From the NCBI GenBank assembly GCA_000702845.1, contig JNKK01000013.1, positions 1-64,000 on the forward strand: a stretch of DNA of 64,000 nucleotides, given 5' to 3'. Source of the DNA: Lachnospiraceae bacterium FE2018 (GTDB lineage: Bacteria; Bacillota; Clostridia; Lachnospirales; Lachnospiraceae). This document shows positions 1-64,000 of this stretch, piece after piece. Positions within the stretch are counted from its first letter, which is position 1; every line of letters begins with the position of its first letter. The notes under the pieces are model-generated. The model saw only the letters and a list, made by a program, of their open reading frames with translations. It was not told the origin of the DNA and ran no database searches. The translations under genes were made by a program, and so were the position numbers.

Positions 1-236
1 ATGGTGCTTGCATATGCCCATACATAAGCGCCGCTTCTGACATCCGGACGGATCTGGATCTTGGTTCCGTTATAGATCTTTCCGATTTCATTTTTGTCAT
101 CGTATGTCGGTGCAGTTCTGATTGCCAGATAGTGCTTGGTACCGGAAACGGTTACCCATTTCCATGATCCTGCTGATGCTGCGCCGCCTGCTACCTGTTC
201 GAGTTCCTGTGCATTGATTTTGTTCATTTCTGTCAT
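1..236 (-). CDS. Double-glycine leader peptide with SH3-like cargo (partial)
   Basis: The gene runs off the left edge. The ATG at 236 follows a GGAG ribosome binding site. The 78 visible residues open with a charged leader ending in ELEQVAGG, the double-glycine signal cleaved by C39-peptidase ABC exporters. The segment after GG (SAGSWKWVTVSG, then LAIRTAPTYDDKNEIGKIYNG) looks like a bacterial SH3-type domain rather than a short bacteriocin. The protein is therefore probably exported and processed. Its C terminus and any cognate exporter lie outside the window. Its promoter region shares an operator-like block with the small membrane gene at 8596-8799. Leader type is clear; cargo fold is tentative. 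Confidence 0.7.
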   Translation of the reverse strand, partial: MTEMNKINAQELEQVAGGAASAGSWKWVTVSGTKHYLAIRTAPTYDDKNEIGKIYNGTKIQIRPDVRSGAYVWAYAST

Positions 237-293
237 GTTTTTTCTCCTTTATTTCTAAATAATTTTTGCTGTGTTGTTATCTTTTGTGATTGT

Positions 294-343
294 AGAATAT
301 CAGGCCAAGTCATACGGATGTCCAACAAAGCAGAAAAGAAAAT
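294..343 (-). promoter_or_regulatory. Shared promoter/operator block, copy 1
   Basis: Read on the minus strand, this block holds GTTGGACATCCGTATGAC followed, 20 nt after TTGGAC, by a -10-like TATTCT. The same arrangement with identical spacing occurs at 8864-8912 before another small gene, and both lie about 60-75 nt upstream of the ATG. The half-sites are spaced about 11 bp, as in direct-repeat sites of LytTR-type activators, but the regulator is not identified. The rest of 238-574, between divergent small genes, shows no other convincing feature. Confidence 0.5.
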
Positions 344-574
344 CAAAGTTTTTTCAGATGATTTTTCTAAGAAACGTAAAAAAGACTTATATGGTATTGA
401 CATGCGAACGGACGGTCGTTTTTACTTTTGAGGGTTGACAATGGCTAAGGATACGAAAGAACTGGTATGTGCAAACAAATGCACACCCCAATCCCTGATA
501 ATAGATGAATCAAGTAACACAACAATAGAAAAGAAAACAGAAAAATAGCTGTAAAAACGGGGAGGAAAATAATT

Positions 575-658
575 ATGAGGAGTTTGAAGATATTATTTGC
601 GGCATCTGCGTTATGGTTTGTGTTTACGTTGGCAGTATCTGTTGTACTGGTGTTCTGA
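575..658 (+). CDS. 27-aa hydrophobic peptide
   Basis: A short ORF with a strong GGGGAGG ribosome binding site 10 nt before the ATG. The product starts MRSLKILFAAS and is one hydrophobic segment with a basic N terminus, so it should insert in the membrane. It heads a run of three small co-directional genes (575, 762, 945). No family recognised. Support is limited to the ribosome binding site and composition. Confidence 0.4.
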   Translation: MRSLKILFAASALWFVFTLAVSVVLVF

Positions 659-761
659 TGGCGCAGGAAATGTAATCGGTTGACTATGCAGAAGCGGATT
701 TGATAAGATTGAATCATAAGGAAATGACGCAAATAGTGATGTAATAATACAGGAGGCACTT

Positions 762-938
762 ATGAAAAAGGTATTGAAAATCATGCTGTTTCTCACCATT
801 CTCGGTTGCATCTGCTGCTTGCTCTACGTTCATCGCAGAGTTATTAAAGCTATTATTACAGGAGAGGAACTGCCTGAGATGCCTGCCGGGCATTTCAAGT
901 GCATTTGCTATGATATCTTGAAAAAGAAAAGGGGGTAG
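762..938 (+). CDS. 58-aa membrane-anchored small protein
   Basis: The ATG at 762 lies 7 nt after AGGAGG. The product has an N-terminal hydrophobic span (residues about 5-25, containing the cysteines of GCICC) and a basic tail ending KKKRG. Its stop is 6 nt before the ATG of the GYD-repeat gene, and the GGGGG of its last codons serves as that gene's ribosome binding site, so the two are translationally linked. No family recognised; a single-span membrane protein is the most that can be said. Confidence 0.55.
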   Translation: MKKVLKIMLFLTILGCICCLLYVHRRVIKAIITGEELPEMPAGHFKCICYDILKKKRG

Positions 939-944
939 GAAAAT

Positions 945-1202
945 ATGCTGACCCCAATACAGAAAAAAGTACTGAAGCTGATTGGCGGTGTATTCGTCTC
1001 AACCCTTGCAGGAATCGGCATCGAGGCTATCTCGAGATTGCAGTTGCGTTTCGACGCGGAAGGTTATGACAGAAACGGCTATAACAGTGCAGGATACGAC
1101 CGCCAGGGATATGACAAAAATGGATTTGATATCAACGGATTCGATCGAAACGGATATGACCTGGAAGGCAGGAATCGAAACGGAATAACGAGAGAGCAGT
1201 GA
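945..1202 (+). CDS. Small protein with Gly-Tyr-Asp pentapeptide repeats
   Basis: An 85-residue protein. Residues about 1-30 form a hydrophobic helix, probably a membrane anchor. Residues about 40-80 are near-perfect 5-residue repeats of the form G-[YF]-[DN]-x-x (GYDRN, GYNSA, GYDRQ, GYDKN, GFDIN, GFDRN, GYDLE, GRNRN). The repeats suggest an elongated surface or binding stalk. It closes the small-gene run, and its stop codon is inside a terminator stem. Function unknown. Confidence 0.65.
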   Translation: MLTPIQKKVLKLIGGVFVSTLAGIGIEAISRLQLRFDAEGYDRNGYNSAGYDRQGYDKNGFDINGFDRNGYDLEGRNRNGITREQ

Positions 1203-1221
1203 TTGGGAAGTCACTGCTTTT
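1195..1221 (+). terminator. Rho-independent terminator
   Basis: AGCAGTGA pairs perfectly with TCACTGCT across an 8-nt loop and is followed by TTT. The stop codon of the GYD-repeat gene is inside the first arm. Confidence 0.65.
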
Positions 1222-1290
1222 AGATTAGTATGATTCTCGTGGACAATGTTGACAAAAGAAAGATATCGATCTTGATGGAGGAAAGAGATA

Positions 1291-2643
1291 ATGAACACAA
1301 AACAATATTTCAGATATCGAATTGTTCAACGATCAGGATTATTGGCAGCGATCGTTTTCGTATCGCTATTGTTCACAGGGAATGTGGTAAAAGCGGATAT
1401 TAATAAAACGGTTTATGCCAGTGAGCTGGCAGGTTCAGTATGGGAAGCTGAATATAATGATAATGCAAACATAACATTGATTCTAGATAAGGATTGCAAA
1501 ATACAGGGAATTCGGCAGAGTTTTTCAGATTGGGAAAACGAAGGAAAATTCAGAATCATTGGAAACGGTCATAAAATGAAAGTCGGCTCTGCCGGAATTA
1601 ATTTGGACGCATCAAGTTTAAAAATAGAAAACGCAATCATAGAGATTGATACAACGCAGAAATATAACGGTAGTTATCAATATGGTATTTTCACCAATAC
1701 TGGGTATCCCATAGAATTTTCAAGATGCAATCTCGATATAAAGACATCAAGCAGAGCAATAGGGGATAATTATCCAGTATTATCGGAGTGTGCTGTTGAA
1801 TCCGGTTCACCAGGCGGAGAGAATGTTTCGATCAGGGCGACCAATTTTATAGAAAGCGCAAGAATCACCGTAACAGAACCAAAAGAAGGAGAAACGGCAA
1901 ATCTCATGTGTTCTGTTGATGATGAAAATATTATCGTAAGCAGGATGTTAAACAATGACAAAGGGATCACCTGGTCGGAAGGCGAAAAAGTATATGGTTT
2001 GGGAGAGGATTGTGTTTTTCAAACCGGACACACATATCGATGCACAGCAGGAATTCAGGCGAAGCTTGGTAAAGTGACATCTGCTACAAAGGTAAAAATC
2101 AACGGACATGATGCAGTATTTGCAGAGGAAAAAAGCGGTCATTCATGGTTTTATTATGATTTTGTAATTCCTGTTCCGCAAAAACCATCGGAAAACGATA
2201 ATCCTGATTCTGCTGCGAAAAACGATATCAAACCGGTTACTGTTGGAGTGGGAACCTACACCGTCCAGAACGGCGAAGCTGCCTTCACCGGTCCGGTCAA
2301 GAAGACAGCCAGGACAGTCACAGTTCCCGCAGCCATCAAAGTCGGCGACCAGACAATCAAAGTTACAGCCATTGCTCCAAACGCTTTCAAAAGCATGAAG
2401 AAGCTGACCACTGTGACCATCGGCAAAAACATCAAATCTATCGGTGCCAAAGCATTCTATAAATGCAAAGCCCTGAGAAACATTAAAATAAAGACAAAGA
2501 AACTCACAAAAAAGACCATCGGTTCCAAGGCTTTCACCGGCATCAATAAAAAAGCGGTAATCAAATCCCCGAAGGCGAAAAAGAAAGATTATAAGAAAAT
2601 TCTTCTGAAAAAAGGAATGAAAAAATCAATGACGTTCAAATGA
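1291..2643 (+). CDS. Secreted BspA-like leucine-rich-repeat protein
   Basis: 450 residues. A signal peptide (about 1-36) is followed by a beta-rich region opening with ASELAG, then a degenerate immunoglobulin-like stretch, and a C-terminal (about 310-400) BspA/TpLRR unit: VTVPAAIKVGDQTIKVTAIA, NAFKSMKKLTTVTIGKNIKS, AFYKCKALRNIKI. The last 60 residues are very Lys-rich. The protein is a paralogue in design of the one at 19283-21037, which has the same SELAG start and TpLRR/Lys-rich end. BspA-type proteins are surface adhesins in gut bacteria; the ligand here is unknown. The ATG follows GGAGG. Confidence 0.75.
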   Translation: MNTKQYFRYRIVQRSGLLAAIVFVSLLFTGNVVKADINKTVYASELAGSVWEAEYNDNANITLILDKDCKIQGIRQSFSDWENEGKFRIIGNGHKMKVGSAGINLDASSLKIENAIIEIDTTQKYNGSYQYGIFTNTGYPIEFSRCNLDIKTSSRAIGDNYPVLSECAVESGSPGGENVSIRATNFIESARITVTEPKEGETANLMCSVDDENIIVSRMLNNDKGITWSEGEKVYGLGEDCVFQTGHTYRCTAGIQAKLGKVTSATKVKINGHDAVFAEEKSGHSWFYYDFVIPVPQKPSENDNPDSAAKNDIKPVTVGVGTYTVQNGEAAFTGPVKKTARTVTVPAAIKVGDQTIKVTAIAPNAFKSMKKLTTVTIGKNIKSIGAKAFYKCKALRNIKIKTKKLTKKTIGSKAFTGINKKAVIKSPKAKKKDYKKILLKKGMKKSMTFK

Positions 2644-2686
2644 GATATTACGCACGTGCTTCCATGAAAACGTGAAGGGGGCGTTG

Positions 2687-4375
2687 ATGATGAAAAAAAT
2701 ATGGGCAATAATCATAGCTTTGTTCATATCGGGGCTCGCCCTCTTCCATTTGGCAGGGGCAGGAGAAAATAGCAATACCGGTCTGGAAAAGGATCTGAAG
2801 ATTCTTTATACCAGCGATGTGCACTGTGCGATCGATCAGGGCTGGGGGTATGGCGGCATCTGCGCTGTGAAGCAGAGCCTCGCAGAGGATTATCATGTTC
2901 TGCTGGTGGATGACGGCGATGCCATCCAGGGTGAGCCGATCGGCCTTATGACCAGAGGAGAGGCAATCATAGATATTATGAATGCCACGGGATATGACAT
3001 TGCCATACCCGGCAACCATGAGTTTGACTATGGAATGGAAACTTTTCTTAAGCTGGCAGAAAAAGCGGAGTTTCCTTATATTTCCTGCAATTTCAACAAA
3101 AAAGGGGCGCTGGTATTCCCGCCCTATGTCATTCGGGAGTTTGATGGTGTAAAGATTGGCTTTATCGGTGTGACTACGCCCATGACGATTCGCGACTCCG
3201 CTCCGAAATATTTCATGGATGAGAACGGAAACTATATCTATGGTTTTTTTCAGGACAAGACAGGAGACGGCGTTTATCAGGCTGTGCAGAAAGCCGTGGA
3301 CGGAGCGCGGGCGGAGGGAGCCGATTACGTGGTTGTCATGGGACACATGGGAGATGAGGAAGAGGTTTCGCCATGGATGTACACCGATGTCATCTCCCAT
3401 ACTTCAGGTATTGATGCCTGGCTGGACGGACACAGCCACGATGCGGAGCAGGTTGTCATGAAAAATAAGGACGGACAGGGCGTTTATCGCTCAGCCTGCG
3501 GTACAAAGAATGCAAACATTGGTGTTCTGACCATCTCTGCGGATGGTGCACTGAGCACCGAGCTTTACAGCTGGTCCGCCGGCATATCGGCACCAAAACT
3601 TCTGGGTCTTTCTAACCCGGCTACGGAAAAAGTCGCAGAAGCAGCCGACACGCTGGATCAAAAAATGAATGCAGTAGTTGCCAATACGGCTTCAGATCTG
3701 GTCATCAACGAACCGGGGGCAAAAATGAGGGACGGAAAGCCGGTCAGGATCATCCAGAATACAGAGACAAATCTGGGAGATCTGTGCGCAGATGCTTATC
3801 TGAACCATTTTGAAGGTGCGGAGATCGCCATTGTAAACGGCGATGGAATTAGGGCGGATATCAGTAAGGGCAGCATCACAATGAACGATATCATGGAAAC
3901 GCTTCCCTATGGCACAAAGCTGGATCTTGTAGAGGTGACCGGTCAGCAGTTGCTGGACATTCTGGAATGGTCTGTGCACGCTATGCCTTCGGAGTTTGGA
4001 GGATTTGAACACGTGGCCGGTCTGACTTATGAAGTCGATCCTGATACGAAAACTCCGTGCGTGGAAGATGACGAGAAGATGCTTTCATACATAGATGAGT
4101 CCATGCGGCGCAGGGTCAGCCATGTCAAGGTCGGAGATGAGGAGCTCGATCCGAATGCTGTGTATAAACTTGTCACCAATGACTTTATCCTGATGGACGG
4201 GGACGGTTTTACCATGTTCAGGCAGGCGACTGTCCTGCAGGAAACGGAAACAACCGACAGCGAGGCATTGTACGAATATATCACCGGAACATTGCAGGGC
4301 AGCATAGGCGAAGAATATGCCAGCCCTTATGGTCAGAGCCGTATGATTGATGCCGGTTCAGGAAAAAATCCCTGA
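2687..4375 (+). CDS. Secreted 5'-nucleotidase (UshA/calcineurin-type)
   Basis: 562 residues. An N-terminal hydrophobic signal (about 3-25) is followed by a calcineurin-like phosphoesterase domain with the dinuclear-metal motifs SDVHC (about 43-47), GDAIQG (77), GNHEFDYG (109), GHMGDE and GHSHD. A C-terminal 5'-nucleotidase substrate domain contains TNLGDLCADAY and NGDGIRAD. It should hydrolyse nucleotides or related phosphoesters outside the cell to salvage nucleosides. I chose the ATG at 2687 because AAGGGGG lies just upstream; an upstream in-frame GTG at 2672 lacks a site. No LPxTG is seen, so attachment would be through the uncleaved N terminus if any. Confidence 0.88.
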   Translation: MMKKIWAIIIALFISGLALFHLAGAGENSNTGLEKDLKILYTSDVHCAIDQGWGYGGICAVKQSLAEDYHVLLVDDGDAIQGEPIGLMTRGEAIIDIMNATGYDIAIPGNHEFDYGMETFLKLAEKAEFPYISCNFNKKGALVFPPYVIREFDGVKIGFIGVTTPMTIRDSAPKYFMDENGNYIYGFFQDKTGDGVYQAVQKAVDGARAEGADYVVVMGHMGDEEEVSPWMYTDVISHTSGIDAWLDGHSHDAEQVVMKNKDGQGVYRSACGTKNANIGVLTISADGALSTELYSWSAGISAPKLLGLSNPATEKVAEAADTLDQKMNAVVANTASDLVINEPGAKMRDGKPVRIIQNTETNLGDLCADAYLNHFEGAEIAIVNGDGIRADISKGSITMNDIMETLPYGTKLDLVEVTGQQLLDILEWSVHAMPSEFGGFEHVAGLTYEVDPDTKTPCVEDDEKMLSYIDESMRRRVSHVKVGDEELDPNAVYKLVTNDFILMDGDGFTMFRQATVLQETETTDSEALYEYITGTLQGSIGEEYASPYGQSRMIDAGSGKNP

Positions 4376-4394
4376 CGGTGACCGGAGGAAATAT

Positions 4395-4481
4395 ATGCAA
4401 AATAGATTACGGAAAAGCATAGCAAAAACTGGAAAAACTGCACAAAAACGGTACTTCCGATTATTGCAAAATGAATATTGA
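4395..4481 (+). CDS. Possible 28-aa basic peptide
   Basis: A short ORF with a good GGAGG site 7 nt before its ATG, directly after the nucleotidase gene. The product is basic (Lys/Arg-rich, about 28 residues). Its stop overlaps the -35 box of the riboswitch promoter. It may be chance; only the ribosome binding site argues for it. Confidence 0.25.
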   Translation: MQNRLRKSIAKTGKTAQKRYFRLLQNEY

Positions 4482-4505
4482 CATACGAAGAAAAAGTGTT
4501 AATAT
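4478..4505 (+). promoter_or_regulatory. Sigma-A promoter of the Mn riboswitch operon
   Basis: TTGACA (4478-4483), 16-nt spacer, TAATAT (4500-4505). The predicted start near 4512 falls just upstream of the aptamer at 4519. Confidence 0.7.
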
Positions 4506-4518
4506 ATTGTCAATCAAA

Positions 4519-4615
4519 GATAAAAGGGAGTAGCGAAACCGCCTCGGCGGGAACTGAAACCGTCATGACGATGCCAGGTTGCATCCGTATCAGTTGAGAT
4601 TGCGAGACTTTTATC
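4519..4615 (+). promoter_or_regulatory. yybP-ykoY manganese riboswitch
   Basis: The element has the family hallmarks in order: P1 arm GATAAAAG, the conserved GGGAGTAGCG loop, a hairpin (CCGCCTCGGCGG), CCGTCATGACG, CAGGTTGCATCC, TGAGATTGCGAGAC, and the closing P1 arm CTTTTATC. In known members the GGGAGTA and GAGAC loops dock around Mn2+. Downstream, ATCCGCGGT pairs with ACCGCGGAT (about 4623-4662) and encloses GGTCTC, which could pair with the aptamer's GAGAC, giving a plausible expression platform before the ribosome binding site at 4672. Family members usually precede Mn exporters (MntP, TerC, P-type ATPases); the genes here are different. Confidence 0.88.
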
Positions 4616-4684
4616 GTGGAAATCATCCGCGGTAAGGGTCTCTTTTCTATTCTAACCGCGGATCACAAAACGGAGGATATGACC

Positions 4685-5110
4685 ATGACAACAATATACG
4701 ATAGAACAAAAGAAATCCAGGAAGCGATCACGGCAGGAGAGCGGGCACTCGTTTCTCTGCGAAATGCAAAATCCAGCATGGATTCCGCCAGAGGATGGGG
4801 GCTTCTGGACATTTTCGGCGGCAATGGATTCAGTGGATTTGTGAAACATATGAAGATCGGCCGCGCTCAGCAGAGCCTGAATCAGGCAAAGTATGATTTG
4901 GAACGGTTCAGTCAGGAATTGTCAGATGTAGAGGATCTTCAGGGACTGAACATTGATATCAGTGATTTTCTGATTTTTGCCGATTTCTTTTTTGATGGTT
5001 TGCTGGCAGATATCTACGTGCAGAGCAAAATCAGGCAGGCGCAGAGCGATATTGACAATGCAATTTACAGAGTGGAAGAATTGCTGAGACGTCTCCGGGC
5101 GTCTATGTAA
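4685..5110 (+). CDS. Unknown helical protein under Mn riboswitch control
   Basis: 141 residues, mostly predicted helical, with coiled-coil-like ends (residues 1-35 and 110-141). A central motif, ARGWGLLDIFGGNGFSGFVK (about 36-55), resembles the WG-D-x-GGG segment of a widespread Firmicute protein family of unknown function. A hydrophobic patch follows (DFLIFADFFFDGLLAD). I chose the ATG at 4685 (8 nt after GGAGG); the ATG at 4679 is too close. It is the first gene after the riboswitch and lies 20 nt before a small membrane protein, so both should respond to manganese. It resembles no known Mn transporter. Confidence 0.7.
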   Translation: MTTIYDRTKEIQEAITAGERALVSLRNAKSSMDSARGWGLLDIFGGNGFSGFVKHMKIGRAQQSLNQAKYDLERFSQELSDVEDLQGLNIDISDFLIFADFFFDGLLADIYVQSKIRQAQSDIDNAIYRVEELLRRLRASM

Positions 5111-5130
5111 CAGAAAGGCAGGTGAGAGAA

Positions 5131-5349
5131 ATGTTGATTATGATATTGATGCTTATGATTGTTGCAGGAGTGATACGTCTGGGTCTGAAACTTGCGTGGG
5201 GTGCAGTTAAGATTCTCTTTGGACTTGGATTGTTTGCAGTCTGTCCGATGCTGTTAATTGCTCTTGTGTTCTTTGGGTTTTACAGTTATGGCTGGCTGAT
5301 ACTGATTGTACTGGGATGGATCTTTGGACGTGGATTCGTGAAAGCGTAA
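5131..5349 (+). CDS. 72-aa membrane protein in the Mn riboswitch operon
   Basis: Almost wholly hydrophobic, with two or three predicted spans and a GR pair near the end (GWIFGRGFVKA). The ATG at 5131 follows AGGTGAG by 5 nt; the in-frame GTG at 5122 is less likely. It starts 20 nt after the helical gene and is presumably cotranscribed. It is too small for a classical exporter but could oligomerise or act with its neighbour. No family recognised. Confidence 0.65.
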   Translation: MLIMILMLMIVAGVIRLGLKLAWGAVKILFGLGLFAVCPMLLIALVFFGFYSYGWLILIVLGWIFGRGFVKA

Positions 5350-5438
5350 CTGAATATTTGTGGTCAGCACCTGAGTGTCTGATTAATAGTATCAGAACGA
5401 GATATGATGAGGAACAGGAAACGAATTGAGGGATTGTT

Positions 5439-6065
5439 ATGCTGAACACCATGATTTTTGAAACAGAAAGACTGATCCTCCGCCCGTGGAAGGAGACGGA
5501 TGCTGAAAGTTTATATGAATACGCAAAAGATGAGCGGATAGGTCCGATCGCCGGCTGGCCGGTGCATACGAGCGTGGAAAACAGCCGGGAAGTCATAAAA
5601 GCGGTACTGTCAGCACCGGATACCTATGCAGTCTGTCTGAAGGAAGACAATAAAGCGATCGGCAGTATCAGTCTGATGGTCGGCAGGCAGAGCAACATCG
5701 GCCTTCCGGATACTGAAGGCGAAATAGGTTATTGGATCGGTGTTCCTTACTGGGGAAAGGGACTTATTCCCGAAGCAGCCCGGGAGATCATCCGTTATGC
5801 ATTTAAGGATAAGCATCTTGAAACACTCTGGTGCGGCTATTTTGAAGGGAACGAAAAATCCAGACGTGTTCAGGAAAAATGCGGTTTTACCTACCATCAT
5901 ATGAATAAGGATATTCACTGGAAGGTGATGGACGATATCCGCACTGAGTATATCACAAGGCTTACAAAGGATGAATGGAAAAAATACTTTGAAATGCAGA
6001 GACTGTCCGGGGACATTGAAGGTAAAAAGGGTGTTGAAAATGAGAGTTCATCAGATAAAAATTGA
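5439..6065 (+). CDS. RimJ/RimL-type GNAT acetyltransferase
   Basis: 208 residues. It starts ETERLILRPWKETDAESLYE, the classic opening of the Acetyltransf_3 (RimL-like) group. The acetyl-CoA site is EIGYWIGVPYWGKGLIPEA (about 90-108), and NEKSRRVQEKCGF gives the conserved beta-bulge and helix. It would transfer acetyl from acetyl-CoA to an amine of a protein or small molecule; the substrate is not predictable. The C-terminal 25 residues are a charged tail overlapping the next gene by 26 nt, so the genes are coupled. Confidence 0.85.
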   Translation: MLNTMIFETERLILRPWKETDAESLYEYAKDERIGPIAGWPVHTSVENSREVIKAVLSAPDTYAVCLKEDNKAIGSISLMVGRQSNIGLPDTEGEIGYWIGVPYWGKGLIPEAAREIIRYAFKDKHLETLWCGYFEGNEKSRRVQEKCGFTYHHMNKDIHWKVMDDIRTEYITRLTKDEWKKYFEMQRLSGDIEGKKGVENESSSDKN

Positions 6066-6855
6066 TTTTCATGTGACAGAGCAGATCAGCCGTTTTGTGT
6101 ATGTTTATATCCTTGAAGCGGACTCATTATATCTCATAGATGCCGGTGTGTATGGGTGTGAAAAGCAGATCATGGGTTATCTGGAAAATATTGGCAGAGA
6201 CATATCCGAAATAAAAGGAATCTTCCTTACACATGCACATCCCGACCATATCGGATCAGCGGCATGGGTTCAGGAACATACCGGATGCAGGATCTATGCA
6301 AGTGAAGGTGAAAAACGATGGATTGAAGATATTGATCTTCAGTTCAGGGAGCGGCCTGTTCCGAATTTCTACCAGCTTGCAGGAAAATCGTCAAAGGTTG
6401 ACGTTGTGGTAAAGGACGGGGATAAAATCGAACTGGAGGACAATGTTGCGGTGAGCGTCATACGGACCGCAGGACATTCCTGTGATGAGGTTTCTTATCT
6501 TATTGACGGCAATCTGTTTATTGGAGATTCTGTCCCTGTGAGAGGGGATATACCTATATTTGTAAATGAGCAGGAGATTAAAAAAACGCTGCATATTCTG
6601 AAAGAGGTGGAAGGAGTAAAAACATACTTTCCTGCATGGGATCAGATTTATACAGCGGAAATGATGGAAAATAAGCTGAATGAAGCCGGTGCTCTTATAA
6701 ATCTTCTAAAGAAGACTGTTCTGGAATTGGATGATGGTGCCGGACTGCCGGTATTGATGGAACAGGTTTGCAATGAACTGAAAATGCCCAGGCTGAAGAA
6801 TAACCCGCTATTCAGCAGAACACTGGAATGTTTAAGACAGCAGGGGGTGGATTAG
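6040..6855 (+). CDS. Metallo-beta-lactamase-fold hydrolase
   Basis: 271 residues. The zinc motif LTHAHPDHIGS (HxHxDH, about 65-75) is present, then TAGHSCDEVSYL and GDSVP supply further ligands. This is the glyoxalase II-like branch, acting on thioesters, lactones or similar in the cytosol; substrate unknown. I chose the ATG at 6040 because AAAGGG precedes it and the domain begins there; the longer frame runs back inside the GNAT gene. Its stop codon abuts the next ATG. Confidence 0.82.
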   Translation: MRVHQIKIDFHVTEQISRFVYVYILEADSLYLIDAGVYGCEKQIMGYLENIGRDISEIKGIFLTHAHPDHIGSAAWVQEHTGCRIYASEGEKRWIEDIDLQFRERPVPNFYQLAGKSSKVDVVVKDGDKIELEDNVAVSVIRTAGHSCDEVSYLIDGNLFIGDSVPVRGDIPIFVNEQEIKKTLHILKEVEGVKTYFPAWDQIYTAEMMENKLNEAGALINLLKKTVLELDDGAGLPVLMEQVCNELKMPRLKNNPLFSRTLECLRQQGVD

Positions 6856-7800
6856 ATGTCTTGTTTTTTTATTGTTGATGTATACATTGACAAAACCAGA
6901 GGACGCGGTTCTTATGATGACTATATCGAAAAAGTGAAGCCTGTAGTTGAAAGTTACGGTGGAGAATACCTGGTGAGGACGGAGAATGTGACAGCTCTTT
7001 CTCCGCTTCGTAAACCGGATCGGGTAATAATCATCCGCTTCCCATCAAGGGAAAAACTGGATGCCTGCTTTGATTCAGAAGAATACAGACGGATCATGCA
7101 TAAACGTATAGAAAGTGTTGATGCAAGGGCTTTAATTGTCGAAGAAAACAGGGCTGAGCTTCAGCTTTCGAATGAGGATACAAATGATTATATCATTCGT
7201 TTAGAAAGCACCGAAGACTACAGAGAAGTTGAAAATCTTGTCAGAGAGTCATTCTGGAACATATACCGTCCGGGATGCAGCGAGCACTATGTGATTCACA
7301 CACTCAGGGATGATCCTGCTTTCATCAAAGAACTGGACTTCGTCATGGTGAAGGACGGCGGCTTGATTGGGCAGAATATGTTCATGAGGACGATCATCGA
7401 AGCTGATGACGGCAGGGTGATTCCTGTTTTGACCATGGGACCGATCTGCATCACACCGAAACGCAAACGCAAAGGCTATGGAAAAGCTTTGCTCGATTAC
7501 TCCCTGGAGAAAGCAGCGGATCTTGGATATGGTGCAGTTCTGTTTGAGGGCAATATCGGTTTCTATGGCAAGTGCGGTTTTACCTATGCGCGTGAGTTCG
7601 GTATCCGCTACCACGGTTTGCCAGAAGGGGAAGATGATTCATTTTTTCTCTGTAAAGAACTGATTCCGGGATACCTTAATGGCATTACAGGAGTGTACCA
7701 GACGCCGCAGGGATATTATGTGAGAGACTGTGATGTGGAGGAGTTCGATAAAGAATTCCCGCCCAGGCAGAAACTGAAGCTGCCGGGTCAGTTGTTCTAA
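6856..7800 (+). CDS. DUF1330-GNAT fusion protein
   Basis: 314 residues. The N-terminal ~95 residues match the DUF1330 dimeric alpha-beta barrel type (VDVYIDKTRGRGSYDDYIEK, later VIIIRFPSREKLDACFDSEE). The C-terminal ~210 residues are an N-acetyltransferase (RKRKGYGKALLDYSLEKA as the acetyl-CoA loop; EGNIGFYGKCGFTYA). The start codon follows the previous stop with no gap, so the three genes 5439-7800 form one operon. In my experience the two domains are usually separate proteins, so this looks like a fusion. Substrate unknown. Confidence 0.8.
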   Translation: MSCFFIVDVYIDKTRGRGSYDDYIEKVKPVVESYGGEYLVRTENVTALSPLRKPDRVIIIRFPSREKLDACFDSEEYRRIMHKRIESVDARALIVEENRAELQLSNEDTNDYIIRLESTEDYREVENLVRESFWNIYRPGCSEHYVIHTLRDDPAFIKELDFVMVKDGGLIGQNMFMRTIIEADDGRVIPVLTMGPICITPKRKRKGYGKALLDYSLEKAADLGYGAVLFEGNIGFYGKCGFTYAREFGIRYHGLPEGEDDSFFLCKELIPGYLNGITGVYQTPQGYYVRDCDVEEFDKEFPPRQKLKLPGQLF

Positions 7801-7886
7801 ATCACGTATAGAGCTGAATCTGGTGTTGAAAACGATTCTGCCTGTCGGATATACTACTGTGGAATCTGATAATAGCGAGGTGTACA

Positions 7887-8498
7887 ATGGAAGCGAGATC
7901 AAACTACGAAAAAATGCTGGCTGAGAGTGAATATATGCCGGATCAGAAACTGGCAGAAATGGCATATGAATGCAGTAAAAGTCTGGTCAAAATCAACTCT
8001 TTGCCTCCAAGAGATCCGGAGAGGCAGGCAACGCTGAAAAGACTTTTGAAACACCTGGGTGAACATGTCACAATAAAAGGAAATTTCAATTGCGACTATG
8101 GACGTCATATCAGCATTGGCGACGGAACAATTATCAATTACAATGTTACCATACTGGATACAAATCATGTGACAATTGGGAACAACGTTTTCATTGCACC
8201 GGGTGTCGTAATCAGTGCGGCCACGCATCCGCTTAATGCTGAGCGGAGAGTGACAAGGCACTTTCAAAGTCATCCGGTTATCATTAAGGACTGTGCATGG
8301 ATCGGAGCAAATGCCACGATTCTGACTGGCGTAACAATCGGGAGAAATGCAGTCATAGCGGCCGGATCTGTAGTTTCCAGAGATGTTCCGGATAATTGTC
8401 TCGTCGGAGGAATTCCGGCAGGCGTTATAAAAATGATTCCGGAAAACGAAGAGAAGAATGGAAATGATTTTGTTTTTCATGATGATTATGGATTGTAA
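7887..8498 (+). CDS. Maltose/galactoside O-acetyltransferase-like (LbH)
   Basis: 203 residues. The Maa/LacA N-terminal helix domain is followed by a left-handed beta-helix: HISIGDGTIINYNVTILDTN, HVTIGNNVFIAPGV, the catalytic-His segment AATHPLNAERR, then AWIGANATILTGVTIGRNA and GGIPAGVIK. It transfers acetyl from acetyl-CoA to a sugar hydroxyl, probably as a trimer in the cytosol. The last 20 residues are a charged extension. It has its own ribosome binding site (GAGGTG) 86 nt after the preceding gene. Confidence 0.88.
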   Translation: MEARSNYEKMLAESEYMPDQKLAEMAYECSKSLVKINSLPPRDPERQATLKRLLKHLGEHVTIKGNFNCDYGRHISIGDGTIINYNVTILDTNHVTIGNNVFIAPGVVISAATHPLNAERRVTRHFQSHPVIIKDCAWIGANATILTGVTIGRNAVIAAGSVVSRDVPDNCLVGGIPAGVIKMIPENEEKNGNDFVFHDDYGL

Positions 8499-8525
8499 AT
8501 GAATGGCGGGCGTTAAAGATGATAA

Positions 8526-8558
8526 CAAAAAAGGGCGGTGACCGGATAGTCATCGCCC
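8526..8558 (-). terminator. Rho-independent terminator (minus strand)
   Basis: On the minus strand GGGCGATGAC pairs with GTCACCGCCC (one G-T wobble) and is followed by TTTTTTG. It ends transcription of the small gene at 8596-8799. Confidence 0.75.
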
Positions 8559-8595
8559 ATGGTTACAGGTTTCTGATTTATTGACATGCTGTCTT

Positions 8596-8799
8596 TCATT
8601 TACTATTTGCTATTTTCAAACAGAAGCCGACAATACTTCCGGCAAATGCGCAGATACTGATCGTCATAATCTCTGTACTGACCAGCTGGTTTACGAAGGT
8701 CGTATCTTTGTGAATCAGACTAAATACGAATGCCAGCAGAATCCAGCATACCATACCGTTCAACAGGGACATCATAATTGTTTTTTTCATTTCCATCAT
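8596..8799 (-). CDS. 67-aa two-span membrane protein
   Basis: The ATG at 8799 follows AAGGAGAAAAACC. Two hydrophobic spans (residues about 6-28 and 42-64) are separated by a short polar loop with HKDTTF. The layout (GMVCWILLAFVFSLIHKD, then STEIMTISICAFAGSIVGF) is reminiscent of DUF3021-type proteins encoded beside LytTR regulators, but this one is half their length. It shares its promoter block with the double-glycine peptide at 1-236, so the two are probably co-regulated. Function unknown. Confidence 0.65.
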   Translation of the reverse strand: MMEMKKTIMMSLLNGMVCWILLAFVFSLIHKDTTFVNQLVSTEIMTISICAFAGSIVGFCLKIANSK

Positions 8800-8863
8800 G
8801 GTTTTTCTCCTTTGATTTATCTCGTTTTTTTTGATTGCCGGCTGTTTTTTTGTTTTCAAGGGC

Positions 8864-8912
8864 AGAATAACAGGTCTGGTCTAACAGATGTCCAACAGGA
8901 GAAAAGGAAGAT
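8864..8912 (-). promoter_or_regulatory. Shared promoter/operator block, copy 2
   Basis: The minus strand reads CTGTTGGACAT then CTGTTAGACCA (direct repeat, 11-nt period), followed 20 nt after TTGGAC by TATTCT. It matches 294-343 in sequence and spacing. Confidence 0.5.
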
Positions 8913-8982
8913 CGATAAATATTATAAGTTGATTATTGAAAACAGCTGTAAAATCTGATAGACTACTGTTTACAGTAAACAT

Positions 8983-9016
8983 GAAAGAGAGGTTGTCCGG
9001 GAGGACAGCCTCTTTC
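8983..9016 (+). other. Strong intergenic hairpin
   Basis: GAAAGAGAGGTTGTCC folds onto GGACAGCCTCTTTC with one bulge. Only a short, broken T run follows, so it may be a leader hairpin of the acyltransferase gene or a weak terminator. Otherwise 8800-9094 holds only the promoter block at 8864. Confidence 0.45.
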
Positions 9017-9094
9017 AAATGTTTTGGTCTGCTGTATGATACGGTTTTTTGGGTAAATAAAACCTTAAATGAGACAGGAGGATCAGACAGAATT

Positions 9095-11140
9095 ATGACG
9101 GCAACTTCCAGAAAGCGGCGTGCGTCATCTCATATTTACGGTTTGGACGGTTTGCGTGCGCTTGCGATCATTGGCGTGACGTTTTTCCATATGTTCCCGC
9201 AGACAATTAAAGGAGGATATCTTGGTGTATCCTTGTTTTTTGTGGTTTCAGGATATCTTCTCGCTCTTACCAGTGAGAGACGGAGTCAGCAGGGAACCTG
9301 GCGTATATTACCATATTATTTAAAGCGTATCCAGCGTATCTATCCCGGTCTGCTGATTATGCTGTTTGTAACGGTTGGTGTATATTTCTTCCTGATCCCG
9401 CAGGCAATCGGCGGAATCCGACCGGAGCTGCGCAGTATCATTTTCGGATATAACAACTGGTGGCAGATTGCGCAGAATGCGGACTATTTTACCAGGATAA
9501 CAAATGCATCACCGTTTACACCGATGTGGTTTCTTGGTATAGAAATGCAATTTTATCTGATCTGGCCGCTGCTGTTTGGCATATTCACACGATTGTCAGA
9601 CGGAAAAAGCGATCGTGCAGGGCTTGGTTTTATACTGGCACTGACACTGATCTCAGCAGTCCTGACGCCGGTTCTTTACCGGCCGGGCAGCGATGTGACA
9701 CGGCTCTATTATGGAACAGATACAAGAATTTACGGGCTGTTGTTTGGCGTATTGCTGGGAATGCTGCAGAATCGCGGGATGATTCCGGTCCTGCGAAAAC
9801 AGACGGCACGAAGAATTGCGCTTCCGCTGACTGCGGGTGCAATCATAATTACGCTGGCTGCATATATAAAAATGGACGGACAGCGGGCGTTTGCCTACAG
9901 AGGCGGGATGCTTCTGATGACATTGCTGTTTGGTGTTCTGCTGATTCTGGTAACAGACAGCAGGCTTCCGGTGGGAAAATGGCTCGAAATACAGCCGCTT
10001 CTGTGGATTGGAAAGAACAGCTATGAGATCTATCTCTGGCAGTACCCGGTCATTTTCCTGTTTATGTACAAAAGATGGGGTGAAAATCCTGTCATGCCGG
10101 TTCTGGAAATCATTTTGATACTTTTGCTGGCGGCCTGGCTTCACTGGCTTACCGATATCATTCTGAATCGCAGGATTCCGTCATCGGTAAGATATACGGA
10201 GAACCGGGGACGCATTGCTTTTTATATTTCTGCAATGCTGTCAGTTTTCCTGTTTACTACAGGCGTTGCAGGTGCAGCATTGGCACCGGCAGAAAAATTC
10301 GCCCAGAAAGATGAACTGGAGCAGCGGTTAAAAGATAATCAGAAGATGCTGGAAGAAACGCAGAATGGAAACGGCGCAGACGGCACAGGGGCACCCGCTG
10401 GTTCGGGAACAGCGTCTTCATCTGATACAGATGGTGTACAGACTGAACCGGGCAGTACAAAACCGGTATCAGAGATGGATCTGCTTTATGCAGATTCCTC
10501 GCTGACTAACGCGGCAGATGTATCCACGGAAGGTGTTCTGATGATCGGCGATTCTATTATGCTGGATTCTTCACCTGCAATTAAAGAACAGCTGCCGGAT
10601 TGTTATATTGACGCAGTTCAGAGCAGGCAGCTGGTCAACAGTGTTGACGTTGCACAGGATTTGATTAACGAAGGATATCTGAACAAGACCGTTGTTATTT
10701 CTCTCGGAACAAACGGCCCCATCCAGGAAGATGACGCACGCGATATTCTCGACGTATTCGGACCGGATGTCAGTGTCTTCTGGGTAAATCTGTTTGGACG
10801 AACGGTAACATGGGAGAAAGAATCCAATCAGCTCCTGCTGGATCTTCGGAATGATTATCCGAATCTTACAGTAATCGACTGGGCAAGTCTGATTAAAGTT
10901 CATGATGAATGGCTGTGGGAGGATGGAGAACATCCGAATCCGGAAGGTTCTGAAGTATTTGCGACACTGATTCGTGAGAGCATCGAAGTATGTGCGGCAA
11001 ATAAAGGAAATACAAACACTGCCGTTACTAATACCGGCAACACTGATACAACTGACGCAAATATTGCCGGGACAACAGATACTGTTAACACGGATACCGG
11101 CAATACAGATACGGTCGATATAAATACGATTGATAATTGA
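9095..11140 (+). CDS. OatA/OafA-like acyltransferase with SGNH domain
   Basis: 681 residues. An N-terminal acyltransferase-3 domain with about ten membrane spans (GLDGLRALAIIGVTFFHM, GGYLGVSLFFVVSGYLL, TPMWFLGIEMQFYLIWPL) is followed by a Gly/Ala/Ser/Thr linker and an extracellular SGNH esterase-like domain: GDSIM (about 484), GTNGP, and DGEHPN carrying the catalytic Asp/His (about 610). This architecture is that of OatA, which O-acetylates peptidoglycan or other surface glycans. The last ~45 residues are an Asn/Thr/Asp-rich tail (NTDTxNT repeats). I chose the start at 9095; GGAGG is 13 nt upstream, rather far. Confidence 0.85.
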   Translation: MTATSRKRRASSHIYGLDGLRALAIIGVTFFHMFPQTIKGGYLGVSLFFVVSGYLLALTSERRSQQGTWRILPYYLKRIQRIYPGLLIMLFVTVGVYFFLIPQAIGGIRPELRSIIFGYNNWWQIAQNADYFTRITNASPFTPMWFLGIEMQFYLIWPLLFGIFTRLSDGKSDRAGLGFILALTLISAVLTPVLYRPGSDVTRLYYGTDTRIYGLLFGVLLGMLQNRGMIPVLRKQTARRIALPLTAGAIIITLAAYIKMDGQRAFAYRGGMLLMTLLFGVLLILVTDSRLPVGKWLEIQPLLWIGKNSYEIYLWQYPVIFLFMYKRWGENPVMPVLEIILILLLAAWLHWLTDIILNRRIPSSVRYTENRGRIAFYISAMLSVFLFTTGVAGAALAPAEKFAQKDELEQRLKDNQKMLEETQNGNGADGTGAPAGSGTASSSDTDGVQTEPGSTKPVSEMDLLYADSSLTNAADVSTEGVLMIGDSIMLDSSPAIKEQLPDCYIDAVQSRQLVNSVDVAQDLINEGYLNKTVVISLGTNGPIQEDDARDILDVFGPDVSVFWVNLFGRTVTWEKESNQLLLDLRNDYPNLTVIDWASLIKVHDEWLWEDGEHPNPEGSEVFATLIRESIEVCAANKGNTNTAVTNTGNTDTTDANIAGTTDTVNTDTGNTDTVDINTIDN

Positions 11141-11155
11141 GAGTTCGGTTAAAGA

Positions 11156-11189
11156 AAAGGGACTTGCACACCAGTGTGTAAGTCCCTTT
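11156..11189. terminator. Bidirectional terminator
   Basis: AAAGGGACTT-CACAC pairs with TGTGT-AAGTCCCTTT across a short loop; A and T runs flank both sides. It serves the acyltransferase (+) and prsW (-), which converge here. Confidence 0.8.
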
Positions 11190-11194
11190 GACGA

Positions 11195-11923
11195 TCAGCG
11201 CATATAGTAGTCTGATGCTGATTCCTTTTTGATCAGTCGAATGATTACAATGTACATCACGATCACAAAACAATAGAATACGACAGATGAGAGCGAAGTC
11301 TGCAGCATTGCACAGCTGTCATAGAAGCCATGCAGGAAAACTGCCAGCAGATACGCCCAGAGCAGATTGGAAGATTTTTTTGATTCCATGCCGCGCAGTT
11401 CGTAGTCTTTTGCACGCCCGTAAAGTGCACCTGCAACAACGGCGAAGCCCATATGTCCCGGAACGGACAGGACAGCACGCGGAAGTGCCACACCAAGACC
11501 ATAACGGAAAACGTACATGACATTTTCAATTGCTGCAAATCCCAGGGAAGTAAAGACCATGTAGACAATGCCATCGAACCGGCAGTCGAAATTCGGGTCT
11601 TTCCAGGTTCTCCGGTAACAGAAGAAAAATTTTGTGCCTTCTTCAACGACTGCGACAACGATAAATGCAAGGATCAGTGTATGGCGGACACTGCCTGTTT
11701 CCGGCACAGTATAATTCAGTACTGTTTCGCCAATTCCTTCCAGAAGCATGGAAACACCGGCTGCCAGAATTCCGCGGAGGAAAAGTGAACCCAGAAGACC
11801 GGCAGGTTCTTTTTCTACCGTATCTTTCTGATAGATATAACGCATCAGAAAAACAGCAGGTACAATTGCTGCAAGAACATACAGCCACAGATAGACATTA
11901 AAAATGAGTGGAAAGAAAAACAT
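11195..11923 (-). CDS. prsW: PrsW-family intramembrane protease
   Basis: 242 residues with about eight membrane spans. The family motifs are visible: VVEEGTKFFF (catalytic Glu pair), FDGIVY...GFAAIENVMY, the HMGF segment and HGFYDSCA. PrsW homologues cleave membrane substrates such as anti-sigma factors (RsiW in Bacillus) and are glutamic-type proteases; no sigma/anti-sigma pair is next to it here. Monocistronic, with GGGAG 9 nt before the ATG. Confidence 0.85.
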   Translation of the reverse strand: MFFFPLIFNVYLWLYVLAAIVPAVFLMRYIYQKDTVEKEPAGLLGSLFLRGILAAGVSMLLEGIGETVLNYTVPETGSVRHTLILAFIVVAVVEEGTKFFFCYRRTWKDPNFDCRFDGIVYMVFTSLGFAAIENVMYVFRYGLGVALPRAVLSVPGHMGFAVVAGALYGRAKDYELRGMESKKSSNLLWAYLLAVFLHGFYDSCAMLQTSLSSVVFYCFVIVMYIVIIRLIKKESASDYYMR

Positions 11924-12060
11924 AACGACATGCTCCCTTCAAATTCAGATTAATAGTATTGTATCGAATTCGAAAGTGTTTTACAAGGAGTGTGATTTCC
12001 TGATAGAATAAAAAACAAGGTACAGATTAGTTCAGCTTTGGCAAAGAGCGGAGGAGAGAT

Positions 12061-12474
12061 ATGCGGTATTCGATTCAGTTTGAGACAGATTCTTATCTGC
12101 GGATTCGTTTATCATGTGGCAGGATCAGTGAAGGAGAGGAAGAGGTTCTCAGTTATGCTATTTCACAGATGAAGCCGGTGAAGCATGTAAAGATCTATCC
12201 TGCAACCGGGGGTATTTCCATTTCTTATGAGAAAGACAGGGATCTGATTCTGGAAAAACTGTCGGCACTGCAGTATCAGAATATTGAACTTTTTGCAGAT
12301 AAACTTGAGAAGCGCATTGATGTTGAAGAAGTGGAGCGAAGAAAACTCAGCCCTGCTCTGAAGCGGAAAATGCGCAGCAGAATGCTGCTGGAAACGGTGG
12401 CGGATATTGCCCTTCCGATGCCGGTTCAGGTTGGATATCATGTTTATCAGCTGGTGACGCTGAAGGGTCTGTAA
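12061..12474 (+). CDS. HMA2-type metal-domain protein
   Basis: 137 residues. The first ~75 have the beta-alpha-beta pattern of an HMA domain (LRIRLSCGRISEGEEEVLSY, VKHVKIYPATGGISISYE), resembling the N terminus of the P-type ATPase encoded at 13076. The CxxC metal loop is absent. The C-terminal half is a basic helix plus a hydrophobic segment (LPMPVQVGYHVYQLV). The gene lies just upstream of the DUF6110/ATPase pair and probably works with them, but a terminator and a promoter separate it from them. Confidence 0.65.
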   Translation: MRYSIQFETDSYLRIRLSCGRISEGEEEVLSYAISQMKPVKHVKIYPATGGISISYEKDRDLILEKLSALQYQNIELFADKLEKRIDVEEVERRKLSPALKRKMRSRMLLETVADIALPMPVQVGYHVYQLVTLKGL

Positions 12475-12625
12475 TCCCAGGACAATAGAAGGATACAGAT
12501 TACCTTGATTTGCGAATCGCAGCAATATGAAAGATATTCGCAAAATGGTGCGATATACACTCAAATATAGTATATTTACTGTTATTATTAGCAATAGCCA
12601 AATATTATCTGACAAATGTTGTAAT

Positions 12626-12655
12626 TGACTAATGTTATTGACGCGCGATATACTG
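12626..12655 (+). promoter_or_regulatory. Candidate promoter
   Basis: TTGACT (12626-12631), 18-nt spacer, TATACT (12650-12655). The terminator hairpin begins one base later, so a transcript from here would start with that hairpin, suggesting attenuation of the ATPase operon. Confidence 0.4.
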
Positions 12656-12688
12656 ACTCCAACAGATAAAAAGTTGGAGTCTTTTTTA
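12656..12688 (+). terminator. Rho-independent terminator before the ATPase operon
   Basis: GACTCCAAC pairs with GTTGGAGTC (perfect 9 bp) and is followed by TTTTTT. It lies in the 308-nt gap between the HMA2 gene and the DUF6110 gene, so it either ends the HMA2 transcript or acts as an attenuator. Confidence 0.85.
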
Positions 12689-12782
12689 TTTTGGACAAAT
12701 GATAGCTATTATGATTCACGTCTGTGCGGCAGAAGAATACTGCAGGTATTGACGTCATATGATAGAAACGGAGGAATGAATT

Positions 12783-13079
12783 ATGAAATATGGAAAACTT
12801 GGACTTTTGGTGGGCGGATTTCTTCTGGGTACCTACGGAACAAAGATCATTGGCAGTTCAGATGCAAAGAAGCTTTATACGCACTGTACAGCAGCAGCTC
12901 TCCGGGCAAAGGATGAGGTTGTGAAGGATTTTACAGTCATTGGTGAAAACTGCGGAGATATCGCAGCAGCTGCAAAAGACATCAATGAGAAACGTGCAGA
13001 GGCACGTGAGGAACAGATGATCCAGGATGCGAAGGATCTGCTGGCACGTGCTGCTGAAAAGGAGGCGGCAGAAGCATGA
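12783..13079 (+). CDS. DUF6110-type small protein
   Basis: 98 residues. An N-terminal hydrophobic span (LGLLVGGFLLGTYGTKIIGS, about 6-25) precedes SDAKKLYTHCTAAALRAKDE, a pattern I recognise from the DUF6110 family that accompanies clostridial P1B-ATPases. The rest is an Ala/Glu-rich helix. Its stop overlaps the ATPase start (ATGA), so the two are translationally coupled. Role unknown, perhaps an ATPase accessory or metal-sensing subunit. Confidence 0.75.
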   Translation: MKYGKLGLLVGGFLLGTYGTKIIGSSDAKKLYTHCTAAALRAKDEVVKDFTVIGENCGDIAAAAKDINEKRAEAREEQMIQDAKDLLARAAEKEAAEA

Positions 13080-15154
13080 AGTGCCGGTTGCTGCATGAAT
13101 CAAACGGCCGCATGCGGGTCCGGGTGATCCGATACCGCATGACGCCTGATCAGGCAGACCGGCTCGAATTCTACCTTAAGCAGCTGGAGGGCGTGCAGAA
13201 AGTATCAGTAAATGAGCGTTCCATGGATGCAGTAATACATTATGGAGAAGGAAGACGTGACGCCGTCATAGATGCGCTGTCTTCCTTTGATTTTGTCTCC
13301 ACGGAAGTTGCAGTTCCGGAGCATACCGGAAGGATACTTCGCCGTGACTTTGAGAGTGGTCTGTTTTTCACAATAGCCAGGCGGTGCGTGACGAGATTTC
13401 TTCTCCCGCTGCCGATTGCCACGGCGTACAATGTTGTGCGCGCCGTGCCGTTCGTCGTAAAAGGGATCCGTTCTCTGATGCAGAGAAGGATCGATGTTGC
13501 AGTACTGGACGCGACAGCAATCTCTGCATCCATGCTGACAGGAGATATTCAGACAGCAGGAAGCATCATGTTCCTTCTGGATATCGGGCAGAAGCTGGAG
13601 AACTGGACGCATCGAAAATCAGTAGATGATCTCGCACAGCGTATGATGCTCAATGTGGATAAAGTCTGGGTCAGATCCGGACAGACAGAAGTACTGGTTC
13701 CGGTTAATGAAGTACAACCGGGAGATGTAATTATTGTACGGACCGGAAATCTGATTCCTCTGGATGGCACGATCCTGGAGGGCGATGCCAGCATTAATCA
13801 GGCATCCATGACAGGTGAATCCATTCCTGTGCACAAGACGGCAGGCGGATATGTTTATGCAGGCACCGTTATTGAAGACGGGGAGATTGCCGTGACAGTA
13901 AACAAAGCTGCCGGTTCTGGAAAGTATGACCGGATTGTCAGTATGATCGAAGATTCGGAACGGCTGAAATCTGCGACGGAAAGCAGGGCGGCGCATCTGG
14001 CTGACAGGCTTGTGCCTTATTCACTCGGCGCAACCTTCCTGACGTGGCTGATTTCACGAAGCGTGCCGCGGGCACTTTCAATTCTGATGGTGGATTACTC
14101 CTGTGCGCTGAAACTGGCCATGCCGATTTCTGTGCTTTCTGCAATGCGTGAATGCAGCGATCATCACATCAATGTGAAGGGTGGAAAATTCCTTGAGGCA
14201 GTTTCTGAAGCGGATACACTTGTATTTGACAAAACCGGAACACTGACGCATGCGACACCGCATGTACGGGAGATTGTGACATTCGAATCGCACAAACCGG
14301 AAGAAATGCTTCGGCTTGCGGCATGCCTAGAGGAACATTTCCCGCATTCGATTGCGAAGGCTGTTGTGGAAGAGGCTAAAAGAAGGGATTTGCGGCACGA
14401 AGAACGCCATACGAAGGTAGAATACGTCGTAGCGCATGGAATTGTCAGTACAATTGATGGAGAACGTGTTCTGATCGGAAGTCATCACTTTGTGTTTGAG
14501 GATGAGAAATGTGTCATTCCGGAAAATGAACAGGAGAAATTCGATCAGCTGCCGGCAGACTGCTCACTCCTGTATCTTGCAATTCACAACCGGCTCGCTG
14601 CGGTTCTCTGTATTGAAGACCCGATCCGCGAAGAAGCACCTGCTGTGATTGAAGCACTGCATGCCCTGGGACTGAAGCGGATTGTAATGATGACCGGTGA
14701 CAGCAGAAAGACTGCAGCAGAGGTTGCAAGAAGAATACGAATTGATGATTTTCAGGCTGAGGTTCTGCCGGAGGATAAAGCATCCTTCATACGTGCAGAG
14801 CATGATGCGGGCAGAAAAGTCATTATGGTAGGCGACGGAATCAATGATTCTGTTGCGTTATCTGAAGCAGATGCCGGGATTGCAATTTCTGACGGTGCGG
14901 CGCTCGCACGTGAAATTGCCGATATTACAATCTCGGCGGATAATCTGCATGAACTTGTGATTCTGCGAAAGGTCGGCGATGCCATGACAAGCCGGAACCT
15001 TAATAATTACCGGAAAATCATGGGATTTAACACAGTCCTGATCGTTCTTGGTGTTCTGGGCATTCTCCCGGCGGCAACATCTGCATTGCTGCATAATGCA
15101 TCAACACTGCTGTTCAGCCTGCAGAGCATGCAGAATCTTCTGGAAGAACGCTGA
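13076..15154 (+). CDS. Heavy-metal P1B-type ATPase with atypical metal motif
   Basis: 692 residues. A degenerate HMA-like N terminus (1-75, no CxxC) is followed by membrane spans, the TGES actuator loop (about 246), DKTGTLT with the phosphorylated Asp (about 383), PHS of the nucleotide domain, and GDGINDS (about 585). Helix M6 reads DYSCALKLAMP (about 340): the usual CPC metal-binding motif is replaced by Ser-Cys-Ala. This is the arrangement I associate with HMA2/DUF6110-linked clostridial ATPases whose metal is not known. It should pump a transition metal out of the cytosol, using ATP. It forms an operon with the DUF6110 gene. Confidence 0.85.
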   Translation: MKCRLLHESNGRMRVRVIRYRMTPDQADRLEFYLKQLEGVQKVSVNERSMDAVIHYGEGRRDAVIDALSSFDFVSTEVAVPEHTGRILRRDFESGLFFTIARRCVTRFLLPLPIATAYNVVRAVPFVVKGIRSLMQRRIDVAVLDATAISASMLTGDIQTAGSIMFLLDIGQKLENWTHRKSVDDLAQRMMLNVDKVWVRSGQTEVLVPVNEVQPGDVIIVRTGNLIPLDGTILEGDASINQASMTGESIPVHKTAGGYVYAGTVIEDGEIAVTVNKAAGSGKYDRIVSMIEDSERLKSATESRAAHLADRLVPYSLGATFLTWLISRSVPRALSILMVDYSCALKLAMPISVLSAMRECSDHHINVKGGKFLEAVSEADTLVFDKTGTLTHATPHVREIVTFESHKPEEMLRLAACLEEHFPHSIAKAVVEEAKRRDLRHEERHTKVEYVVAHGIVSTIDGERVLIGSHHFVFEDEKCVIPENEQEKFDQLPADCSLLYLAIHNRLAAVLCIEDPIREEAPAVIEALHALGLKRIVMMTGDSRKTAAEVARRIRIDDFQAEVLPEDKASFIRAEHDAGRKVIMVGDGINDSVALSEADAGIAISDGAALAREIADITISADNLHELVILRKVGDAMTSRNLNNYRKIMGFNTVLIVLGVLGILPAATSALLHNASTLLFSLQSMQNLLEER

Positions 15155-15174
15155 AACAAAAAAGAAAAAAACAG

Positions 15175-15219
15175 CACCTTATTCCATCAATTCCTTGGTG
15201 AAATAGGGTGTTTTTTTTT
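15175..15219 (+). terminator. Rho-independent terminator
   Basis: CACCTTATTCCATCAA pairs with TTGGTGAAATAGGGTG (two wobbles, one mismatch), followed by nine T. It ends the ATPase operon. Confidence 0.88.
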
Positions 15220-15291
15220 GCATCTTAATCGAAAGCATGATACAATATGCTTCGTATACGCTCAATGGCTCATTGTTCATAGGTGGTGGTT

Positions 15292-15752
15292 ATGCGAACA
15301 GCGGTTATGACGGATACGAATAGCGGCATATCTGTTCCCGAAGGGAAGGAACTGGGGATTCAATTGAATACCTGAAAAAGAGCGGGCGTATAACATCTGC
15401 GACACTTGCACTGGCGGCACTTTTGAAGATCAAACCGGTTCTGACCATTCAGGGAGAAAAACTGGATGCATCGGCAAAAGCACGCGGTATGCGGTCTGCC
15501 GTGAAAAAGATGCTGAATGCGACTGCATCTGATCTCGAAGAAAAGTTTCCGGGGACTGCAAAGAAGAAGATTCTGATCGGAGCTGCAGGTACGCTGACCC
15601 GCGAAGCGGATATTGAGCAGTGGAGCAATCGTTTCAGAGAAGCATTTCCGGGGTATACATTCCTGTATCATCCCCTTTCCTGCAGTGTGGCCTGTCATAC
15701 AGGGCCGGGTGCACTCGGAACCGGATTTGTTGTGATGGAACGTTATAAATAA
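15292..15752 (+). pseudogene. degV remnant with internal deletion
   Basis: An ATG at 15292 opens a typical DegV N terminus (MRTAVMTDTNSGISVPEG) but hits a stop after 25 residues. From about 15358, one base out of frame, the sequence resumes as the DegV middle and C terminus: SIEYLKKSGRITSATLALAA, LKIKPVLTIQGEKLDASAKA, and GPGALGTGFVV near the end. About 130 central residues are missing, including most of the fatty-acid pocket. Two other degV genes (57272, 59846) are intact. No ribosome binding site supports separate expression of the 3' part. Confidence 0.8.
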
Positions 15753-15855
15753 TTATATTTTTCCGCAGGCGGGATTTGAATAGATTGAGGGAATCATACA
15801 AAAAGGAAATAATAAAATGACATAATTAATAATGTATGAGGAGGTAGTGATTAAA

Positions 15856-17247
15856 ATGGAAAAACAGGAGAGAGGCTCATTTGGCGGACAGCTGGGATTT
15901 GTCCTTGCTGCCGCAGGAAGTGCAGTTGGTCTGGGAAACATCTGGAGGTTTCCGTATCTGGCGGCGAGAGACGGAGGCGGTCTGTTTCTGGTGGTCTACC
16001 TGGTACTTGCACTGACATTTGGTTTTGCACTTCTGACGACTGAAGTAGTAATCGGACGCAAGACGAAACAAAGCCCGTTGACAGCTTACCGAAAACTGAG
16101 CAAAAAATGGGGCTGGATCGGTATTGTCGCGTGTATCGTGCCGTTCATGATCATGCCGTATTACTGTGCAATCGGCGGCTGGGTAGTCAAGTATTTTATT
16201 GCATTCCTGACAGGACATGGAACTGAGGCGGCTGAAGACGGGTTCTTTACCGGATTCATCACAGGAAATGTTCAGCCAATTGTTTATATGCTGATTTTCC
16301 TTCTGGTCTGTGCTGTAATTATTTTTAAAGGCGTTGAGAGCGGTATTGAAAAATATTCCAAGGTTATTATGCCGATTCTGATCATTATGGTTATCGGAAT
16401 TGCTATTTTCTCGCTCACAATTAAGAATACGGGCGATGACGGAGTTACAGTCAGCGGAATGCAGGGCCTGAAGGTTTATCTGGTTCCGAATCTGGAAGGA
16501 ATCGGCGTGAAGCAGTTCTTCTATGTCGTGATGGATGCGCTGGGTCAGCTGTTCTACAGTCTGAGTGTTGCGATGGGTATCATGATTGCTTATGGTTCCT
16601 ATCTGAAAGATGATACGAATCTCGTTAGATCAATTAATCAGATTGAGATTTTTGACACGCTGGTCGCATTCCTTGCGGGTGTTATGATTATTCCGGCAGT
16701 CTTCGTGTTCATGGGACCGGAAGGCATGTCTGCCGGTCCGTCCCTGATGTTTGTCTCACTGCCGAAGATTTTCGCTGCAATGGGCAAAGCAGGAAATGTG
16801 ATCGGAACCATTTTCTTTGCCATGGTATTGTTTGCTGCGATTACCAGTGCAATGTCGATTCTGGAAGCAGTTGTTTCCAGCCTGATTGACCGGTTTGGAA
16901 TGGCCAGAGGAAAAGCAACGGTTCTTGAGACCACCGCAGCGGCAGTGATCGGTATTATCGTCTGCCTTGGTTATAATGTATTCTACTTTGAGAAAACATT
17001 GCCGAACGGTGCGACTGCACAGATTCTGGATATCCTTGATTACATCAGTAATAACGTATTTATGCCGGTTGTTGCGATCGGAACCTGTATCCTGGCCGGC
17101 TGGGTTCTGAAACCAAAGACAATCATCGCGGAGGCGACGAAAAACGGCGAGCGGTTTGGAAGAAAAGGTCTGTATATTGCAATGATTAAATTTGTTTCGC
17201 CCGTTCTGCTGGTAATTCTTCTTGCAATGTCACTGGGCATTGTCTGA
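15856..17247 (+). CDS. Sodium-dependent NSS/SNF-family transporter
   Basis: About 463 residues with roughly eleven membrane spans. It opens GQLGFVLAAAGSAVGLGNIW RFPY, the diagnostic NSS span-1 motif (LeuT, MhsT, Tyt1). Span 6 contains FYSLSVAMGIMIAYGSYL. Eleven rather than twelve spans is normal for bacterial Tyt1/MhsT types. It should import an amino acid with sodium; substrate not predictable. The ATG at 15856 is 13 nt after GGAGG; a GTG at 15847 is an alternative start. Confidence 0.87.
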   Translation: MEKQERGSFGGQLGFVLAAAGSAVGLGNIWRFPYLAARDGGGLFLVVYLVLALTFGFALLTTEVVIGRKTKQSPLTAYRKLSKKWGWIGIVACIVPFMIMPYYCAIGGWVVKYFIAFLTGHGTEAAEDGFFTGFITGNVQPIVYMLIFLLVCAVIIFKGVESGIEKYSKVIMPILIIMVIGIAIFSLTIKNTGDDGVTVSGMQGLKVYLVPNLEGIGVKQFFYVVMDALGQLFYSLSVAMGIMIAYGSYLKDDTNLVRSINQIEIFDTLVAFLAGVMIIPAVFVFMGPEGMSAGPSLMFVSLPKIFAAMGKAGNVIGTIFFAMVLFAAITSAMSILEAVVSSLIDRFGMARGKATVLETTAAAVIGIIVCLGYNVFYFEKTLPNGATAQILDILDYISNNVFMPVVAIGTCILAGWVLKPKTIIAEATKNGERFGRKGLYIAMIKFVSPVLLVILLAMSLGIV

Positions 17248-17299
17248 GAACACTTTTCTTGATTTATCAGAAAAGATTTTGTAATATGAATGATAGCAG

Positions 17300-17328
17300 C
17301 GCCCCGGCAAGACGGCCGGGGCGTTCTT
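17300..17328 (+). terminator. Terminator hairpin
   Basis: CGCCCCGGC pairs with GCCGGGGCG (perfect 9 bp) and TTCTT follows. It lies after the NSS transporter gene. Confidence 0.65.
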
Positions 17329-17361
17329 AGATGATAATCGTTTTACATCGGAGGAAAGACA

Positions 17362-18936
17362 TTGCAGCAGGAAATGATTCTTGTTCTTGATTTCGGAGGA
17401 CAGTATAATCAGTTAATTGCCCGGCGGGTGCGTGAATGTCACGTTTATGCCGAGGTTCACCCGCATACCCTTTCTGTAGAAAGAATCAGGGAAATAAACC
17501 CGGCGGGTATTATTTTTACCGGCGGGCCGAATAGTGTTTTCGGAGAACAGGCAGTTCTCTGCGACCCTGAAATATTCACACTCGGGATCCCGATTCTGGG
17601 CATTTGCTATGGAGCGCAGCTGATGGCACATATGCTTGGCGGCTGGGTTGCGACTGCACCGGTAAGTGAATACGGGGAAACGCTTGTACAGGTTCGTACA
17701 AACACCCCGCTTTTTCGTGGAATCATCTCTGAGCGGGCATTTTCCGCAAAAGATGAAATGGCAGATACTATCTGCTGGATGAGTCATACGGATTACATTG
17801 CAAAAGTTCCGGATGGTTTTGAGATAACGGCACATACAGATCACTGCCCGGTTGCAGCGATGCAGGATAACAGCCGTAAATTCTACTCCGTACAGTTTCA
17901 CCCCGAAGTAAACCATACGCGGGAAGGTGTTAAAATGCTGGCACATTTTGTGCATGATGTCTGCGGATGCAGGGGCACCTGGCAGATGGGTTCCTTTGTT
18001 CAGAGTGCCATTACAGATTTGCGGGAGAAGATCGGAGACGGGCGCGTGCTCTGTGCATTATCCGGTGGTGTTGATTCTTCCGTCGCGGCTGTCCTGTTAT
18101 CCAGAGCAGTCGGAAAGCAGCTGACATGTGTGTTTGTCGATCACGGCCTTCTGCGAAAAGATGAAGGCGATCAGGTTGAAGCAGTTTTCGGACCGGGCGG
18201 AAACTATGAACTGAACTTCATCCGCGTCAATGCGGCAGAAGAATTTTATGAGAAATTGAAAGGTGTCGAGGATCCTGAACAAAAACGGAAGATCATCGGA
18301 GAACTATTTATACGTGTCTTTGAGCGTGAAGCGAAGAAGATCGGTGCTGTAGATTTTCTGGGACAGGGTACGATATATCCGGATGTGATTGAATCAGGTC
18401 TCGGAAAATCCGCGACAATCAAGTCTCATCATAATGTCGGCGGACTTCCGGATCATGTTGATTTCCGGGAAATTATCGAGCCGCTCCGCCTGCTCTTCAA
18501 AGATGAAGTTCGTCAGGCGGGTCGTGAACTCGGCATTCCGGAATCACTCGTCAGCCGTCAGCCTTTCCCGGGACCGGGACTCGGCGTCCGTATTGTAGGG
18601 GAAGTTACACCTGAGAAAGTCCGCATCGTGCAGGAGGCAGATGCAATTTACCGGGAAGAAGTCGAGAAAGCAGGCTGCGCCGCGACGATGGGACAGTACT
18701 TTGCCGCACTTTCCAACATGCGCTCAGTCGGCGTCATGGGAGACTTTCGGACCTACGACTATGCAGTTGTGCTCCGCGCAGTCAACACCAGCGATTTCAT
18801 GACAGCGGATGCTTCGGAGATTCCGTTTGAAGTGCTGCAGCGCTGCATGACCAGAATTATTAATGAGGTTAGAGGTGTTAACAGGGTCTTATATGATTTG
18901 ACATCGAAACCTCCGGGAACGATTGAGCTGGAGTGA
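17362..18936 (+). CDS. guaA: GMP synthase (glutamine-hydrolysing)
   Basis: 524 residues, the usual full length. The class I amidotransferase domain has GICYGAQL with the nucleophile Cys (about 82) and FHPEV with the His/Glu partners. The ATP pyrophosphatase domain has the PP-loop [12 protein letters not shown] (about 230), and the C-terminal dimerisation domain ends in [12 protein letters not shown]-like form. It converts XMP to GMP using glutamine and ATP. The start is TTG at 17362, 7 nt after GGAGG; the next in-frame ATG (codon 5) is too close to the fold. No guanine riboswitch was found upstream. Confidence 0.97.
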
Positions 18937-19027
18937 ACGCACTTGTCCCTGCAAAACTCATTTGGCTGAAAAGCAAAAATCCATTTTCGCTCCAACAAAA
19001 AAGCGAAGAAAAATAAACCGAAGAAGA

Positions 19028-19077
19028 CCTTGCGAAAAAGAGAGCCGATTCCACTCTCGATTTTGCAAGGCCTTTTC
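19028..19077 (+). terminator. Terminator hairpin after guaA
   Basis: CCTTGCGAAAAAGAGAG folds onto CTCTCGATTTTGCAAGG with one bulge, followed by CCTTTTCG. It lies in the 346-nt gap 18937-19282; otherwise I see nothing there but a possible promoter near 19150-19220. Confidence 0.65.
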
Positions 19078-19282
19078 GTATTTTCAAGCAGGGCAAATCA
19101 CTTCGGACCACATCAAAGAAGCCGAAAACATCAACAATTTCTTTGCCGTTTTTACGGTTTGTTCGTCAATGGATATTTCGGTCAGGAAATGTTACACTTA
19201 GGTTAGCGTAATTTACGGCGTAGAAATGAAGACTGATACAGTAAAAATGAAAACGGGTAGATTCAGACGGAGGGATTTGCAA

Positions 19283-21037
19283 ATGAAAATGAACAGGGAG
19301 ATAGACAGCAGGCTGTGTCTTCGATTTGTAAGAGCATGCTTTATTCTGGCGGCACTGGTGCTGGCGTTTGGCATGGGCGAGTGGATGCACATGGATGTAT
19401 ATGCGGGTGATAGTTTGCCTGCGGGAACTTATAAAGTCAGTGAACTTGCAGGTACAAAGAATTGGGTATTTAATGGTGATGTCACGATAGAAATGGATAC
19501 AGATGCCGAATTCTTGTCTTTTGATGCAAGTAATCATGACCTTACAATCAGAGGTAATAAAGCACTGACACTCATAGGAAATACAAATCTGATAAAAGCG
19601 AATAATCTGACGGTTGAAGATACGACATTGAACCTGAAAGTGAGGGAAGAGGCAGGAGAGGTCGACGCGATTCATGCAGAAAAAGACATTGCATTAAAAA
19701 ATGTGAATCTTGAGATAAAAAACCCTGTGGATGAAGGAGTGTTTTCCGCCTTTGGCAACATTCTAATTGAAGGAGGAAGTATATCTGTTGATTCAAAAAA
19801 CTGGTGTATATCTTCTGATAGCGAGACGATTACCATAAATGATTCCCTGTTAAACTTGAAATCAGATGTGGATGACGGACTATGGGCAGAGAAAGACATT
19901 AATATATGGAATACAACTGCGAATATAGATTCAAGTGAGGGGATTGTTGCAAAAGGAGATATATATATTGAAAGAGGAAGAATATCTGTTAGTTCAGAAT
20001 ATGGTTGTATATTTTCAGGTGGTGATATAATTACTATAAAGGAATCCCTGTTAAACTTGAAATCAGATTCGGAAGGCGGACTATGGGCAGATAAAGAAAT
20101 TAATATACAGAATACAATTGCGAATATAGATACAAATTTTGGAATTAGAGCATATGAAGACATATGTATTGATGAAAGTGAATTGGATATTACCTGCGAT
20201 AACTATTATGCGATTGACTCATGTTATGGTCATATTATTCTTTCGGATAATATATATGTAAAATCACCTGCCAATACTAAATTTTGTTCTGCAATGGTTC
20301 AAGGCAATGAAGATAGCAGTGTCATTTGCAGCGCAGACGGAAAGCCTGTATTAAACTGTGTCATCGCAAAGAAGCGTGTATCGGATGACATCTGCAAAAT
20401 CTCTTCAATCCCTGATCAGAATTATACCGGTGCAGCCATCACCCCGGCCGTGACCGCGACCTGGAATGGAACAGCGATGAAAGAAGGCACGGACTTTACC
20501 ATTACTTACAAGAACAACACCAACGTCGGCACGGCAACAGCAACCGTCACAGGTAAAGGCATTTACACCGGAACAAAGGATATCACTTTTAAAATAACCG
20601 ATTCCATGCCGGCAGGCACAAAATTAAAAGCAGGAGGCCAGGAGTATAAAGTACTGAATGCCACGGCAGCAGCATTCACCAAAGCAAAGAACAGAAAATC
20701 CGTCACCGTCCCCGCAACAATCGCAGTCAACGGCCGTACATTTGCTGTCACGCAGATAAGCGGGAAGGCATTCAAGTCAAAAAAGATTCGCACCATTACC
20801 ATTGGAAAGAATGTCGCGAAGATTAAGGCAAATGCGTTCAAGGGAAGCCCGGCGACAAAGCTGATACTCAAGACGAAGCTGCTGAAGAAGAAAACAGTGA
20901 AAAATGCGCTGAAAGGTTCGAAGATCAATACCGCACAGGTAAAGGTCGGAAAGAAGAGCATAAACAAGAAGGTAAAGAAAGCCTATAAGAAATTCTTCAC
21001 GAAGAAGGTTCTGGGCAGAAATATTGTACTTAAGTAG
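19283..21037 (+). CDS. Secreted BspA-like protein with beta-helix repeats
   Basis: 584 residues. Signal peptide about 20-45 from the chosen ATG (GGAGG 8 nt upstream). A long right-handed beta-helix-like region follows, with two near-identical ~55-residue repeats (both contain SLLNLKSD...GLWA.K.INI.NT.ANID). An Ig-like unit comes next (NYTGAAITPAVTATWNGTAM, then DFTITYKNNTNVGTATATVT) and a BspA/TpLRR Lys-rich C terminus (SVTVPATIAVNGRTFAVTQI, AFKSKKIRTITIGKNV). It shares its SELAG start and C-terminal design with 1291-2643. A surface adhesin or glycan-binding role is likely but unproven. Confidence 0.78.
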   Translation: MKMNREIDSRLCLRFVRACFILAALVLAFGMGEWMHMDVYAGDSLPAGTYKVSELAGTKNWVFNGDVTIEMDTDAEFLSFDASNHDLTIRGNKALTLIGNTNLIKANNLTVEDTTLNLKVREEAGEVDAIHAEKDIALKNVNLEIKNPVDEGVFSAFGNILIEGGSISVDSKNWCISSDSETITINDSLLNLKSDVDDGLWAEKDINIWNTTANIDSSEGIVAKGDIYIERGRISVSSEYGCIFSGGDIITIKESLLNLKSDSEGGLWADKEINIQNTIANIDTNFGIRAYEDICIDESELDITCDNYYAIDSCYGHIILSDNIYVKSPANTKFCSAMVQGNEDSSVICSADGKPVLNCVIAKKRVSDDICKISSIPDQNYTGAAITPAVTATWNGTAMKEGTDFTITYKNNTNVGTATATVTGKGIYTGTKDITFKITDSMPAGTKLKAGGQEYKVLNATAAAFTKAKNRKSVTVPATIAVNGRTFAVTQISGKAFKSKKIRTITIGKNVAKIKANAFKGSPATKLILKTKLLKKKTVKNALKGSKINTAQVKVGKKSINKKVKKAYKKFFTKKVLGRNIVLK

Positions 21038-21070
21038 GAATTGAACTTGATCCAGGAGCATAAGAATGAA

Positions 21071-21094
21071 GGCGCTGACATCTCTGTCAGCGCC
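21071..21094. terminator. Convergent-gene terminator hairpin
   Basis: GGCGCTGACA and TGTCAGCGCC pair perfectly (10 bp, 4-nt loop). It lies between convergent genes; T runs are weak on both sides. Confidence 0.6.
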
Positions 21095-21116
21095 TGTTAA
21101 ATGTCTGTGTTCCGTA

Positions 21117-21740
21117 TTAAGCCTTCTGCTCGAGTTGTTTTTCAATCTTGCGAAGTGCCCGTGTGAACCGGCAGTTGAGCATGTCATCCAGTTTGCTGTT
21201 TGCGTTTTTGATTTTCCACTTTCCCTTGTACTTCTTAAAGGAAATGGACACTGTTTTAGTGATGACATTGTCTCCGGATTGTTTAATATACTTTTTTGCG
21301 TACTTAGCCAGATATTTGTCGACTTCATTATCGCTCAGGTTGGGATGGGTAAGAGCGTATTTAACGACGTCCCAGAAAGCGTAGGTAAAGACATCGTATC
21401 CATCATAATAAGTGGCTTTAATTTTCACGGTTGCATTGTTTCCTTTGACAGATATCTTTTTGATTTCGTATTGGAAATACTTCTTGTGCAGGGAACGGAC
21501 AACCTGTCCCTGTTTCGAAGACTGCGGGTAAATGTCGAGTGATTTCCGCATGTTTTCCGGAAGGAAGCAGCTGGTGACGCCTTTCTCATTGTACTTCTTG
21601 ACTTGTTTCAGGAATTTGACAGTTTGTTTTCTGACAGCCGTTTCTGCTTTTGATGACGCTGCAGATACCGGAAGAGGCAGCAGTGTTAACACAAGCAGCA
21701 GGCATAAAAAAGCACGGAGCAGTTTTTTATATAATCTCAT
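21117..21740 (-). CDS. Secreted protein of unknown function
   Basis: 207 residues. Signal peptide about 1-28 (LLRAFLCLLLVLTLLPLPVS, then AASS). The mature part is Lys-rich and has an alpha-plus-beta, NTF2-like feel (EIKKISVKGNNATVKIKATY; VSISFKKYKGKWKIKNANSK), as in small lipoprotein-like domains of Firmicutes, but there is no lipobox. No family recognised. Monocistronic. Confidence 0.65.
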   Translation of the reverse strand: MRLYKKLLRAFLCLLLVLTLLPLPVSAASSKAETAVRKQTVKFLKQVKKYNEKGVTSCFLPENMRKSLDIYPQSSKQGQVVRSLHKKYFQYEIKKISVKGNNATVKIKATYYDGYDVFTYAFWDVVKYALTHPNLSDNEVDKYLAKYAKKYIKQSGDNVITKTVSISFKKYKGKWKIKNANSKLDDMLNCRFTRALRKIEKQLEQKA

Positions 21741-21950
21741 TCACGTTCCCTCCTCAGATACGATTAGATAAATAAATTATATCATGTTGTAATTCTGAAT
21801 TCGACAGTATTTTTGACGGCCGGATCTTTCCGGATCTTCCTCTGAATCAAAATATAAGATGATATGTTCTGTGTGTTTGAACCAATAAAAAAACGTGTTA
21901 AAATCAACACAGGTATCTATATATTTCTGAAAGTGAACGCAGTGGAACAG

Positions 21951-21987
21951 CCCCCGGCCTCAGACGCGTGGAGCGTCAGGCGGTGGG
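21951..21987 (+). other. Structured leader hairpin
   Basis: CCCCCG-GCCT...GACGC pairs with GCGTC-AGGC-GG-GGG in a long GC-rich hairpin about 40 nt before the phosphoesterase start. A GGTTTGAATC follows that looks like a tRNA T-loop, but no tRNA can be built. It may be a cis-regulatory or terminator structure; no known riboswitch class recognised. Confidence 0.3.
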
Positions 21988-22028
21988 TTTGAATCTTGCC
22001 AGACGACTCAGTGGAAGGAGTTCCAACC

Positions 22029-22847
22029 ATGATATACGTTACGGGAGATACACATGGCGATTTTCATCGTTTCAGTTATGAAAACTTTTCGGAACAGAAT
22101 AACATGACGCGGGATGATTTTGTGCTGATTGCAGGAGATTTCGGCGGAATCTGGACCATAGAAAAACCGTTTCCTCTGATTGATGAGGACAAACGGCAGC
22201 GGGAATTGAAAAAAGAGAAGGATACGCTGAAATGGTTTGAGACGCTGAATCCGACGTTCTGCTTTGTGCTCGGGAACCATGAAAACTATAACCGCTATGA
22301 CAGCGGGGAGTTTCCGGTTGTCGATTTCCATGGGGGGAAAGCGCAGCAGCTGGCGGATAATGTATTCCATCTGATGAGCGGATATGTGTTCGAGCTGTGC
22401 GGAAAGACCGTTTTTACCTTCGATGGCGCTGCAAGTCTCTTTATTATTCACGAAGTTCTGGATCGCGGCAGGTATCATTCTGATGCTGAATTCTATGAAG
22501 AATATTTGAGAATGACCGGCGAACACCGGCTGTTCCGTGTTAAAGATCTGGAGTGGTGGGAGCGTGAGACCAGACCGACAGAAGAAGAGAAGTCCAGAGG
22601 TCTTAGTAATCTTGCAGAATATGGTAATAAGGTGGATTTCATTCTGACGCACTGCCTGCCCCAGTCGATTGCGTCATACTATTCAAATGGTGTTTATAAA
22701 CCGAATGAAATAACAGAATTTCTCGATGTCGTTAACAGGCAGGTACAGTTTGGGAAATGGTTCTGCGGGCATTATCATGAGGATCGGATCGTCCTCGGAA
22801 AATATCATATTGTGTATCAACAAATTATGCGATTATCTCAACGGTAA
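22029..22847 (+). CDS. Calcineurin-like metallophosphoesterase
   Basis: 272 residues. The dimetal motifs appear in order: GDTHGDF (about 6-12), IAGDFGG, LGNHENY (about 85), LTHCLP and GHYHED near the C terminus. A cytosolic phosphoesterase of the small bacterial branch; substrate unknown. I chose the ATG at 22029 (GGAG 9 nt upstream) because the first motif starts six residues in. Confidence 0.85.
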   Translation: MIYVTGDTHGDFHRFSYENFSEQNNMTRDDFVLIAGDFGGIWTIEKPFPLIDEDKRQRELKKEKDTLKWFETLNPTFCFVLGNHENYNRYDSGEFPVVDFHGGKAQQLADNVFHLMSGYVFELCGKTVFTFDGAASLFIIHEVLDRGRYHSDAEFYEEYLRMTGEHRLFRVKDLEWWERETRPTEEEKSRGLSNLAEYGNKVDFILTHCLPQSIASYYSNGVYKPNEITEFLDVVNRQVQFGKWFCGHYHEDRIVLGKYHIVYQQIMRLSQR

Positions 22848-22944
22848 ATAATATGTTAAATTCCTCCTATACACTTGCCTTTGCCAATCTATGGAAGTAT
22901 AGTAAAAATAAGAAGTTTACTTTTCAAGGATTGGAGGTGTATCG

Positions 22945-23319
22945 ATGGGTAAATATGTTATTAAGACAACGAAAAACGGCGGTTATAAATTTGACCTGAA
23001 AGCAACAAACGGACAGGTCATTGCATCCTCACAGATTTATAAAGCTCTGAAATCCTGTAAGGCAGGAATTGCAAGTGTAACTGTAAATGCTGCGATCGCG
23101 GCAGAAGAAGATCAGACAGCAGAAGGTTTCGCAAAAGAAAAAAACCCGAAGTTTGAAATCTATGCCGACAAGGCAGGGGAATTCCGTTTCCGTCTGAAAG
23201 CGAAGAACGGACAGATCATTGCCGTGAGCGAGGGATATACGACAATGAAGTCATGCAAAAACGGTATTGCAAGTGTTCGGAAAAATTCAGTCGATGCACC
23301 GACAGAGATAGCAGAATAA
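22945..23319 (+). CDS. YegP/DUF1508 tandem-repeat protein
   Basis: 124 residues made of two DUF1508 units: GGYKFDLKATNGQVIASSQI with SCKAGIASV, and GEFRFRLKAKNGQIIAVSEG with SCKNGIASVRKN. Each unit is a beta-beta-beta-alpha fold of unknown function found widely in bacteria (UPF0339). The ATG follows TTGGAGG by 7 nt. Single gene with its own terminator. Confidence 0.9.
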   Translation: MGKYVIKTTKNGGYKFDLKATNGQVIASSQIYKALKSCKAGIASVTVNAAIAAEEDQTAEGFAKEKNPKFEIYADKAGEFRFRLKAKNGQIIAVSEGYTTMKSCKNGIASVRKNSVDAPTEIAE

Positions 23320-23339
23320 CAGAATAACAGAATTTTAAA

Positions 23340-23391
23340 AACAGCGTCTGTGGTTATGAGTTGTACAACTATGCCGGGGCGCTGTTTTTTT
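23340..23391 (+). terminator. Rho-independent terminator
   Basis: AACAGCG pairs with CGCTGTT around a long, partly paired loop, followed by seven T. It ends the DUF1508 gene. Confidence 0.7.
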
Positions 23392-23526
23392 GATTTTTTA
23401 TATTCAATACGGGATTCAATCGCAGTCTCTGACCGCGCACGGACTGCATGGCGCGCCTGTGTCTCTTCCACACGCATTTGCGTTTCAAACAGCGGCGTTT
23501 TATAATGAATTCTGAGGTGAGAAGAT

Positions 23527-24159
23527 ATGTTGAAACGTGAAGATATGCTGGAATTAACCCGGCGCATGACACCGGCAAGGACATCGATTGACCGGATCGC
23601 CGGATGTTATTTCGATGAAGACGGATATGTGGACGGGAGTTTCAATACCGGTTTTTTAAAGCTGAAAACATCAGAAAAAGAGAAGAATCTCGGCATCGCT
23701 AAAACGATTCCGTTTTCAGAAACCAACCGACAGCTGATCGAACTGGATTTTCCGGGGGAAACAAGAGAATCAGGTGACATGATGCGGCTTCTGGATGCAA
23801 TTATGGAGTCCGGTCTGAAAAATGACGCGATGCTGGATACCTTTTACGATATTGTCGGAGAACAGATGCCTGCAGGGCGGCCGTTAGCGGTTGTTCTGTT
23901 TCATGGGGTTTATGACATTCCGCGTATAGGCAGTGATAAGGCTGAGCAATGGGAATCGGAAGAAGTATATGAATATCTGATTTGCAGTATCGGACCGGTT
24001 ATGGATGATTATGAGATCGGTACACCCGAATGCGGCTTTTTATATCCGTCCTTCTGTGACCGCAGCGCAGATATTTTTCACATTGCATTATATGAAAAAG
24101 AGCCGGGTGTAAGCGGTGAAGGACTGATTCAGGCGCTCGGATGTGATAGAGAATCGTAG
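23527..24159 (+). CDS. DUF4317-type protein, probably short form
   Basis: 210 residues. It begins MLKREDMLELTRRMTPARTS and continues with IDRIAGCYFDEDGYVDGSF and CGFLYPSFCDRSADIFHIALY, a pattern I know from the clostridial DUF4317 family. Members I recall are nearer 400 residues and continue after the CGFLYP segment, so this may be a shortened version; the frame ends with a clean TAG and no continuation was seen in other frames. Function unknown. Confidence 0.65.
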   Translation: MLKREDMLELTRRMTPARTSIDRIAGCYFDEDGYVDGSFNTGFLKLKTSEKEKNLGIAKTIPFSETNRQLIELDFPGETRESGDMMRLLDAIMESGLKNDAMLDTFYDIVGEQMPAGRPLAVVLFHGVYDIPRIGSDKAEQWESEEVYEYLICSIGPVMDDYEIGTPECGFLYPSFCDRSADIFHIALYEKEPGVSGEGLIQALGCDRES

Positions 24160-24179
24160 TTTTTTCATTGTATTCATAG

Positions 24180-24202
24180 CAGTACTTTTGGAAACCTAAT
24201 CA
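24180..24202 (+). repeat. 23-nt promoter-proximal repeat, copy 1
   Basis: CAGTACTTTTGGAAACCTAA followed by TCA; 20 of 23 bases match 25573-25595. It lies upstream of the Nudix gene. Confidence 0.45.
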
Positions 24203-24289
24203 ACTGATTAATGATGTACAGGGTCATACGATCCGCGTGAGTTTCAGGAAAACAGTATCAGAAAAAAATAGAAAGACGGACAGGAGATA

Positions 24290-24922
24290 ATGAACAAACA
24301 GGACAGAAGTGAGCTGGAATGGAAGGAAGTCAGAAGAGAACATATCATACAGGACAAATGGATAGATTTTCGGAAATCTGTATACCGTTTTCCGGATGGT
24401 ACAGAATACGGACCGTTTTACAGCTATAGCCGGCGTGACTATGTGGTGATTGTTGCGACTGATCCGGAAGGCAATTATATCTGTGTGCGGCAGTACCGGC
24501 AGGGAATCAGGGAAATCACAACTGAATTTCCGGCAGGCGGAATTGAGCGGACAGATGGAAAAACCTATCGCGTTAATGCGGATTCTGTGAAATCTGCGGA
24601 CAGCAGTGTGCCGGCGGATACATCCGGAGCGTCAGAGGACGCGCTGAACACCGCCAGAAGAGAACTTCGGGAAGAAACAGGCTACGTATCTGATGAGTGG
24701 AGACACCTGATCACGGTTCCTTCTAACGCAACCATCTCGGATAACTATGCTTATGTATATCAGGCATTGAATTGCAGAAAGGAAAAAGAGCAGGATCTGG
24801 ACGATTCAGAGTTTTTAAATGTTAAACTCCATTCCGATGCGGAGATTGCTTCCCTGATAAAAAACGGCGCATTTCAGCAGGCCATCCATATTATGGGATG
24901 GCTGCTGGCGAAACAGGGATGA
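24290..24922 (+). CDS. Nudix hydrolase (ADP-ribose pyrophosphatase-like)
   Basis: 210 residues. The N-terminal strand region is typical of ADP-ribose/NDP-sugar Nudix enzymes (YVVIVATDPEGNYICVRQYR). The Nudix box is present as EFPAGGIE and EDALNTARRELREETGYV, but about 25 polar residues (Ser/Ala/Asp-rich) are inserted between its Gly and first Glu, where five residues are usual. All catalytic Glu/Arg of REL-EETG remain. It should cleave a nucleoside diphosphate derivative; the loop insert could change specificity or simply be tolerated. Confidence 0.82.
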   Translation: MNKQDRSELEWKEVRREHIIQDKWIDFRKSVYRFPDGTEYGPFYSYSRRDYVVIVATDPEGNYICVRQYRQGIREITTEFPAGGIERTDGKTYRVNADSVKSADSSVPADTSGASEDALNTARRELREETGYVSDEWRHLITVPSNATISDNYAYVYQALNCRKEKEQDLDDSEFLNVKLHSDAEIASLIKNGAFQQAIHIMGWLLAKQG

Positions 24923-24929
24923 TGCCGGA

Positions 24930-25352
24930 TCAGTTTTCTCCCTCCTGCACCATGGAGTCTGCATCAAAAAGAAGCTGGATCAGTTCTCTGGTGAAGATAA
25001 ACGGTGCTTCTCCCCAGGGATTGATAACGAATCCGGGCGCATTCATATCGATGCAGAACTGAAGAGATTCTCTGATCCCGTAAGTGAGCGTTGATTTTGC
25101 GGGGATTTTCTCTGCTTCTGTCTGAGAAGTAAAGAAAACGAGCCACTCAGAACCGTCATTGAGCCGGACAGTATTGAAAGCGAATTCAGTGTTGTCTTCT
25201 GCAGGAACAGCCGGAATGAACAGCTGGCCGCCTTCCAGCATTCTGGTGCGGATTGCGTTGAGCAGGTGTGCAAGAGATTCCCGCTGCTTTTCATTATCAA
25301 ATGACAGAATGGCATCTTCGATTAACTTGTTTTCAGTAAATAATTCGGACAT
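24930..25352 (-). CDS. SseB-family protein
   Basis: 140 residues. The SseB N-terminal domain pattern is visible: LFIPAVPAEDN...FAFNTVRLNDGSEWLVFFTSQ, then CIDMNAPGFVINPWGEAPF and a C-terminal helix. The family's biochemical role is unclear, although it is common in Firmicutes and Actinobacteria. The ATG at 25352 is 5 nt after GGAGG. It converges with the Nudix gene, 7 nt apart, with no visible terminator. Confidence 0.8.
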   Translation of the reverse strand: MSELFTENKLIEDAILSFDNEKQRESLAHLLNAIRTRMLEGGQLFIPAVPAEDNTEFAFNTVRLNDGSEWLVFFTSQTEAEKIPAKSTLTYGIRESLQFCIDMNAPGFVINPWGEAPFIFTRELIQLLFDADSMVQEGEN

Positions 25353-25572
25353 GAGGACCTCCATGGTTCATTGGTTAACAGTTATCAAATATCGGCACAC
25401 GCCTGCAGCCGGATTGTGTCTGAAACAACAAAAACAGTATAACAGAAAAACTGCCGGATCCGACAGGGGTTTATACTTTTTTTAGATGAATTGTACGGAA
25501 ATGAGTACAAGATCCGTCCGGACTATTGTATAATAGTACATATAGACAGAAGTACCTGACCGACAATCATTT

Positions 25573-25595
25573 CAGTACTTTTGGCGACCCAATCA
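25573..25595 (+). repeat. 23-nt promoter-proximal repeat, copy 2
   Basis: CAGTACTTTTGGCGACCCAA followed by TCA, 24 nt before the EFR1 start codon. See 24180-24202. Confidence 0.45.
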
Positions 25596-25618
25596 TTTAA
25601 TCTATAAGGGGAAAAAGA

Positions 25619-26377
25619 ATGACGATTTGTTATTTCACGGCGACGGGGAACTGCCTTTATGTAGCACGGCAAATTGGAGGAACGCTGTTGTCTATTCCGC
25701 AGCTGATGAAGACGGGACAATTCGAAATTACGGACAAAGCTGTGGGAATTGTATGTCCTGTTTACGCGGTGGAAATGCCGATGATGGTCCGTGATTTTCT
25801 GAAAAAGGCAAAGATTCAGACTGACTATTTTTTCTTTATCTATACTTATGGATCCGGATACGGAGAGGCCTTCTGTCACGCAAAGCTGGCCGCTGAAGAG
25901 GCGGGGCTGACGCTGAATTATATCAATGCAGTCGAGATGGTTGACAACTATCTGCCCGGTTTTGAGATGAAAGAGCAGATCGCATTGCTTTCGAAGAAGG
26001 ACGTGGACGGAAAGATCAGGAAAATCTGTCAGGACATTGCCGCAAGGAAGCAGGTAACAGTCACAGTGACAGAAGCCAGCAGACAGCAGATGGAAATGTA
26101 CAGCAATATTCTTGCAAAACCGATCCTGAAAAGGACGACGGCGCAGAAGTATGTGATCGATGACACCTGTATTCGCTGCGGAATCTGCGCAAAGGTGTGT
26201 CCGGCGGACAATATCACGGTTGGAGAGAAGGTTGTTTTCTCGGATCACTGTGAGGTATGTTACGCATGTCTGCACAATTGTCCGATGAATGCACTGCATA
26301 TTGTACCGGAGCAGAGCTCCGAGCGATTCCGCAATGAGCATATTGAATTAAAAGATATTATTGAGGCGAATCAGTAA
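25619..26377 (+). CDS. EFR1-type flavodoxin-ferredoxin protein
   Basis: 252 residues. An N-terminal flavodoxin-like domain (YFTATGNCLYVARQIGG; GIVCPVYAVEMPMMVRDFL) is joined to two 4Fe-4S ferredoxin motifs, CIRCGICAKVCP and CEVCYACLHNCP (about 184-225). This is the EFR1 architecture: a single-chain electron carrier with FMN and two clusters. It probably supplies low-potential electrons to an unidentified partner. Monocistronic. Confidence 0.87.
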   Translation: MTICYFTATGNCLYVARQIGGTLLSIPQLMKTGQFEITDKAVGIVCPVYAVEMPMMVRDFLKKAKIQTDYFFFIYTYGSGYGEAFCHAKLAAEEAGLTLNYINAVEMVDNYLPGFEMKEQIALLSKKDVDGKIRKICQDIAARKQVTVTVTEASRQQMEMYSNILAKPILKRTTAQKYVIDDTCIRCGICAKVCPADNITVGEKVVFSDHCEVCYACLHNCPMNALHIVPEQSSERFRNEHIELKDIIEANQ

Positions 26378-26456
26378 AGAAACAGGAACAAAACAGAAGA
26401 AAACACATCAATGCGCTGCGCTGCACACGTGCGGTCAGAGGCTGCGAACAAATAAG

Positions 26457-26500
26457 AAAAGACAGAGTGTTTACTAAAAGGCATACACTCTGTCTTTTTT
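26457..26500. terminator. Bidirectional terminator
   Basis: AAAAGACAGAGTGT pairs with ACACTCTGTCTTTT; T runs are present in both directions. It ends the EFR1 gene (+) and the dlt-like operon (-). Confidence 0.88.
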
Positions 26501-26531
26501 TGTCTGCGTGTCATAGATGCACAGAAAGCTA

Positions 26532-27497
26532 TTAAAGTGTATTCAGGTCTGCAGCCAGCACTGCGGAAAATCTGTCTGCTGCTTCTTCATGCATATGACC
26601 CTCAAGATCAGAATAGTTTTCAGTCGCATCGTCCAGGCGGCTGTCACCTTTCCAGGCATAATCCAGAAATGTAATATCATGTGAAGCAGCAATGTCTTCC
26701 ATCAGCTTGTGGGCCGCCTCATAATAATCAGTATGAGCATCCCGCGTTTCGGCAGGAATGGGGGTGGTTACAATAACCACAGGGATTCCTTCCCTGTTAC
26801 AGAACCGGAGAACACGGTTCAGATCATCCAGATTATCCTGTATTTCATCAGGTGAAAACTGATTCAGATCAGGAGGCGCAGGATTGAATTCAGAGGAAGC
26901 AATTCGCATCTGACCCTGCTGCGTCATTCGCTGCCTGCCGTCATCGAACGGTTCGATTCCATACTTTTTCCAGGCATCGCTTTTTTTGATTTGAAGGTTT
27001 CTGCGGATTCCGTTTAATTCACCGCGGTGTCCGATCCAGGGCATGAGAGCAACCCGGAAGTCACTGTCAAGTGCACAGTCTGTAAAATATTTTAATTTGA
27101 CGAATGAGGGCGCCATGCACTGCACAAAATAACGTTCATTGACAAATGCACGATCTGCGTCTACGAGATATGCCGGGTCATACTCAAGAATAATTCTTCC
27201 GGGCCGGTGGCTGCGGCAGGCATCCATCAGCAGATAAAGTGTATCCCGCGGAAACTGGCTTCCGACAGAAGCATTATAGCAGCTTCGTCCTGTTGAAGAA
27301 GAGAGTATTTCCGGGTTGATGGCGGAAAACGAGTGAGAAGTTCCGACGACCAGATCATCGAAGGTCTGTGTTTCAATGGTATGTATTTTTACCCGCGGAT
27401 ACTGATATGGAATCAGTGCATCATTCAGCAGGAAATTGATCAGAACAAACAGGATCAGAAAAACAGCTGCCGGACAGAGACGTTTAAAAATTCGCAT
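26532..27497 (-). CDS. Membrane-anchored SGNH-like protein (DltD-like position)
   Basis: 321 residues. One N-terminal span (about 8-25) precedes an extracytoplasmic SGNH-type fold: VVGTSHSFSAINPE holds the nucleophile-like Ser, and DLEGHMHEEAADRF the Asp/His pair near the end. It is the last gene of the dlt-like operon, starting inside the MBOAT gene (14-nt overlap). In dlt and alginate systems such a partner completes acyl transfer on the outer face. The ATG at 27497 follows GGAGGG by 7 nt. Partnership is inferred from position. Confidence 0.75.
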   Translation of the reverse strand: MRIFKRLCPAAVFLILFVLINFLLNDALIPYQYPRVKIHTIETQTFDDLVVGTSHSFSAINPEILSSSTGRSCYNASVGSQFPRDTLYLLMDACRSHRPGRIILEYDPAYLVDADRAFVNERYFVQCMAPSFVKLKYFTDCALDSDFRVALMPWIGHRGELNGIRRNLQIKKSDAWKKYGIEPFDDGRQRMTQQGQMRIASSEFNPAPPDLNQFSPDEIQDNLDDLNRVLRFCNREGIPVVIVTTPIPAETRDAHTDYYEAAHKLMEDIAASHDITFLDYAWKGDSRLDDATENYSDLEGHMHEEAADRFSAVLAADLNTL

Positions 27498-28968
27498 AGA
27501 TAAACCCTCCGAAATCGTTATAACAACCCAGCATTCCAAGTATAAATACAAACATAAGAAGCAGAACCACGCGTGAAGAAACCGGAAGCGACAGAATTCT
27601 GCCGCGCACATCGATGTTCCTTTCGCGCAGTATGCTGATCAGAAAGACAACGGCACAGCCAGAGAGAATTGTCGCAAAATGCAGGAGACATTGTCCGGGG
27701 GCTTCCGGATTAACAAAGGTAACGGAAAAAAACGGCGCGTGCAGACTTGCACGCATCATGCGAAAAGCCTGCCCAAGCGTTTCAGAACAGTCAAAATACC
27801 AGCTGATATTTACCAGAATGAAGGTGCGGATGATCTGAAACAGATGAAATGCATTACTTTTATCATTGATATGGAGCGCCTTTTTCCAGGTACGGTATGG
27901 TTTGGCAAGAAGTCCGGATACAGCGATAATAAGACCGTTGTAAAGACCGTACACGATAAAATGCCACGCGGGACCATGCCAGATACCGACAACCAGAAAA
28001 ACGATGATATTTGCGACACAGACCGGCATCGCGCGGCCGGTTGTTTTCCCGAGATGTTTTCTGCACCATTTTCCAAAGCGTCCCATCCAGGTGGACAGTG
28101 TCAGCGGAATAAAAAGATAATCTTTCATCCATGTGCCGAGCGTAATGTGCCAGCGGTGCCAGAAATCCGTGATCGATGTGGCGAAAAAAGGCTGTCTGAA
28201 ATTTTCGTCCAGTGTAATTCCCAGAATCTCGGCAGCGCCCAGAACGATGTCGATGCCGCCGGAGAAGTCAGCGTAGAGTTCTGCGCTGTACATGAGGACG
28301 CCGAAAATTCCGTAAGCATAGAATGCCGATGCGGGATCAAAAATGGTATTGACGTACTGCGCCGCATAGTCAGCAATCAGCATTTTTTTAAAGAATCCCC
28401 AGAGAATACGGATCAGTCCGCGCTGAAACCGGTTCACATCAAAGGAATGTGCCGTATACAGGGAAGATGAAAGCCGGTCGTATCTGCCGATCGGTCCCTG
28501 CATAATCTGCGGGAAAAAAGACACAAACAAGGCATAGCGGAAAAAATTCCGCTCTGCCTTGCATCGCTTCCAGGTTACATCCAGAAGATACCCGGCTGTC
28601 TGAAACGTATAAAAGGAAATGCCCAGCGGAAGGAACAATGTCCGGATACTGAGATGTGTTCCGAAAATCGTATTCAGATTCAGGACCAGGAAATTTGTAT
28701 ATTTCAGTGCCGCAAGCATTCCGAAATCGAGAAGCAGCGTCACCGGAACAGCAGCTTTAAATCCGCGTTCCGCAAACAGACCGCCGCACCATGTTACGGC
28801 AGTTGAATAAATCAGAAAGATGATCAGGCCGGGACCTGCCGCGAGTAAATAATACAGCCAGGAAAAAGCAAGAAGCCAGATCCATTGCATTTTTCCGGGC
28901 AGAAGATAATACCCTGCAAAACATAACAGAAAGAAGAGTATAAAACCGAGAGAGACAAAAGAAAGCAT
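27484..28968 (-). CDS. MBOAT acyltransferase (DltB/AlgI-like)
   Basis: 494 residues with many membrane spans. The family core reads FRQPFFATSITDFWHRWHIT LGTWMKDYLFIPL, and the catalytic His is in GIWHGPAWHF (about 330). MBOATs of this branch move acyl groups from a carrier protein across the membrane to a polymer: D-Ala in DltB, acetyl in AlgI/PatA. With an acyl carrier protein gene immediately upstream, the carrier-loaded amino acid is the likely donor here. Operon order: adenylation, decarboxylase, ACP, MBOAT, SGNH. Confidence 0.88.
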   Translation of the reverse strand: MLSFVSLGFILFFLLCFAGYYLLPGKMQWIWLLAFSWLYYLLAAGPGLIIFLIYSTAVTWCGGLFAERGFKAAVPVTLLLDFGMLAALKYTNFLVLNLNTIFGTHLSIRTLFLPLGISFYTFQTAGYLLDVTWKRCKAERNFFRYALFVSFFPQIMQGPIGRYDRLSSSLYTAHSFDVNRFQRGLIRILWGFFKKMLIADYAAQYVNTIFDPASAFYAYGIFGVLMYSAELYADFSGGIDIVLGAAEILGITLDENFRQPFFATSITDFWHRWHITLGTWMKDYLFIPLTLSTWMGRFGKWCRKHLGKTTGRAMPVCVANIIVFLVVGIWHGPAWHFIVYGLYNGLIIAVSGLLAKPYRTWKKALHINDKSNAFHLFQIIRTFILVNISWYFDCSETLGQAFRMMRASLHAPFFSVTFVNPEAPGQCLLHFATILSGCAVVFLISILRERNIDVRGRILSLPVSSRVVLLLMFVFILGMLGCYNDFGGFIYANF

Positions 28969-28988
28969 AACCGTTCTTCCTGTCTGTG

Positions 28989-29213
28989 TTACTTCTGCAG
29001 CCGCTGAATCAGATCATAGATGGCCTGTGCGGAATTGAAATTCGAAGGAATCAGATCCACCGGCGTAATGCGGATTTCGTAGGTTTCCTCCAGTTCGCTC
29101 ACAAGAGAGAGCAGTTCAAAAGAGCTTAAGAATCCGTCGTCGATCAGTGTCGTACAGGTTTCGTAGTCAGCATCCGGCTGAATATCTTCAAGTATTTCCA
29201 GTAATTGTTCCAT
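28989..29213 (-). CDS. Acyl carrier protein (DltC-like)
   Basis: 74 residues, four-helix ACP pattern. The segment DDGFLSSFELLSLVSELEE aligns with DltC's DSF motif, making Ser31 the probable 4'-phosphopantetheine site; the Asp usually before it is a Ser. It overlaps the decarboxylase gene by 26 nt and lies 20 nt before the MBOAT gene. It probably carries the activated aminoacyl group. Confidence 0.85.
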   Translation of the reverse strand: MEQLLEILEDIQPDADYETCTTLIDDGFLSSFELLSLVSELEETYEIRITPVDLIPSNFNSAQAIYDLIQRLQK

Positions 29214-30405
29214 TGTTAAATCTCCATGTAGGTTGTTGCTGTCTGACTTTATTCATAGTTCCTTTCGTTGACAGGTAAACAGCCGGCAGATCCCGCGAGA
29301 GAAACAGACTGATTCCTTCTGTGACAGAATATGCACCGGTGCGGGTGAAGACCAGAAGGTCTCCCGGTTCCGGTGCAGGCAGTGTTATTTCCCTGACCAG
29401 AACATCGGCTGTCGTGCATAGTGAGCCGTAGATGGTGCAGGAAGGCAAAGAAGAAGTCTGGTCACAGGTGCGTGCATCGGCGGAAACGGTCTGTCCGGAA
29501 GAATCTGCAGCTTTTGTCAGAATGTGCGGTACTTTCATTGCCATCGACTGCCCGAAATAATTGAGCTGGTGTACACCGCCGTCGGTGATACAGCAGGTTC
29601 TGCCGCTGATCTGTTTGCAGTCGGCAATCCGTGTCGCGTAATACCCGCAGTACGCAGTGAGAAAACGTCCCATCTCCAGTGTGATCTGACCGGTAAACTG
29701 CATATTGTTTAACAGTTCTTTCAGATTGCCGATTGTTTCGACGGGATCACAGTCCGTTTCATTGATGAAATACTGAACGGACAGTCCGGGACCATATTCC
29801 AGTTCTTGTGTCGTAAATCCGGTTTCCAGACCGAGGCGGGTGATCAGATCGTCAAGATATTCGATTTCGCTTTTGATCTGTCGCGGCAGTTTCTGGGTTC
29901 CACTGTAGTACTGAAGACCGCACATGTCAATTCCGTGAAATGAATCTCTGTGCCGGATCAGGTCAAACAGATCCGGTTCATCCATACCAAACTGATTGCC
30001 TGCAGTCACGCGCAGCAGAACGCGGAATACAAGATTCCGCTCCAGTGCGATCGTATTCAGCAATTCCAGCTGTGCCTTCGATTCGGCAGTATAAACAGGT
30101 GCATCACCCCAGCGGTCTGCTAGCATCCTGAAATTGTCCGGTTCTTTGTTGACGCCGGAGAGGACAAGTTTTGCAGGAGAAATGTCTGATGCTGCACATA
30201 TCTCTGCCTCACCGGGAGAACAGACTTCCAGTGCATCCACATGCGGCAGAGCCGGCAGAATCAGAAACGGGTTTGCCTTCATCGCATAAACGAGACGGAT
30301 TTCAGGACCGAGCGCGGTGCGGATTGTTTTCAGCCGTTCAGTCAGTTCGTCAGCAGAAAACACATAGCTGGGAGTCGGAAGATTTATAAAATCCTGATAT
30401 TTCAT
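29188..30405 (-). CDS. PLP fold-III decarboxylase (LysA/BtrK-like)
   Basis: 405 residues. An alanine-racemase-like barrel carries the PLP lysine in VYAMKANPF (Lys43). It has the ExGR loop as EMGRFLTAYCGYY and the inter-subunit catalytic Cys in YGSLCTTADVL, both typical of diaminopimelate/ornithine decarboxylases rather than racemases. The usual HIGSQ is YYSGTQ, so the substrate may differ. The gene overlaps the adenylation gene by 4 nt and the ACP gene by 26 nt. The butirosin enzyme BtrK is a precedent for this fold decarboxylating an ACP-bound amino acid. Confidence 0.82.
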   Translation of the reverse strand: MKYQDFINLPTPSYVFSADELTERLKTIRTALGPEIRLVYAMKANPFLILPALPHVDALEVCSPGEAEICAASDISPAKLVLSGVNKEPDNFRMLADRWGDAPVYTAESKAQLELLNTIALERNLVFRVLLRVTAGNQFGMDEPDLFDLIRHRDSFHGIDMCGLQYYSGTQKLPRQIKSEIEYLDDLITRLGLETGFTTQELEYGPGLSVQYFINETDCDPVETIGNLKELLNNMQFTGQITLEMGRFLTAYCGYYATRIADCKQISGRTCCITDGGVHQLNYFGQSMAMKVPHILTKAADSSGQTVSADARTCDQTSSLPSCTIYGSLCTTADVLVREITLPAPEPGDLLVFTRTGAYSVTEGISLFLSRDLPAVYLSTKGTMNKVRQQQPTWRFNNGTITGNT

Positions 30406-31922
30406 CGGCCTCTGCTCCTCCGGTTTGTATATTGCAGTTCCAGTGCACGGCGGTCAATCTTGGCATTCTTGGTTAAAGGAAATGTCTCACAGGAGACCCA
30501 TGCATTTGGAATCATGTACTGCGGAAGTGCTTCTGAGAGCTGATGTGCAAGCTCTTTTTTCTCGCCCGTACCAATATAAAATGCGACGATCCTGCCGCGC
30601 AGATACAGGCAGCAGGCCCGATCGATTTCACGGATTTTTTCCAGCGCTGCTTCGATCTCCCCAAGTTCAATCCGGTGTCCCATGTGTTTGATCTGAAAAT
30701 CCCGGCGTGACGCAAAGCAGAGCTCACCCGATGAGTCATAACATGCCAGATCTCCGGTGCGGTAAATCCGTTCCGGGAAGTTGTCGTTCAGCGGGTTCTG
30801 GGTGAAAGCGCGCGCCGTCATCTCGGGATTGCGGTAATAGCCGAGTGCCAGACAGCTCCCGGCGACGCACAGTTCTCCGGTGACATCCGGTTCCGTGATC
30901 AGATGATCCTGTTCGTCGAGCAGGAAAACTTTTTCGTTCGGAAACGGTTTTCCGATTGGAAGACTGTCTCCGGGTGAAAACGGCCGGTCCACGATATAAT
31001 ACGTGCAGTTACAGGTGATTTCCGTCGGTCCGTATACGTTTACGAAGAAAGCATCCGGAAGTACTTCGCGCCAGATGTTCAGCTGCTTTACCGGCATGAC
31101 TTCGCCGGAAAAGATTACCTTTCTGACATCGGAAGGAATCTTATAATCAAATCCGTGCAGCTGCGAGAGCATGCACATGGCGGATACCGCCCAGATCAGT
31201 GTCGTCACACGATGTTCCGTGAGATAATCCAGAAGTTCTGTCGGAAATGAGAAGTACCGCGTGGGTATGATCCGTACGGTAGCGCCGGTCTTCAGCGCCG
31301 AGTAAATATCTTTCACAGAGACATCAAAATCAAACGGTGCCTGATTTCCGATAATATCCGTTTCAGTAATCTGAAACAGGGATGTAAACTGTTCGATAAA
31401 ATCGATGACTGCGCGGTGCGGAACCAGCACCCCTTTCGGAGTTCCGGTAGAACCGGATGTAAAATTACAGTAAAGAGGGTCCAGATCTGTCGACTGTGCA
31501 CGGATCTCGTTCAAAAGCGTATCATCCGCATCAGCTGCGGCAAGCTCCCCGATCAGAAGCACGGTACCGGTAAACCCGGTTTCTGAAAGCCGTTCTGCAT
31601 GTTCCGGATCGGTAATGATTACATCCGGATTTAGTGTATCCAGAATCTGGCAGAGTCTGGCTGCCGGCTGGCGGGTATCCATCTGTGAATAAAAACAGCC
31701 TGCGGTAACAATCCCCATGAAGGCACGGATTGCCGCGACACTCTTCTCCAGATAGACTGCAACGGGAGAGCGTGGTGTAGTTTTTCCGGCCAGCGCAGCT
31801 GCGATATGCCTGCGGTCTCTGTTGAGCGCAGACCAGGTGATGGAACAGTCCGGATCTGCAAATGCGATCTGATCCGGCAGCCGTCCGGCTGTCTGTTCCA
31901 GGTATTCTAAAACATTTGTCAT
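30402..31922 (-). CDS. Amino acid adenylation enzyme (DltA-like)
   Basis: 506 residues, the stand-alone DltA length. Adenylation cores are seen: NFTSGSTGTPKGVLVPH (A3), APFDFDVSVKDIYSALKTGA (A4, with the Asp that binds the substrate amine), NVYGPTEITCNCTYY (A5), YRTGDLA (A7) and KNAKIDRRAL with the catalytic Lys (A10). It should activate an amino acid with ATP and load it on the ACP at 28989-29213. First gene of a five-gene operon, ATG preceded by GGAG. The specificity cannot be read reliably by eye, so D-Ala is not assumed. Confidence 0.87.
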   Translation of the reverse strand: MTNVLEYLEQTAGRLPDQIAFADPDCSITWSALNRDRRHIAAALAGKTTPRSPVAVYLEKSVAAIRAFMGIVTAGCFYSQMDTRQPAARLCQILDTLNPDVIITDPEHAERLSETGFTGTVLLIGELAAADADDTLLNEIRAQSTDLDPLYCNFTSGSTGTPKGVLVPHRAVIDFIEQFTSLFQITETDIIGNQAPFDFDVSVKDIYSALKTGATVRIIPTRYFSFPTELLDYLTEHRVTTLIWAVSAMCMLSQLHGFDYKIPSDVRKVIFSGEVMPVKQLNIWREVLPDAFFVNVYGPTEITCNCTYYIVDRPFSPGDSLPIGKPFPNEKVFLLDEQDHLITEPDVTGELCVAGSCLALGYYRNPEMTARAFTQNPLNDNFPERIYRTGDLACYDSSGELCFASRRDFQIKHMGHRIELGEIEAALEKIREIDRACCLYLRGRIVAFYIGTGEKKELAHQLSEALPQYMIPNAWVSCETFPLTKNAKIDRRALELQYTNRRSRGR

Positions 31923-31964
31923 TTATATCTCCGTAATATTCAATCACGATATCCGATCGCGTGC

Positions 31965-32005
31965 GAGCTGCGCGACGCACTTGTACGTCTTCCTCTGCGC
32001 AGCTC
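31965..32005. other. Intergenic inverted repeat
   Basis: GAGCTGCGC and GCGCAGCTC pair perfectly across about 23 nt between coaBC and the dlt-like operon, both on the minus strand. There is no T run; it may be a processing or weak termination hairpin. Confidence 0.35.
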
Positions 32006-32034
32006 TGCGATATTCACGCTTTGCGTCTGAGCAT

Positions 32035-33234
32035 TTATGCCTGCCCGCCAAGCCCGATCAGCCGGTCGAGAAGATGCATTGCGACATCTTCCTTGCTCAT
32101 CAGTTCCAGCTGTTCCGCGTTTTCAGCTGTAATTATGGTTACGACGTTGGTGTCGGTACCGAACCCGGCACCTGCAACTTTAACATTGTTTCCGACGATC
32201 ATATCGAGATTCTTCTTTACCAGTTTTGCGCGGGCTCTTGTCTCCAGTTCAGAGGTTTCCATCGCAAAGCCGCAGAGCAGCTGCCCGGGCTTTTTATGAT
32301 CACCCAGATATTGCAGCGTATCCGGCGTGCGTTCCAGCTGAATCGAGAGATCACTGTCTTTTTTCTTAATCTTCTCATCGGAAATATCAGCAGGGCGGTA
32401 GTCGGCGACGGCTGCCGCTTTTATAATGATATCCTGCTCATCGCTTCTTGCAGTTACTTCGCGGAACAAGTCCTGAGCACTCCGGATCGGCACATATGTT
32501 GTGAAGAGCGGCGGCTCCAGCGCGGTAATGCCGCTGACAAGCGTGACGTCAGCACCGCGCAGGGAAGCCATTTTTGCAATGGCGTAGCCCATCTTTCCGG
32601 AAGATCGGTTTGTGATATAGCGCACGGGATCCATCGGCTCCTGTGTCGGACCGGCAGTGACGAGAATCTTCTTTCCGGCAAGATCTTTAGGAAATGCGAT
32701 TTCGTGCAGAACATATTGGAGGATCAGATTCTCATCCGGGAATTTTCCGCTGCCTGTATCACCGCATGCGAGCAGACCGGAAGCCGGTTCAATCACCTTC
32801 CAGCCATAATTGATCAGCGTCTGTCTGTTCGCCTGTGTGACAGGGTTTTCATACATACGGGTGTTCATGGCAGGTGCAATCATTTTGGGACATGTGCTGG
32901 CCAGGATTGTGGTCGTCAGCATATCATCCGCGAGGCCGTGCGCAAGCTTTGCCATGATATTAGCGGTGGCCGGCGCAACCAGAATAAGATCTGCTTTTTT
33001 CGCCAGTTCAATATGGGTCACCTCGAACGGATGATTGCGGTCAAAGGTGTCCGTCAGGCATTTCTGTTTTGTCAGAGTTTCAAAGGTGAGCGGGTGAATA
33101 AAATTTGCGGCATTGTCTGTCATGATGACGTGCACTTCCGCGTGCTGCTTCATCAGAAGACTTGCCAGACCTGCCGCTTTATACGCGGCAATTCCGCCTG
33201 TTACGCCAAGAACGATGGTTTTTCCCTTTAACAT
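32035..33234 (-). CDS. coaBC: CoaBC: phosphopantothenoylcysteine synthetase/decarboxylase
   Basis: 399 residues. The N-terminal flavoprotein decarboxylase half (CoaC) has GVTGGIAAYKAAGL, the APAMNTRMYENP active-site loop, and ACGDTGSGKFPD containing the Cys. The C-terminal synthetase half (CoaB) has VTAGPTQEPMDPVRYITNRSSGKMG-type sequence. It turns 4'-phosphopantothenate into phosphopantetheine in CoA synthesis. I chose the ATG at 33234 (GGAG 6 nt upstream). Divergent from panT-coaX, so pantothenate uptake, its kinase and the next steps are grouped. Confidence 0.95.
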   Translation of the reverse strand: MLKGKTIVLGVTGGIAAYKAAGLASLLMKQHAEVHVIMTDNAANFIHPLTFETLTKQKCLTDTFDRNHPFEVTHIELAKKADLILVAPATANIMAKLAHGLADDMLTTTILASTCPKMIAPAMNTRMYENPVTQANRQTLINYGWKVIEPASGLLACGDTGSGKFPDENLILQYVLHEIAFPKDLAGKKILVTAGPTQEPMDPVRYITNRSSGKMGYAIAKMASLRGADVTLVSGITALEPPLFTTYVPIRSAQDLFREVTARSDEQDIIIKAAAVADYRPADISDEKIKKKDSDLSIQLERTPDTLQYLGDHKKPGQLLCGFAMETSELETRARAKLVKKNLDMIVGNNVKVAGAGFGTDTNVVTIITAENAEQLELMSKEDVAMHLLDRLIGLGGQA

Positions 33235-33442
33235 TTCTGCTCCAGTCTGTCCTTTAATAAACATAAAGTGTAGGTGTTGTTTGAGACAGGATTATTAATA
33301 CACAGTATTCTCTGGAAATGTCCCGGATTTCTGTGTCTCCTGTCAGTAAAACAGTGTAGCATTCCATGAAAGTGGATGCAAGTTTATCTGAGATTCTGCT
33401 AAGAATTCACACAAAATTCGTTTGTACTTATCGCTTTAATAT

Positions 33443-33487
33443 GATACAATTCCAAAGGATCAAGAAAGATCCAGGATGTATTGTATC
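33443..33487 (+). other. Nested hairpin in the coaBC-panT gap
   Basis: GATACAAT pairs with ATTGTATC and encloses GGATC...GATCC. It lies in the 422-nt divergent region 33235-33656, 170 nt upstream of the ECF gene. It may be an untranslated leader element or terminator-like relic. I saw no known riboswitch core; the rest of the gap shows nothing clear. Confidence 0.35.
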
Positions 33488-33656
33488 CCGGAAAGCTATT
33501 TGATCAGGCATATTTCGGCCGGATTCTTCCTTTCGGATCCGTCGTACCGGTGCATCGGACGGCAGGAGAAGAAACAGCAGGTGCAGAAGAGACGGACAGA
33601 ACGAATCTTGCTCTGATACAGGTGTGCGGAGGGAATAATAACAGGAGGACAAAAAA

Positions 33657-34295
33657 ATGAAAAACAACACATCTGGAACAGTCAAACTCGTTACCATTGG
33701 GCTTCTCACCGCCATCTTGCTTCTGATGGCATACACACCGCTTGGATATCTGAATATCGGACCGCTGGCAATCACATTTAATATGATTCCTGTCGCAATC
33801 GCGGCGATCACACTCGGACCGGCCGGCGGCGCAGCAGTTGGAGCAGTTTTTGGACTGACTTCTTTCCTGCAGTGCATTGGCGTCGGCGGAACTTCTGCAA
33901 TGGGCGCAATGCTGTTTTCCATTAACCCGTTCCTGGCATTCATCCAGCGTATGATTCCGCGTGTACTCGACGGATTTCTGCTTGGATTCATTTTCCGGGG
34001 CGCAAAGAAGCACACCAACGGATTTGTGGCATCTTCCATTACCGGATTCTTCGCCGCATTCCTCAATACCGTATTTTTCATGAGCTCTCTGGTAATTCTG
34101 TTTGGAAACACTTCCTACATTCAGGAAATGATGGGCGGAAGAAATGTGATCGTATTTATCTGCGTAACCGTTGGAATTAATGCAGTCTTTGAGATGCTTG
34201 CATCCACAATTATTACAGGCGCTGTCGGCGCTGCACTGATCAAAGCGCGTCTTGTGCAGGCTCCTGCACAAAAAAAAGCATTTGCTGAAGCCTGA
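33657..34295 (+). CDS. panT: ECF transporter S component, probably pantothenate (PanT-like)
   Basis: 212 residues with about six membrane spans. The opening VKLVTIGLLTAILLLMAYTP and NIGPLAITFNMIPVAIAAIT LGPAGGAAVGAVFGLTSF are the hallmark of ECF S components. Substrate assignment rests on neighbours: coaX follows and coaBC is divergent, so pantothenate fits. It needs the shared EcfAA'T module, not present in the window. ATG preceded by AGGAGG. Confidence 0.8.
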   Translation: MKNNTSGTVKLVTIGLLTAILLLMAYTPLGYLNIGPLAITFNMIPVAIAAITLGPAGGAAVGAVFGLTSFLQCIGVGGTSAMGAMLFSINPFLAFIQRMIPRVLDGFLLGFIFRGAKKHTNGFVASSITGFFAAFLNTVFFMSSLVILFGNTSYIQEMMGGRNVIVFICVTVGINAVFEMLASTIITGAVGAALIKARLVQAPAQKKAFAEA

Positions 34296-34380
34296 GCGGC
34301 ATTGCGCTGACAGAAGCGCGGAACGGGCGAACGGACTTCAGCGAATCCGGATGAACTGCAATTATTTATGAGGCGATTCT

Positions 34381-35151
34381 ATGATATTGCTCATTGATAT
34401 CGGGAACACCAGTATTGTACTCGGCGGGATGCGGGAAGGAGAACTTCGATTTTCCGGACGCATTGCGACGCATGGAGAGGATCTGCGTGAAGCCCTGAAA
34501 ATATTTTTAGAGAAAAATCATGCTGCACCGGGGACTATCTCCGGTGCAGTGCTGACTTCCGTGGTTCCGAAGGCGACCGAACAGGTTCTGGAGGCGCTGT
34601 GGCAGTATGGCATAGCAGATACGATGGTGGTTGACTGTCACACGAATACCGGTCTCACGCTGGAGGTGGATCATCCGGAGACGGTCGGAACCGATATGAT
34701 TGTCGGAGCGGCAGCGGCTGTCAGCCGGTGCGGCGCGCCGGTCATTATGATCGATATGGGGACGGCCACAACATTTTCGTATGTGGACGCGCAGAATCGT
34801 TATCAGGGGCATATCATTATGCCCGGGATCCGCGTTTCTCTGGATGCACTGCTCGATAAGACGGCACAGCTGCCGCCGATCGAACTGGAGGTGCCTCCGC
34901 ATATCATCGGGAAGAACACGCCGGATGCAATGAAGAGCGGCATTATGTTCGGGAATGCGGCCATGGTAGACGGAATTCTGGACCGGATTATAGAAGCATA
35001 CGGTCTTTCAGAAGAAGAGGTCGGGATCATTGCGACCGGAGGACTGAGCCCGTTTGTCATGCAGCTCTGCAGGCATGAGGTGATCGTAGATAACGATCTG
35101 CTGCTGAAAGGACTGTATGAGATCTGGATGCGGAATCGTGATAAAAAATAA
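34381..35151 (+). CDS. coaX: Type III pantothenate kinase
   Basis: 256 residues. The ASKHA motifs are clear: LLIDIGNTSIVLGG (phosphate 1), DMGTATTFSYVD (phosphate 2), GHIIMPGIRVSLDAL, and ATGGLSPF (adenosine). It phosphorylates pantothenate, the first step to CoA, and is not inhibited by CoA in known members. It follows panT by 85 nt, likely one transcript, ending at the terminator 35159-35186. Confidence 0.95.
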   Translation: MILLIDIGNTSIVLGGMREGELRFSGRIATHGEDLREALKIFLEKNHAAPGTISGAVLTSVVPKATEQVLEALWQYGIADTMVVDCHTNTGLTLEVDHPETVGTDMIVGAAAAVSRCGAPVIMIDMGTATTFSYVDAQNRYQGHIIMPGIRVSLDALLDKTAQLPPIELEVPPHIIGKNTPDAMKSGIMFGNAAMVDGILDRIIEAYGLSEEEVGIIATGGLSPFVMQLCRHEVIVDNDLLLKGLYEIWMRNRDKK

Positions 35152-35158
35152 CAGGATC

Positions 35159-35186
35159 AGGCTGTCTCATAAGAGGCAGCCTTTTT
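35159..35186 (+). terminator. Rho-independent terminator
   Basis: AGGCTG-CTC pairs with GAG-CAGCCT, followed by TTTTT. It ends panT-coaX. Confidence 0.8.
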
Positions 35187-35262
35187 ATGCGGAAAAAATG
35201 GAAGAGATGATGAGCTTATGCTATGATAGATAACAGCACAGATTTATTAAAGGGAAAACAAC

Positions 35263-36009
35263 ATGCAGGGAGCATTTTCAAGAACAGAACTTCTGCTCGG
35301 CGCAGATGCAATGCGCCGTCTGGCAGATGCGCGCGTTGCTGTCTTCGGCCTCGGCGGTGTCGGCGGATATGTCGTGGAAGCACTGGCCCGCTCGGGTATC
35401 GGCGCACTTGATCTGATCGACAATGATACTGTCAGCGAGAGCAATCTGAACCGACAGATCATCGCGACGCGCAGCACAATCGGGCAGTATAAAACAGATG
35501 CAGCGGCTGCGCGCGTAGTAGAGATTCATCCGGAATGCCGGGTGCGCACATACAGAGCTTTTTATCTGCCGGAGACCAGAGATCAGTTTGATTTCACAGA
35601 ATATGATTATGTGGTGGATGCCATCGATACCGTCAGCGGCAAACTGGCGCTGGCAGAACAGGCACAGGCTGCAGGCGTTCCGGTTATTTCTGCCATGGGA
35701 ACCGGCAACAAGTTAAATCCGGCTGCGTTTGAAGTGGCAGATATCTATGAGACATCCGTGTGTCCGCTTGCAAAGGTTATGCGGAAAGAATGCAGGAAGC
35801 GGGGGATCCGTGCCCTGAAGGTCGTATACTCAAAGGAAGAAGCGCTGACGCCCGATCCGGCGTCGGTGCAAAAAGAGCTGCAGGAGCTGGCAGAGAGCGG
35901 ATCAAGCCGCAGATCCATCCCCGGATCCGTGGCATTTGTCCCGTCGGTTGTCGGACTGATCATTGCCGGGGAAATTATAAAAGATCTGAGCGGAATCGGA
36001 AATCGTTAA
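35263..36009 (+). CDS. tcdA: tRNA threonylcarbamoyladenosine dehydratase
   Basis: 248 residues. The E1-like ThiF fold has the nucleotide loop VAVFGLGGVGGYVVEALARS (about 22-41), DNDTVSESNLNRQ, and YVVDAIDTVSGKLAL; SVCPLAKVMRK and PGSVAFVPSVVGL match TcdA (CsdL). It dehydrates t6A to the cyclic ct6A form on ANN-decoding tRNAs, using ATP. Seventeen nt separate it from larE, suggesting cotranscription, although the functions are unrelated. Confidence 0.9.
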   Translation: MQGAFSRTELLLGADAMRRLADARVAVFGLGGVGGYVVEALARSGIGALDLIDNDTVSESNLNRQIIATRSTIGQYKTDAAAARVVEIHPECRVRTYRAFYLPETRDQFDFTEYDYVVDAIDTVSGKLALAEQAQAAGVPVISAMGTGNKLNPAAFEVADIYETSVCPLAKVMRKECRKRGIRALKVVYSKEEALTPDPASVQKELQELAESGSSRRSIPGSVAFVPSVVGLIIAGEIIKDLSGIGNR

Positions 36010-36026
36010 ACATAAGGATAATTCAT

Positions 36027-36887
36027 ATGGATCTGTTATACAAAAAATACAGAAAACTGAAGGAGATTCTCAGGTCATACGGAACCATCGCCATTGCGTA
36101 TTCCGGCGGCGTGGATTCTACCTTTCTGCTGAAGACAGCGGCAGATGTTCTGGGAGAACGTGTTCTTGCTGTCACAGCATCTGCGCCATACGTTCCTGAA
36201 AGAGAAATGACAGAAACAAAGAAGTTTTGTGAAGCAAACAGCATTCGGCAAATCATAGTGGAATCGAATGCGCTGGACAGTGATACATTCCGAAAGAACC
36301 CGCCGAACCGCTGCTATTACTGCAAGCAAGATCTGTTCGGGAAAATGATTGCGGAAGCCGGAAAGAATGGGATCAGCTATGTGGCCGAAGGATCCAACAT
36401 GGATGATACCGGTGATTACCGGCCCGGTATGCAGGCAATCCGGGAACTTGGGGTGAAAAGCCCGCTGCAGGAGGCAGAGCTTTATAAATACGAAATCCGC
36501 GCGCTCTCCAGAGAACTGGGACTTCCTACCTGGGATAAGCCGTCATTTGCCTGTCTCGCGTCGCGGTTTGTGTACGGGGAATCGATTACGGAAGAGAAAC
36601 TTGGGATGGTTGACCGGGCAGAACAGCTGCTGCTGGATCTGGGATTCCGGCAGTTCCGTGTCCGGCTGCATGGGAAACTGGCACGGATCGAAGTGCTTCC
36701 GGAGGAGATTGAACATCTTGCCGCTTCAGAGACGCGGGTAGGCCTGTATGCCGGGATGAAAGCGATCGGGTTTGACTATGTCACGATGGACCTGGGCGGA
36801 TACCGGACAGGCAGTATGAATGAGACACTGGAAGGTTTTCCGGTCTGTAAAGACAGACCGGCTTTAGACAAAAGCAAAGTAGTTTGA
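36027..36887 (+). CDS. larE: LarE sulfur insertase for the nickel-pincer cofactor
   Basis: 286 residues. The PP-loop is AYSGGVDSTFLL (about 24-35). Three cysteines stand out: Cys96 and Cys99 in NRCYYCK and Cys176 in SFACLASR; Cys176 coincides with the sacrificial Cys of Lactobacillus LarE. A three-Cys set is the pattern of LarE enzymes that hold a 4Fe-4S cluster and use external sulfide, so this one may be catalytic; that is inference. LarE builds the NPN cofactor used by LarA, encoded 7 kb downstream. larB and larC are not in the window. Confidence 0.9.
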   Translation: MDLLYKKYRKLKEILRSYGTIAIAYSGGVDSTFLLKTAADVLGERVLAVTASAPYVPEREMTETKKFCEANSIRQIIVESNALDSDTFRKNPPNRCYYCKQDLFGKMIAEAGKNGISYVAEGSNMDDTGDYRPGMQAIRELGVKSPLQEAELYKYEIRALSRELGLPTWDKPSFACLASRFVYGESITEEKLGMVDRAEQLLLDLGFRQFRVRLHGKLARIEVLPEEIEHLAASETRVGLYAGMKAIGFDYVTMDLGGYRTGSMNETLEGFPVCKDRPALDKSKVV

Positions 36888-36903
36888 TCAGAGACACATC
36901 TGG

Positions 36904-36932
36904 TTGACACTGTATTTTTAGGTCGGTATTAT
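36904..36932 (+). promoter_or_regulatory. Sigma-A promoter of the FadR-type regulator gene
   Basis: TTGACA, 17-nt spacer, TATTAT. The start site would be near 36940, 37 nt before the ATG. The -10 overlaps the larE terminator stem. Confidence 0.7.
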
Positions 36933-36957
36933 GATAGTAATACCGGCCTTATTTTTG
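36921..36957 (+). terminator. Terminator after larE
   Basis: GGTCGGTATTA pairs with TAATACCGGCC (one G-T), followed by TTATTTTTG. It ends tcdA-larE. Confidence 0.75.
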
Positions 36958-36976
36958 CAGTTCAGACAGGTGCGTG

Positions 36977-37654
36977 ATGGAGAAATCATACGAAAGAGTA
37001 GTACAGTATGTAAAAGATGAAATACTGGCGGGAAGGCTTCGTCCGGGTGATAAGCTGGCAACAGAGCGTGTGCTGGCAGAGCAGCTTTCTGTCAGTCGCA
37101 ATTCTGTGCGGGAAGGTCTGCGGATTCTGGAAAATATCGGCGTGATTTCTTCACAGCAGGGATCCGGCAATTATATTTCGCTGAACTTTGACGAGACAAT
37201 GTCGGAAGTGCTTTCCTTCATGTATTTTCTGAAAGGAATGGATGAGCGGCAGGTGACGGAGTTCCGATGGTTTATCGAGCGTGAGGCAATGCTGCTTGCA
37301 GTTAAGCGCGCAGACAGAAAGCAGAAGCAGCGCATGATGATTCATCTGGATGGTCTTGAAAAAGCAATCACCGAAGAGAATCGCGTGCTGCATGATAAAG
37401 GGATTCACCGTGTTCTTGTAGAGGCCAGCAGAAATGATTTTCTGATCACAAATTACCAGGCACTGACCAATCTGATGGACCGCTACATCAGCTCCATGCG
37501 TACGCGTATCATTTCAGGTATGCAGAGCCGCAATAAGCTGGAATATGCACATCGTGTGCTGGTGGAAGGTGTTGTTGAGAGTGATTTGGAAAAAGGTCTG
37601 ACGGGACTTCGGGATCACTTCGGATATATCGAACAGTATAAGGATCTGATCTGA
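36977..37654 (+). CDS. lctA: GntR/FadR-family lactate regulator
   Basis: 225 residues. The N-terminal winged helix-turn-helix (LRPGDKLATERVLAEQLSVS, VREGLRILENIGVISSQQGS) is followed by an FCD ligand domain with its metal-binding Asp/His pattern (FIEREAMLLAV; DKGIHRVLVEAS; AHRVLVEGV). LldR/PdhR/FadR relatives bind TTGGTNNNACCAA-type palindromes. An exact one lies at 37787-37809, overlapping the permease promoter, so it probably represses (or activates) lactate use in response to lactate. The product corresponds to LctA of the lct clusters of gut butyrate producers. The ATG at 36977 was preferred over the adjacent GTG. Confidence 0.88.
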   Translation: MEKSYERVVQYVKDEILAGRLRPGDKLATERVLAEQLSVSRNSVREGLRILENIGVISSQQGSGNYISLNFDETMSEVLSFMYFLKGMDERQVTEFRWFIEREAMLLAVKRADRKQKQRMMIHLDGLEKAITEENRVLHDKGIHRVLVEASRNDFLITNYQALTNLMDRYISSMRTRIISGMQSRNKLEYAHRVLVEGVVESDLEKGLTGLRDHFGYIEQYKDLI

Positions 37655-37703
37655 CAAAGAGCCTCTTAATGATATGGGTTAATATATTTAGGAGAATTGC
37701 ACA

Positions 37704-37730
37704 AAATGCACGATTCGAATCCGTGCATTT
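37704..37730 (+). other. Hairpin downstream of the regulator gene
   Basis: AAATGCACG pairs with CGTGCATTT around ATTCGAATC. It lacks a T run on this strand and may be a weak terminator or a second protein-binding site. Confidence 0.4.
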
Positions 37731-37751
37731 ATATGAAAAAAAGTTACACTC

Positions 37752-37780
37752 TTGACGCGTTTTTGCCAGAGGTGTATTAT
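37752..37780 (+). promoter_or_regulatory. Promoter of the lactate cluster
   Basis: TTGACG (37752-37757), 17-nt spacer, TATTAT (37775-37780). The predicted start near 37787 is the first base of the operator. Confidence 0.75.
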
Positions 37781-37786
37781 TTAGTA

Positions 37787-37809
37787 TAAGATTGGTACTA
37801 CCAATCTTA
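37787..37809 (+). promoter_or_regulatory. FadR/LldR-type operator
   Basis: TAAGATTGGTA, central C, TACCAATCTTA: a perfect 11+1+11 palindrome containing TTGGT-N3-ACCAA, the consensus core of GntR/FadR-subfamily operators. Its overlap with the start site points to repression. The following leader (37810-37923) has a 9-bp inverted repeat (TGCTTCGAA 37824-37832, TTCGAAGCA 37857-37865). Confidence 0.8.
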
Positions 37810-37923
37810 CGTAACACATCTATTGCTTCGAACCGTTTTTCTAAAAAAATCATTTCTTCGAAGCACATCCTGAACAATTGCAATATCTGATCAGGAACAG
37901 TCTTTTTTGCAGGGGGAATATCT

Positions 37924-39471
37924 ATGCTGGTACTTAAATTTTTGCTTGCGATGCTGCCGATTATCTGGCTGATGATTGCGCTTTCCGTTCTGAAAATGCC
38001 CGGATTCAAAGCATGTGCAATCGCTGCGCTGATCGCTGCAGTTCTCGCCCCGGTATTCTGGAAACAGCCGGTCGCATGGACAGGTGCGGCAGCACTCGAA
38101 GGTGTACTTAACGCACTCTGGCCGATCTGTCTGGTCATTCTTGCAGCACTTTTCACTTATAATCTGACACTTGAAACGAAGGCCATGGAAGACATTAAAT
38201 ATATGCTTTCCGGTGTCTCGATGGATGGCCGCGTTCTGATTCTGATCATCGGATGGGCCTTCGGAAATTTCATGGAAGGTATGGCCGGTTTCGGAACAGC
38301 AGTGGCGATTCCGGCGGCAATTCTCGTTGCGCTCGGATTTGATCCGGTCCGCACAATCGTAGCATGTCTCGTAGTCAACTCCATGCCGACGGCATTCGGT
38401 TCTGTCGGTGTTCCGACTGTCACATTGTCAGCGGTTACCGGAATTGATGCAAACATCCTTTCCTCAAATGTAGCAATTATTGAATGCGTTCTGTTTGTTC
38501 TTTCTCCATTTATTATGGTCGCTATTTTCGGCGGCGGACTGAAGGCGCTGAAAGGCGTGTTTGGAATCACAACGATTGCGGCGCTGGCCTTTGTGATTCC
38601 GGAAATGATCGCCGGCCTGTTTATGGGTCCGCAGCTGCCGGATATCATCGGTTCTGTCTGCAGCCTGATCTGCACGGTTCTTGTGGCAACTAAAACAAAG
38701 AATAAACCTGTTCCGAAAGAGTACGTGGTTTCAGCCGGCGGCAGAGAGAAGCGTACCCTGACCGCCAGACAGGCTGTCATTGCGTGGTCTCCGTTTATTC
38801 TGATCCTTGTCTTCCTTCTGATTACCACACTGGTACCGTTTATTCATGACCCGCTTGCGGCTGTGAAATCCAGTGTTCAGATTTATCCGGAAGAGGGTGC
38901 ATCAAAACTGTCATTCTCGTGGATCAATACTCCAGGAGTCATTATCTTTATTGCTGCCTTTATCGGCGGCGTGATTCAGAAGGCTTCCGGCTCTGCGATG
39001 CTGCGCGTTCTCGGCAAGACGCTCAAGAGCAACTGGAAGACCGTATTTACGATCTGTTGCGTCGTGGCCTGTGCGAAAATTATGGACCACAGCGGCATGA
39101 CGACAGATATATCCAACCTCCTTGCGAGAACAGGATCTTTCTTCCCGTTTGTATCTCCTCTGATCGGTGTACTCGGTGCATTCATCACAGGAAGCGGGAC
39201 GAGCACCTGCGTCCTGTTTGGAAGCATGCAGGCGATGACAGCACAGCAGATCGGCGCAAGTCCCGCCTGGCTTGCGGCGGCCAATGTGATGGGGGCGGGC
39301 ATCGGCAAGATGATCAGTCCCCAGTGCATCGCCATCGGCCTTGCTGCCGTCAACATGATTGGCGAGGAGAACGTAATTCTGAAACATGTAACAAAATACT
39401 GTGTACTGTACTTTGTAATCGGCGGCATCCTGTGCTTCTGCCTGCCGCATATATTACCTGCTATAATCTAA
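37924..39471 (+). CDS. lctP: L-lactate permease (LctP family)
   Basis: 515 residues, about thirteen membrane spans. Family signatures: IGWAFGNFMEGMAGFGTAVA IPAAILVALGFDPVRT, NSMPTAFGSVGVPTVTL, and MISPQCIAIGLAAV near the end. It imports lactate with a proton. It is the first gene after the operator at 37787, and the rest of the cluster follows in the same direction. The corresponding gene is lctE in some lct clusters. Confidence 0.93.
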   Translation: MLVLKFLLAMLPIIWLMIALSVLKMPGFKACAIAALIAAVLAPVFWKQPVAWTGAAALEGVLNALWPICLVILAALFTYNLTLETKAMEDIKYMLSGVSMDGRVLILIIGWAFGNFMEGMAGFGTAVAIPAAILVALGFDPVRTIVACLVVNSMPTAFGSVGVPTVTLSAVTGIDANILSSNVAIIECVLFVLSPFIMVAIFGGGLKALKGVFGITTIAALAFVIPEMIAGLFMGPQLPDIIGSVCSLICTVLVATKTKNKPVPKEYVVSAGGREKRTLTARQAVIAWSPFILILVFLLITTLVPFIHDPLAAVKSSVQIYPEEGASKLSFSWINTPGVIIFIAAFIGGVIQKASGSAMLRVLGKTLKSNWKTVFTICCVVACAKIMDHSGMTTDISNLLARTGSFFPFVSPLIGVLGAFITGSGTSTCVLFGSMQAMTAQQIGASPAWLAAANVMGAGIGKMISPQCIAIGLAAVNMIGEENVILKHVTKYCVLYFVIGGILCFCLPHILPAII

Positions 39472-39519
39472 GAAAACGCACATTTGCAATGGAGAAAATC
39501 ACACAATAACCACAATGGC

Positions 39520-39593
39520 ACGGGTCAGCTGAGGATAAATGTCTCACGCGAATTCCACCTGAGCAGGGAGACATTTATCCTCAGCTGACCCGT
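39520..39593 (+). repeat. Perfect 26-bp inverted repeat
   Basis: Arms 39520-39545 and 39568-39593 are exact reverse complements (outer ACGGGTCAGCTGAGG...), with a 22-nt loop. They sit between lctP and lctD. No T run follows. It could be an attenuating or mRNA-processing hairpin, or a small REP/MITE-like insertion. Confidence 0.85.
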
Positions 39594-39630
39594 ACAAGAA
39601 GTTTATAAATCTACAGCAAGGAGGGTAACT

Positions 39631-41052
39631 ATGGCGAACTACAACACACTGACACCCGAACTGATCGAACAGCTCAAAGCTGCCGCACCGGGACATCTTC
39701 TGACCGGCGACGAGATCAATGAGGACTACGCGCATGACGAAATGCCGATTTACGGCAAGCGTATGCCTGACGCACTGCTGATGGCAACTTCCACCGAGGA
39801 AATCGCTGCAGTTATGAAGATCTGCAACGAGAACCTGATTCCGGTTACACCGCGCGGTGCAGGCACCGGGCTGGTCGGCGGATGTGTTCCGATGTATGGC
39901 GGTGTTGTCATCGACACAACCAAGATGAAACAGATTCTGGAGTATGATCTGGATAACTTCATCGTTAAAATCCAGCCGGGCGTGCTTCTGCAGGAGCTGG
40001 CTGATGACTGTGCAAAGCAGGGATACCTGTATCCGCCGGATCCGGGCGAGAAACTTGCAACTGTCGGTGGTAATGTATCCACAAATGCAGGCGGCATGCG
40101 CGCAGTCAAATACGGCGCAACCCGTGATTACGTCCAGGCAATGAAGGTCGTTCTTCCGAACGGCGAAATTACAGATTTCGGCGCAAGCGTCAGCAAGACA
40201 AGCTCCGGTTACAGTCTGCTGAATCTGATGATCGGAAGCGAAGGAACACTTGGTATTATCACTGAGCTTACCCTGAAGATCATTCCGGCTCCGAAGAAGG
40301 TTATCAGCCTGATTATTCCGTTTGAAGATCTTGAGAGCGCAATCGCAACAGTTCCGAAACTGAAAGCTGCAAATCTCGGCCCGCAGGCTCTGGAGTTTAT
40401 GGAGCGCGAGATCGTCCTTTCCAGCGAGCGCTACATCGGCCGCGCTGTATTCCCGAAGGAGATTGAGGGCGCAGAGGTCGGCGCATATCTGCTTGTCACA
40501 TTTGACGGCGAGGATGAGGATTCTCTGTTTGATCTCGTTGAGAAGGCAAGCGACCTTGTTCTTGAAGAGGGCGCAATGGATGTTCTCGTAGCTGACACAC
40601 CGGCTAAGATCAAAGATGCATGGGCAGCACGTTCCAGCTTCCTCGAGGCAATCGAGGCAGAGACCAAGCTGCTTGATGAGTGCGACGTTGTTGTTCCGGT
40701 TAACAAGATTCCGGATTTCCTGACTTTCTCCAAGAAGTGGGGCGAGGAATGTGATCTGATCATTAAGAGTTTCGGACACGCAGGCGACGGAAACCTGCAC
40801 ATCTACCAGTGCTCGAATGATCTGGAAGAGGATGAGTTCAAGCGCCGTGTCGACATTTATTTTGAAAAGCTGTATGAAGAAGCAGTTGCCTGCGGCGGAC
40901 TGGTATCCGGCGAGCACGGTATTGGCCGCGGCAAGGTGAAATATCTGAAAGAGTCCGTCGGTGAGACAAATATGGCTCTGATGGAAGGTATCAAGAAAGT
41001 CTTCGATCCGAACCTGATTTTGAACCCGGGCAAAGTTTGCTACACACTGTAA
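39631..41052 (+). CDS. lctD: FAD-dependent lactate dehydrogenase (GlcD-type)
   Basis: 473 residues. The PCMH-type FAD domain shows TPRGAGTGLVGGCVP (about 73-87), PPDPGEKLATVGGNVSTNAG and GSEGTLGIITELTL. The C-terminal cap domain ends with FGHAGDGNLHIYQ, SGEHGIGRGKVKYL and DPNLILNPGKV. It oxidises lactate (D-lactate in characterised gut relatives) to pyruvate. With EtfAB, the Acetobacterium enzyme drives this by electron confurcation; the Etf genes are downstream here, so a similar route is likely but the EtfA here lacks the extra ferredoxin domain. Confidence 0.9.
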   Translation: MANYNTLTPELIEQLKAAAPGHLLTGDEINEDYAHDEMPIYGKRMPDALLMATSTEEIAAVMKICNENLIPVTPRGAGTGLVGGCVPMYGGVVIDTTKMKQILEYDLDNFIVKIQPGVLLQELADDCAKQGYLYPPDPGEKLATVGGNVSTNAGGMRAVKYGATRDYVQAMKVVLPNGEITDFGASVSKTSSGYSLLNLMIGSEGTLGIITELTLKIIPAPKKVISLIIPFEDLESAIATVPKLKAANLGPQALEFMEREIVLSSERYIGRAVFPKEIEGAEVGAYLLVTFDGEDEDSLFDLVEKASDLVLEEGAMDVLVADTPAKIKDAWAARSSFLEAIEAETKLLDECDVVVPVNKIPDFLTFSKKWGEECDLIIKSFGHAGDGNLHIYQCSNDLEEDEFKRRVDIYFEKLYEEAVACGGLVSGEHGIGRGKVKYLKESVGETNMALMEGIKKVFDPNLILNPGKVCYTL

Positions 41053-41095
41053 ACAAAAGGCAGATATGAGACTGTACTGAAGAAAGGGACAAAGT

Positions 41096-42265
41096 ATGGC
41101 ATATTTTATTACAGATGATTGTAAAGATCTGATTAAAGATATCCGTAATTTCTGTGAGAATGAAGTGAAAGAGCAGGCTTATGAGGCTGAGAAGCTCGGC
41201 TACTCTGATGAAGAAGCTGCGGATGAGATCATTATGGAAATCCTCGGCGGTATTCAGGAAATGGGTATCGGAACGCTTCCGATTCCGGAAGAACTCGGCG
41301 GCCCGGGACTGTGCAGGATCGACCGTGCGGCAATCATTGAGGAAATCTCCAAATATGATTCCGGTATCGCAATGACATTTATGGCAAACGAGCTTGCGCT
41401 TGACTCTGTTGAGATCGCAGGTACCGACGAGCAGAAGGAACGCTGCTACGAGATTCTCGGAGAAGGCGGCTACGGCGCGTTCTGCCTGACTGAGCCGAAT
41501 GCAGGCTGTGATGTATCCAATGCATCCACAACAGCAGTAAAAGACGGCGATGATTATATCCTGAATGGTTCCAAGTGCTTTATCACAAATGGAACAATCG
41601 CTGATTTTTATGTTGTATATGCAATCACAGATAAGACCGTTCCGGCTGCAAAGGGCGGCTACACTGCGTTCCTGATTGAGAAAGGAACCAAGGGTCTTTC
41701 TGCAGGGTCCATCGAGAACAAGATGGGTATCCGCAACAGCCATACCAGCGACGTTGTTCTGGAAGACTGCCGCGTACCGGCAAGCTGCATTCTCGGCGAA
41801 GTAGGCAAAGGATTCCAGGTTGCTATGGGAACTCTTGACATTGCCCGCGTATGGTGCGGAATCGCTGCACTTGGCGTCGCACAGCGCGCAATTGATGAGT
41901 CTGTTGAGTATGTAAAACAGCGTGTACAGTTCGGAAAGCCGCTGGCAAAGAACGAAGTTATTCAGTTCAAGATCGCTGATATGCAGATGAAGACAGAGGC
42001 AGCGCGCCAGATGTGTGCATATGCCCTGACCCTGATCGACAGAGGCGAGGACTTCTCACTGGCTGCTGCAGAAGCAAAATGTCTGGCAGGCGATGCTGCC
42101 ATGGCAGTTGCAACAGAAGCAGTTCAGATCCACGGCGGATATGGCTACAGCAGAGAATATCCGGTTGAGAAACTGATGCGTGATGCGAAGATCTTCCAGA
42201 TTTTCGAGGGAACCAACGAGATTCAGAGACTGGTTGTCGGAAGAGCTACGATTGGAAAGATTTGA
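41096..42265 (+). CDS. Acyl-CoA dehydrogenase / enoyl-CoA reductase
   Basis: 389 residues. FAD/acyl-CoA motifs: CLTEPNAGCDVSNASTTAV (about 134-152), ILNGSKCFITNGTIADFYVV, MGIRNSHTSDV, and the C-terminal AVQIHGGYGYSREYPVEKLM RDAKIFQIFEGTNE. The glycine-rich HGGYGY region lies near the usual catalytic base; Glu of FEGTNE is the short-chain ACAD base. It is placed before EtfB-EtfA, as in acryloyl-CoA reductase of Clostridium propionicum and the additional ACAD of Anaerobutyricum lct clusters. It may reduce acryloyl- or crotonyl-CoA with electrons from lactate. Confidence 0.88.
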   Translation: MAYFITDDCKDLIKDIRNFCENEVKEQAYEAEKLGYSDEEAADEIIMEILGGIQEMGIGTLPIPEELGGPGLCRIDRAAIIEEISKYDSGIAMTFMANELALDSVEIAGTDEQKERCYEILGEGGYGAFCLTEPNAGCDVSNASTTAVKDGDDYILNGSKCFITNGTIADFYVVYAITDKTVPAAKGGYTAFLIEKGTKGLSAGSIENKMGIRNSHTSDVVLEDCRVPASCILGEVGKGFQVAMGTLDIARVWCGIAALGVAQRAIDESVEYVKQRVQFGKPLAKNEVIQFKIADMQMKTEAARQMCAYALTLIDRGEDFSLAAAEAKCLAGDAAMAVATEAVQIHGGYGYSREYPVEKLMRDAKIFQIFEGTNEIQRLVVGRATIGKI

Positions 42266-42284
42266 AGATAGAAAGGAAAGCAGT

Positions 42285-43076
42285 ATGGAAATTTTAGTAT
42301 GCATTAAGCAGGTTCCGGATGATTCTGTAGAAATCCGTCTGGGTGCAGACGGACAGCCGGATCTGTCCGCTGCGGATCCGCAGGGAAATGCGTTTGATAC
42401 GTATGCACAGGAACTCGCAGTTCGTTTTGTGGAAGAGAACGGCGGTGCTGTCACAGTTGCTTCTGTAGGTCCCGAAGACAATAAGACCTGCCTGAAGAAT
42501 GCACTGGCAGTTGGTGCAGCAAAGGCACATCATATTTCTGATGATGGAATTGCAGGCGCAGATGCAGCGGTTACCGCTAATCTGCTGGCAGCAGGTATCA
42601 AAAAGATTGAGGAAGCAGACGGCGTGAAATTTGATCTGATTCTCTGCGGAAGAGAGTCCACAGACGCCATCGGCGGTGAAGTCGGTGAACTTCTGGCCGA
42701 GGCACTCGGTCTTCCGTTCGTTTCTGATATCGTTGAGGCAGTTCCGGATGCAGCAGGCCTGAAGGTTAAGAAAGAACTGGAGTCCGGCTATCTCATGGTA
42801 GAAACGCCGGTTCCGGCAGTCATGACTGTTTCAAAACCGGATTATGATCCGCGCTATCCGACAATTAAGAGCAAACTGGCAGCCAGAAAGGTGAAGATTC
42901 CGACGATCGCAAAAGCAGATACAGGAATCTCCGCAGATGCGGAAACACCGAAGGTTGTATTTGCGGGCTTTGAAGAGCCGCCGAAGCGTGAAGCAGGCGT
43001 CAAGATCCAGGAGGATGAGCCGGCAGATGCAGTCGCAAAGGCTTTTGAAATCATGACAGCAGATAAGGTGCTTTAA
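42285..43076 (+). CDS. etfB: Electron transfer flavoprotein beta subunit
   Basis: 263 residues. Starts MEILVCIKQVPDD and has FDTYAQELAVRF, FDLILCGRESTDAIGGEVGE LLAEALGLP and MTVSKPDYDPRYPTIKSKLAARK, typical EtfB. It binds the second flavin or AMP at the interface with EtfA. Whether it is the bifurcating type cannot be settled by eye. Nineteen nt after the acyl-CoA dehydrogenase and 15 nt before etfA. The ATG at 42285 follows GAAAGG; the longer frame is spurious. Confidence 0.93.
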   Translation: MEILVCIKQVPDDSVEIRLGADGQPDLSAADPQGNAFDTYAQELAVRFVEENGGAVTVASVGPEDNKTCLKNALAVGAAKAHHISDDGIAGADAAVTANLLAAGIKKIEEADGVKFDLILCGRESTDAIGGEVGELLAEALGLPFVSDIVEAVPDAAGLKVKKELESGYLMVETPVPAVMTVSKPDYDPRYPTIKSKLAARKVKIPTIAKADTGISADAETPKVVFAGFEEPPKREAGVKIQEDEPADAVAKAFEIMTADKVL

Positions 43077-43091
43077 AGGAGGAGATCGAAG

Positions 43092-43970
43092 ATGAAAGCA
43101 TTGATTTTTATTGAAACAAAAGACGGATCCCCCATCGGCACCAGCCTTGAGCTTTTTACGGCAGCAAAAGAAATCGGCGCGGAAGCAGTCGCAGTTTCCG
43201 TAAACGGCAAAGAAGGTGTTCTGGAAGAGGATCTGGTTGCAGCAGCGCTTGCTGACAAGGCAAAGGCAGAAAATGCAGAACTGATTCTGCTCTCAGCTAC
43301 AACACTCGGCAAGCTGGTAACTGGACGTGTGGCAGGACGTCTCGGCGGCGGTTCTGTCAACGATGTTATCTCGGTCGCAGTAGAAGACGGCAAAGTTGCT
43401 GTCATCAGACCGGTTTACGGCGGAACCATTCGTGAGAAGATCGTTGTTCAGGCATCTCCTGCAGTCATCAGTGTCCGCGGCGGCAGCTATGAGGCACCGG
43501 AAGATGCACCGGCAGCAGAGACAATTGACGCAGCTGACGGTGACATCCGCACAAAGGTCGTCGAGCTGATCGAAGAGGCAGGCGAGGCAGTCAACCTCGA
43601 GGATGCTGCGATCATCGTCACCGGTGGACGCGGCATGGGCGACGAAGAAAACTTCCAGCTCTGTGCACAGCTCGCAGAAGCACTCGGCGGTGTTGTCGGC
43701 GCAACCCGTCCGGCAATCGAAAATAACTGGATCGGCAGAAGCCATCAGGTCGGACAGTCCGGCAAGATCGTCAATCCGGATCTTTATATTGCCTGCGGCG
43801 TTTCCGGCGCAACCCAGCACGTTTCCGGTATGATGGGCAGTAAATATATCATCGCAATTAACAAAGATGAAGATGCACCTATTTTCTCGATCGCGGATAT
43901 CGGAATTGTCGGTGATGTAAAACAGATTCTTCCGCTGATGATTGAGGAAGTCAATAAGCGTAAGGCTTAA
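43092..43970 (+). CDS. etfA: Electron transfer flavoprotein alpha subunit (compact)
   Basis: 292 residues, somewhat shorter than the common 310-400. The FAD domain is intact: IIVTGGRGMGDEENFQL, GATRPAIENNWIGRSHQVGQ SGKIVNPDLYIACGVSGATQH and AINKDEDAPIFSIADIGIVG. There is no N-terminal ferredoxin extension such as that of Acetobacterium LctC. It should shuttle electrons between lctD, the acyl-CoA dehydrogenase and NAD/ferredoxin carriers. Confidence 0.93.
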   Translation: MKALIFIETKDGSPIGTSLELFTAAKEIGAEAVAVSVNGKEGVLEEDLVAAALADKAKAENAELILLSATTLGKLVTGRVAGRLGGGSVNDVISVAVEDGKVAVIRPVYGGTIREKIVVQASPAVISVRGGSYEAPEDAPAAETIDAADGDIRTKVVELIEEAGEAVNLEDAAIIVTGGRGMGDEENFQLCAQLAEALGGVVGATRPAIENNWIGRSHQVGQSGKIVNPDLYIACGVSGATQHVSGMMGSKYIIAINKDEDAPIFSIADIGIVGDVKQILPLMIEEVNKRKA

Positions 43971-44018
43971 TAAGTCAGGCGGTTAAAAAAGCGAAGAAAG
44001 AAATATGTTCAGCTGAAA

Positions 44019-44043
44019 TCCCCGCTGCTTCAGGCAGCGGGGA
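44019..44043 (+). other. Intercistronic hairpin etfA-larA
   Basis: CCCCGCTGC pairs with GCAGCGGGG (perfect 9 bp, 5-nt loop) and is followed by A rather than T, so it more likely stabilises or processes mRNA than terminates it. Confidence 0.55.
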
Positions 44044-44066
44044 AAAACTTATAAGGAATGACTTGA

Positions 44067-45344
44067 ATGAAGACAATTAAATTTTTCTACAGAGATACTA
44101 CAATGGATCTTGCTGTGCCGGATGATACACCGGTGCTGACTTCGGGTGTAGACCGCCTTGCAAGTGATAGAAACGGACTGGATATCGTCCGTGAGGCTAT
44201 GGAACATCCGATTGATTCTCCCCGTCTTTGTGAGCTGGCAAAAGGAAAACCAGACTGTGTAATCATTATCAGCGATCATACCCGTCCTGTCCCGAGTCCG
44301 GATATTCTTCCGAATATGATCCGGGAACTGAGAGAGGGAAATCCTGACATTAAGATTACCCTGCTTGTCGCAACAGGATTCCATCGCCCGACTTCAGCGG
44401 ATGAACTGAAGAGCAAGCTCGGCGACGCACTATATGAGGAGTTTAAGGATTCCATCATCGTGCATGACGCGCATGATCCGTCCCGCAACGTGAAAGTCGG
44501 CGTACTGCCGTCCGGCCCGGATTGCATCATTGACAAACTGGCAGAGGAGACTTCTCTTCTGGTTGCAGAGGGCTTTATTGAACCGCATTTCTTTGCGGGA
44601 TTCTCAGGCGGTCGCAAGAGTATCCTTCCGGGAATCGCGGATGCGGTTACTGTTATGGGCAATCACTGCTCGAAGTTCATTGACAGCCCTTATGCGCGTA
44701 CCGGAATTCTGGATAAGAATCCGATTCATGAGGATATGGTGGCAGCTGCAAAGATGGCGAAACTCGCTTATATCGTTAATGTTGTCATCGATGAGAATAA
44801 AAAGACCGTAGCTGCATTTGCAGGAAATTTTGAGACGGCACACAGAAAAGGCTGCGATTTCATCGCGGAATACGTGTGTGTGAAGCCTGAACCGGCAGAT
44901 ATTGTTATCACAACAAACGGCGGCTGGCCGCTGGATCAGAATGCTTACCAGTCACCGAAGGGAATGACAGCCGGTGAAGCAACTGTGAAAGACGGCGGTG
45001 TCATCATCATGCTTTCATCGTGTACGGACGGAAATGGCGGCGAATTCTTTTATCACATCATTGCCGATGAGCCGGACATCGAGACTGCATACCAGAAATT
45101 CCTTGCAACTGCACAGGAAGAAACCAGGCCGGATCAGTGGTGCTCACAGATTCTTGCCCGGATCGTGCGGAAATACACAGTTATTTTCGTGGCAGAGCCG
45201 GAACAGCAGGAGATGGTCGAAGGACTGAAAATGACCTACGCGCCGGATCTTGATACAGCTTATAAGATGGCACGTGAAATTAAGGGTGAGGAAGCAAGCC
45301 TCACCTGTATCCCGAACGGTATTTCGGTCGTCGTACGCGACTGA
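44067..45344 (+). CDS. larA: Nickel-dependent lactate racemase
   Basis: 425 residues. Residues matching those of Lactobacillus LarA are in place: Arg73 in SDHTRPVPS, His106 in ATGFHRP, His174 in GFIEPHFF, Lys184 in GGRKSILPG and His200 in MGNHCSKF. LarA interconverts D- and L-lactate with the nickel-pincer nucleotide, which LarE (36027) helps to make. Here it would let a stereospecific lactate dehydrogenase or lactyl-CoA enzyme use both isomers. Some LarA homologues act on other 2-hydroxy acids; context favours lactate. Confidence 0.92.
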   Translation: MKTIKFFYRDTTMDLAVPDDTPVLTSGVDRLASDRNGLDIVREAMEHPIDSPRLCELAKGKPDCVIIISDHTRPVPSPDILPNMIRELREGNPDIKITLLVATGFHRPTSADELKSKLGDALYEEFKDSIIVHDAHDPSRNVKVGVLPSGPDCIIDKLAEETSLLVAEGFIEPHFFAGFSGGRKSILPGIADAVTVMGNHCSKFIDSPYARTGILDKNPIHEDMVAAAKMAKLAYIVNVVIDENKKTVAAFAGNFETAHRKGCDFIAEYVCVKPEPADIVITTNGGWPLDQNAYQSPKGMTAGEATVKDGGVIIMLSSCTDGNGGEFFYHIIADEPDIETAYQKFLATAQEETRPDQWCSQILARIVRKYTVIFVAEPEQQEMVEGLKMTYAPDLDTAYKMAREIKGEEASLTCIPNGISVVVRD

Positions 45345-45365
45345 TTGAAGCATGAATCGTTGCTG

Positions 45366-45411
45366 AAAAAAAGACCACGCTGAGATGTATTTCCCAGTGT
45401 GGTCTTTTTTT
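45366..45411. terminator. Bidirectional terminator
   Basis: AAAAGACCAC-CTG pairs with CAG-GTGGTCTTTT with long A and T runs. It separates larA (+) from the flavin reductase gene (-). Confidence 0.88.
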
Positions 45412-45431
45412 CGAATAATGATCCCTGCAGA

Positions 45432-47495
45432 TCAGATTTTCATCGCAATATCCCATGCACCCCAGATCGCGGTTCTGACGTTTCCGACCTTCCGGCAGTC
45501 ACCGAGCAGATGCACATGTTTTCCTTCTTCCATGAGCGGAACAGGATGGTAGCCGACCGACATGATGACGCTGTCAGCGGGAAGATTCACAATGCTCTTA
45601 TCCTGACATTCTACCTCAACTTCGGTATCAGTGATATTCTTGACACCGGCATTCAGATAAACCGGGACATTGTTGGTTTTGAAGCAGTCCCTCAGATAAC
45701 TGGAATTTGCCAGACACATATTTTTGACTGCAATCAGATCATCTTTCATTTCTACAATTGCCGGATGTTTTCCTTTGCGGAAGAGATCCAGTGCAATTTC
45801 ACAGCCTGTCAGTCCGCCGCCGATAATTACGACGTTGTCGCCGGCTTCTTTTTTGCCCAGAAGATAATCTGTGGCATCCATTGCATAATCCGCAGCGCCC
45901 GGAATCGGAATCTTGTTCGCTTCCGCACCGGTAGCGATAATGATTTCATCCGCATCCAGATCGGTATCTGCGTTTACTTCTGTATTCAGCCGGATATCGA
46001 TGTGGAGTTTCTTCAGCTGCCGGATCATCCACTGAATCAGCTGTTTATCTTTTTCCTTAAATGCAGGCGCCGCAGCAGCAATAAAGATACCGCCCAGTTC
46101 ACCGCTCTTTTCATAGAGTGTTACCTTGTGGCCGCGCAGTGTCAGAATGCGTGCCGCCTCCATGCCGCCGATGCCGCCTCCGATGACAGCGACTTTTTTC
46201 GGATGCTTCGCCGGCCGGACGTAGTATTTCATGGACTGCATTGAGATCGGGTTGACCGCGCAGCGGCACATACCTGCAGTTTCAGAGAGATCCTGGTCAT
46301 TTGCCGTTCCGTTGTGTTTTGTGAGATTGAAGCACGCTGTGTGGCAGCAGATGCACGGTCGGATATCCTCTTCTTTATCCTTTATCAGTTTGGTGACCCA
46401 GCGCGGATCAGCCAGGAACTGACGGCCGACAGCCATTGCATCAATACCGCCTTCCGAGATTGCTTTTGCTCCGTCGGCAGGCTGCATGCGGCCGGCACAG
46501 ACAACCGGGATATCCACGAACTGTTTGATATGTTCTACATCTTCGAGGTTGCAGTTCTGCGGCATGTATTGCGGCGGATGTGCCCAGTACCATGCATCGT
46601 AGGTGCCGTTGTCGCAGTTGAGCATGTCATATCCGGCATCCTGCAGATATTTGACGGCACGCTCGGATTCCTCCATGTCCCTGCCGATTTCCTCGAATGT
46701 CTCGCCGGGCATTGCGCCGTACTGGAAATCCTTAGTCATGGAACGGACAGAGTAGCGAAGTGAGACTGGAAAGTCTTCGCCGCATTTTTCTTTGATCTCC
46801 TGGACAATCTCTACTGCAAAGCGGTAGCGGTTCTCGAACGATCCGCCGTATTCGTCCGTGCGGTGATTAGAATACTTCAGGGTAAACTGATCAAGAAGAT
46901 ATCCTTCATGGACCGCATGAACTTCCACGCCGTCGACACCGGCTTCCTTGCATAGGCGGGCCGTTTCACCGAAGGCATAGATAATATCCTGAATTTCTTT
47001 ATAGGTGATGGCACGGGTGGTTACGTCATCCGCCCAGCGGTTCGGGAGAACGCTTGGCGCGGCGGTGAGATATTCTGCATCAATGATCGGGCTGGCGATC
47101 TTATTCAGGACTTTGTTTTTGGCCAGCATCGCCAGCGGTGCGGTTAAGGCCATCGAGCGGCCGAAGCCTGCGGTCATCTGGACGAAGAATTTTGCGCCGG
47201 TCTTATGGAATTCATCCATAAATTCCTTCAGTTCCTTGAATTTGCGCTTATTCTGGTAGAGCCATTTTCCGCCCAGCATGTCCTTGACCGGCGCGATGCC
47301 CGGAATGACAAGACCGCAGTTATTCTTTGCGACATTCAGAAGAAGACGCGCTGCCTCTTTGTCAAAATGGCTTCCCATCGGTTCCATCCATCCGAAAATA
47401 CAGGTACCGCCCATCGGGGCAAGCACAATTCGATTCTTGATTTCCAGATCCCGGACCTTCCAGGGGGTGAATAAAGATTCATATTGCTGTTTCAT
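45432..47495 (-). CDS. OYE-family 2-enoate/2,4-dienoyl-CoA reductase-like flavoprotein
   Basis: 687 residues. The N-terminal FMN barrel (IKNRIVLAPMGG; GVDGVEVHAVHEGYLLDQFT with SNHRTDEYGGSFENRYRF) is followed by the 4Fe-4S motif CICCHTAC...MCRC (about 378-410), then FAD- and NAD(P)-binding Rossmann motifs (VAVIGGGIGGMEAARIL; VVIIGGGLTGCEIALDL). This is the architecture of 2-enoate reductase, FadH and BaiCD/BaiH. It reduces activated C=C bonds with NAD(P)H. It lies between the lactate cluster and the dehydratase locus, so an enoate or enoyl-CoA product of either is a possible substrate. ATG preceded by AAGGAGG. Confidence 0.87.
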   Translation of the reverse strand: MKQQYESLFTPWKVRDLEIKNRIVLAPMGGTCIFGWMEPMGSHFDKEAARLLLNVAKNNCGLVIPGIAPVKDMLGGKWLYQNKRKFKELKEFMDEFHKTGAKFFVQMTAGFGRSMALTAPLAMLAKNKVLNKIASPIIDAEYLTAAPSVLPNRWADDVTTRAITYKEIQDIIYAFGETARLCKEAGVDGVEVHAVHEGYLLDQFTLKYSNHRTDEYGGSFENRYRFAVEIVQEIKEKCGEDFPVSLRYSVRSMTKDFQYGAMPGETFEEIGRDMEESERAVKYLQDAGYDMLNCDNGTYDAWYWAHPPQYMPQNCNLEDVEHIKQFVDIPVVCAGRMQPADGAKAISEGGIDAMAVGRQFLADPRWVTKLIKDKEEDIRPCICCHTACFNLTKHNGTANDQDLSETAGMCRCAVNPISMQSMKYYVRPAKHPKKVAVIGGGIGGMEAARILTLRGHKVTLYEKSGELGGIFIAAAAPAFKEKDKQLIQWMIRQLKKLHIDIRLNTEVNADTDLDADEIIIATGAEANKIPIPGAADYAMDATDYLLGKKEAGDNVVIIGGGLTGCEIALDLFRKGKHPAIVEMKDDLIAVKNMCLANSSYLRDCFKTNNVPVYLNAGVKNITDTEVEVECQDKSIVNLPADSVIMSVGYHPVPLMEEGKHVHLLGDCRKVGNVRTAIWGAWDIAMKI

Positions 47496-47583
47496 GAATA
47501 TCCTCCTTAATGGGTTTCATAAATAACAGATCGTTGCTATAATCGAATTACATCAGAGTCATTATTAATCATGGAGGTGTCTT

Positions 47584-47853
47584 ATGGATCACGCACATAA
47601 TCATGATCATCCTCACCATCATCACACACATGCGCCCGGAGACAGCGAAGGAAAAGACAAAACACAGATTCTTCTGCAATATACCGCAGAGCACAACGAA
47701 CATCACGCAGATGAGCTGAATCCGCTTATCGAAGCGATGCGTGCCGCAGGACGGGACGAAGCTGCGGATCTCGCGGAGCAGGCACGCGCGGCATTTACGC
47801 GCGGAACCGAACTCCTCCGTGAAGCACTCGACGCATATACGCAGGAATGTTGA
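47584..47853 (+). CDS. His-rich putative nickel-handling protein
   Basis: 89 residues. The first ~17 are His/Asp/Asn-rich (MDHAHNHDHPHHHHTHAPG); the rest is an amphipathic helix bundle (LLQYTAEHNEHHADELNPLI, then Ala/Glu-rich). I have seen this pairing beside CooT genes in clostridia. The His cluster would bind Ni2+ or a similar ion for storage or delivery. GGAGG precedes the ATG. CooT follows 39 nt later. Confidence 0.7.
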   Translation: MDHAHNHDHPHHHHTHAPGDSEGKDKTQILLQYTAEHNEHHADELNPLIEAMRAAGRDEAADLAEQARAAFTRGTELLREALDAYTQEC

Positions 47854-47892
47854 TCTGAACAATGTAAATAACCAAAACGAAAGGACCGCCAT

Positions 47893-48081
47893 ATGTGCTT
47901 ATCGAATGTTTACAGAGAACAGGATCATACGCTTCTCATGGACAATACCAGCCGGATTGATGTCGACGGCGACAGGATCCATCTGCGGGATCTGTTCGGC
48001 GATGTCAGGGAAGTCAGAGGAACGATTGTTTCAGCTGACCTGGAACAGAATGAAGTCGTAATCCGCTGCGAAGAGGCCTGA
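47893..48081 (+). CDS. cooT: CooT-family nickel-binding protein
   Basis: 62 residues, starting MCLSNVYRE: the Met-Cys start and SH3-like small beta barrel (LLMDNTSRIDVDGDRIHLRD LFGDVREVRGTIVSADLEQN) are those of CooT, which binds nickel through Cys2 and helps mature CO dehydrogenase in Rhodospirillum. No CODH gene is in the window; the AcsB-like gene converges on it, 22 nt away. It probably supplies nickel to an enzyme of this locus or elsewhere. Confidence 0.82.
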   Translation: MCLSNVYREQDHTLLMDNTSRIDVDGDRIHLRDLFGDVREVRGTIVSADLEQNEVVIRCEEA

Positions 48082-48103
48082 GAGCCTGAGCTGCAGGTGT
48101 ATT

Positions 48104-48826
48104 TTATTTGCCTGCCTTTTTGCCCAGATGCATTTCCCGCATTCCCTCTACTTCATCACAGACTGCCTTCATCTGACAATGTCCGCAGTCTGTGGGAAGT
48201 CCGTCCAGAATGTGGGTCAGTGTTTTTGTGATGCCATCCACCTTTTCAGCGCATGGAACCAGTGCCGCAACGGTATCCGGATCCGTAACGAATATAATCC
48301 GCACATGACGTACCAGAGGGAGCGTATGGTATTTGCGGATGTACGTGCCGCCTACATAGGAGAACCGAATGCCTGCATCAATTACTTTTCTGCTGATGCG
48401 GACCTGTTCTTCGTTGCTTGTGGATGATACACGGACCATATAGCCTGCCGGAAACACGTGATATCGGATGAATTCGATCTCACGGATGTTCCGGTAGGCT
48501 TTTTCTGTATCTGTCGCTTCCTGAAGGTCTTCCGTTTCCAGGAAAACAATCCGGGCAAACGGGACGTCTGCATGGATGTCCGGAAGATCCGGTCCGCAGA
48601 CAATGATTTCATCAGAAGAAATCAGCCCGGGCGTAGTTGTCGCACAGGTATAATTGACCGATTCATATCCTTTGCCGCCCAGTTCAAATGCAGCGTCGCG
48701 CAGCATAACCAGTTCGCTTGTCCCCCGGTCTTTCCAGATCCGGGAAGGATCAGGCGGATAGTGTCTGCAGCTGCGCTGCTGAAGAATGCTGTTCGTCTGA
48801 TTGATAATTGCATCGTATAACTTCAT
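48104..48826 (-). CDS. Stand-alone AcsB/CdhC middle-domain homologue
   Basis: 240 residues. Several segments match the A2 domain of acetyl-CoA synthase (Moorella AcsB as I remember it): DAAFELGGKG, EIIVCGPDLPDI (AcsB IEVIGPDIDQI), RISRKVIDAGIRFSYVGG (AcsB RVSKDAVAKGFRFKNYGE) and VRHVRIIFVTDPDTV (AcsB DRVQVTIFTDEAKV). The A-cluster domain is missing; instead the C terminus has DCGHCQMKAVCDEVEGMREM, a Cx2Cx5C motif that could bind a cluster or metal. It is the last gene of the operon starting with cooC. Not an acetyl-CoA synthase by itself; function unknown. ATG at 48826 preferred over TTG at 48832. Confidence 0.75.
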   Translation of the reverse strand: MKLYDAIINQTNSILQQRSCRHYPPDPSRIWKDRGTSELVMLRDAAFELGGKGYESVNYTCATTTPGLISSDEIIVCGPDLPDIHADVPFARIVFLETEDLQEATDTEKAYRNIREIEFIRYHVFPAGYMVRVSSTSNEEQVRISRKVIDAGIRFSYVGGTYIRKYHTLPLVRHVRIIFVTDPDTVAALVPCAEKVDGITKTLTHILDGLPTDCGHCQMKAVCDEVEGMREMHLGKKAGK

Positions 48827-48839
48827 AGACAAAACCTTC

Positions 48840-49007
48840 TCAGAAATTCAGATCCTGCTTTTTCCGGTCAAAAATCTGGTTGACTAGCCGGTATGCCCAG
48901 GCCATCAGTTTCTGGTCCAGATTCCAGAAATAGACGACAAACAGAATGCCGAGCGCGGCCAGCAGGAGTTTCACCAGCTTTCCGCAGAGTTTCAACAATA
49001 ATTTCAT
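48840..49007 (-). CDS. 55-aa single-span membrane protein, copy 1
   Basis: MKLLLKLCGKLVKLLLAALG opens a basic/hydrophobic helix; then a conserved-looking FWNLDQKLMAW and a charged tail with DRKK. It starts at 49007 with an ATGA overlap on the activator stop codon and ends 14 nt before the AcsB-like gene, so it is a coupled member of the operon. It is related to the protein at 57042-57236, which shares MK-LLLK, a span, then F-[ND]LD-KL and a basic tail. It may tether the complex to the membrane. Confidence 0.75.
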   Translation of the reverse strand: MKLLLKLCGKLVKLLLAALGILFVVYFWNLDQKLMAWAYRLVNQIFDRKKQDLNF

Positions 49008-49801
49008 TTCTTTGCCAGTCCTTTCTGCCGTGCGAATTCTGCAGCGCCAAGTGCGCCCATCAGCTGAGGATCAATTGCGAGATCGACCACTTTCAGCTTC
49101 AGCACATGTTCAATCGCTGCTTTCAGACCATCATTTTTCGCACATCCGCCGGTCAGCGTAATGGAATCGGTTGCGCCGGCCTTTTTGGCCATGACGAAGC
49201 AGCGCTTGGCAACGGCCATCTGAATACCTGCCGCAATTTCATTCATCGGTTTTCCCTCGCCGACGAGCGTGATAACTTCTGATTCAGCAAATACCGTACA
49301 CTGCGCCGTGATCGGAATTACGTTTTTTGCGGAAAGAGAAAGTTTGGAAAATTCCGGAAGCGTCATCTCGAACGAGCGCGCCATCGCCTCGTAAAAACGT
49401 CCGGTACCCGCGGCGCATTTATCATTCATTGCGAAATTTTTGACCGTTCCGTCAGTATCAATTGCGATTCCCTTGACGTCCTGACCGCCGATATCGATGA
49501 TTGCCTTGACAGATGGGTTGGTGATGTGAACACCCATTGCGTGACAGGAAATCTCGGAAATATTTTCATCTGCAAACGGAACCTTGTTGCGGCCGTAGCC
49601 GGTGCCGATCAGATAGGAGAGATCCGCCTGACTGTTCAGATCCGGCACCTGGGAAATAACTTCCTGCATCGCCATCTCGGCAGATTCTTTTGCAATGATT
49701 TTGCTCTTCAGTGTCGTATCGGCAACCATCCTGCCGTTTTCATCAAGTATGACTGCTTTCGTGTAGGTAGAGCCTACATCACAGCCGCCGAAGTATTTCA
49801 T
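49004..49801 (-). CDS. 2-hydroxyacyl-CoA dehydratase activator (HgdC family)
   Basis: 265 residues. ASKHA ATPase with FGGCDVGSTYTKAVILD (1-20) and IDIGGQDVKGI; the two cysteines that bind the 4Fe-4S cluster at the dimer interface are Cys129 (NDKCAAGTGRFYE) and Cys168 (AQCTVFAESEV), matching Cys127/Cys166 of HgdC. It hydrolyses ATP to push an electron at very low potential into the dehydratase. The ATG at 49801 follows GGAGG. It is the only activator in the locus, so it may serve both dehydratase pairs. Confidence 0.93.
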   Translation of the reverse strand: MKYFGGCDVGSTYTKAVILDENGRMVADTTLKSKIIAKESAEMAMQEVISQVPDLNSQADLSYLIGTGYGRNKVPFADENISEISCHAMGVHITNPSVKAIIDIGGQDVKGIAIDTDGTVKNFAMNDKCAAGTGRFYEAMARSFEMTLPEFSKLSLSAKNVIPITAQCTVFAESEVITLVGEGKPMNEIAAGIQMAVAKRCFVMAKKAGATDSITLTGGCAKNDGLKAAIEHVLKLKVVDLAIDPQLMGALGAAEFARQKGLAKK

Positions 49802-49835
49802 AATTACCTCCTTCTCTCCTGTATGCTTATTATTT

Positions 49836-49882
49836 CCCTTTACAGAAAGAGGAGTCGCGCGCGCACCGCGTCCGCAAGCTCC
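49836..49882 (-). repeat. 47-nt conserved intergenic element, copy 1
   Basis: Minus strand, between the large subunit and activator genes. It begins GGAGCTTGCGGACGCGGTGC, continues with alternating GC to ACTCC, and ends CTGTAAAGGG. It matches 56966-57012 at 43 of 47 positions. It can fold as a GC-rich hairpin closed by GGAG/CTCC. Confidence 0.8.
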
Positions 49883-49902
49883 TCGCGCACCGCGCACGGA
49901 AG

Positions 49903-51684
49903 TTACCAGCTCGCATCATCTTCAAAATCAACCAGTGACGGATCCAGCGGTTCTTCGCGCATAACTGTGCGCATATATTCATTGACTTTGGAACGCATAT
50001 CCTTGCGGGAGACGGTACGCGGATCCATCAGGTCGTGTTCGATCCAGATCAGCCGCACACCGCGTTCTCTTGCCTGATCCTCAAACAGGCCGTTCAGTGT
50101 GGCCATGTTCTTGCAGGATACATGCTGATACATAATAACAATGTCTGGCTTCCATGCTTCCACCTGACGCCAGAGTTCTGTCAGTACGTGGTCATAGCCG
50201 CCGTTGGTGTGCCGGCGCATAACCATACGTTCATAAAGCCGGGCCATATCTTTCAGGGCTTCTTCGTGATCTTCGGTTTCCAGCGGCTTTGTGAAGTTCA
50301 GAGATTCCATCTCAACCAGAACATCGATGCCCCAGCAGTTAGCAAGCCAGTTCGAGAAATTCGCGTAGTAGTGTGCCGGGACGGACCAGACGATTGCCCG
50401 GTGGCGCATCTTGCCGCGCCACGGTTCTTCGCGGTTCTCATAGGCCTGTTTCATCAGCCTGTCCACTTTTTCAAATGTTTTCAGAATGCGCGGATCGATG
50501 CCGCCGTCCATTTCGTAGTTCCATTTGCGGAAGAGTTCATAACAGGGACCGATGAGCTGCGGGTAAGGTGTCTGATTGACTTCCCATTTTTGCAGTTCAT
50601 ACGCGGTTTCCTGGTTAAACCGCTTCATGGCGGCGAAATATGCATCCCAGTTCCATTTCGCACCTGTCTGTTCTTCAATGAACCGGATGCAGCCTTTGAT
50701 ATCAGCCACCGCAGCGTCCATGATGGATTCATCTTCATAGCGCACCGGAAATGCCAGGTGGTAGGTCGGCAGATCCTTAAAGCGGCGCGATGTATAGGAA
50801 GAAGCCATGACAGAGCCGTCGCACGGCATGGAGCTGGAAATAAAGCATGCGCCAAGGTGAGGCAGTGCGTCAATGACACAGGCACCGCACTCGGAGGTCG
50901 GAACCGGACAGGTATCAGAAGGAAGTCCGTAGGATTCAACCGCATCGATGTATGGTTCACATGCAAGCTGATCAATTTCCGAGAGCAGGAAGACCGGCAT
51001 CAGCTGGTACGGGATGCCGATCAGATCCGGGAAACCGGCCATGATCTGTGCCATCGTCATTTCGTCTAGCAGAACCACTTTCTTTGAGAGATCGGTGCTG
51101 TTGCCGACTTTTTCATCACCCTTCATCAGCAGGACAAGGTTCTCAGCCACGTAGCGGAAAATCGCATAAATCAGCTCGTGATGCATCTTCAGCGCTTTGC
51201 CGCGCAGACCGAGCGTGTTCTTATCCATGAAGCTGTGACAGCAGAAATACGAGATCATCCAGCGGTAATGAACCGCGCCGCCCAGTGCGGGCACCAGATC
51301 TTTGCTGAATGTTCCGAGCAGCATACCCCACATGCGGAGCCACTCATAATAATCCGCAGCAGTATCTTTCAGACCGCGCCACTCCCGGCGGACAGTTGCC
51401 ATCTTGCCGGAGCGGTAGAGTTTGCCGAGCTGCTTCTCACCGTTCAGAAGAAAATCTTTCCGCTCGGCAGCTGACATTTTCTGCAGCAGAGAAGCCTCAT
51501 AAGAAGCCCGCTTTGCGAATGCCTTCACGTCATCTGCAACGGATTTGCCGGCGTCTTTCCAGTCTGTTTCCTTCAGGATGTCTTTGACAATTCCGCCGAT
51601 CTCCTTCAGGTTTTTCGCTTGTTTTTTCCAGTCGATGTGATCTTTGTATTTAAAAAATTTCGGATCTGGATATTTCACACCCAT
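49903..51684 (-). CDS. 2-hydroxyacyl-CoA dehydratase-family large subunit, copy 1
   Basis: 593 residues, much longer than HgdA or LcdA (about 430-480). A Lys-rich helical N-terminal extension (about 1-130) precedes the dehydratase fold. Cysteines shared with copy 2 are in SDTCPVP, MPCDGSV and HVSCKNM, a plausible three-Cys cluster set. The C terminus, EEPLDPSLVDFEDDASW, is nearly identical in both copies. It would pair with the 398-aa subunit encoded just upstream (1-nt overlap, TGATG). Substrate unknown; reductive dehydration of a 2-hydroxyacyl-CoA or another ATP-driven reduction are both possible. Confidence 0.82.
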   Translation of the reverse strand: MGVKYPDPKFFKYKDHIDWKKQAKNLKEIGGIVKDILKETDWKDAGKSVADDVKAFAKRASYEASLLQKMSAAERKDFLLNGEKQLGKLYRSGKMATVRREWRGLKDTAADYYEWLRMWGMLLGTFSKDLVPALGGAVHYRWMISYFCCHSFMDKNTLGLRGKALKMHHELIYAIFRYVAENLVLLMKGDEKVGNSTDLSKKVVLLDEMTMAQIMAGFPDLIGIPYQLMPVFLLSEIDQLACEPYIDAVESYGLPSDTCPVPTSECGACVIDALPHLGACFISSSMPCDGSVMASSYTSRRFKDLPTYHLAFPVRYEDESIMDAAVADIKGCIRFIEEQTGAKWNWDAYFAAMKRFNQETAYELQKWEVNQTPYPQLIGPCYELFRKWNYEMDGGIDPRILKTFEKVDRLMKQAYENREEPWRGKMRHRAIVWSVPAHYYANFSNWLANCWGIDVLVEMESLNFTKPLETEDHEEALKDMARLYERMVMRRHTNGGYDHVLTELWRQVEAWKPDIVIMYQHVSCKNMATLNGLFEDQARERGVRLIWIEHDLMDPRTVSRKDMRSKVNEYMRTVMREEPLDPSLVDFEDDASW

Positions 51685-52880
51685 CAGATCACCTCCTTTG
51701 CACGCTGGATCCGCTTGATCTCCAGTGCCTCGACAAATGCCTGGAATCGTGTGCGGAGCTGTCCGGATCCGCGCACGTTGTAAGAGCGGTCAATGGAGAG
51801 AACAGGCCAGCCATATTCCTCCTGCAGAATGTGACTTGCCAGCGGGCGTTCGAATGCCCAGAAATCACAGTATTTCATCTGCTCAAAAACAATTCCGTCC
51901 GCATGGTATTCCCGGGCGAGACGGTCGATTGTGTCTCTGCGCTGCTGAATCTTGTCATTTGCCATATAACGCGCGCACTCGGAAGTCTTCATATAATGTC
52001 TGCAGATCTGCCGGAGAATATCTTCATTCTCGTTCAGTTCTATGACTTCGCGGCCCGGGGTGGAACCATAGCAGTAGCGGTCTCCGACGATCAGGGCGCC
52101 GGCTTCTTCCAGCAGCCGGGAAAAATCCAGATCGTCCACTTCGGAACCGGCCACGACGACACGTGCGCGGAAAGCTGATTTCGCGTCAGGTTCGCGCGTT
52201 TTGATCTCTTCGAGCGTTTCTTTCAGTTTTGGAAGGATCAGCGCGGTCGGACAACAGTAGGAGACCAGGTTCAGCACATGGAATTCATATCCGGTGACAG
52301 GCGGGTTATCCAGTTTGCGCAGGTTCCCGATCTCCGTCATGATGCGGCACATCTCATTATGTTCTTCCACAGCCTTCAAAAGTGCTTCGTCCGAGGTATC
52401 AGTGCCGAGTTTTTCATGCATTACATCAAGCAGACGGAGACGCATCTGGATCTGCACCTGATCAATGGTATATTCCTCGATTTTGTACGGGACATCCGTG
52501 TGCGTCACAAAGAAATGCGGTTTGCTGTTGCATTTCAGAATTTCCATGTGCTCATAACAGCGGTTCATGGCAGAACAGGCATCCACGCCTGCAATCCCGT
52601 CCAGAAATTCATAGCCGCCCTCGATGGCGCGTTCAAGAAGAGAGCGCGCATATTCGCAGGTGTAGTTGGACATGTAATAAGTGGCAATATCAATGGATGT
52701 ACTTCTTGGTGCCCTGATCCGGGTCGAGAAACAGTTATCCACGTTCAGCAGAACTTCGGGCATGTGATAACAGGTGTAGCCGATCGCGTACTGCCCGTCT
52801 GCCTGTGCCTGCCGGACGAGCGCGTTGTCCGCGTCCTCCAGCAGATTCTCAAATTCCAGAAGGTATCTCAGATCTTTCAA
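51684..52880 (-). CDS. 2-hydroxyacyl-CoA dehydratase-family small subunit, copy 1
   Basis: 398 residues, HgdB/BcrB-like. Candidate cluster cysteines: GYTCYHMPEVLL (about 37), GVDACSAMNRC and MKYCDFWAFERP; the C-terminal GQLRTRFQAFVEAL is a family signature. The start appears to be TTG at 52880, 10 nt after GGAGG. It lies 21 nt after cooC and overlaps the large-subunit gene. About half of the residues I compared by eye match copy 2 (53903). Confidence 0.85.
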   Translation of the reverse strand: MKDLRYLLEFENLLEDADNALVRQAQADGQYAIGYTCYHMPEVLLNVDNCFSTRIRAPRSTSIDIATYYMSNYTCEYARSLLERAIEGGYEFLDGIAGVDACSAMNRCYEHMEILKCNSKPHFFVTHTDVPYKIEEYTIDQVQIQMRLRLLDVMHEKLGTDTSDEALLKAVEEHNEMCRIMTEIGNLRKLDNPPVTGYEFHVLNLVSYCCPTALILPKLKETLEEIKTREPDAKSAFRARVVVAGSEVDDLDFSRLLEEAGALIVGDRYCYGSTPGREVIELNENEDILRQICRHYMKTSECARYMANDKIQQRRDTIDRLAREYHADGIVFEQMKYCDFWAFERPLASHILQEEYGWPVLSIDRSYNVRGSGQLRTRFQAFVEALEIKRIQRAKEVI

Positions 52881-52901
52881 AGTGGGGCGGCCTCCTTTCT
52901 T

Positions 52902-53663
52902 TTAAATAATGTGCAGATTCTCAAGCGCGCGCCGTGCCCCGAGAAGTATTGGGGTGTCGGGCGGCAGTTCGAAGATGCTTCTTCCGGCAATGTCATTTTC
53001 AGTCATGGCATCGTCCTGGCCGATCACCGCTGTCAGCGGAATACCGCCGTATTCTGTTTCGGTAATGCGGTCCGGCAGCGGTGCGCGATTGATGACAAGG
53101 CCGATCTCGTCATATAAAACCAGTTCTTCCGCGACCTTCCGGATCGTCTCGACGATCTGGAGTCCTTTGCGGCTCTGGTCCGAAACACACAAAAGATGCG
53201 TGACTTTCTCCATGACGCGGCGGTTGATTTGTTCGATGCCTGCTTCACCGTCAATTACGACGTAGTCGAATTCATCCGCAAGCATGCTGATGACCTGCCT
53301 GAGATATGTATTGACGGCACAGTAACAGCCTGCTGCTTCCGGACGCCCGATTGCAAGAAATGCAAATCCGTTTTGTTCTTCCATCGCCTGGAAAAGACGG
53401 AATTTTGCCTCGGCCAGTATGTCCTGCGTATCGTGCAGTTTTTCTGTGACATCTGATGCGACCCGGCGGCGGATATCGTCGAGTGTCTCTGTTACAGAGA
53501 CACCCAGCGCGACGGAAAGGCCGATTGCGGGATCGGCATCAATCGCCAGAATCCGGGCATCAGGATGACAGGCAGATAATTGTCTGACAATCGCGGCGGA
53601 GAGGGACGTTTTCCCGACGCCGCCTTTTCCTGTCAGGGCGATTACAGTTGCATGATTCGACAT
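52902..53663 (-). CDS. cooC: CooC-type nickel-insertion ATPase
   Basis: 253 residues. SIMIBI NTPase with the deviant Walker A GKGGVGKT (12-19), DADPAIGLS, and EAAGCYCAVNTYLRQ, where Cys113-x-Cys115 corresponds to the CxC metal site of CooC1. CooC proteins use ATP to load nickel into CO dehydrogenase or acetyl-CoA synthase. It is the first gene of the six-gene operon cooC, small subunit, large subunit, activator, membrane protein, AcsB-like. The ATG at 53663 was chosen because the P-loop starts 12 residues in. Confidence 0.88.
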   Translation of the reverse strand: MSNHATVIALTGKGGVGKTSLSAAIVRQLSACHPDARILAIDADPAIGLSVALGVSVTETLDDIRRRVASDVTEKLHDTQDILAEAKFRLFQAMEEQNGFAFLAIGRPEAAGCYCAVNTYLRQVISMLADEFDYVVIDGEAGIEQINRRVMEKVTHLLCVSDQSRKGLQIVETIRKVAEELVLYDEIGLVINRAPLPDRITETEYGGIPLTAVIGQDDAMTENDIAGRSIFELPPDTPILLGARRALENLHII

Positions 53664-53902
53664 TTGTGTAACCCTTTTGCTGAATGATGGATAAATTGAC
53701 AAGCTTATAAACATATTCAATCATATTTGTGAATCATTTACAAGAAATAAGTCGTATATTTTTACGAATATAAAACATATCACAAAATATAATGATAATC
53801 TGGGAAAATACGCTGTAATATGTTACGATAAAAAAGAATTAACCTGCGAAAAATCAGACAAAACAGCAGTAGTGGGCTTTTATCGTTTAAAGGAGTGCGT
53901 GT
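53664..53902. promoter_or_regulatory. Divergent promoter region of the two dehydratase operons
   Basis: An AT-rich 239-nt gap between cooC (-) and small subunit copy 2 (+). Several -10-like TATAAT/TATATT strings occur (for example AATATAATGATAAT near 53785), so both operons probably start here and may be co-regulated. No clear operator palindrome was seen. Confidence 0.5.
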
Positions 53903-55099
53903 ATGAGGGATCTGGTACATATCTTTGAATTTGAAGAACTCCTGCAGGAGGCATATAACGATCTTGTAAGAAAAGGAAAGGAAGAAGGCAGACGGGCACT
54001 GGGATATACCTGCTATTTCATGCCTGAGGTCCTTCTGGATCTGCCGGGCTGCTTTTCCGTTCACTTGCGGGCGCCAAGAAGCGGATCTCCGGATCTGGCC
54101 ACATATTATATGACCAACCGGACCTGCATGTACGGAAGATGCCTGCTCGAGCGGGCGCTGGAAGGCGGATTTAACTTCCTGGATGCACAGATGGCAACAG
54201 AGACCTGTACAGTGACCTGCCGGTTCCAGGAACATCTGCAGCTGATGGATATCATTCAGAATCCTGATTTTTTCTGTGAATTTACAGATGTTCCGTTTAA
54301 GAAAAATGAGAACGCAATCGATCACTATGAAAAGCAGCTGCAGGCACATGTACTGGATCAGCTGGAGAAGCATTTTGGAATTGACACATCAGATGCGGCA
54401 CTGCTGAAAGCGATCCGGGAACACAATGAACTGTGCGCGCTGATCCGTGAGATCGGAAGTTACCGGAAGCTGGAACAGCCGACGATTACCGGAACAGAGT
54501 TTTCCATGATCCAGCTGGTGACGCAGGTCTGCCCGAAGGATATGATCATGGAGCAGCTGCGTGATATCGCCGAAGATCTGAAAACCCGGGAACCCGATGA
54601 GAAACCTGCTTACAGGTGCAAGGCAGTGCTGGCCGGGTCGGAAGAAGATGATCCCTACTTCATTCAGCTGATTGAGGAATGCGGAATTCTGGTCGTGGCT
54701 GACCGGCATTGTTACGGTTCCATCCCCGGCAGAGAAGAAATTGTTGTGAAAGAGGGAGAACGGCCGCTGCGGGCGATTGCAAGGCATTATCTGGAGACTT
54801 CCATGTGTCCGCGGTTTATGGAACAGCACATTATGCGGGAGCGGAAACAGTTCCTCGCAGATCTTGTCAGAGAGTACGGTGCGGACGGAATTATAAACTG
54901 CCAGGTGAAATTCTGTGAATACTGGAGTTATGAGCGCACGATCAATACACTGATTATGCCGCGGGATTACGGCATTCCGGTCTGTTCCATTGAAAAGGAA
55001 TATGTAAATAATGCAATCGGACAGCTGCGAACCCGCTTCCAGGCATTTGCAGAGAGCATCGAATATAAAAAACTGCAGGAAGGAGGGAGCCGCGGATGA
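53903..55099 (+). CDS. 2-hydroxyacyl-CoA dehydratase-family small subunit, copy 2
   Basis: 398 residues, the same length as copy 1 and alignable throughout: GYTCYFMPEVLL, ATETCTVTC, DRHCYGSIPGRE, VKFCEYWSYER and GQLRTRFQAFAES. The cluster cysteines are kept, so the enzyme should be functional. It overlaps the large-subunit gene by 4 nt (ATGA). AAGGAG precedes the ATG. No activator gene follows, unlike operon 1. Confidence 0.85.
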   Translation: MRDLVHIFEFEELLQEAYNDLVRKGKEEGRRALGYTCYFMPEVLLDLPGCFSVHLRAPRSGSPDLATYYMTNRTCMYGRCLLERALEGGFNFLDAQMATETCTVTCRFQEHLQLMDIIQNPDFFCEFTDVPFKKNENAIDHYEKQLQAHVLDQLEKHFGIDTSDAALLKAIREHNELCALIREIGSYRKLEQPTITGTEFSMIQLVTQVCPKDMIMEQLRDIAEDLKTREPDEKPAYRCKAVLAGSEEDDPYFIQLIEECGILVVADRHCYGSIPGREEIVVKEGERPLRAIARHYLETSMCPRFMEQHIMRERKQFLADLVREYGADGIINCQVKFCEYWSYERTINTLIMPRDYGIPVCSIEKEYVNNAIGQLRTRFQAFAESIEYKKLQEGGSRG

Positions 55100-56787
55100 A
55101 GATTTCCGGAATCAAAGATAAATTTAAAGAATTGTTCGTTGTCGAAAAAGAACAGAACCGGAATCCGGAGGAGAAGAGAAATGTAAAAAAAATACTCCGT
55201 GATTTCTGGTGCGGAAAACCCCATGAAGAACGGCGTCTGGGTGATCTTTATGTGGGGGATACCGGCCTCTACAAGCACAGAGAGTGGCGCGGTGTTCCTG
55301 ACACCATGTATTACTTCAATATGATCTGGCTGTACAACTATATCCACATGGTGATGGATATCATGAAATTCGGCGGCGGTCCTGTGAAGGGACTTGTCAA
55401 TTTTGCGAAAGGAACCATGCGCTACCGCTGGATGGGACAGACTTATCTGACCGTCATGCACTGGTTTGACCGCGGTCTGGAAGGAATGCGCGGACCGGTT
55501 CTGCGTGGATCCGCCTGGCATTACCGCGCGATGTGCTGCGAGACAATCCGGCAGTTCCAGCAGATGTTTGCCTCTGACAAAAATCTGCACGGCGGCAGAG
55601 AGTCAGAGCAGTGGCGTCATAACATTGCCCACAACGAAACCGTAAGCGGAAGTATCTTTTATGGATTCCATGACGTGCTCGAAGATATTCCGCTGGAAAT
55701 GATCCCGTATTTCGTCTCCTGCCACGTTAATAACCACACGGTTCTGAATTATATTGATGCAGCCCAGTCGATCGGTCTGCCGGCAGACCCGTGTCCCATG
55801 TGTCAGGCAGAGTATGGCCTGTTTGTTCTGGATGATTATCCAGATTATGCACCCGCCATGATCACATCAAATGAGGCATGCGACGGCTCCGTGGCAACCT
55901 CTATTCTTCAGGACTGGTTTCTGAACCGTCCGCTGTTTGCAATGCCGCAGCCCATGCGCTATGATGATCCGCTCGTACAGGAACACTGCCAGCGGGAGAT
56001 TGAGGCGTGCTGGAAGTTCATCGAAGAGCAGTACGGGGTGGCATTTGACTGGGATATGTTTGTGAAATATGCGGAGCAGCAGAATCAGCTGACTGCATTT
56101 GAACACGAAAAATGGGATGTTGCTGCAAATACGCCTTATTATCCCATTAACGGTGTCGCACAGGCATTGTACCGCATCTATTATTCACAGGACGGCAACC
56201 GTCCGATCTGGCACGAGACGGATGACCGCGTGCGGCGTCTGATGAATAAGACGGTAAAGAACAAGATCAACTGTCTGCCGAAAACGCGCCACCGGGCGAT
56301 CGCGTGGAGCTGTGCGCCGCTGTTTTATTCCAACTGGTGCACATGGGCATACAACTGCTGGGGCATCAATTGTGTAATCAACATGGATTCCCTGATGTTT
56401 GACCAGTATATCCGGACGGACACCTATGAGCATGCGCTGGAAGACCTGTCCTGGTACAACGAAAAAGCGCCGATGCGCGCCATGGCAGTCGGCGGGCATG
56501 AACATATTCTTTCTCTGTGGGATTATATGGAGCGTTTTAACTGTGATATGGTCATTATGTACGATCAGATTCAATGCAAAGGTATGCAGGGCATTCACGG
56601 TGTGTTTGAAGATGAGTTCCGCAGGCGGAATATACACGCAATCTGGGTTCCGCATGCACTGCCCGACAAGCGGACCGTATCGCGAAAGGAAATCCGGGGT
56701 ATCATCAATGAGTACATGATGACAGTCATGCGTGAGGAACCGCTGGATCCGACCCTGGTAGATTTTGAAGATGATGCAAGCTGGTAA
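55096..56787 (+). CDS. 2-hydroxyacyl-CoA dehydratase-family large subunit, copy 2
   Basis: 563 residues. Compared with copy 1 the N-terminal extension is shorter and less alike, while the rest aligns: ADPCPMCQAEYG, NEACDGSVATS, SCAPLFYSNWCTWAYNCWGI, MYDQIQCKGMQGIHGVFED and the C-terminal LVDFEDDASW. Extra cysteines (for example CPMC) could alter the cluster. Intact frame. It is followed by a 254-nt gap with repeats and then the second small membrane protein. Confidence 0.82.
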   Translation: MKISGIKDKFKELFVVEKEQNRNPEEKRNVKKILRDFWCGKPHEERRLGDLYVGDTGLYKHREWRGVPDTMYYFNMIWLYNYIHMVMDIMKFGGGPVKGLVNFAKGTMRYRWMGQTYLTVMHWFDRGLEGMRGPVLRGSAWHYRAMCCETIRQFQQMFASDKNLHGGRESEQWRHNIAHNETVSGSIFYGFHDVLEDIPLEMIPYFVSCHVNNHTVLNYIDAAQSIGLPADPCPMCQAEYGLFVLDDYPDYAPAMITSNEACDGSVATSILQDWFLNRPLFAMPQPMRYDDPLVQEHCQREIEACWKFIEEQYGVAFDWDMFVKYAEQQNQLTAFEHEKWDVAANTPYYPINGVAQALYRIYYSQDGNRPIWHETDDRVRRLMNKTVKNKINCLPKTRHRAIAWSCAPLFYSNWCTWAYNCWGINCVINMDSLMFDQYIRTDTYEHALEDLSWYNEKAPMRAMAVGGHEHILSLWDYMERFNCDMVIMYDQIQCKGMQGIHGVFEDEFRRRNIHAIWVPHALPDKRTVSRKEIRGIINEYMMTVMREEPLDPTLVDFEDDASW

Positions 56788-56799
56788 CTTGCGAAAACA

Positions 56800-56859
56800 G
56801 GGTCAAGGGGCCTGAACACATCGCAGACTTGTCTGTGAATGTGGAAGGGACATTGACCC
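56800..56859 (+). repeat. Inverted-repeat-bounded segment after large subunit 2
   Basis: GGGTCAA (56800-56806) and TTGACCC (56853-56859) are perfect inverted repeats. Downstream, CACGGA-GCAA-TCCGTG (56934-56949) forms a tetraloop hairpin inside TTGCG/CGCAA. Operon 1 has no such insert at the same place, so the segment may be a small REP-like insertion. Confidence 0.45.
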
Positions 56860-56965
56860 GCCCCGACATGAGGACGAAGTGGTGTGCAGCGCCACGGGAG
56901 TCCGAATGGCAGGAGGATTGCGGGAGTGCTGTGCACGGAGCAATCCGTGTTTTCGCAATAAAAAC

Positions 56966-57012
56966 GGAGCCTGCGGACGCGGTGCGCGCGCGACTCCTAT
57001 CCCTGTAAAGGG
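56966..57012 (+). repeat. 47-nt conserved intergenic element, copy 2
   Basis: Begins GGAGCCTGCGGACGCGGTGC, continues to ACTCC and ends CTGTAAAGGG. It matches 49836-49882 at 43 of 47 positions and lies 29 nt before the second membrane protein gene. Confidence 0.8.
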
Positions 57013-57041
57013 GAGTAAACCATCATTCAGGAGGCAAACAC

Positions 57042-57236
57042 ATGAAAAAACTGCTTTTAAAACTGATTACCTTTGCGGGCATCCTCTACGGCCTGCTGTT
57101 TCTCATCTTTTATTTTGATCTGGATGGGAAACTGCTGTATTACATCTGGGAACCGATGATGACGCGCCGGTATGATAAAATGAAGCGGCGTGATAATACG
57201 GCGACGCCGTACGAAATGAAGGAAGACGTGGGATAA
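57042..57236 (+). CDS. 64-aa single-span membrane protein, copy 2
   Basis: MKKLLLKLITFAGILYGLLF begins one membrane span, followed by FDLDGKLLYYIWEP and a basic tail. Layout and the F-[ND]LD-KL motif match the 55-aa protein at 48840-49007. AGGAGG precedes the ATG by 7 nt. It is the last gene of dehydratase operon 2. Its recurrence in both operons argues for a real part in the system, perhaps membrane anchoring. Confidence 0.72.
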   Translation: MKKLLLKLITFAGILYGLLFLIFYFDLDGKLLYYIWEPMMTRRYDKMKRRDNTATPYEMKEDVG

Positions 57237-57260
57237 GTACAAAGTCCCTTAAAGCAAAGG

Positions 57261-57288
57261 AAACGGAGACCTCAGCGGTCTCCGTTTT
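57261..57288. terminator. Bidirectional terminator overlapping a degV stop codon
   Basis: AAACGGAGACC pairs with GGTCTCCGTTT (perfect 11 bp). The stop codon of the minus-strand degV gene lies in its loop. It also ends operon 2. Confidence 0.8.
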
Positions 57289-58219
57289 CATTTGCAGATT
57301 TCAGGGAATCAGGTACGAGTCTGCCGACTGTCTTGGCGAGTGATTTTACGGTACTCTTGACACCGGTTGCTTCCGGCTGCTGTGCAGCAGGTTTTTCAAA
57401 ACCGATCAGCAGACCGCCGCGCTCTGCATAATAGCTGCAAAGTGCCGTTGTTTTCTGGATTTCAATCGGAACATCTCCGAATTTTTCCTGAAACATGGAT
57501 TTCAGGGCGCTGGCTGCGGACGGATTCTGATGATGTGCGATAATAATTCTGCCTCCCTCGTAATGACAGCGCTCCAGATAAGAAACGATGTACTGCAGTG
57601 TTTTGCGCGTACCGCGTGTTTTTGAGAGCAATTTCAGTTTACCTTCTTCGCTGGCAGTTCCGATAAAACGCATGCCGAGTATGCCGATGGTTTTCGCGAG
57701 AAGCGCGTTCATGCGGCCATTGCTGACGAAGTTCTGAACTGATTCCAGTACAAACAGGAGATCTGTGGAGTTTCGGTACAGAATTGTCTGTTCATAGGCC
57801 TGCTCGCAGTCTGTTCCGAGAAGCAGAAGCTTTTTCAGAAAATCAATCAGCAGAAGCATGCGGGGACCTGTCGCCAGAGAATCGATGACGTACACATGAC
57901 GGTCAGGGTGCTGTTCCTCATAGATTTTTTTTGCGGACATGGCGCTCTCATAACTTCCCGAAAGCGTGTGTGTGATTGTGATGCAAAAGACATTTTCAGC
58001 GTCGCCGAATGCATCAAGCCATTGTCCCGGCCCGGGACAGGAAGTTGATGATTTACCGGAAGTTGTATAAAGTGCTTCTGTCATCCCGTCTACGTCATTG
58101 CCAGGTTCATCTGCCCAGTCCTTTCCGTCAATTACAATATGCATTGCGACGGAAACATAATGCGGGTCATCGGTTTTTAATATATTTGACGATGAATCGG
58201 ATACAATACGGAAGTCCAT
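57272..58219 (-). CDS. DegV-family fatty acid-binding protein
   Basis: 315 residues. DegV (FakB-like) pattern: MDFRIVSDSSSNILK, SGKSSTSCPGPGQW, ITHTLSGSYESAMSAKKIYE, YVIDSLATGPRM, and IIIAHHQNPSAA. FakB proteins hold a fatty acid for phosphorylation by FakA; no fakA is visible here. The C-terminal ~30 residues are an extra polar tail. Divergent from the DUF1836 gene with two operator-like palindromes between. Confidence 0.85.
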   Translation of the reverse strand: MDFRIVSDSSSNILKTDDPHYVSVAMHIVIDGKDWADEPGNDVDGMTEALYTTSGKSSTSCPGPGQWLDAFGDAENVFCITITHTLSGSYESAMSAKKIYEEQHPDRHVYVIDSLATGPRMLLLIDFLKKLLLLGTDCEQAYEQTILYRNSTDLLFVLESVQNFVSNGRMNALLAKTIGILGMRFIGTASEEGKLKLLSKTRGTRKTLQYIVSYLERCHYEGGRIIIAHHQNPSAASALKSMFQEKFGDVPIEIQKTTALCSYYAERGGLLIGFEKPAAQQPEATGVKSTVKSLAKTVGRLVPDSLKSANENGDR

Positions 58220-58271
58220 CTGACTATAACTCCTTTATCTGAACAGGTTAAGGGTTTATAACTTCTTTTGA

Positions 58272-58290
58272 TCGGTTTTTAAAAAACCGA
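58272..58290. promoter_or_regulatory. Operator-like palindrome 1
   Basis: TCGGTTTTTAAAAAACCGA, a near-perfect palindrome 53 nt upstream of the degV start. Its exact reverse complement occurs at 58349-58367. Confidence 0.6.
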
Positions 58291-58348
58291 TATTTAGTAT
58301 TATCGTAACGGAAGCTTACCAATCTGTCAAGTGATTAAATGATTGCGA

Positions 58349-58367
58349 TCGGTTTTTTAAAAACCGA
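58349..58367. promoter_or_regulatory. Operator-like palindrome 2
   Basis: TCGGTTTTTTAAAAACCGA, 77 bp from palindrome 1 and 20 nt before a TATAAT (58387-58392) that would drive the DUF1836 gene. The pair probably binds one regulator controlling both divergent genes. Confidence 0.6.
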
Positions 58368-58485
58368 ATTGAAATCATTAGAAGTCTATAATATAATTAT
58401 GAAGAACCTGTGAAAAGATCGGAAAAGGATTTAGATGCAGCAGGGTCATCACAACAGACAGCAGTATAACAGCAGGTGATAATAT

Positions 58486-58983
58486 ATGGATATTACAACA
58501 TTCAAAATGCCGCGGTACCATGAGATTCCAAAAGTCGGTCTTTATCTGGAACAGACAGTAAAATATATTAATGACAGTCTGGCACCGCTTGGATGTGTAG
58601 AGATTACCTCATCGATGGTGAGCAACTATGTAAAAAAGAAATATATAGAACGTCCTGTGCGGAAGCAGTATTCGGAAGAGCAGATCGCAAGACTGTTTTT
58701 TATTGTGATCGCAAAGCAGGTTCTTTCTATGGATAACATTGTGCTTCTTTTTGGCCTGCAGAAAGAAGAGTATTCTGTTGAGCGCGCTTATGATGCATTC
58801 TGTTCAGACCTGGAAGAGATGCTCCGGTCTCTCTTCGGAATGCGGCAGATGCCCGAAGAACTGGATGCAGAAGCGCCGGAAGAAATCCGGATGCTCAGAA
58901 GCGTTATCATTGCTGTTTCGCATATCATTTATCTGAACTACCGGTTCCGGATCGTCCGTGAAGATGCTGACAGTCAGATATAA
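58486..58983 (+). CDS. DUF1836 putative regulator
   Basis: 165 residues. The DUF1836 pattern: MPRYHEIPKVGLYLEQTVKY, ITSSMVSNYVKKKYIERPVR KQYSEEQIARLFFIVIAKQV, the latter resembling a MerR-like winged helix with a recognition helix at SSMVSNYVKKK. The C-terminal helices are probably a dimer or ligand domain. Placement next to the divergent degV and paired palindromes suggests it controls degV and itself. Confidence 0.82.
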   Translation: MDITTFKMPRYHEIPKVGLYLEQTVKYINDSLAPLGCVEITSSMVSNYVKKKYIERPVRKQYSEEQIARLFFIVIAKQVLSMDNIVLLFGLQKEEYSVERAYDAFCSDLEEMLRSLFGMRQMPEELDAEAPEEIRMLRSVIIAVSHIIYLNYRFRIVREDADSQI

Positions 58984-58985
58984 CA

Positions 58986-59046
58986 GCTCCCCTCAGGAAT
59001 CAGGTTTTCTTAATCATACCTGATAGTCCGGAGGGGAGCGTTTTTT
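58986..59046 (+). terminator. Rho-independent terminator
   Basis: GCTCCCCT pairs with AGGGGAGC with an inner ATCAGGT/ACCTGAT hairpin, followed by TTTTTT. It ends the DUF1836 gene. Confidence 0.85.
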
Positions 59047-59071
59047 GCATCTTCAGGATGCATTCAGCATT

Positions 59072-59593
59072 TTATTCAAATATTTCGTAGGTTTTCTGCA
59101 GGATCGGATCTGTATACTTTGTGACAGAAGTATAGATCGGAAGCATTTTTTCATAAACAGCCGCATTCTCAGCAATTGGTGTGAAGGTATCTTTGATGCG
59201 TACCATGTTTTTAATGGCATCGTCAAAGCTGTGATATACATCAGCTGCGACGGCTGCACAGATGGCAGCACCCAGACCCGCCGCGCCGTTTACTTCATTT
59301 CTGCATACAGGCATCTGAAAGACATCGGCAAAAATCTGCATGAAAAGATCACTGTTGGACCCGCCTCCCGTGATAATGATTTTGTCGAGAGAAGCGTTGA
59401 CTTCATTGCACATATCTGCAACATGCCCTTTCATGGTCATTGCGACGGCTTCCAGAATGGAACGATAGATATGTGCCCGTGTATGTCTGCCGTCGAAACC
59501 GATCATGATGCCTTTCTGGTACCGTGCATCTACATTTGCAAGCCAGTTCAGGATGGTCATCAGACCGTCAGATTTGGCAGCGCCACCCAGTTA
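59072..59593 (-). pseudogene. FGGY carbohydrate kinase, C-terminal remnant
   Basis: The open frame (about 173 codons) encodes only the C-terminal FGGY domain: IGFDGRHTRAHIYRSILEAV, ITGGGSNSDLFMQIFADVFQ and NGAAGLGAAICAAVA. It is cut at its 5' side by a TAA at 59591-59593, and no N-terminal domain appears upstream in any frame. Intact xylulokinase-like enzymes are about 500 residues. Probably a decaying gene; the adjoining 59594-59845 has no gene that I can see. Confidence 0.8.
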
Positions 59594-59845
59594 AGTCCCG
59601 CACTGCAAAGAAAGCAGCCCAGAACGCAGGATATTATTTTTTTGTCATTTGCTTCATAGTTCTTCTTTCTCACTTTGTCTGTCTGTTTAATGATCCGGAA
59701 AAAAAGAGGCAGATTCAGCAGATTCGGATTCAATGCCGTTCTGCTGAAACTACCTCTCTCTGGTTCTCTTCAGTAATTTCCAGTTTATTATAGCAAGTGT
59801 TTATTTCATTCGTCAAGAACAGGTATTCTGAATAATGTAAAGATA

Positions 59846-60742
59846 TCAGGCTTCTTCCACACGGTGCCAGCCCCAGCCGCAAATGCTGAAGAATGCAGGA
59901 CCTGTATGCGCGCCGATGATCGGAGACATGTTCTGGATTTCAACAACGGTGCCTTCTTCGACCACGTCCTCTACCATTTTTTTAAGCTGTTCAGCCTCCT
60001 CATAGAGCGAGGTGTGTCCGATGTAGACGAGTTTCGGGACATCCGGGACACCCATCTCATGTTTGTAACTCTGAATCAGCCGTTTCAGAGCAGGTTTCTG
60101 TCCGCGCGCCTTTGCGACAACCTGCAGTTTGCCTTCGTCGTCAATGATCAGAAGCGGTTTGATATTCAGCATGGATCCGACGATCGCGACAGCTGCGGAA
60201 ACGCGGCCGCCCTTGTGCAGATAATTCAGATCTCCGACCATGAAGCGGTGGCAGAGATACGGGCGTTTTTCGAGCAGCCACGCCTCGTTTTCTTCGATAG
60301 ACATCCCGTTTGCGCGGTTGAGCAGAGCGGCGTGAACAAAGACGCCCTGTCCGCTGGTACCGGCCAGTGTGTCAACGACGACAACTTTCCGGTCCGGGTA
60401 ATCGTCCGCGAGCTGATTGGCTGCGTTGCACGCGTTTTCGTAAGTCGCTGAAAGTCCGGAGGAAAAAGCGAGATAGAGAATATCGTGGCCGGATTCCAAT
60501 TCCGGCGTCCATGCCTCGACATAGTTGTACGGGGTAATCTGTGAAGTATGGATATCAGCGCCTTCGCGCAGCGCCGCATAGAGCCGGTCGCAGTATTCAT
60601 CACGGTCTGCTGCTTCGGTGCGGAATGTGATCTGTTCCCCGTTCAGTGTGTATTCCATCGGAATGATCCGGACATCATATTCATCATAGAGGTGCTGCGG
60701 CATATCACACGCAGAATCTGTAAAAATGAGATACTGTTCCAT
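59846..60742 (-). CDS. DegV-family fatty acid-binding protein
   Basis: 298 residues. MEQYLIFTDSACDMPQHLYD, IHTSQITPYNYVEAW, LAFSSGLSATYENACNAAN, VVVDTLAGTSGQGVFVHAAL and LHKGGRVSAAVAIVGSMLNI KP are full-length DegV/FakB signatures. The IGAHTGPAFFSI motif near the end closes the ligand pocket. Third degV locus in the window, counting the remnant at 15292. A perfect palindrome precedes it. Confidence 0.9.
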   Translation of the reverse strand: MEQYLIFTDSACDMPQHLYDEYDVRIIPMEYTLNGEQITFRTEAADRDEYCDRLYAALREGADIHTSQITPYNYVEAWTPELESGHDILYLAFSSGLSATYENACNAANQLADDYPDRKVVVVDTLAGTSGQGVFVHAALLNRANGMSIEENEAWLLEKRPYLCHRFMVGDLNYLHKGGRVSAAVAIVGSMLNIKPLLIIDDEGKLQVVAKARGQKPALKRLIQSYKHEMGVPDVPKLVYIGHTSLYEEAEQLKKMVEDVVEEGTVVEIQNMSPIIGAHTGPAFFSICGWGWHRVEEA

Positions 60743-60767
60743 AAACAGTGTGCTCCTTTCAGGAAAG

Positions 60768-60785
60768 ATGTTGACATGTCAACAT
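60768..60785 (-). promoter_or_regulatory. 18-bp perfect palindrome upstream of degV
   Basis: ATGTTGACATGTCAACAT, 26 nt upstream of the degV start. It contains a TTGACA and is a likely operator for a MarR- or TetR-like dimer; the regulator is unknown. A related GTTGTCAAC occurs about 45 nt further up. Confidence 0.55.
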
Positions 60786-60919
60786 TTCGTATTTGCATGT
60801 ATCATTCTACAGAAAGCCGCGAACGTTGTCAACGGTCGGTTGATTTTTCAGATGTTATCTAATATAATGTATTAGAAATCTGCGTTTACAGAAATATCAA
60901 AACATAAGGGGAGTAAAAT

Positions 60920-62104
60920 ATGAAGGCGAAATATCTGAAACGTTTATTTTGTGCTGCGCTGACAGTGGCTCTGGCTGCCGGCACACTGACCGGCTGCGGT
61001 CAGAAGAATGTTGTCGATGCACTTGAAGATGTCAGCACAGTCGCGGCATCGGAAGCGGAGCCGACACCGGCGCCGGAACTGGAGCCGACACCGGAGGAGA
61101 CACCGGCAGCAACACCGGAAGTGACAGAGGAGCCGACGCCGACACCGGAACCGGAATCAATTGCGCCGGACGGCATGTATTTCAGCGAACTGACCGGTGA
61201 ACCGATCCCGCTTGAGATGAAGGATCAGCGTCCGGTCGCAGTACAGGTTGACAACGAGACGACAGCATATGATCACTTCGGAATCGCAGAGTGCGACGTC
61301 GTCTACGAAATCATGAACAGCCAGAAGAACGGCTATATCACACGTCTGATGTGTCTGCGGAAAGACTGGCAGAACATTAAACAGATGGGAAGCATCCGAA
61401 GCGCCCGCACAACAAATGTGTGGCTTGCAGCTGAATGGAATGCGGTGCTGGTTCATGACGGCGGTCCGCACTATCTGAACAAGTGGGTCGATCAGGATTA
61501 CTGTGATCATCTCTCCGGCGGATTTGCCCGCATCAATAACGGCAAGCCGCGTGAGTTTACAGAGTACATTACGACCGGTGAACTTGAGTCCAGAATGGCT
61601 GCTGCCAATATCAGCACGACCTATAATGAGTATAAGCCTGAGAGAGAATCTCATTTCCTGTTTGTTCCGTATGAAACAGAGACCGATCTGACGGAATACA
61701 AGAAAGTTAAGAATGCTACAAGCATCGGCATTCCGTACGAGCATACGGGTTCCCGCCTTGAATACAATAAAGAGACCGGAACCTACGATTTCTACTGCTA
61801 CGGAAAGCCGCACGTTGACGGCGAAGACGGCGAGCAGCTGACATTTAAGAATGTCATTCTGCAGCACGTCAGCTATATTCTGTATGATGATGCGGGATAC
61901 ATGTGGTTTGATGTCTGCAACAATTCCAGCGCCGGCTATTATATTACGAATGGCCATGCGATTAAAATCACTTGGAAGAAGGATGGAGAAACAGGCATTA
62001 CCAAGTATTTTGATAAAGACGGAAATGAGATCAAGATCAACCGCGGCAAAACCTATATCGGAATCATTGCGCATGATCATTGGAAAAATCTCACACTTGA
62101 GTGA
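60920..62104 (+). CDS. DUF3048 (YerB-family) lipoprotein
   Basis: 394 residues. Lipobox LTGCG near residue 26, then a Pro/Thr/Glu-rich spacer (repeats of PTPE, about 45-90), then the DUF3048 domain: RPVAVQVDNETTAYDHFGIA, VVYEIMNSQKNGYITRLMCL, GSIRSARTTNVWLAAEWNAV LVHDGG, ending in the RGKTYIGII strand. The family is extracytoplasmic, function unknown. The start of the next gene is 3 nt after its stop, so the two are coupled. Confidence 0.9.
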   Translation: MKAKYLKRLFCAALTVALAAGTLTGCGQKNVVDALEDVSTVAASEAEPTPAPELEPTPEETPAATPEVTEEPTPTPEPESIAPDGMYFSELTGEPIPLEMKDQRPVAVQVDNETTAYDHFGIAECDVVYEIMNSQKNGYITRLMCLRKDWQNIKQMGSIRSARTTNVWLAAEWNAVLVHDGGPHYLNKWVDQDYCDHLSGGFARINNGKPREFTEYITTGELESRMAAANISTTYNEYKPERESHFLFVPYETETDLTEYKKVKNATSIGIPYEHTGSRLEYNKETGTYDFYCYGKPHVDGEDGEQLTFKNVILQHVSYILYDDAGYMWFDVCNNSSAGYYITNGHAIKITWKKDGETGITKYFDKDGNEIKINRGKTYIGIIAHDHWKNLTLE

Positions 62105-62107
62105 TTT

Positions 62108-64000
62108 ATGAATCGAACATTTTTACCTGTTAACAGAGAAGAAATGCAAGCTGCCGGGATCCGGCAGCTTGATTTCGTATATATTTCCGGAGATGCCTAT
62201 GTGGATCATCCCAGTTTTGGCGCTGCGATTATTTCAAGGATGCTGGAGGCATATGGTTATTCCGTCGGTATGATCTGTCAGCCGGACTGGAGGGATCCTG
62301 AAAGTATTGCGCGTCTGGGAGAGCCGCGGCTGGCCTTTCTTGTAACTGCCGGAAATATGGATTCAATGGTGAATCATTATACGGTGGCAAGAAAGCGGCG
62401 GGGAGCAGACGCCTACAGTCCGGGCGGAAAGACAGGATGCAGGCCGGACCGTGCCGTGACGGTATACTGTAATCTGATCCGGCAGCGGTATAAAAAGACG
62501 CCGCTGGTTATCGGCGGCATCGAGGCAAGTCTGCGGAGACTCGCGCACTACGATTACTGGTCTGACAGGGTCAGGCGGTCCATTCTTCTGGAGTCCGGCG
62601 CCGATCTGATTTCTTACGGAATGGGTGAGAAGAGTATCCTGGCAATCGCAGAGGCGCTGGATGCCGGGATTGCCGTCAAAGATATTACTTTTATTCCAGG
62701 AACTGTTTACAAGACCAGAGATGCCTCTCTGCTGAAGGATGCCGTGCAGCTGCCGGCGTTTGAGTCACTTTTGCCGGAGCATGAAGAAGCGGGACACAAG
62801 GCTTACAAAAAAAACTACGCGGAGAGTATCCGGATCCAGTACCGGAACACAGATCCGTTTTCTGCAAAAACACTATATGAAACGTACGGCGGCGCCACCT
62901 ATGTGGTGCAGAATCCGCCGGCCATGCCTCTGACGTCTCAGGAACTGGACGATGTTTACGACAGAGCGTATACTTATACGTATCATCCATCTTACGAAAA
63001 GGACGGAGGAATCCCTGCGCTTAAGGAGATCCGGTTCAGTCTGACAGCCAACAGAGGGTGTTACGGCGGCTGCAATTTCTGCGCGCTTACCTTTCATGAG
63101 GGCCGGATCGTTCAGGCGCGCAGTCAGACTTCTGTTCTGAGAGAAGCAAAAATGCTGACGGAACTGCCGGATTTTAAGGGCTACATACACGATGTCGGCG
63201 GTCCTACCGCACAGTTTACACAGCCCGCATGCAGAAAACAGATGACAAAGGGCGCATGTACGGATAAAGGATGCCTGTTTCCGAAACCATGCAGAAATCT
63301 GGAAGTGACACACAGCGCCTATCTTCAGCTGCTCAGAAAACTGCGTCAGCTTCCCGGTGTAAAGCAGGTATTTGTGCGTTCAGGAATCCGGTATGATTAT
63401 CTGATGGCAGACCCGGACCGGACATTCTTCCGGGAACTGTGCAGGCACCATATCAGCGGGCAGCTTCGTGTCGCGCCGGAGCACATCTCCGAGCAGGTTC
63501 TTCGCCATATGGGAAAACCGTCCGCAAAGGTTTACGACGCGTTTGTGCAGGAATTCGCGCGAATCAATGAGAAGACAGGAAAGGAACAGTATCTGGTTCC
63601 GTATCTTATGTCATCGCATCCGGGCAGTACGCTGACAGATGCCGTGGCACTGGCAGAGTATCTGAACCGGATTCACAGCACGCCTGAACAGGTACAGGAT
63701 TTCTACCCGACACCGGGGACTGTCTCTACCTGCATGTACTACACGGGGCTGGATCCCATGACAATGGAGCCGGTGTACGTGGCAGCAGATCCGCATGAAA
63801 AGGCGATGCAGCGTGCACTGATCCAGTACAGAAAACCTGAAAATTATGAACTGGTGAAAGAAGCGCTTCTTCGCACAGGACGGACCGATCTTATCGGATA
63901 TGATAAAAACTGTCTGATTCCGCCGCGGCCATGGACAGAACGGTCAAAAACCGGGAGGCAGGAAAAGTCAGCGGTCAGAGGAAGATCCGCACCCGGCAGA
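62108..64000 (+). CDS. YgiQ-family radical SAM protein (partial)
   Basis: 631 codons, open to the right edge. The YgiQ N-terminal domain (FVYISGDAYVDHPSFGAAII SRMLEAYGY, VIGGIEASLRRLAHYDYW) leads to the radical SAM motif CYGGCNFC (CxxxCxxC, about residue 318) in TANRGCYGGCNFCALTFHEG. Further conserved parts: DVGGPTAQF, RVAPEHIS and DFYPTPGTVSTCMYYT. Function of the family is not established. The C-terminal basic tail (after about 610) is typical, so little is probably missing. Confidence 0.92.
   Translation, partial: MNRTFLPVNREEMQAAGIRQLDFVYISGDAYVDHPSFGAAIISRMLEAYGYSVGMICQPDWRDPESIARLGEPRLAFLVTAGNMDSMVNHYTVARKRRGADAYSPGGKTGCRPDRAVTVYCNLIRQRYKKTPLVIGGIEASLRRLAHYDYWSDRVRRSILLESGADLISYGMGEKSILAIAEALDAGIAVKDITFIPGTVYKTRDASLLKDAVQLPAFESLLPEHEEAGHKAYKKNYAESIRIQYRNTDPFSAKTLYETYGGATYVVQNPPAMPLTSQELDDVYDRAYTYTYHPSYEKDGGIPALKEIRFSLTANRGCYGGCNFCALTFHEGRIVQARSQTSVLREAKMLTELPDFKGYIHDVGGPTAQFTQPACRKQMTKGACTDKGCLFPKPCRNLEVTHSAYLQLLRKLRQLPGVKQVFVRSGIRYDYLMADPDRTFFRELCRHHISGQLRVAPEHISEQVLRHMGKPSAKVYDAFVQEFARINEKTGKEQYLVPYLMSSHPGSTLTDAVALAEYLNRIHSTPEQVQDFYPTPGTVSTCMYYTGLDPMTMEPVYVAADPHEKAMQRALIQYRKPENYELVKEALLRTGRTDLIGYDKNCLIPPRPWTERSKTGRQEKSAVRGRSAPGR

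Follow-up and report, generated by a model that had tools for sequence, protein, structure and literature searches.

Positions 26532 to 31922 of the window, i.e., the whole stretch of 64,000 nucleotides of Lachnospiraceae bacterium FE2018 that was analyzed, are occupied by five minus-strand genes running from an adenylation enzyme through a decarboxylase, a carrier and an MBOAT protein to an SGNH protein. They are given below with the upstream neighbor coaBC.

30402..31922, minus strand: stand-alone, DltA-like adenylation enzyme, 506 aa (TIGR01733, above cut-off)
29188..30405, minus strand: BtrK-like PLP decarboxylase of fold III (alanine-racemase fold), 405 aa
28989..29213, minus strand: DltC-like acyl carrier protein with motif GFLSSFELL, 74 aa (PRK05087, below cut-off; a homologue lies here in most loci)
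27484..28968, minus strand: DltB-like MBOAT membrane acyltransferase with WHG motif, 494 aa (PF03062)
26532..27497, minus strand: SGNH protein with DltD-like fold and one N-terminal membrane helix, 321 aa counted from an internal ATG
32035..33264, minus strand: coaBC, neighbor upstream of the adenylation enzyme gene after a 112-nt gap (TIGR00521, 463 bits)

The initial annotation had described five dlt-like genes including a decarboxylase at this place, which is confirmed by the gene coordinates, the Pfam and NCBIfam profiles and a model of the SGNH protein; the coordinates also agree with the overlaps it gave (4, 26 and 14 nt) and with the single 20-nt gap, between carrier and MBOAT. The adenylation enzyme matches Pfam AMP-binding with 218 bits and the DltA models with 278-282 bits, under their cut-offs of 476-560 (278.3 bits against 559.85 for the DltA equivalog TIGR01734). 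A closer kinship to the gramicidin synthase LgrA was rejected, as the 405 bits of that match are made up of two domains of ~200 bits each, DltA scoring 193. Neither the carrier nor the SGNH protein has a match in Pfam, and the carrier matches NCBIfam DltC (PRK05087) weakly, at 27.2 bits (cut-off 68). The MBOAT protein scores 50 bits with PF03062 and 172.6 bits with TIGR04091, against a DltB cut-off of 375, and its WHG motif recurs in 77 of 79 MBOATs from decarboxylase loci. In the SGNH protein, alignment places the SGNH residues at G52, S54, D297 and H301; its structure is predicted with a pLDDT of 90.8, and the nine best PDB matches of the model are all DltD (Foldseek E 5e-6 to 7e-5, with low TM-scores). 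The operon resembles DltABCD in uniting a stand-alone adenylation enzyme, a carrier, an MBOAT and a DltD-fold SGNH protein under the same export logic, but it has another gene order and a decarboxylase, and none of its proteins reaches the Dlt equivalog cut-offs. The initial annotation had presumed a true dlt operon elsewhere in the genome; the host has no bona fide DltA, as none of its proteins passes the DltA cut-off (TIGR01734), but it has two dlt-like operons, both with adenylation pockets that look unlike that of DltA.

Distribution of the operon

A decarboxylase-containing relative of the dlt operon is carried by many gut and rumen Clostridia. The decarboxylase occurs in 41 of the 200 genomes sampled from the host's family, being absent from most, and in four of 398 sampled across the phylum, the host genome among them. 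At all 85 decarboxylase loci examined it lies together with the adenylation enzyme on one strand, with a modal overlap of 4 nt, a linkage far beyond chance. The full order adenylation enzyme, decarboxylase, carrier, MBOAT and SGNH protein is seen at 57 of these 85 loci, the others being rearranged or ended by contig edges, and in most loci a carrier homologue adjoins either the adenylation enzyme or the decarboxylase. At a further locus (L163), a formyltransferase occupies the slot between adenylation enzyme and carrier. There is good support for a dlt-like export cassette of which the decarboxylase is a conserved, integral part.

The decarboxylase and its relatives

The decarboxylase matches Pfam Orn_Arg_deC_N (55 bits) and Orn_DAP_Arg_deC (49 bits) and scores 133 bits with the DAP decarboxylase model TIGR01048 (cut-off 297.9). 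Its best PDB sequence match is BtrK of butirosin synthesis (92 bits; best DAP decarboxylase, 64 bits), the nearest solved relative, which shares its fold and motif family but is only ~25% identical. Lys43, Arg247, Cys330, Asp334 and G357-A358-Y359 are invariant among the relatives of the enzyme, with Lys43, Cys330 and Asp334 conserved in 100% of those aligned. The motif reads CT..D (CTTAD), as in BtrK and SbnH, CE..D being absent, and the RP..Y region of DAP decarboxylases is replaced by the G-x-S-M-x4-P stretch of BtrK; the features expected of the BtrK type, i.e., the PLP lysine, the Cys/Asp of CT..D and the GAY motif, are all present. Structure comparison gave tied scores for BtrK (Z 38.5) and DAP decarboxylases (Z 38.3) and was dropped as a means of separating the two.

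Alanine racemase furnishes the D-Ala for D-alanylation, and the PLP enzyme might in practice act likewise, as a racemase of fold III providing the D-amino acid to be loaded; this could be read from a weak match to Ala_racemase_N (30 bits) and from the racemase gene upstream of the adenylation enzyme in sister operons. We consider this improbable given that a C-terminal decarboxylase sheet domain is present (Pfam), that the CT..D cysteine, the proton donor in fold-III decarboxylases, is conserved throughout, and that the top structural matches are decarboxylases.

More improbable still is a role in general metabolism, i.e., the making of lysine, or of β-alanine for coenzyme A beside coaBC, with an incidental place in the operon. 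It would fit the position of coaBC directly upstream, the nearby genes for an ECF transporter component and a type III pantothenate kinase, and the lack of PanD in the host genome. However, among the loci examined, a motif search places coaBC next to the operon in this window alone, against linkage to the adenylation enzyme in every decarboxylase locus, and most genomes of the host's family do without the decarboxylase. β-Alanine supply for CoA was rejected because the coaBC adjacency is not conserved, and coaBC is probably a neighbor and not part of the system. A LysA-like protein is encoded separately on contig 10 (277 bits, cut-off 298) and the CE..D and RP..Y features are missing, so lysine supply was rejected as the main role; the possibility raised in the initial annotation that the enzyme serves essential lysine synthesis is disfavored.

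The BtrK/SbnH/FigC/MccE group works on conjugated amino acids, and BtrK itself, whose carrier is BtrI, converts γ-Glu-S-carrier to GABA-S-carrier (PMC7857480). At one locus (L111), decarboxylase and carrier are fused into a single 473-aa protein. Owing to BtrK being the nearest relative, to this fusion, to the conservation of the cassette and to the separate LysA-like gene, decarboxylation on the carrier is the likeliest role that we can predict for the enzyme.

The adenylation pocket

The pocket code of the adenylation enzyme is D V K I I S V C N at GrsA positions 235, 236, 239, 278, 299, 301, 322, 330 and 331 (residues 200, 201, 204, 243, 270, 272, 296, 304 and 305 of the enzyme), these assignments using window-based numbering placed by hand on conserved motifs. 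Across the decarboxylase-linked adenylation enzymes, which span three lineages, position 239 is Lys in 82 of 85 and Arg in the other three, and position 301 (here Ser272) is Ser in 84 of 85; Asp235 is replaced by Ile in one lineage. In DltA, position 301 is a cysteine (C269 in B. cereus) that selects D-Ala (PMC11253843), and this residue is absent here. A sister operon class, DAKC, has the same pocket lysine and carries an Asp/Glu-type racemase gene directly upstream in seven of 12 loci, an arrangement found in none of the other loci searched; at one locus (L172), the decarboxylase adjoins a DAKC-type adenylation enzyme, in the position of the racemase of its relatives. Based on the shared lysine and this racemase, the pocket points to an acidic amino acid as substrate, without separating Asp from Glu.

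A diamino diacid, e.g., meso-diaminopimelate, could instead be loaded by one α-carboxyl and decarboxylated at its distal end, giving a lysyl-carrier and lysyl envelope esters. Lys239 could hold the distal carboxylate, and the decarboxylase is kin to DAP decarboxylases by the TIGR01048 score and the structural tie; against this, the CE..D and RP..Y of the aligned DAP decarboxylase are missing, the pocket (I/V, L/M, S, L/V, C, N) seems small for DAP, and the sister class carries a racemase of Asp/Glu type. We regard this route as unlikely.

The same pocket code occurs in operons that have no decarboxylase: L120 in the host genome, L163, and L161 and L155, in whose genomes (G057 and G002) no decarboxylase was found. 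The pocket therefore does not force decarboxylation. As the code changes only about twice on the tree, its correlation with the decarboxylase mostly reflects shared ancestry and was dropped as independent evidence.

Predicted chemistry and related systems

Fold-III decarboxylases require a free α-carboxylate, so that the acidic amino acid would be loaded through its side-chain carboxyl (as β-Asp or γ-Glu) or else be decarboxylated before loading. The initial annotation had proposed conversion on the carrier followed by export; the on-carrier step is favored by cassette conservation, BtrK kinship and the L111 fusion, and the constraint of the side-chain carboxyl, which that proposal left out, has to be added. 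In the mechanism that we propose, the adenylation enzyme would activate the side-chain carboxyl of an acidic amino acid, with Asp likelier than Glu and with Lys204 (239) and Ser272 (301) close to the α-carboxylate, and would load the acyl group onto the phosphopantetheine of the carrier. The BtrK-like enzyme would then strip the α-carboxylate to leave β-alanyl-S-carrier (or GABA-S-carrier), so that the acyl group, zwitterionic at first, becomes cationic, and the MBOAT and the DltD-like protein would carry the ω-amino acyl group outside and attach it to a hydroxyl group on an envelope polymer. That this is a dlt-type envelope aminoacylation cassette in which an acidic amino acid, bound to the carrier, is decarboxylated to make the exported acyl group is a prediction from sequence to which we give about an even chance.

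Decarboxylation might also come first, free β-alanine or GABA being made and then activated and exported, in which case the surface product would be identical and only the order of steps would differ. This would explain the operons with the same code and no decarboxylase, if their product is made elsewhere, and would suit a host genome that lacks PanD. Yet the invariable Lys or Arg at position 239 of the decarboxylase-linked adenylation enzymes speaks for an acidic substrate rather than one with an amine end there, the nearest characterized relatives use conjugated or carrier-bound substrates, and the L111 fusion ties decarboxylase to carrier; we see it as possible, though clearly the less probable order.

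Loading followed by decarboxylation is known from macrolactam starter units. In the VinN/VinO/VinL system, and with fluvirucin FlvN, 3-methyl-Asp or Asp is placed on a stand-alone carrier as a β-amino acid and decarboxylated by a PLP enzyme afterward, VinO acting only once the substrate is loaded (PMC11284099). Judged by residues as described in a review, Val201 (236) and Ser272 (301) parallel the bulkier F231 and S299 of VinN, which loads 3-methyl-Asp as a β-amino acid (PMC11253843), whereas the Lys330/Arg331 of VinN are replaced by C304 and N305 and the β13-β14 loop, one residue shorter in VinN, has full length as in other classes. The Vin and Flv products differ in going to a polyketide synthase, as macrolactam starter units. 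In the butirosin pathway, loading is done by BtrJ, a ligase of the ATP-grasp type, and to our knowledge the pathway has no MBOAT/SGNH export pair. The exosortase-A-associated trio of polysaccharide loci (TIGR03098, TIGR03099 and a carrier) shares the order ligase-decarboxylase-carrier and the 4-nt overlap, in a glycosyltransferase locus on a Sinorhizobium meliloti plasmid, with decarboxylases ~29% identical, but its ligase pocket has another architecture (GLTE motif), the annotation of the S. meliloti stretch shown includes neither an MBOAT nor an SGNH gene, and the clostridial operon scores 189.8 bits with TIGR03098 (cut-off 592) and 149.2 bits with TIGR03099 (cut-off 478). Searches of the open-access literature returned no relevant report of a decarboxylase-containing dlt operon and nothing relevant on GABA, β-alanine or aspartate esters of teichoic acids.

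D-Alanylation is a major Gram-positive route of resistance to cationic peptides. A widespread clostridial system that puts β-alanyl or GABA esters on surface polymers through carrier-bound decarboxylation of an acidic amino acid, which we judge as probable as its opposite, would be a second, chemically distinct means of making Gram-positive envelopes positively charged, with about one-fifth of the sampled genomes in one large gut family building a different cationic decoration. Such ω-amino acyl esters should outlast D-alanyl esters at neutral pH, and their presence would be relevant to bile and host-peptide resistance, as well as to the interpretation of surface ligands in gut Clostridia. The predicted acyl group is a small amine, directly detectable by mass spectrometry. 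As a separate observation, a histidine kinase gene lies immediately upstream at ~17 loci, in most cases along with its response regulator, as would be expected of a response to envelope stress.

Composition and distribution of the cassette

The initial annotation had placed five coupled genes at 26532-31922, and both their positions, on the minus strand, and their overlaps are borne out by the gene coordinates. Its family calls likewise hold: the adenylation enzyme (A), the fold-III PLP decarboxylase and the DltB-like MBOAT match in Pfam and NCBIfam, and the DltC-like carrier matches weakly. The last protein had no match in a Pfam search; its predicted model (pLDDT 90.8) has DltD as nearest structures, and the SGNH residues are present in the alignment. 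Window A falls below the cut-off of the NCBIfam DltA models.

Scanning a genome collection with the decarboxylase as query gave 80 loci, and these, together with same-family genomes, provided a comparison set of 120 adenylation enzymes, 85 with a decarboxylase nearby. In all 85 the two genes share a strand, most commonly with a 4-nt overlap. The complete order A-decarboxylase-carrier-MBOAT-SGNH is found in 57 loci, MBOAT-SGNH-A-decarboxylase-carrier in ten and A-carrier-decarboxylase in a few. The decarboxylase occurs in 41 of 200 genomes of the family and in 4 of 398 sampled across the phylum (the window's own included), and by record title its relatives are chiefly Lachnospiraceae and other Clostridia, frequently from rumen and gut. 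The adenylation enzymes of L084 (record Streptococcus suis SSHP-D) and L109 (Bacteroides sp. MAG) cluster with clostridial ones despite their names, which reflects contamination, misnaming or transfer. The cassette is also present in L119 (Enorma phocaeensis) and L056 (Candidatus Limicola), presumably both Coriobacteria, a possible transfer beyond Clostridia. At L104:10983-14013 one MBOAT gene precedes three tandem SGNH genes.

The system is real and conserved, with ordinary parts in an unusual combination. The uncharacterised exosortase-A-associated genes of proteobacterial polysaccharide loci likewise include an adenylation-decarboxylase-carrier trio, although their ligase is of another type; the distinguishing feature of the present system is that such a trio is joined to a DltB/DltD-like export pair, of which we found no description in the open-access literature.

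Decarboxylase kinship and adenylation pocket

By sequence, the solved structures closest to the decarboxylase are BtrK, then SbnH, then diaminopimelate (DAP) decarboxylases, and in a published tree BtrK, SbnH, FigC, AcsE and MccE, all of which take conjugated amino acids as substrates, fall in one group with DAP decarboxylases (PMC7857480). Its model (pLDDT 88.3) matches BtrK (Z 38.5) and DAP decarboxylases (Z 38.3) nearly equally, so structure alone cannot choose between them. In the alignment, the CT..D motif and a G-x-S-M-x4-P stretch agree with BtrK, Lys43, Arg247, Cys330, Asp334 and GAY359 are unchanged across the relatives, and the CE..D and RP..Y of the aligned DAP decarboxylase are missing from all of them. 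The genome encodes another, LysA-like protein (277 bits; cut-off 298).

Window A carries the pocket code D V K I I S V C N (window-protein numbering). Of the 85 decarboxylase-operon enzymes, 81 share the pattern D V K [I/T/V] [L/M/I] S [L/V/I] C N, and all have Lys or Arg at position 239 (GrsA numbering). In a sister class that lacks the decarboxylase the code is DAKCAGLGM, and 7 of its 12 loci carry an Asp/Glu-type racemase gene (PF01177) immediately upstream of A, which is found in no further locus of the compared set; the three racemases scanned exceed the cut-offs of both TIGR00035 and the CuyB cysteate-racemase model. This association points to an acidic amino acid as the probable substrate of Lys239 enzymes, and a D-Asp, D-Glu or cysteate envelope modification is possible for the racemase-linked operons. 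The SGNH protein of that class (alignment of L160, L162, L166, L171 and L173) reads GDCE, Cys replacing the usual nucleophile Ser.

Genes directly upstream of A or of the cassette, by locus
Racemase directly upstream of A, sister dlt-like operons: L160, L162, L165, L166, L170, L173, L175
Histidine kinase and response regulator directly upstream of the cassette: L052, L059, L063, L065, L066, L070, L099 and others

A predicted route to the envelope

The substrate of a fold-III decarboxylase must offer a free alpha-carboxylate alongside its alpha-amino group, so a conventional alpha-aminoacyl thioester is not decarboxylatable: either a diacid is attached to the carrier via its side chain, or the amino acid is decarboxylated before it is loaded. 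Lys/Arg239, the kinship with BtrK and a fusion of decarboxylase and carrier in one 473-aa protein (L111) favour side-chain loading. A diacid amino acid would be loaded through its side-chain carboxyl and then decarboxylated on the carrier. BtrK/BtrI is a precedent for this sequence of events (PMC7857480), and in VinN/VinO/VinL decarboxylation occurs only once the thioester has formed (PMC11284099).

Aspartate is the more probable diacid, and glutamate a less probable candidate, because Asp235 is retained and positions 236 and 301 are VinN-like: Val236 and Ser301 of window A are comparable to the bulkier VinN residues favouring beta-amino acid binding, whereas VinN's shortened loop and Lys330/Arg331 are not present. 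The presence of the MBOAT/DltD-like pair implies export and O-acylation. The products of the genome's TagF-like and LtaS-like sulfatase genes could make an acceptor. The cassette's function is a specific prediction, open to test.

A proposed tailoring slot and the cassette's neighbourhood

On the A-enzyme tree the decarboxylase state requires six changes and the CN code (pockets ending C N at 330/331) two, so their correlation is mainly by descent. The decarboxylase is combined with three A lineages: DVK..S.CN, IARGCSQAS (order A-carrier-decarboxylase) and one DAKC-type enzyme (L172). Beside the latter, a 1123-aa frame (L172:6716-10084) joins the decarboxylase to a membrane-anchored Ig-like/transglutaminase-like protein, in the racemase position of its relatives. 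In the CN-type operon of L163, a formyltransferase-family gene (PF00551; 4125-5009) lies between A and carrier, the decarboxylase site of its relatives. We infer that this position is a slot for aminoacyl-carrier tailoring enzymes. Genome-wide checks found no decarboxylase in the genomes that carry the CN-type operons L161 and L155. On the window genome's contig 8, L120 (53000-63000) carries at 2561-7378 a second dlt-like operon (SGNH, MBOAT, A, carrier) of the same A pocket class and without a decarboxylase of its own; it could share that of the window's contig.

A same-strand histidine kinase gene lies immediately upstream in about 17 loci, many from related Lacrimispora-type strains, mostly with an OmpR-type response regulator alongside, and no such pair was seen at decarboxylase-free loci, whose searched flanks were shorter. 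These genes suggest that the cassette is induced by envelope stress. In the window, coaBC, an ECF transporter component and type III pantothenate kinase (32035-35151) adjoin the carrier-protein operon; coaBC was not seen next to the cassette at other loci. On the genome's contig 3, L121 (8000-27000) holds two more MBOAT, AMP-ligase and SGNH cassettes close to sugar-nucleotide genes, and that contig also carries two TagF-like genes.
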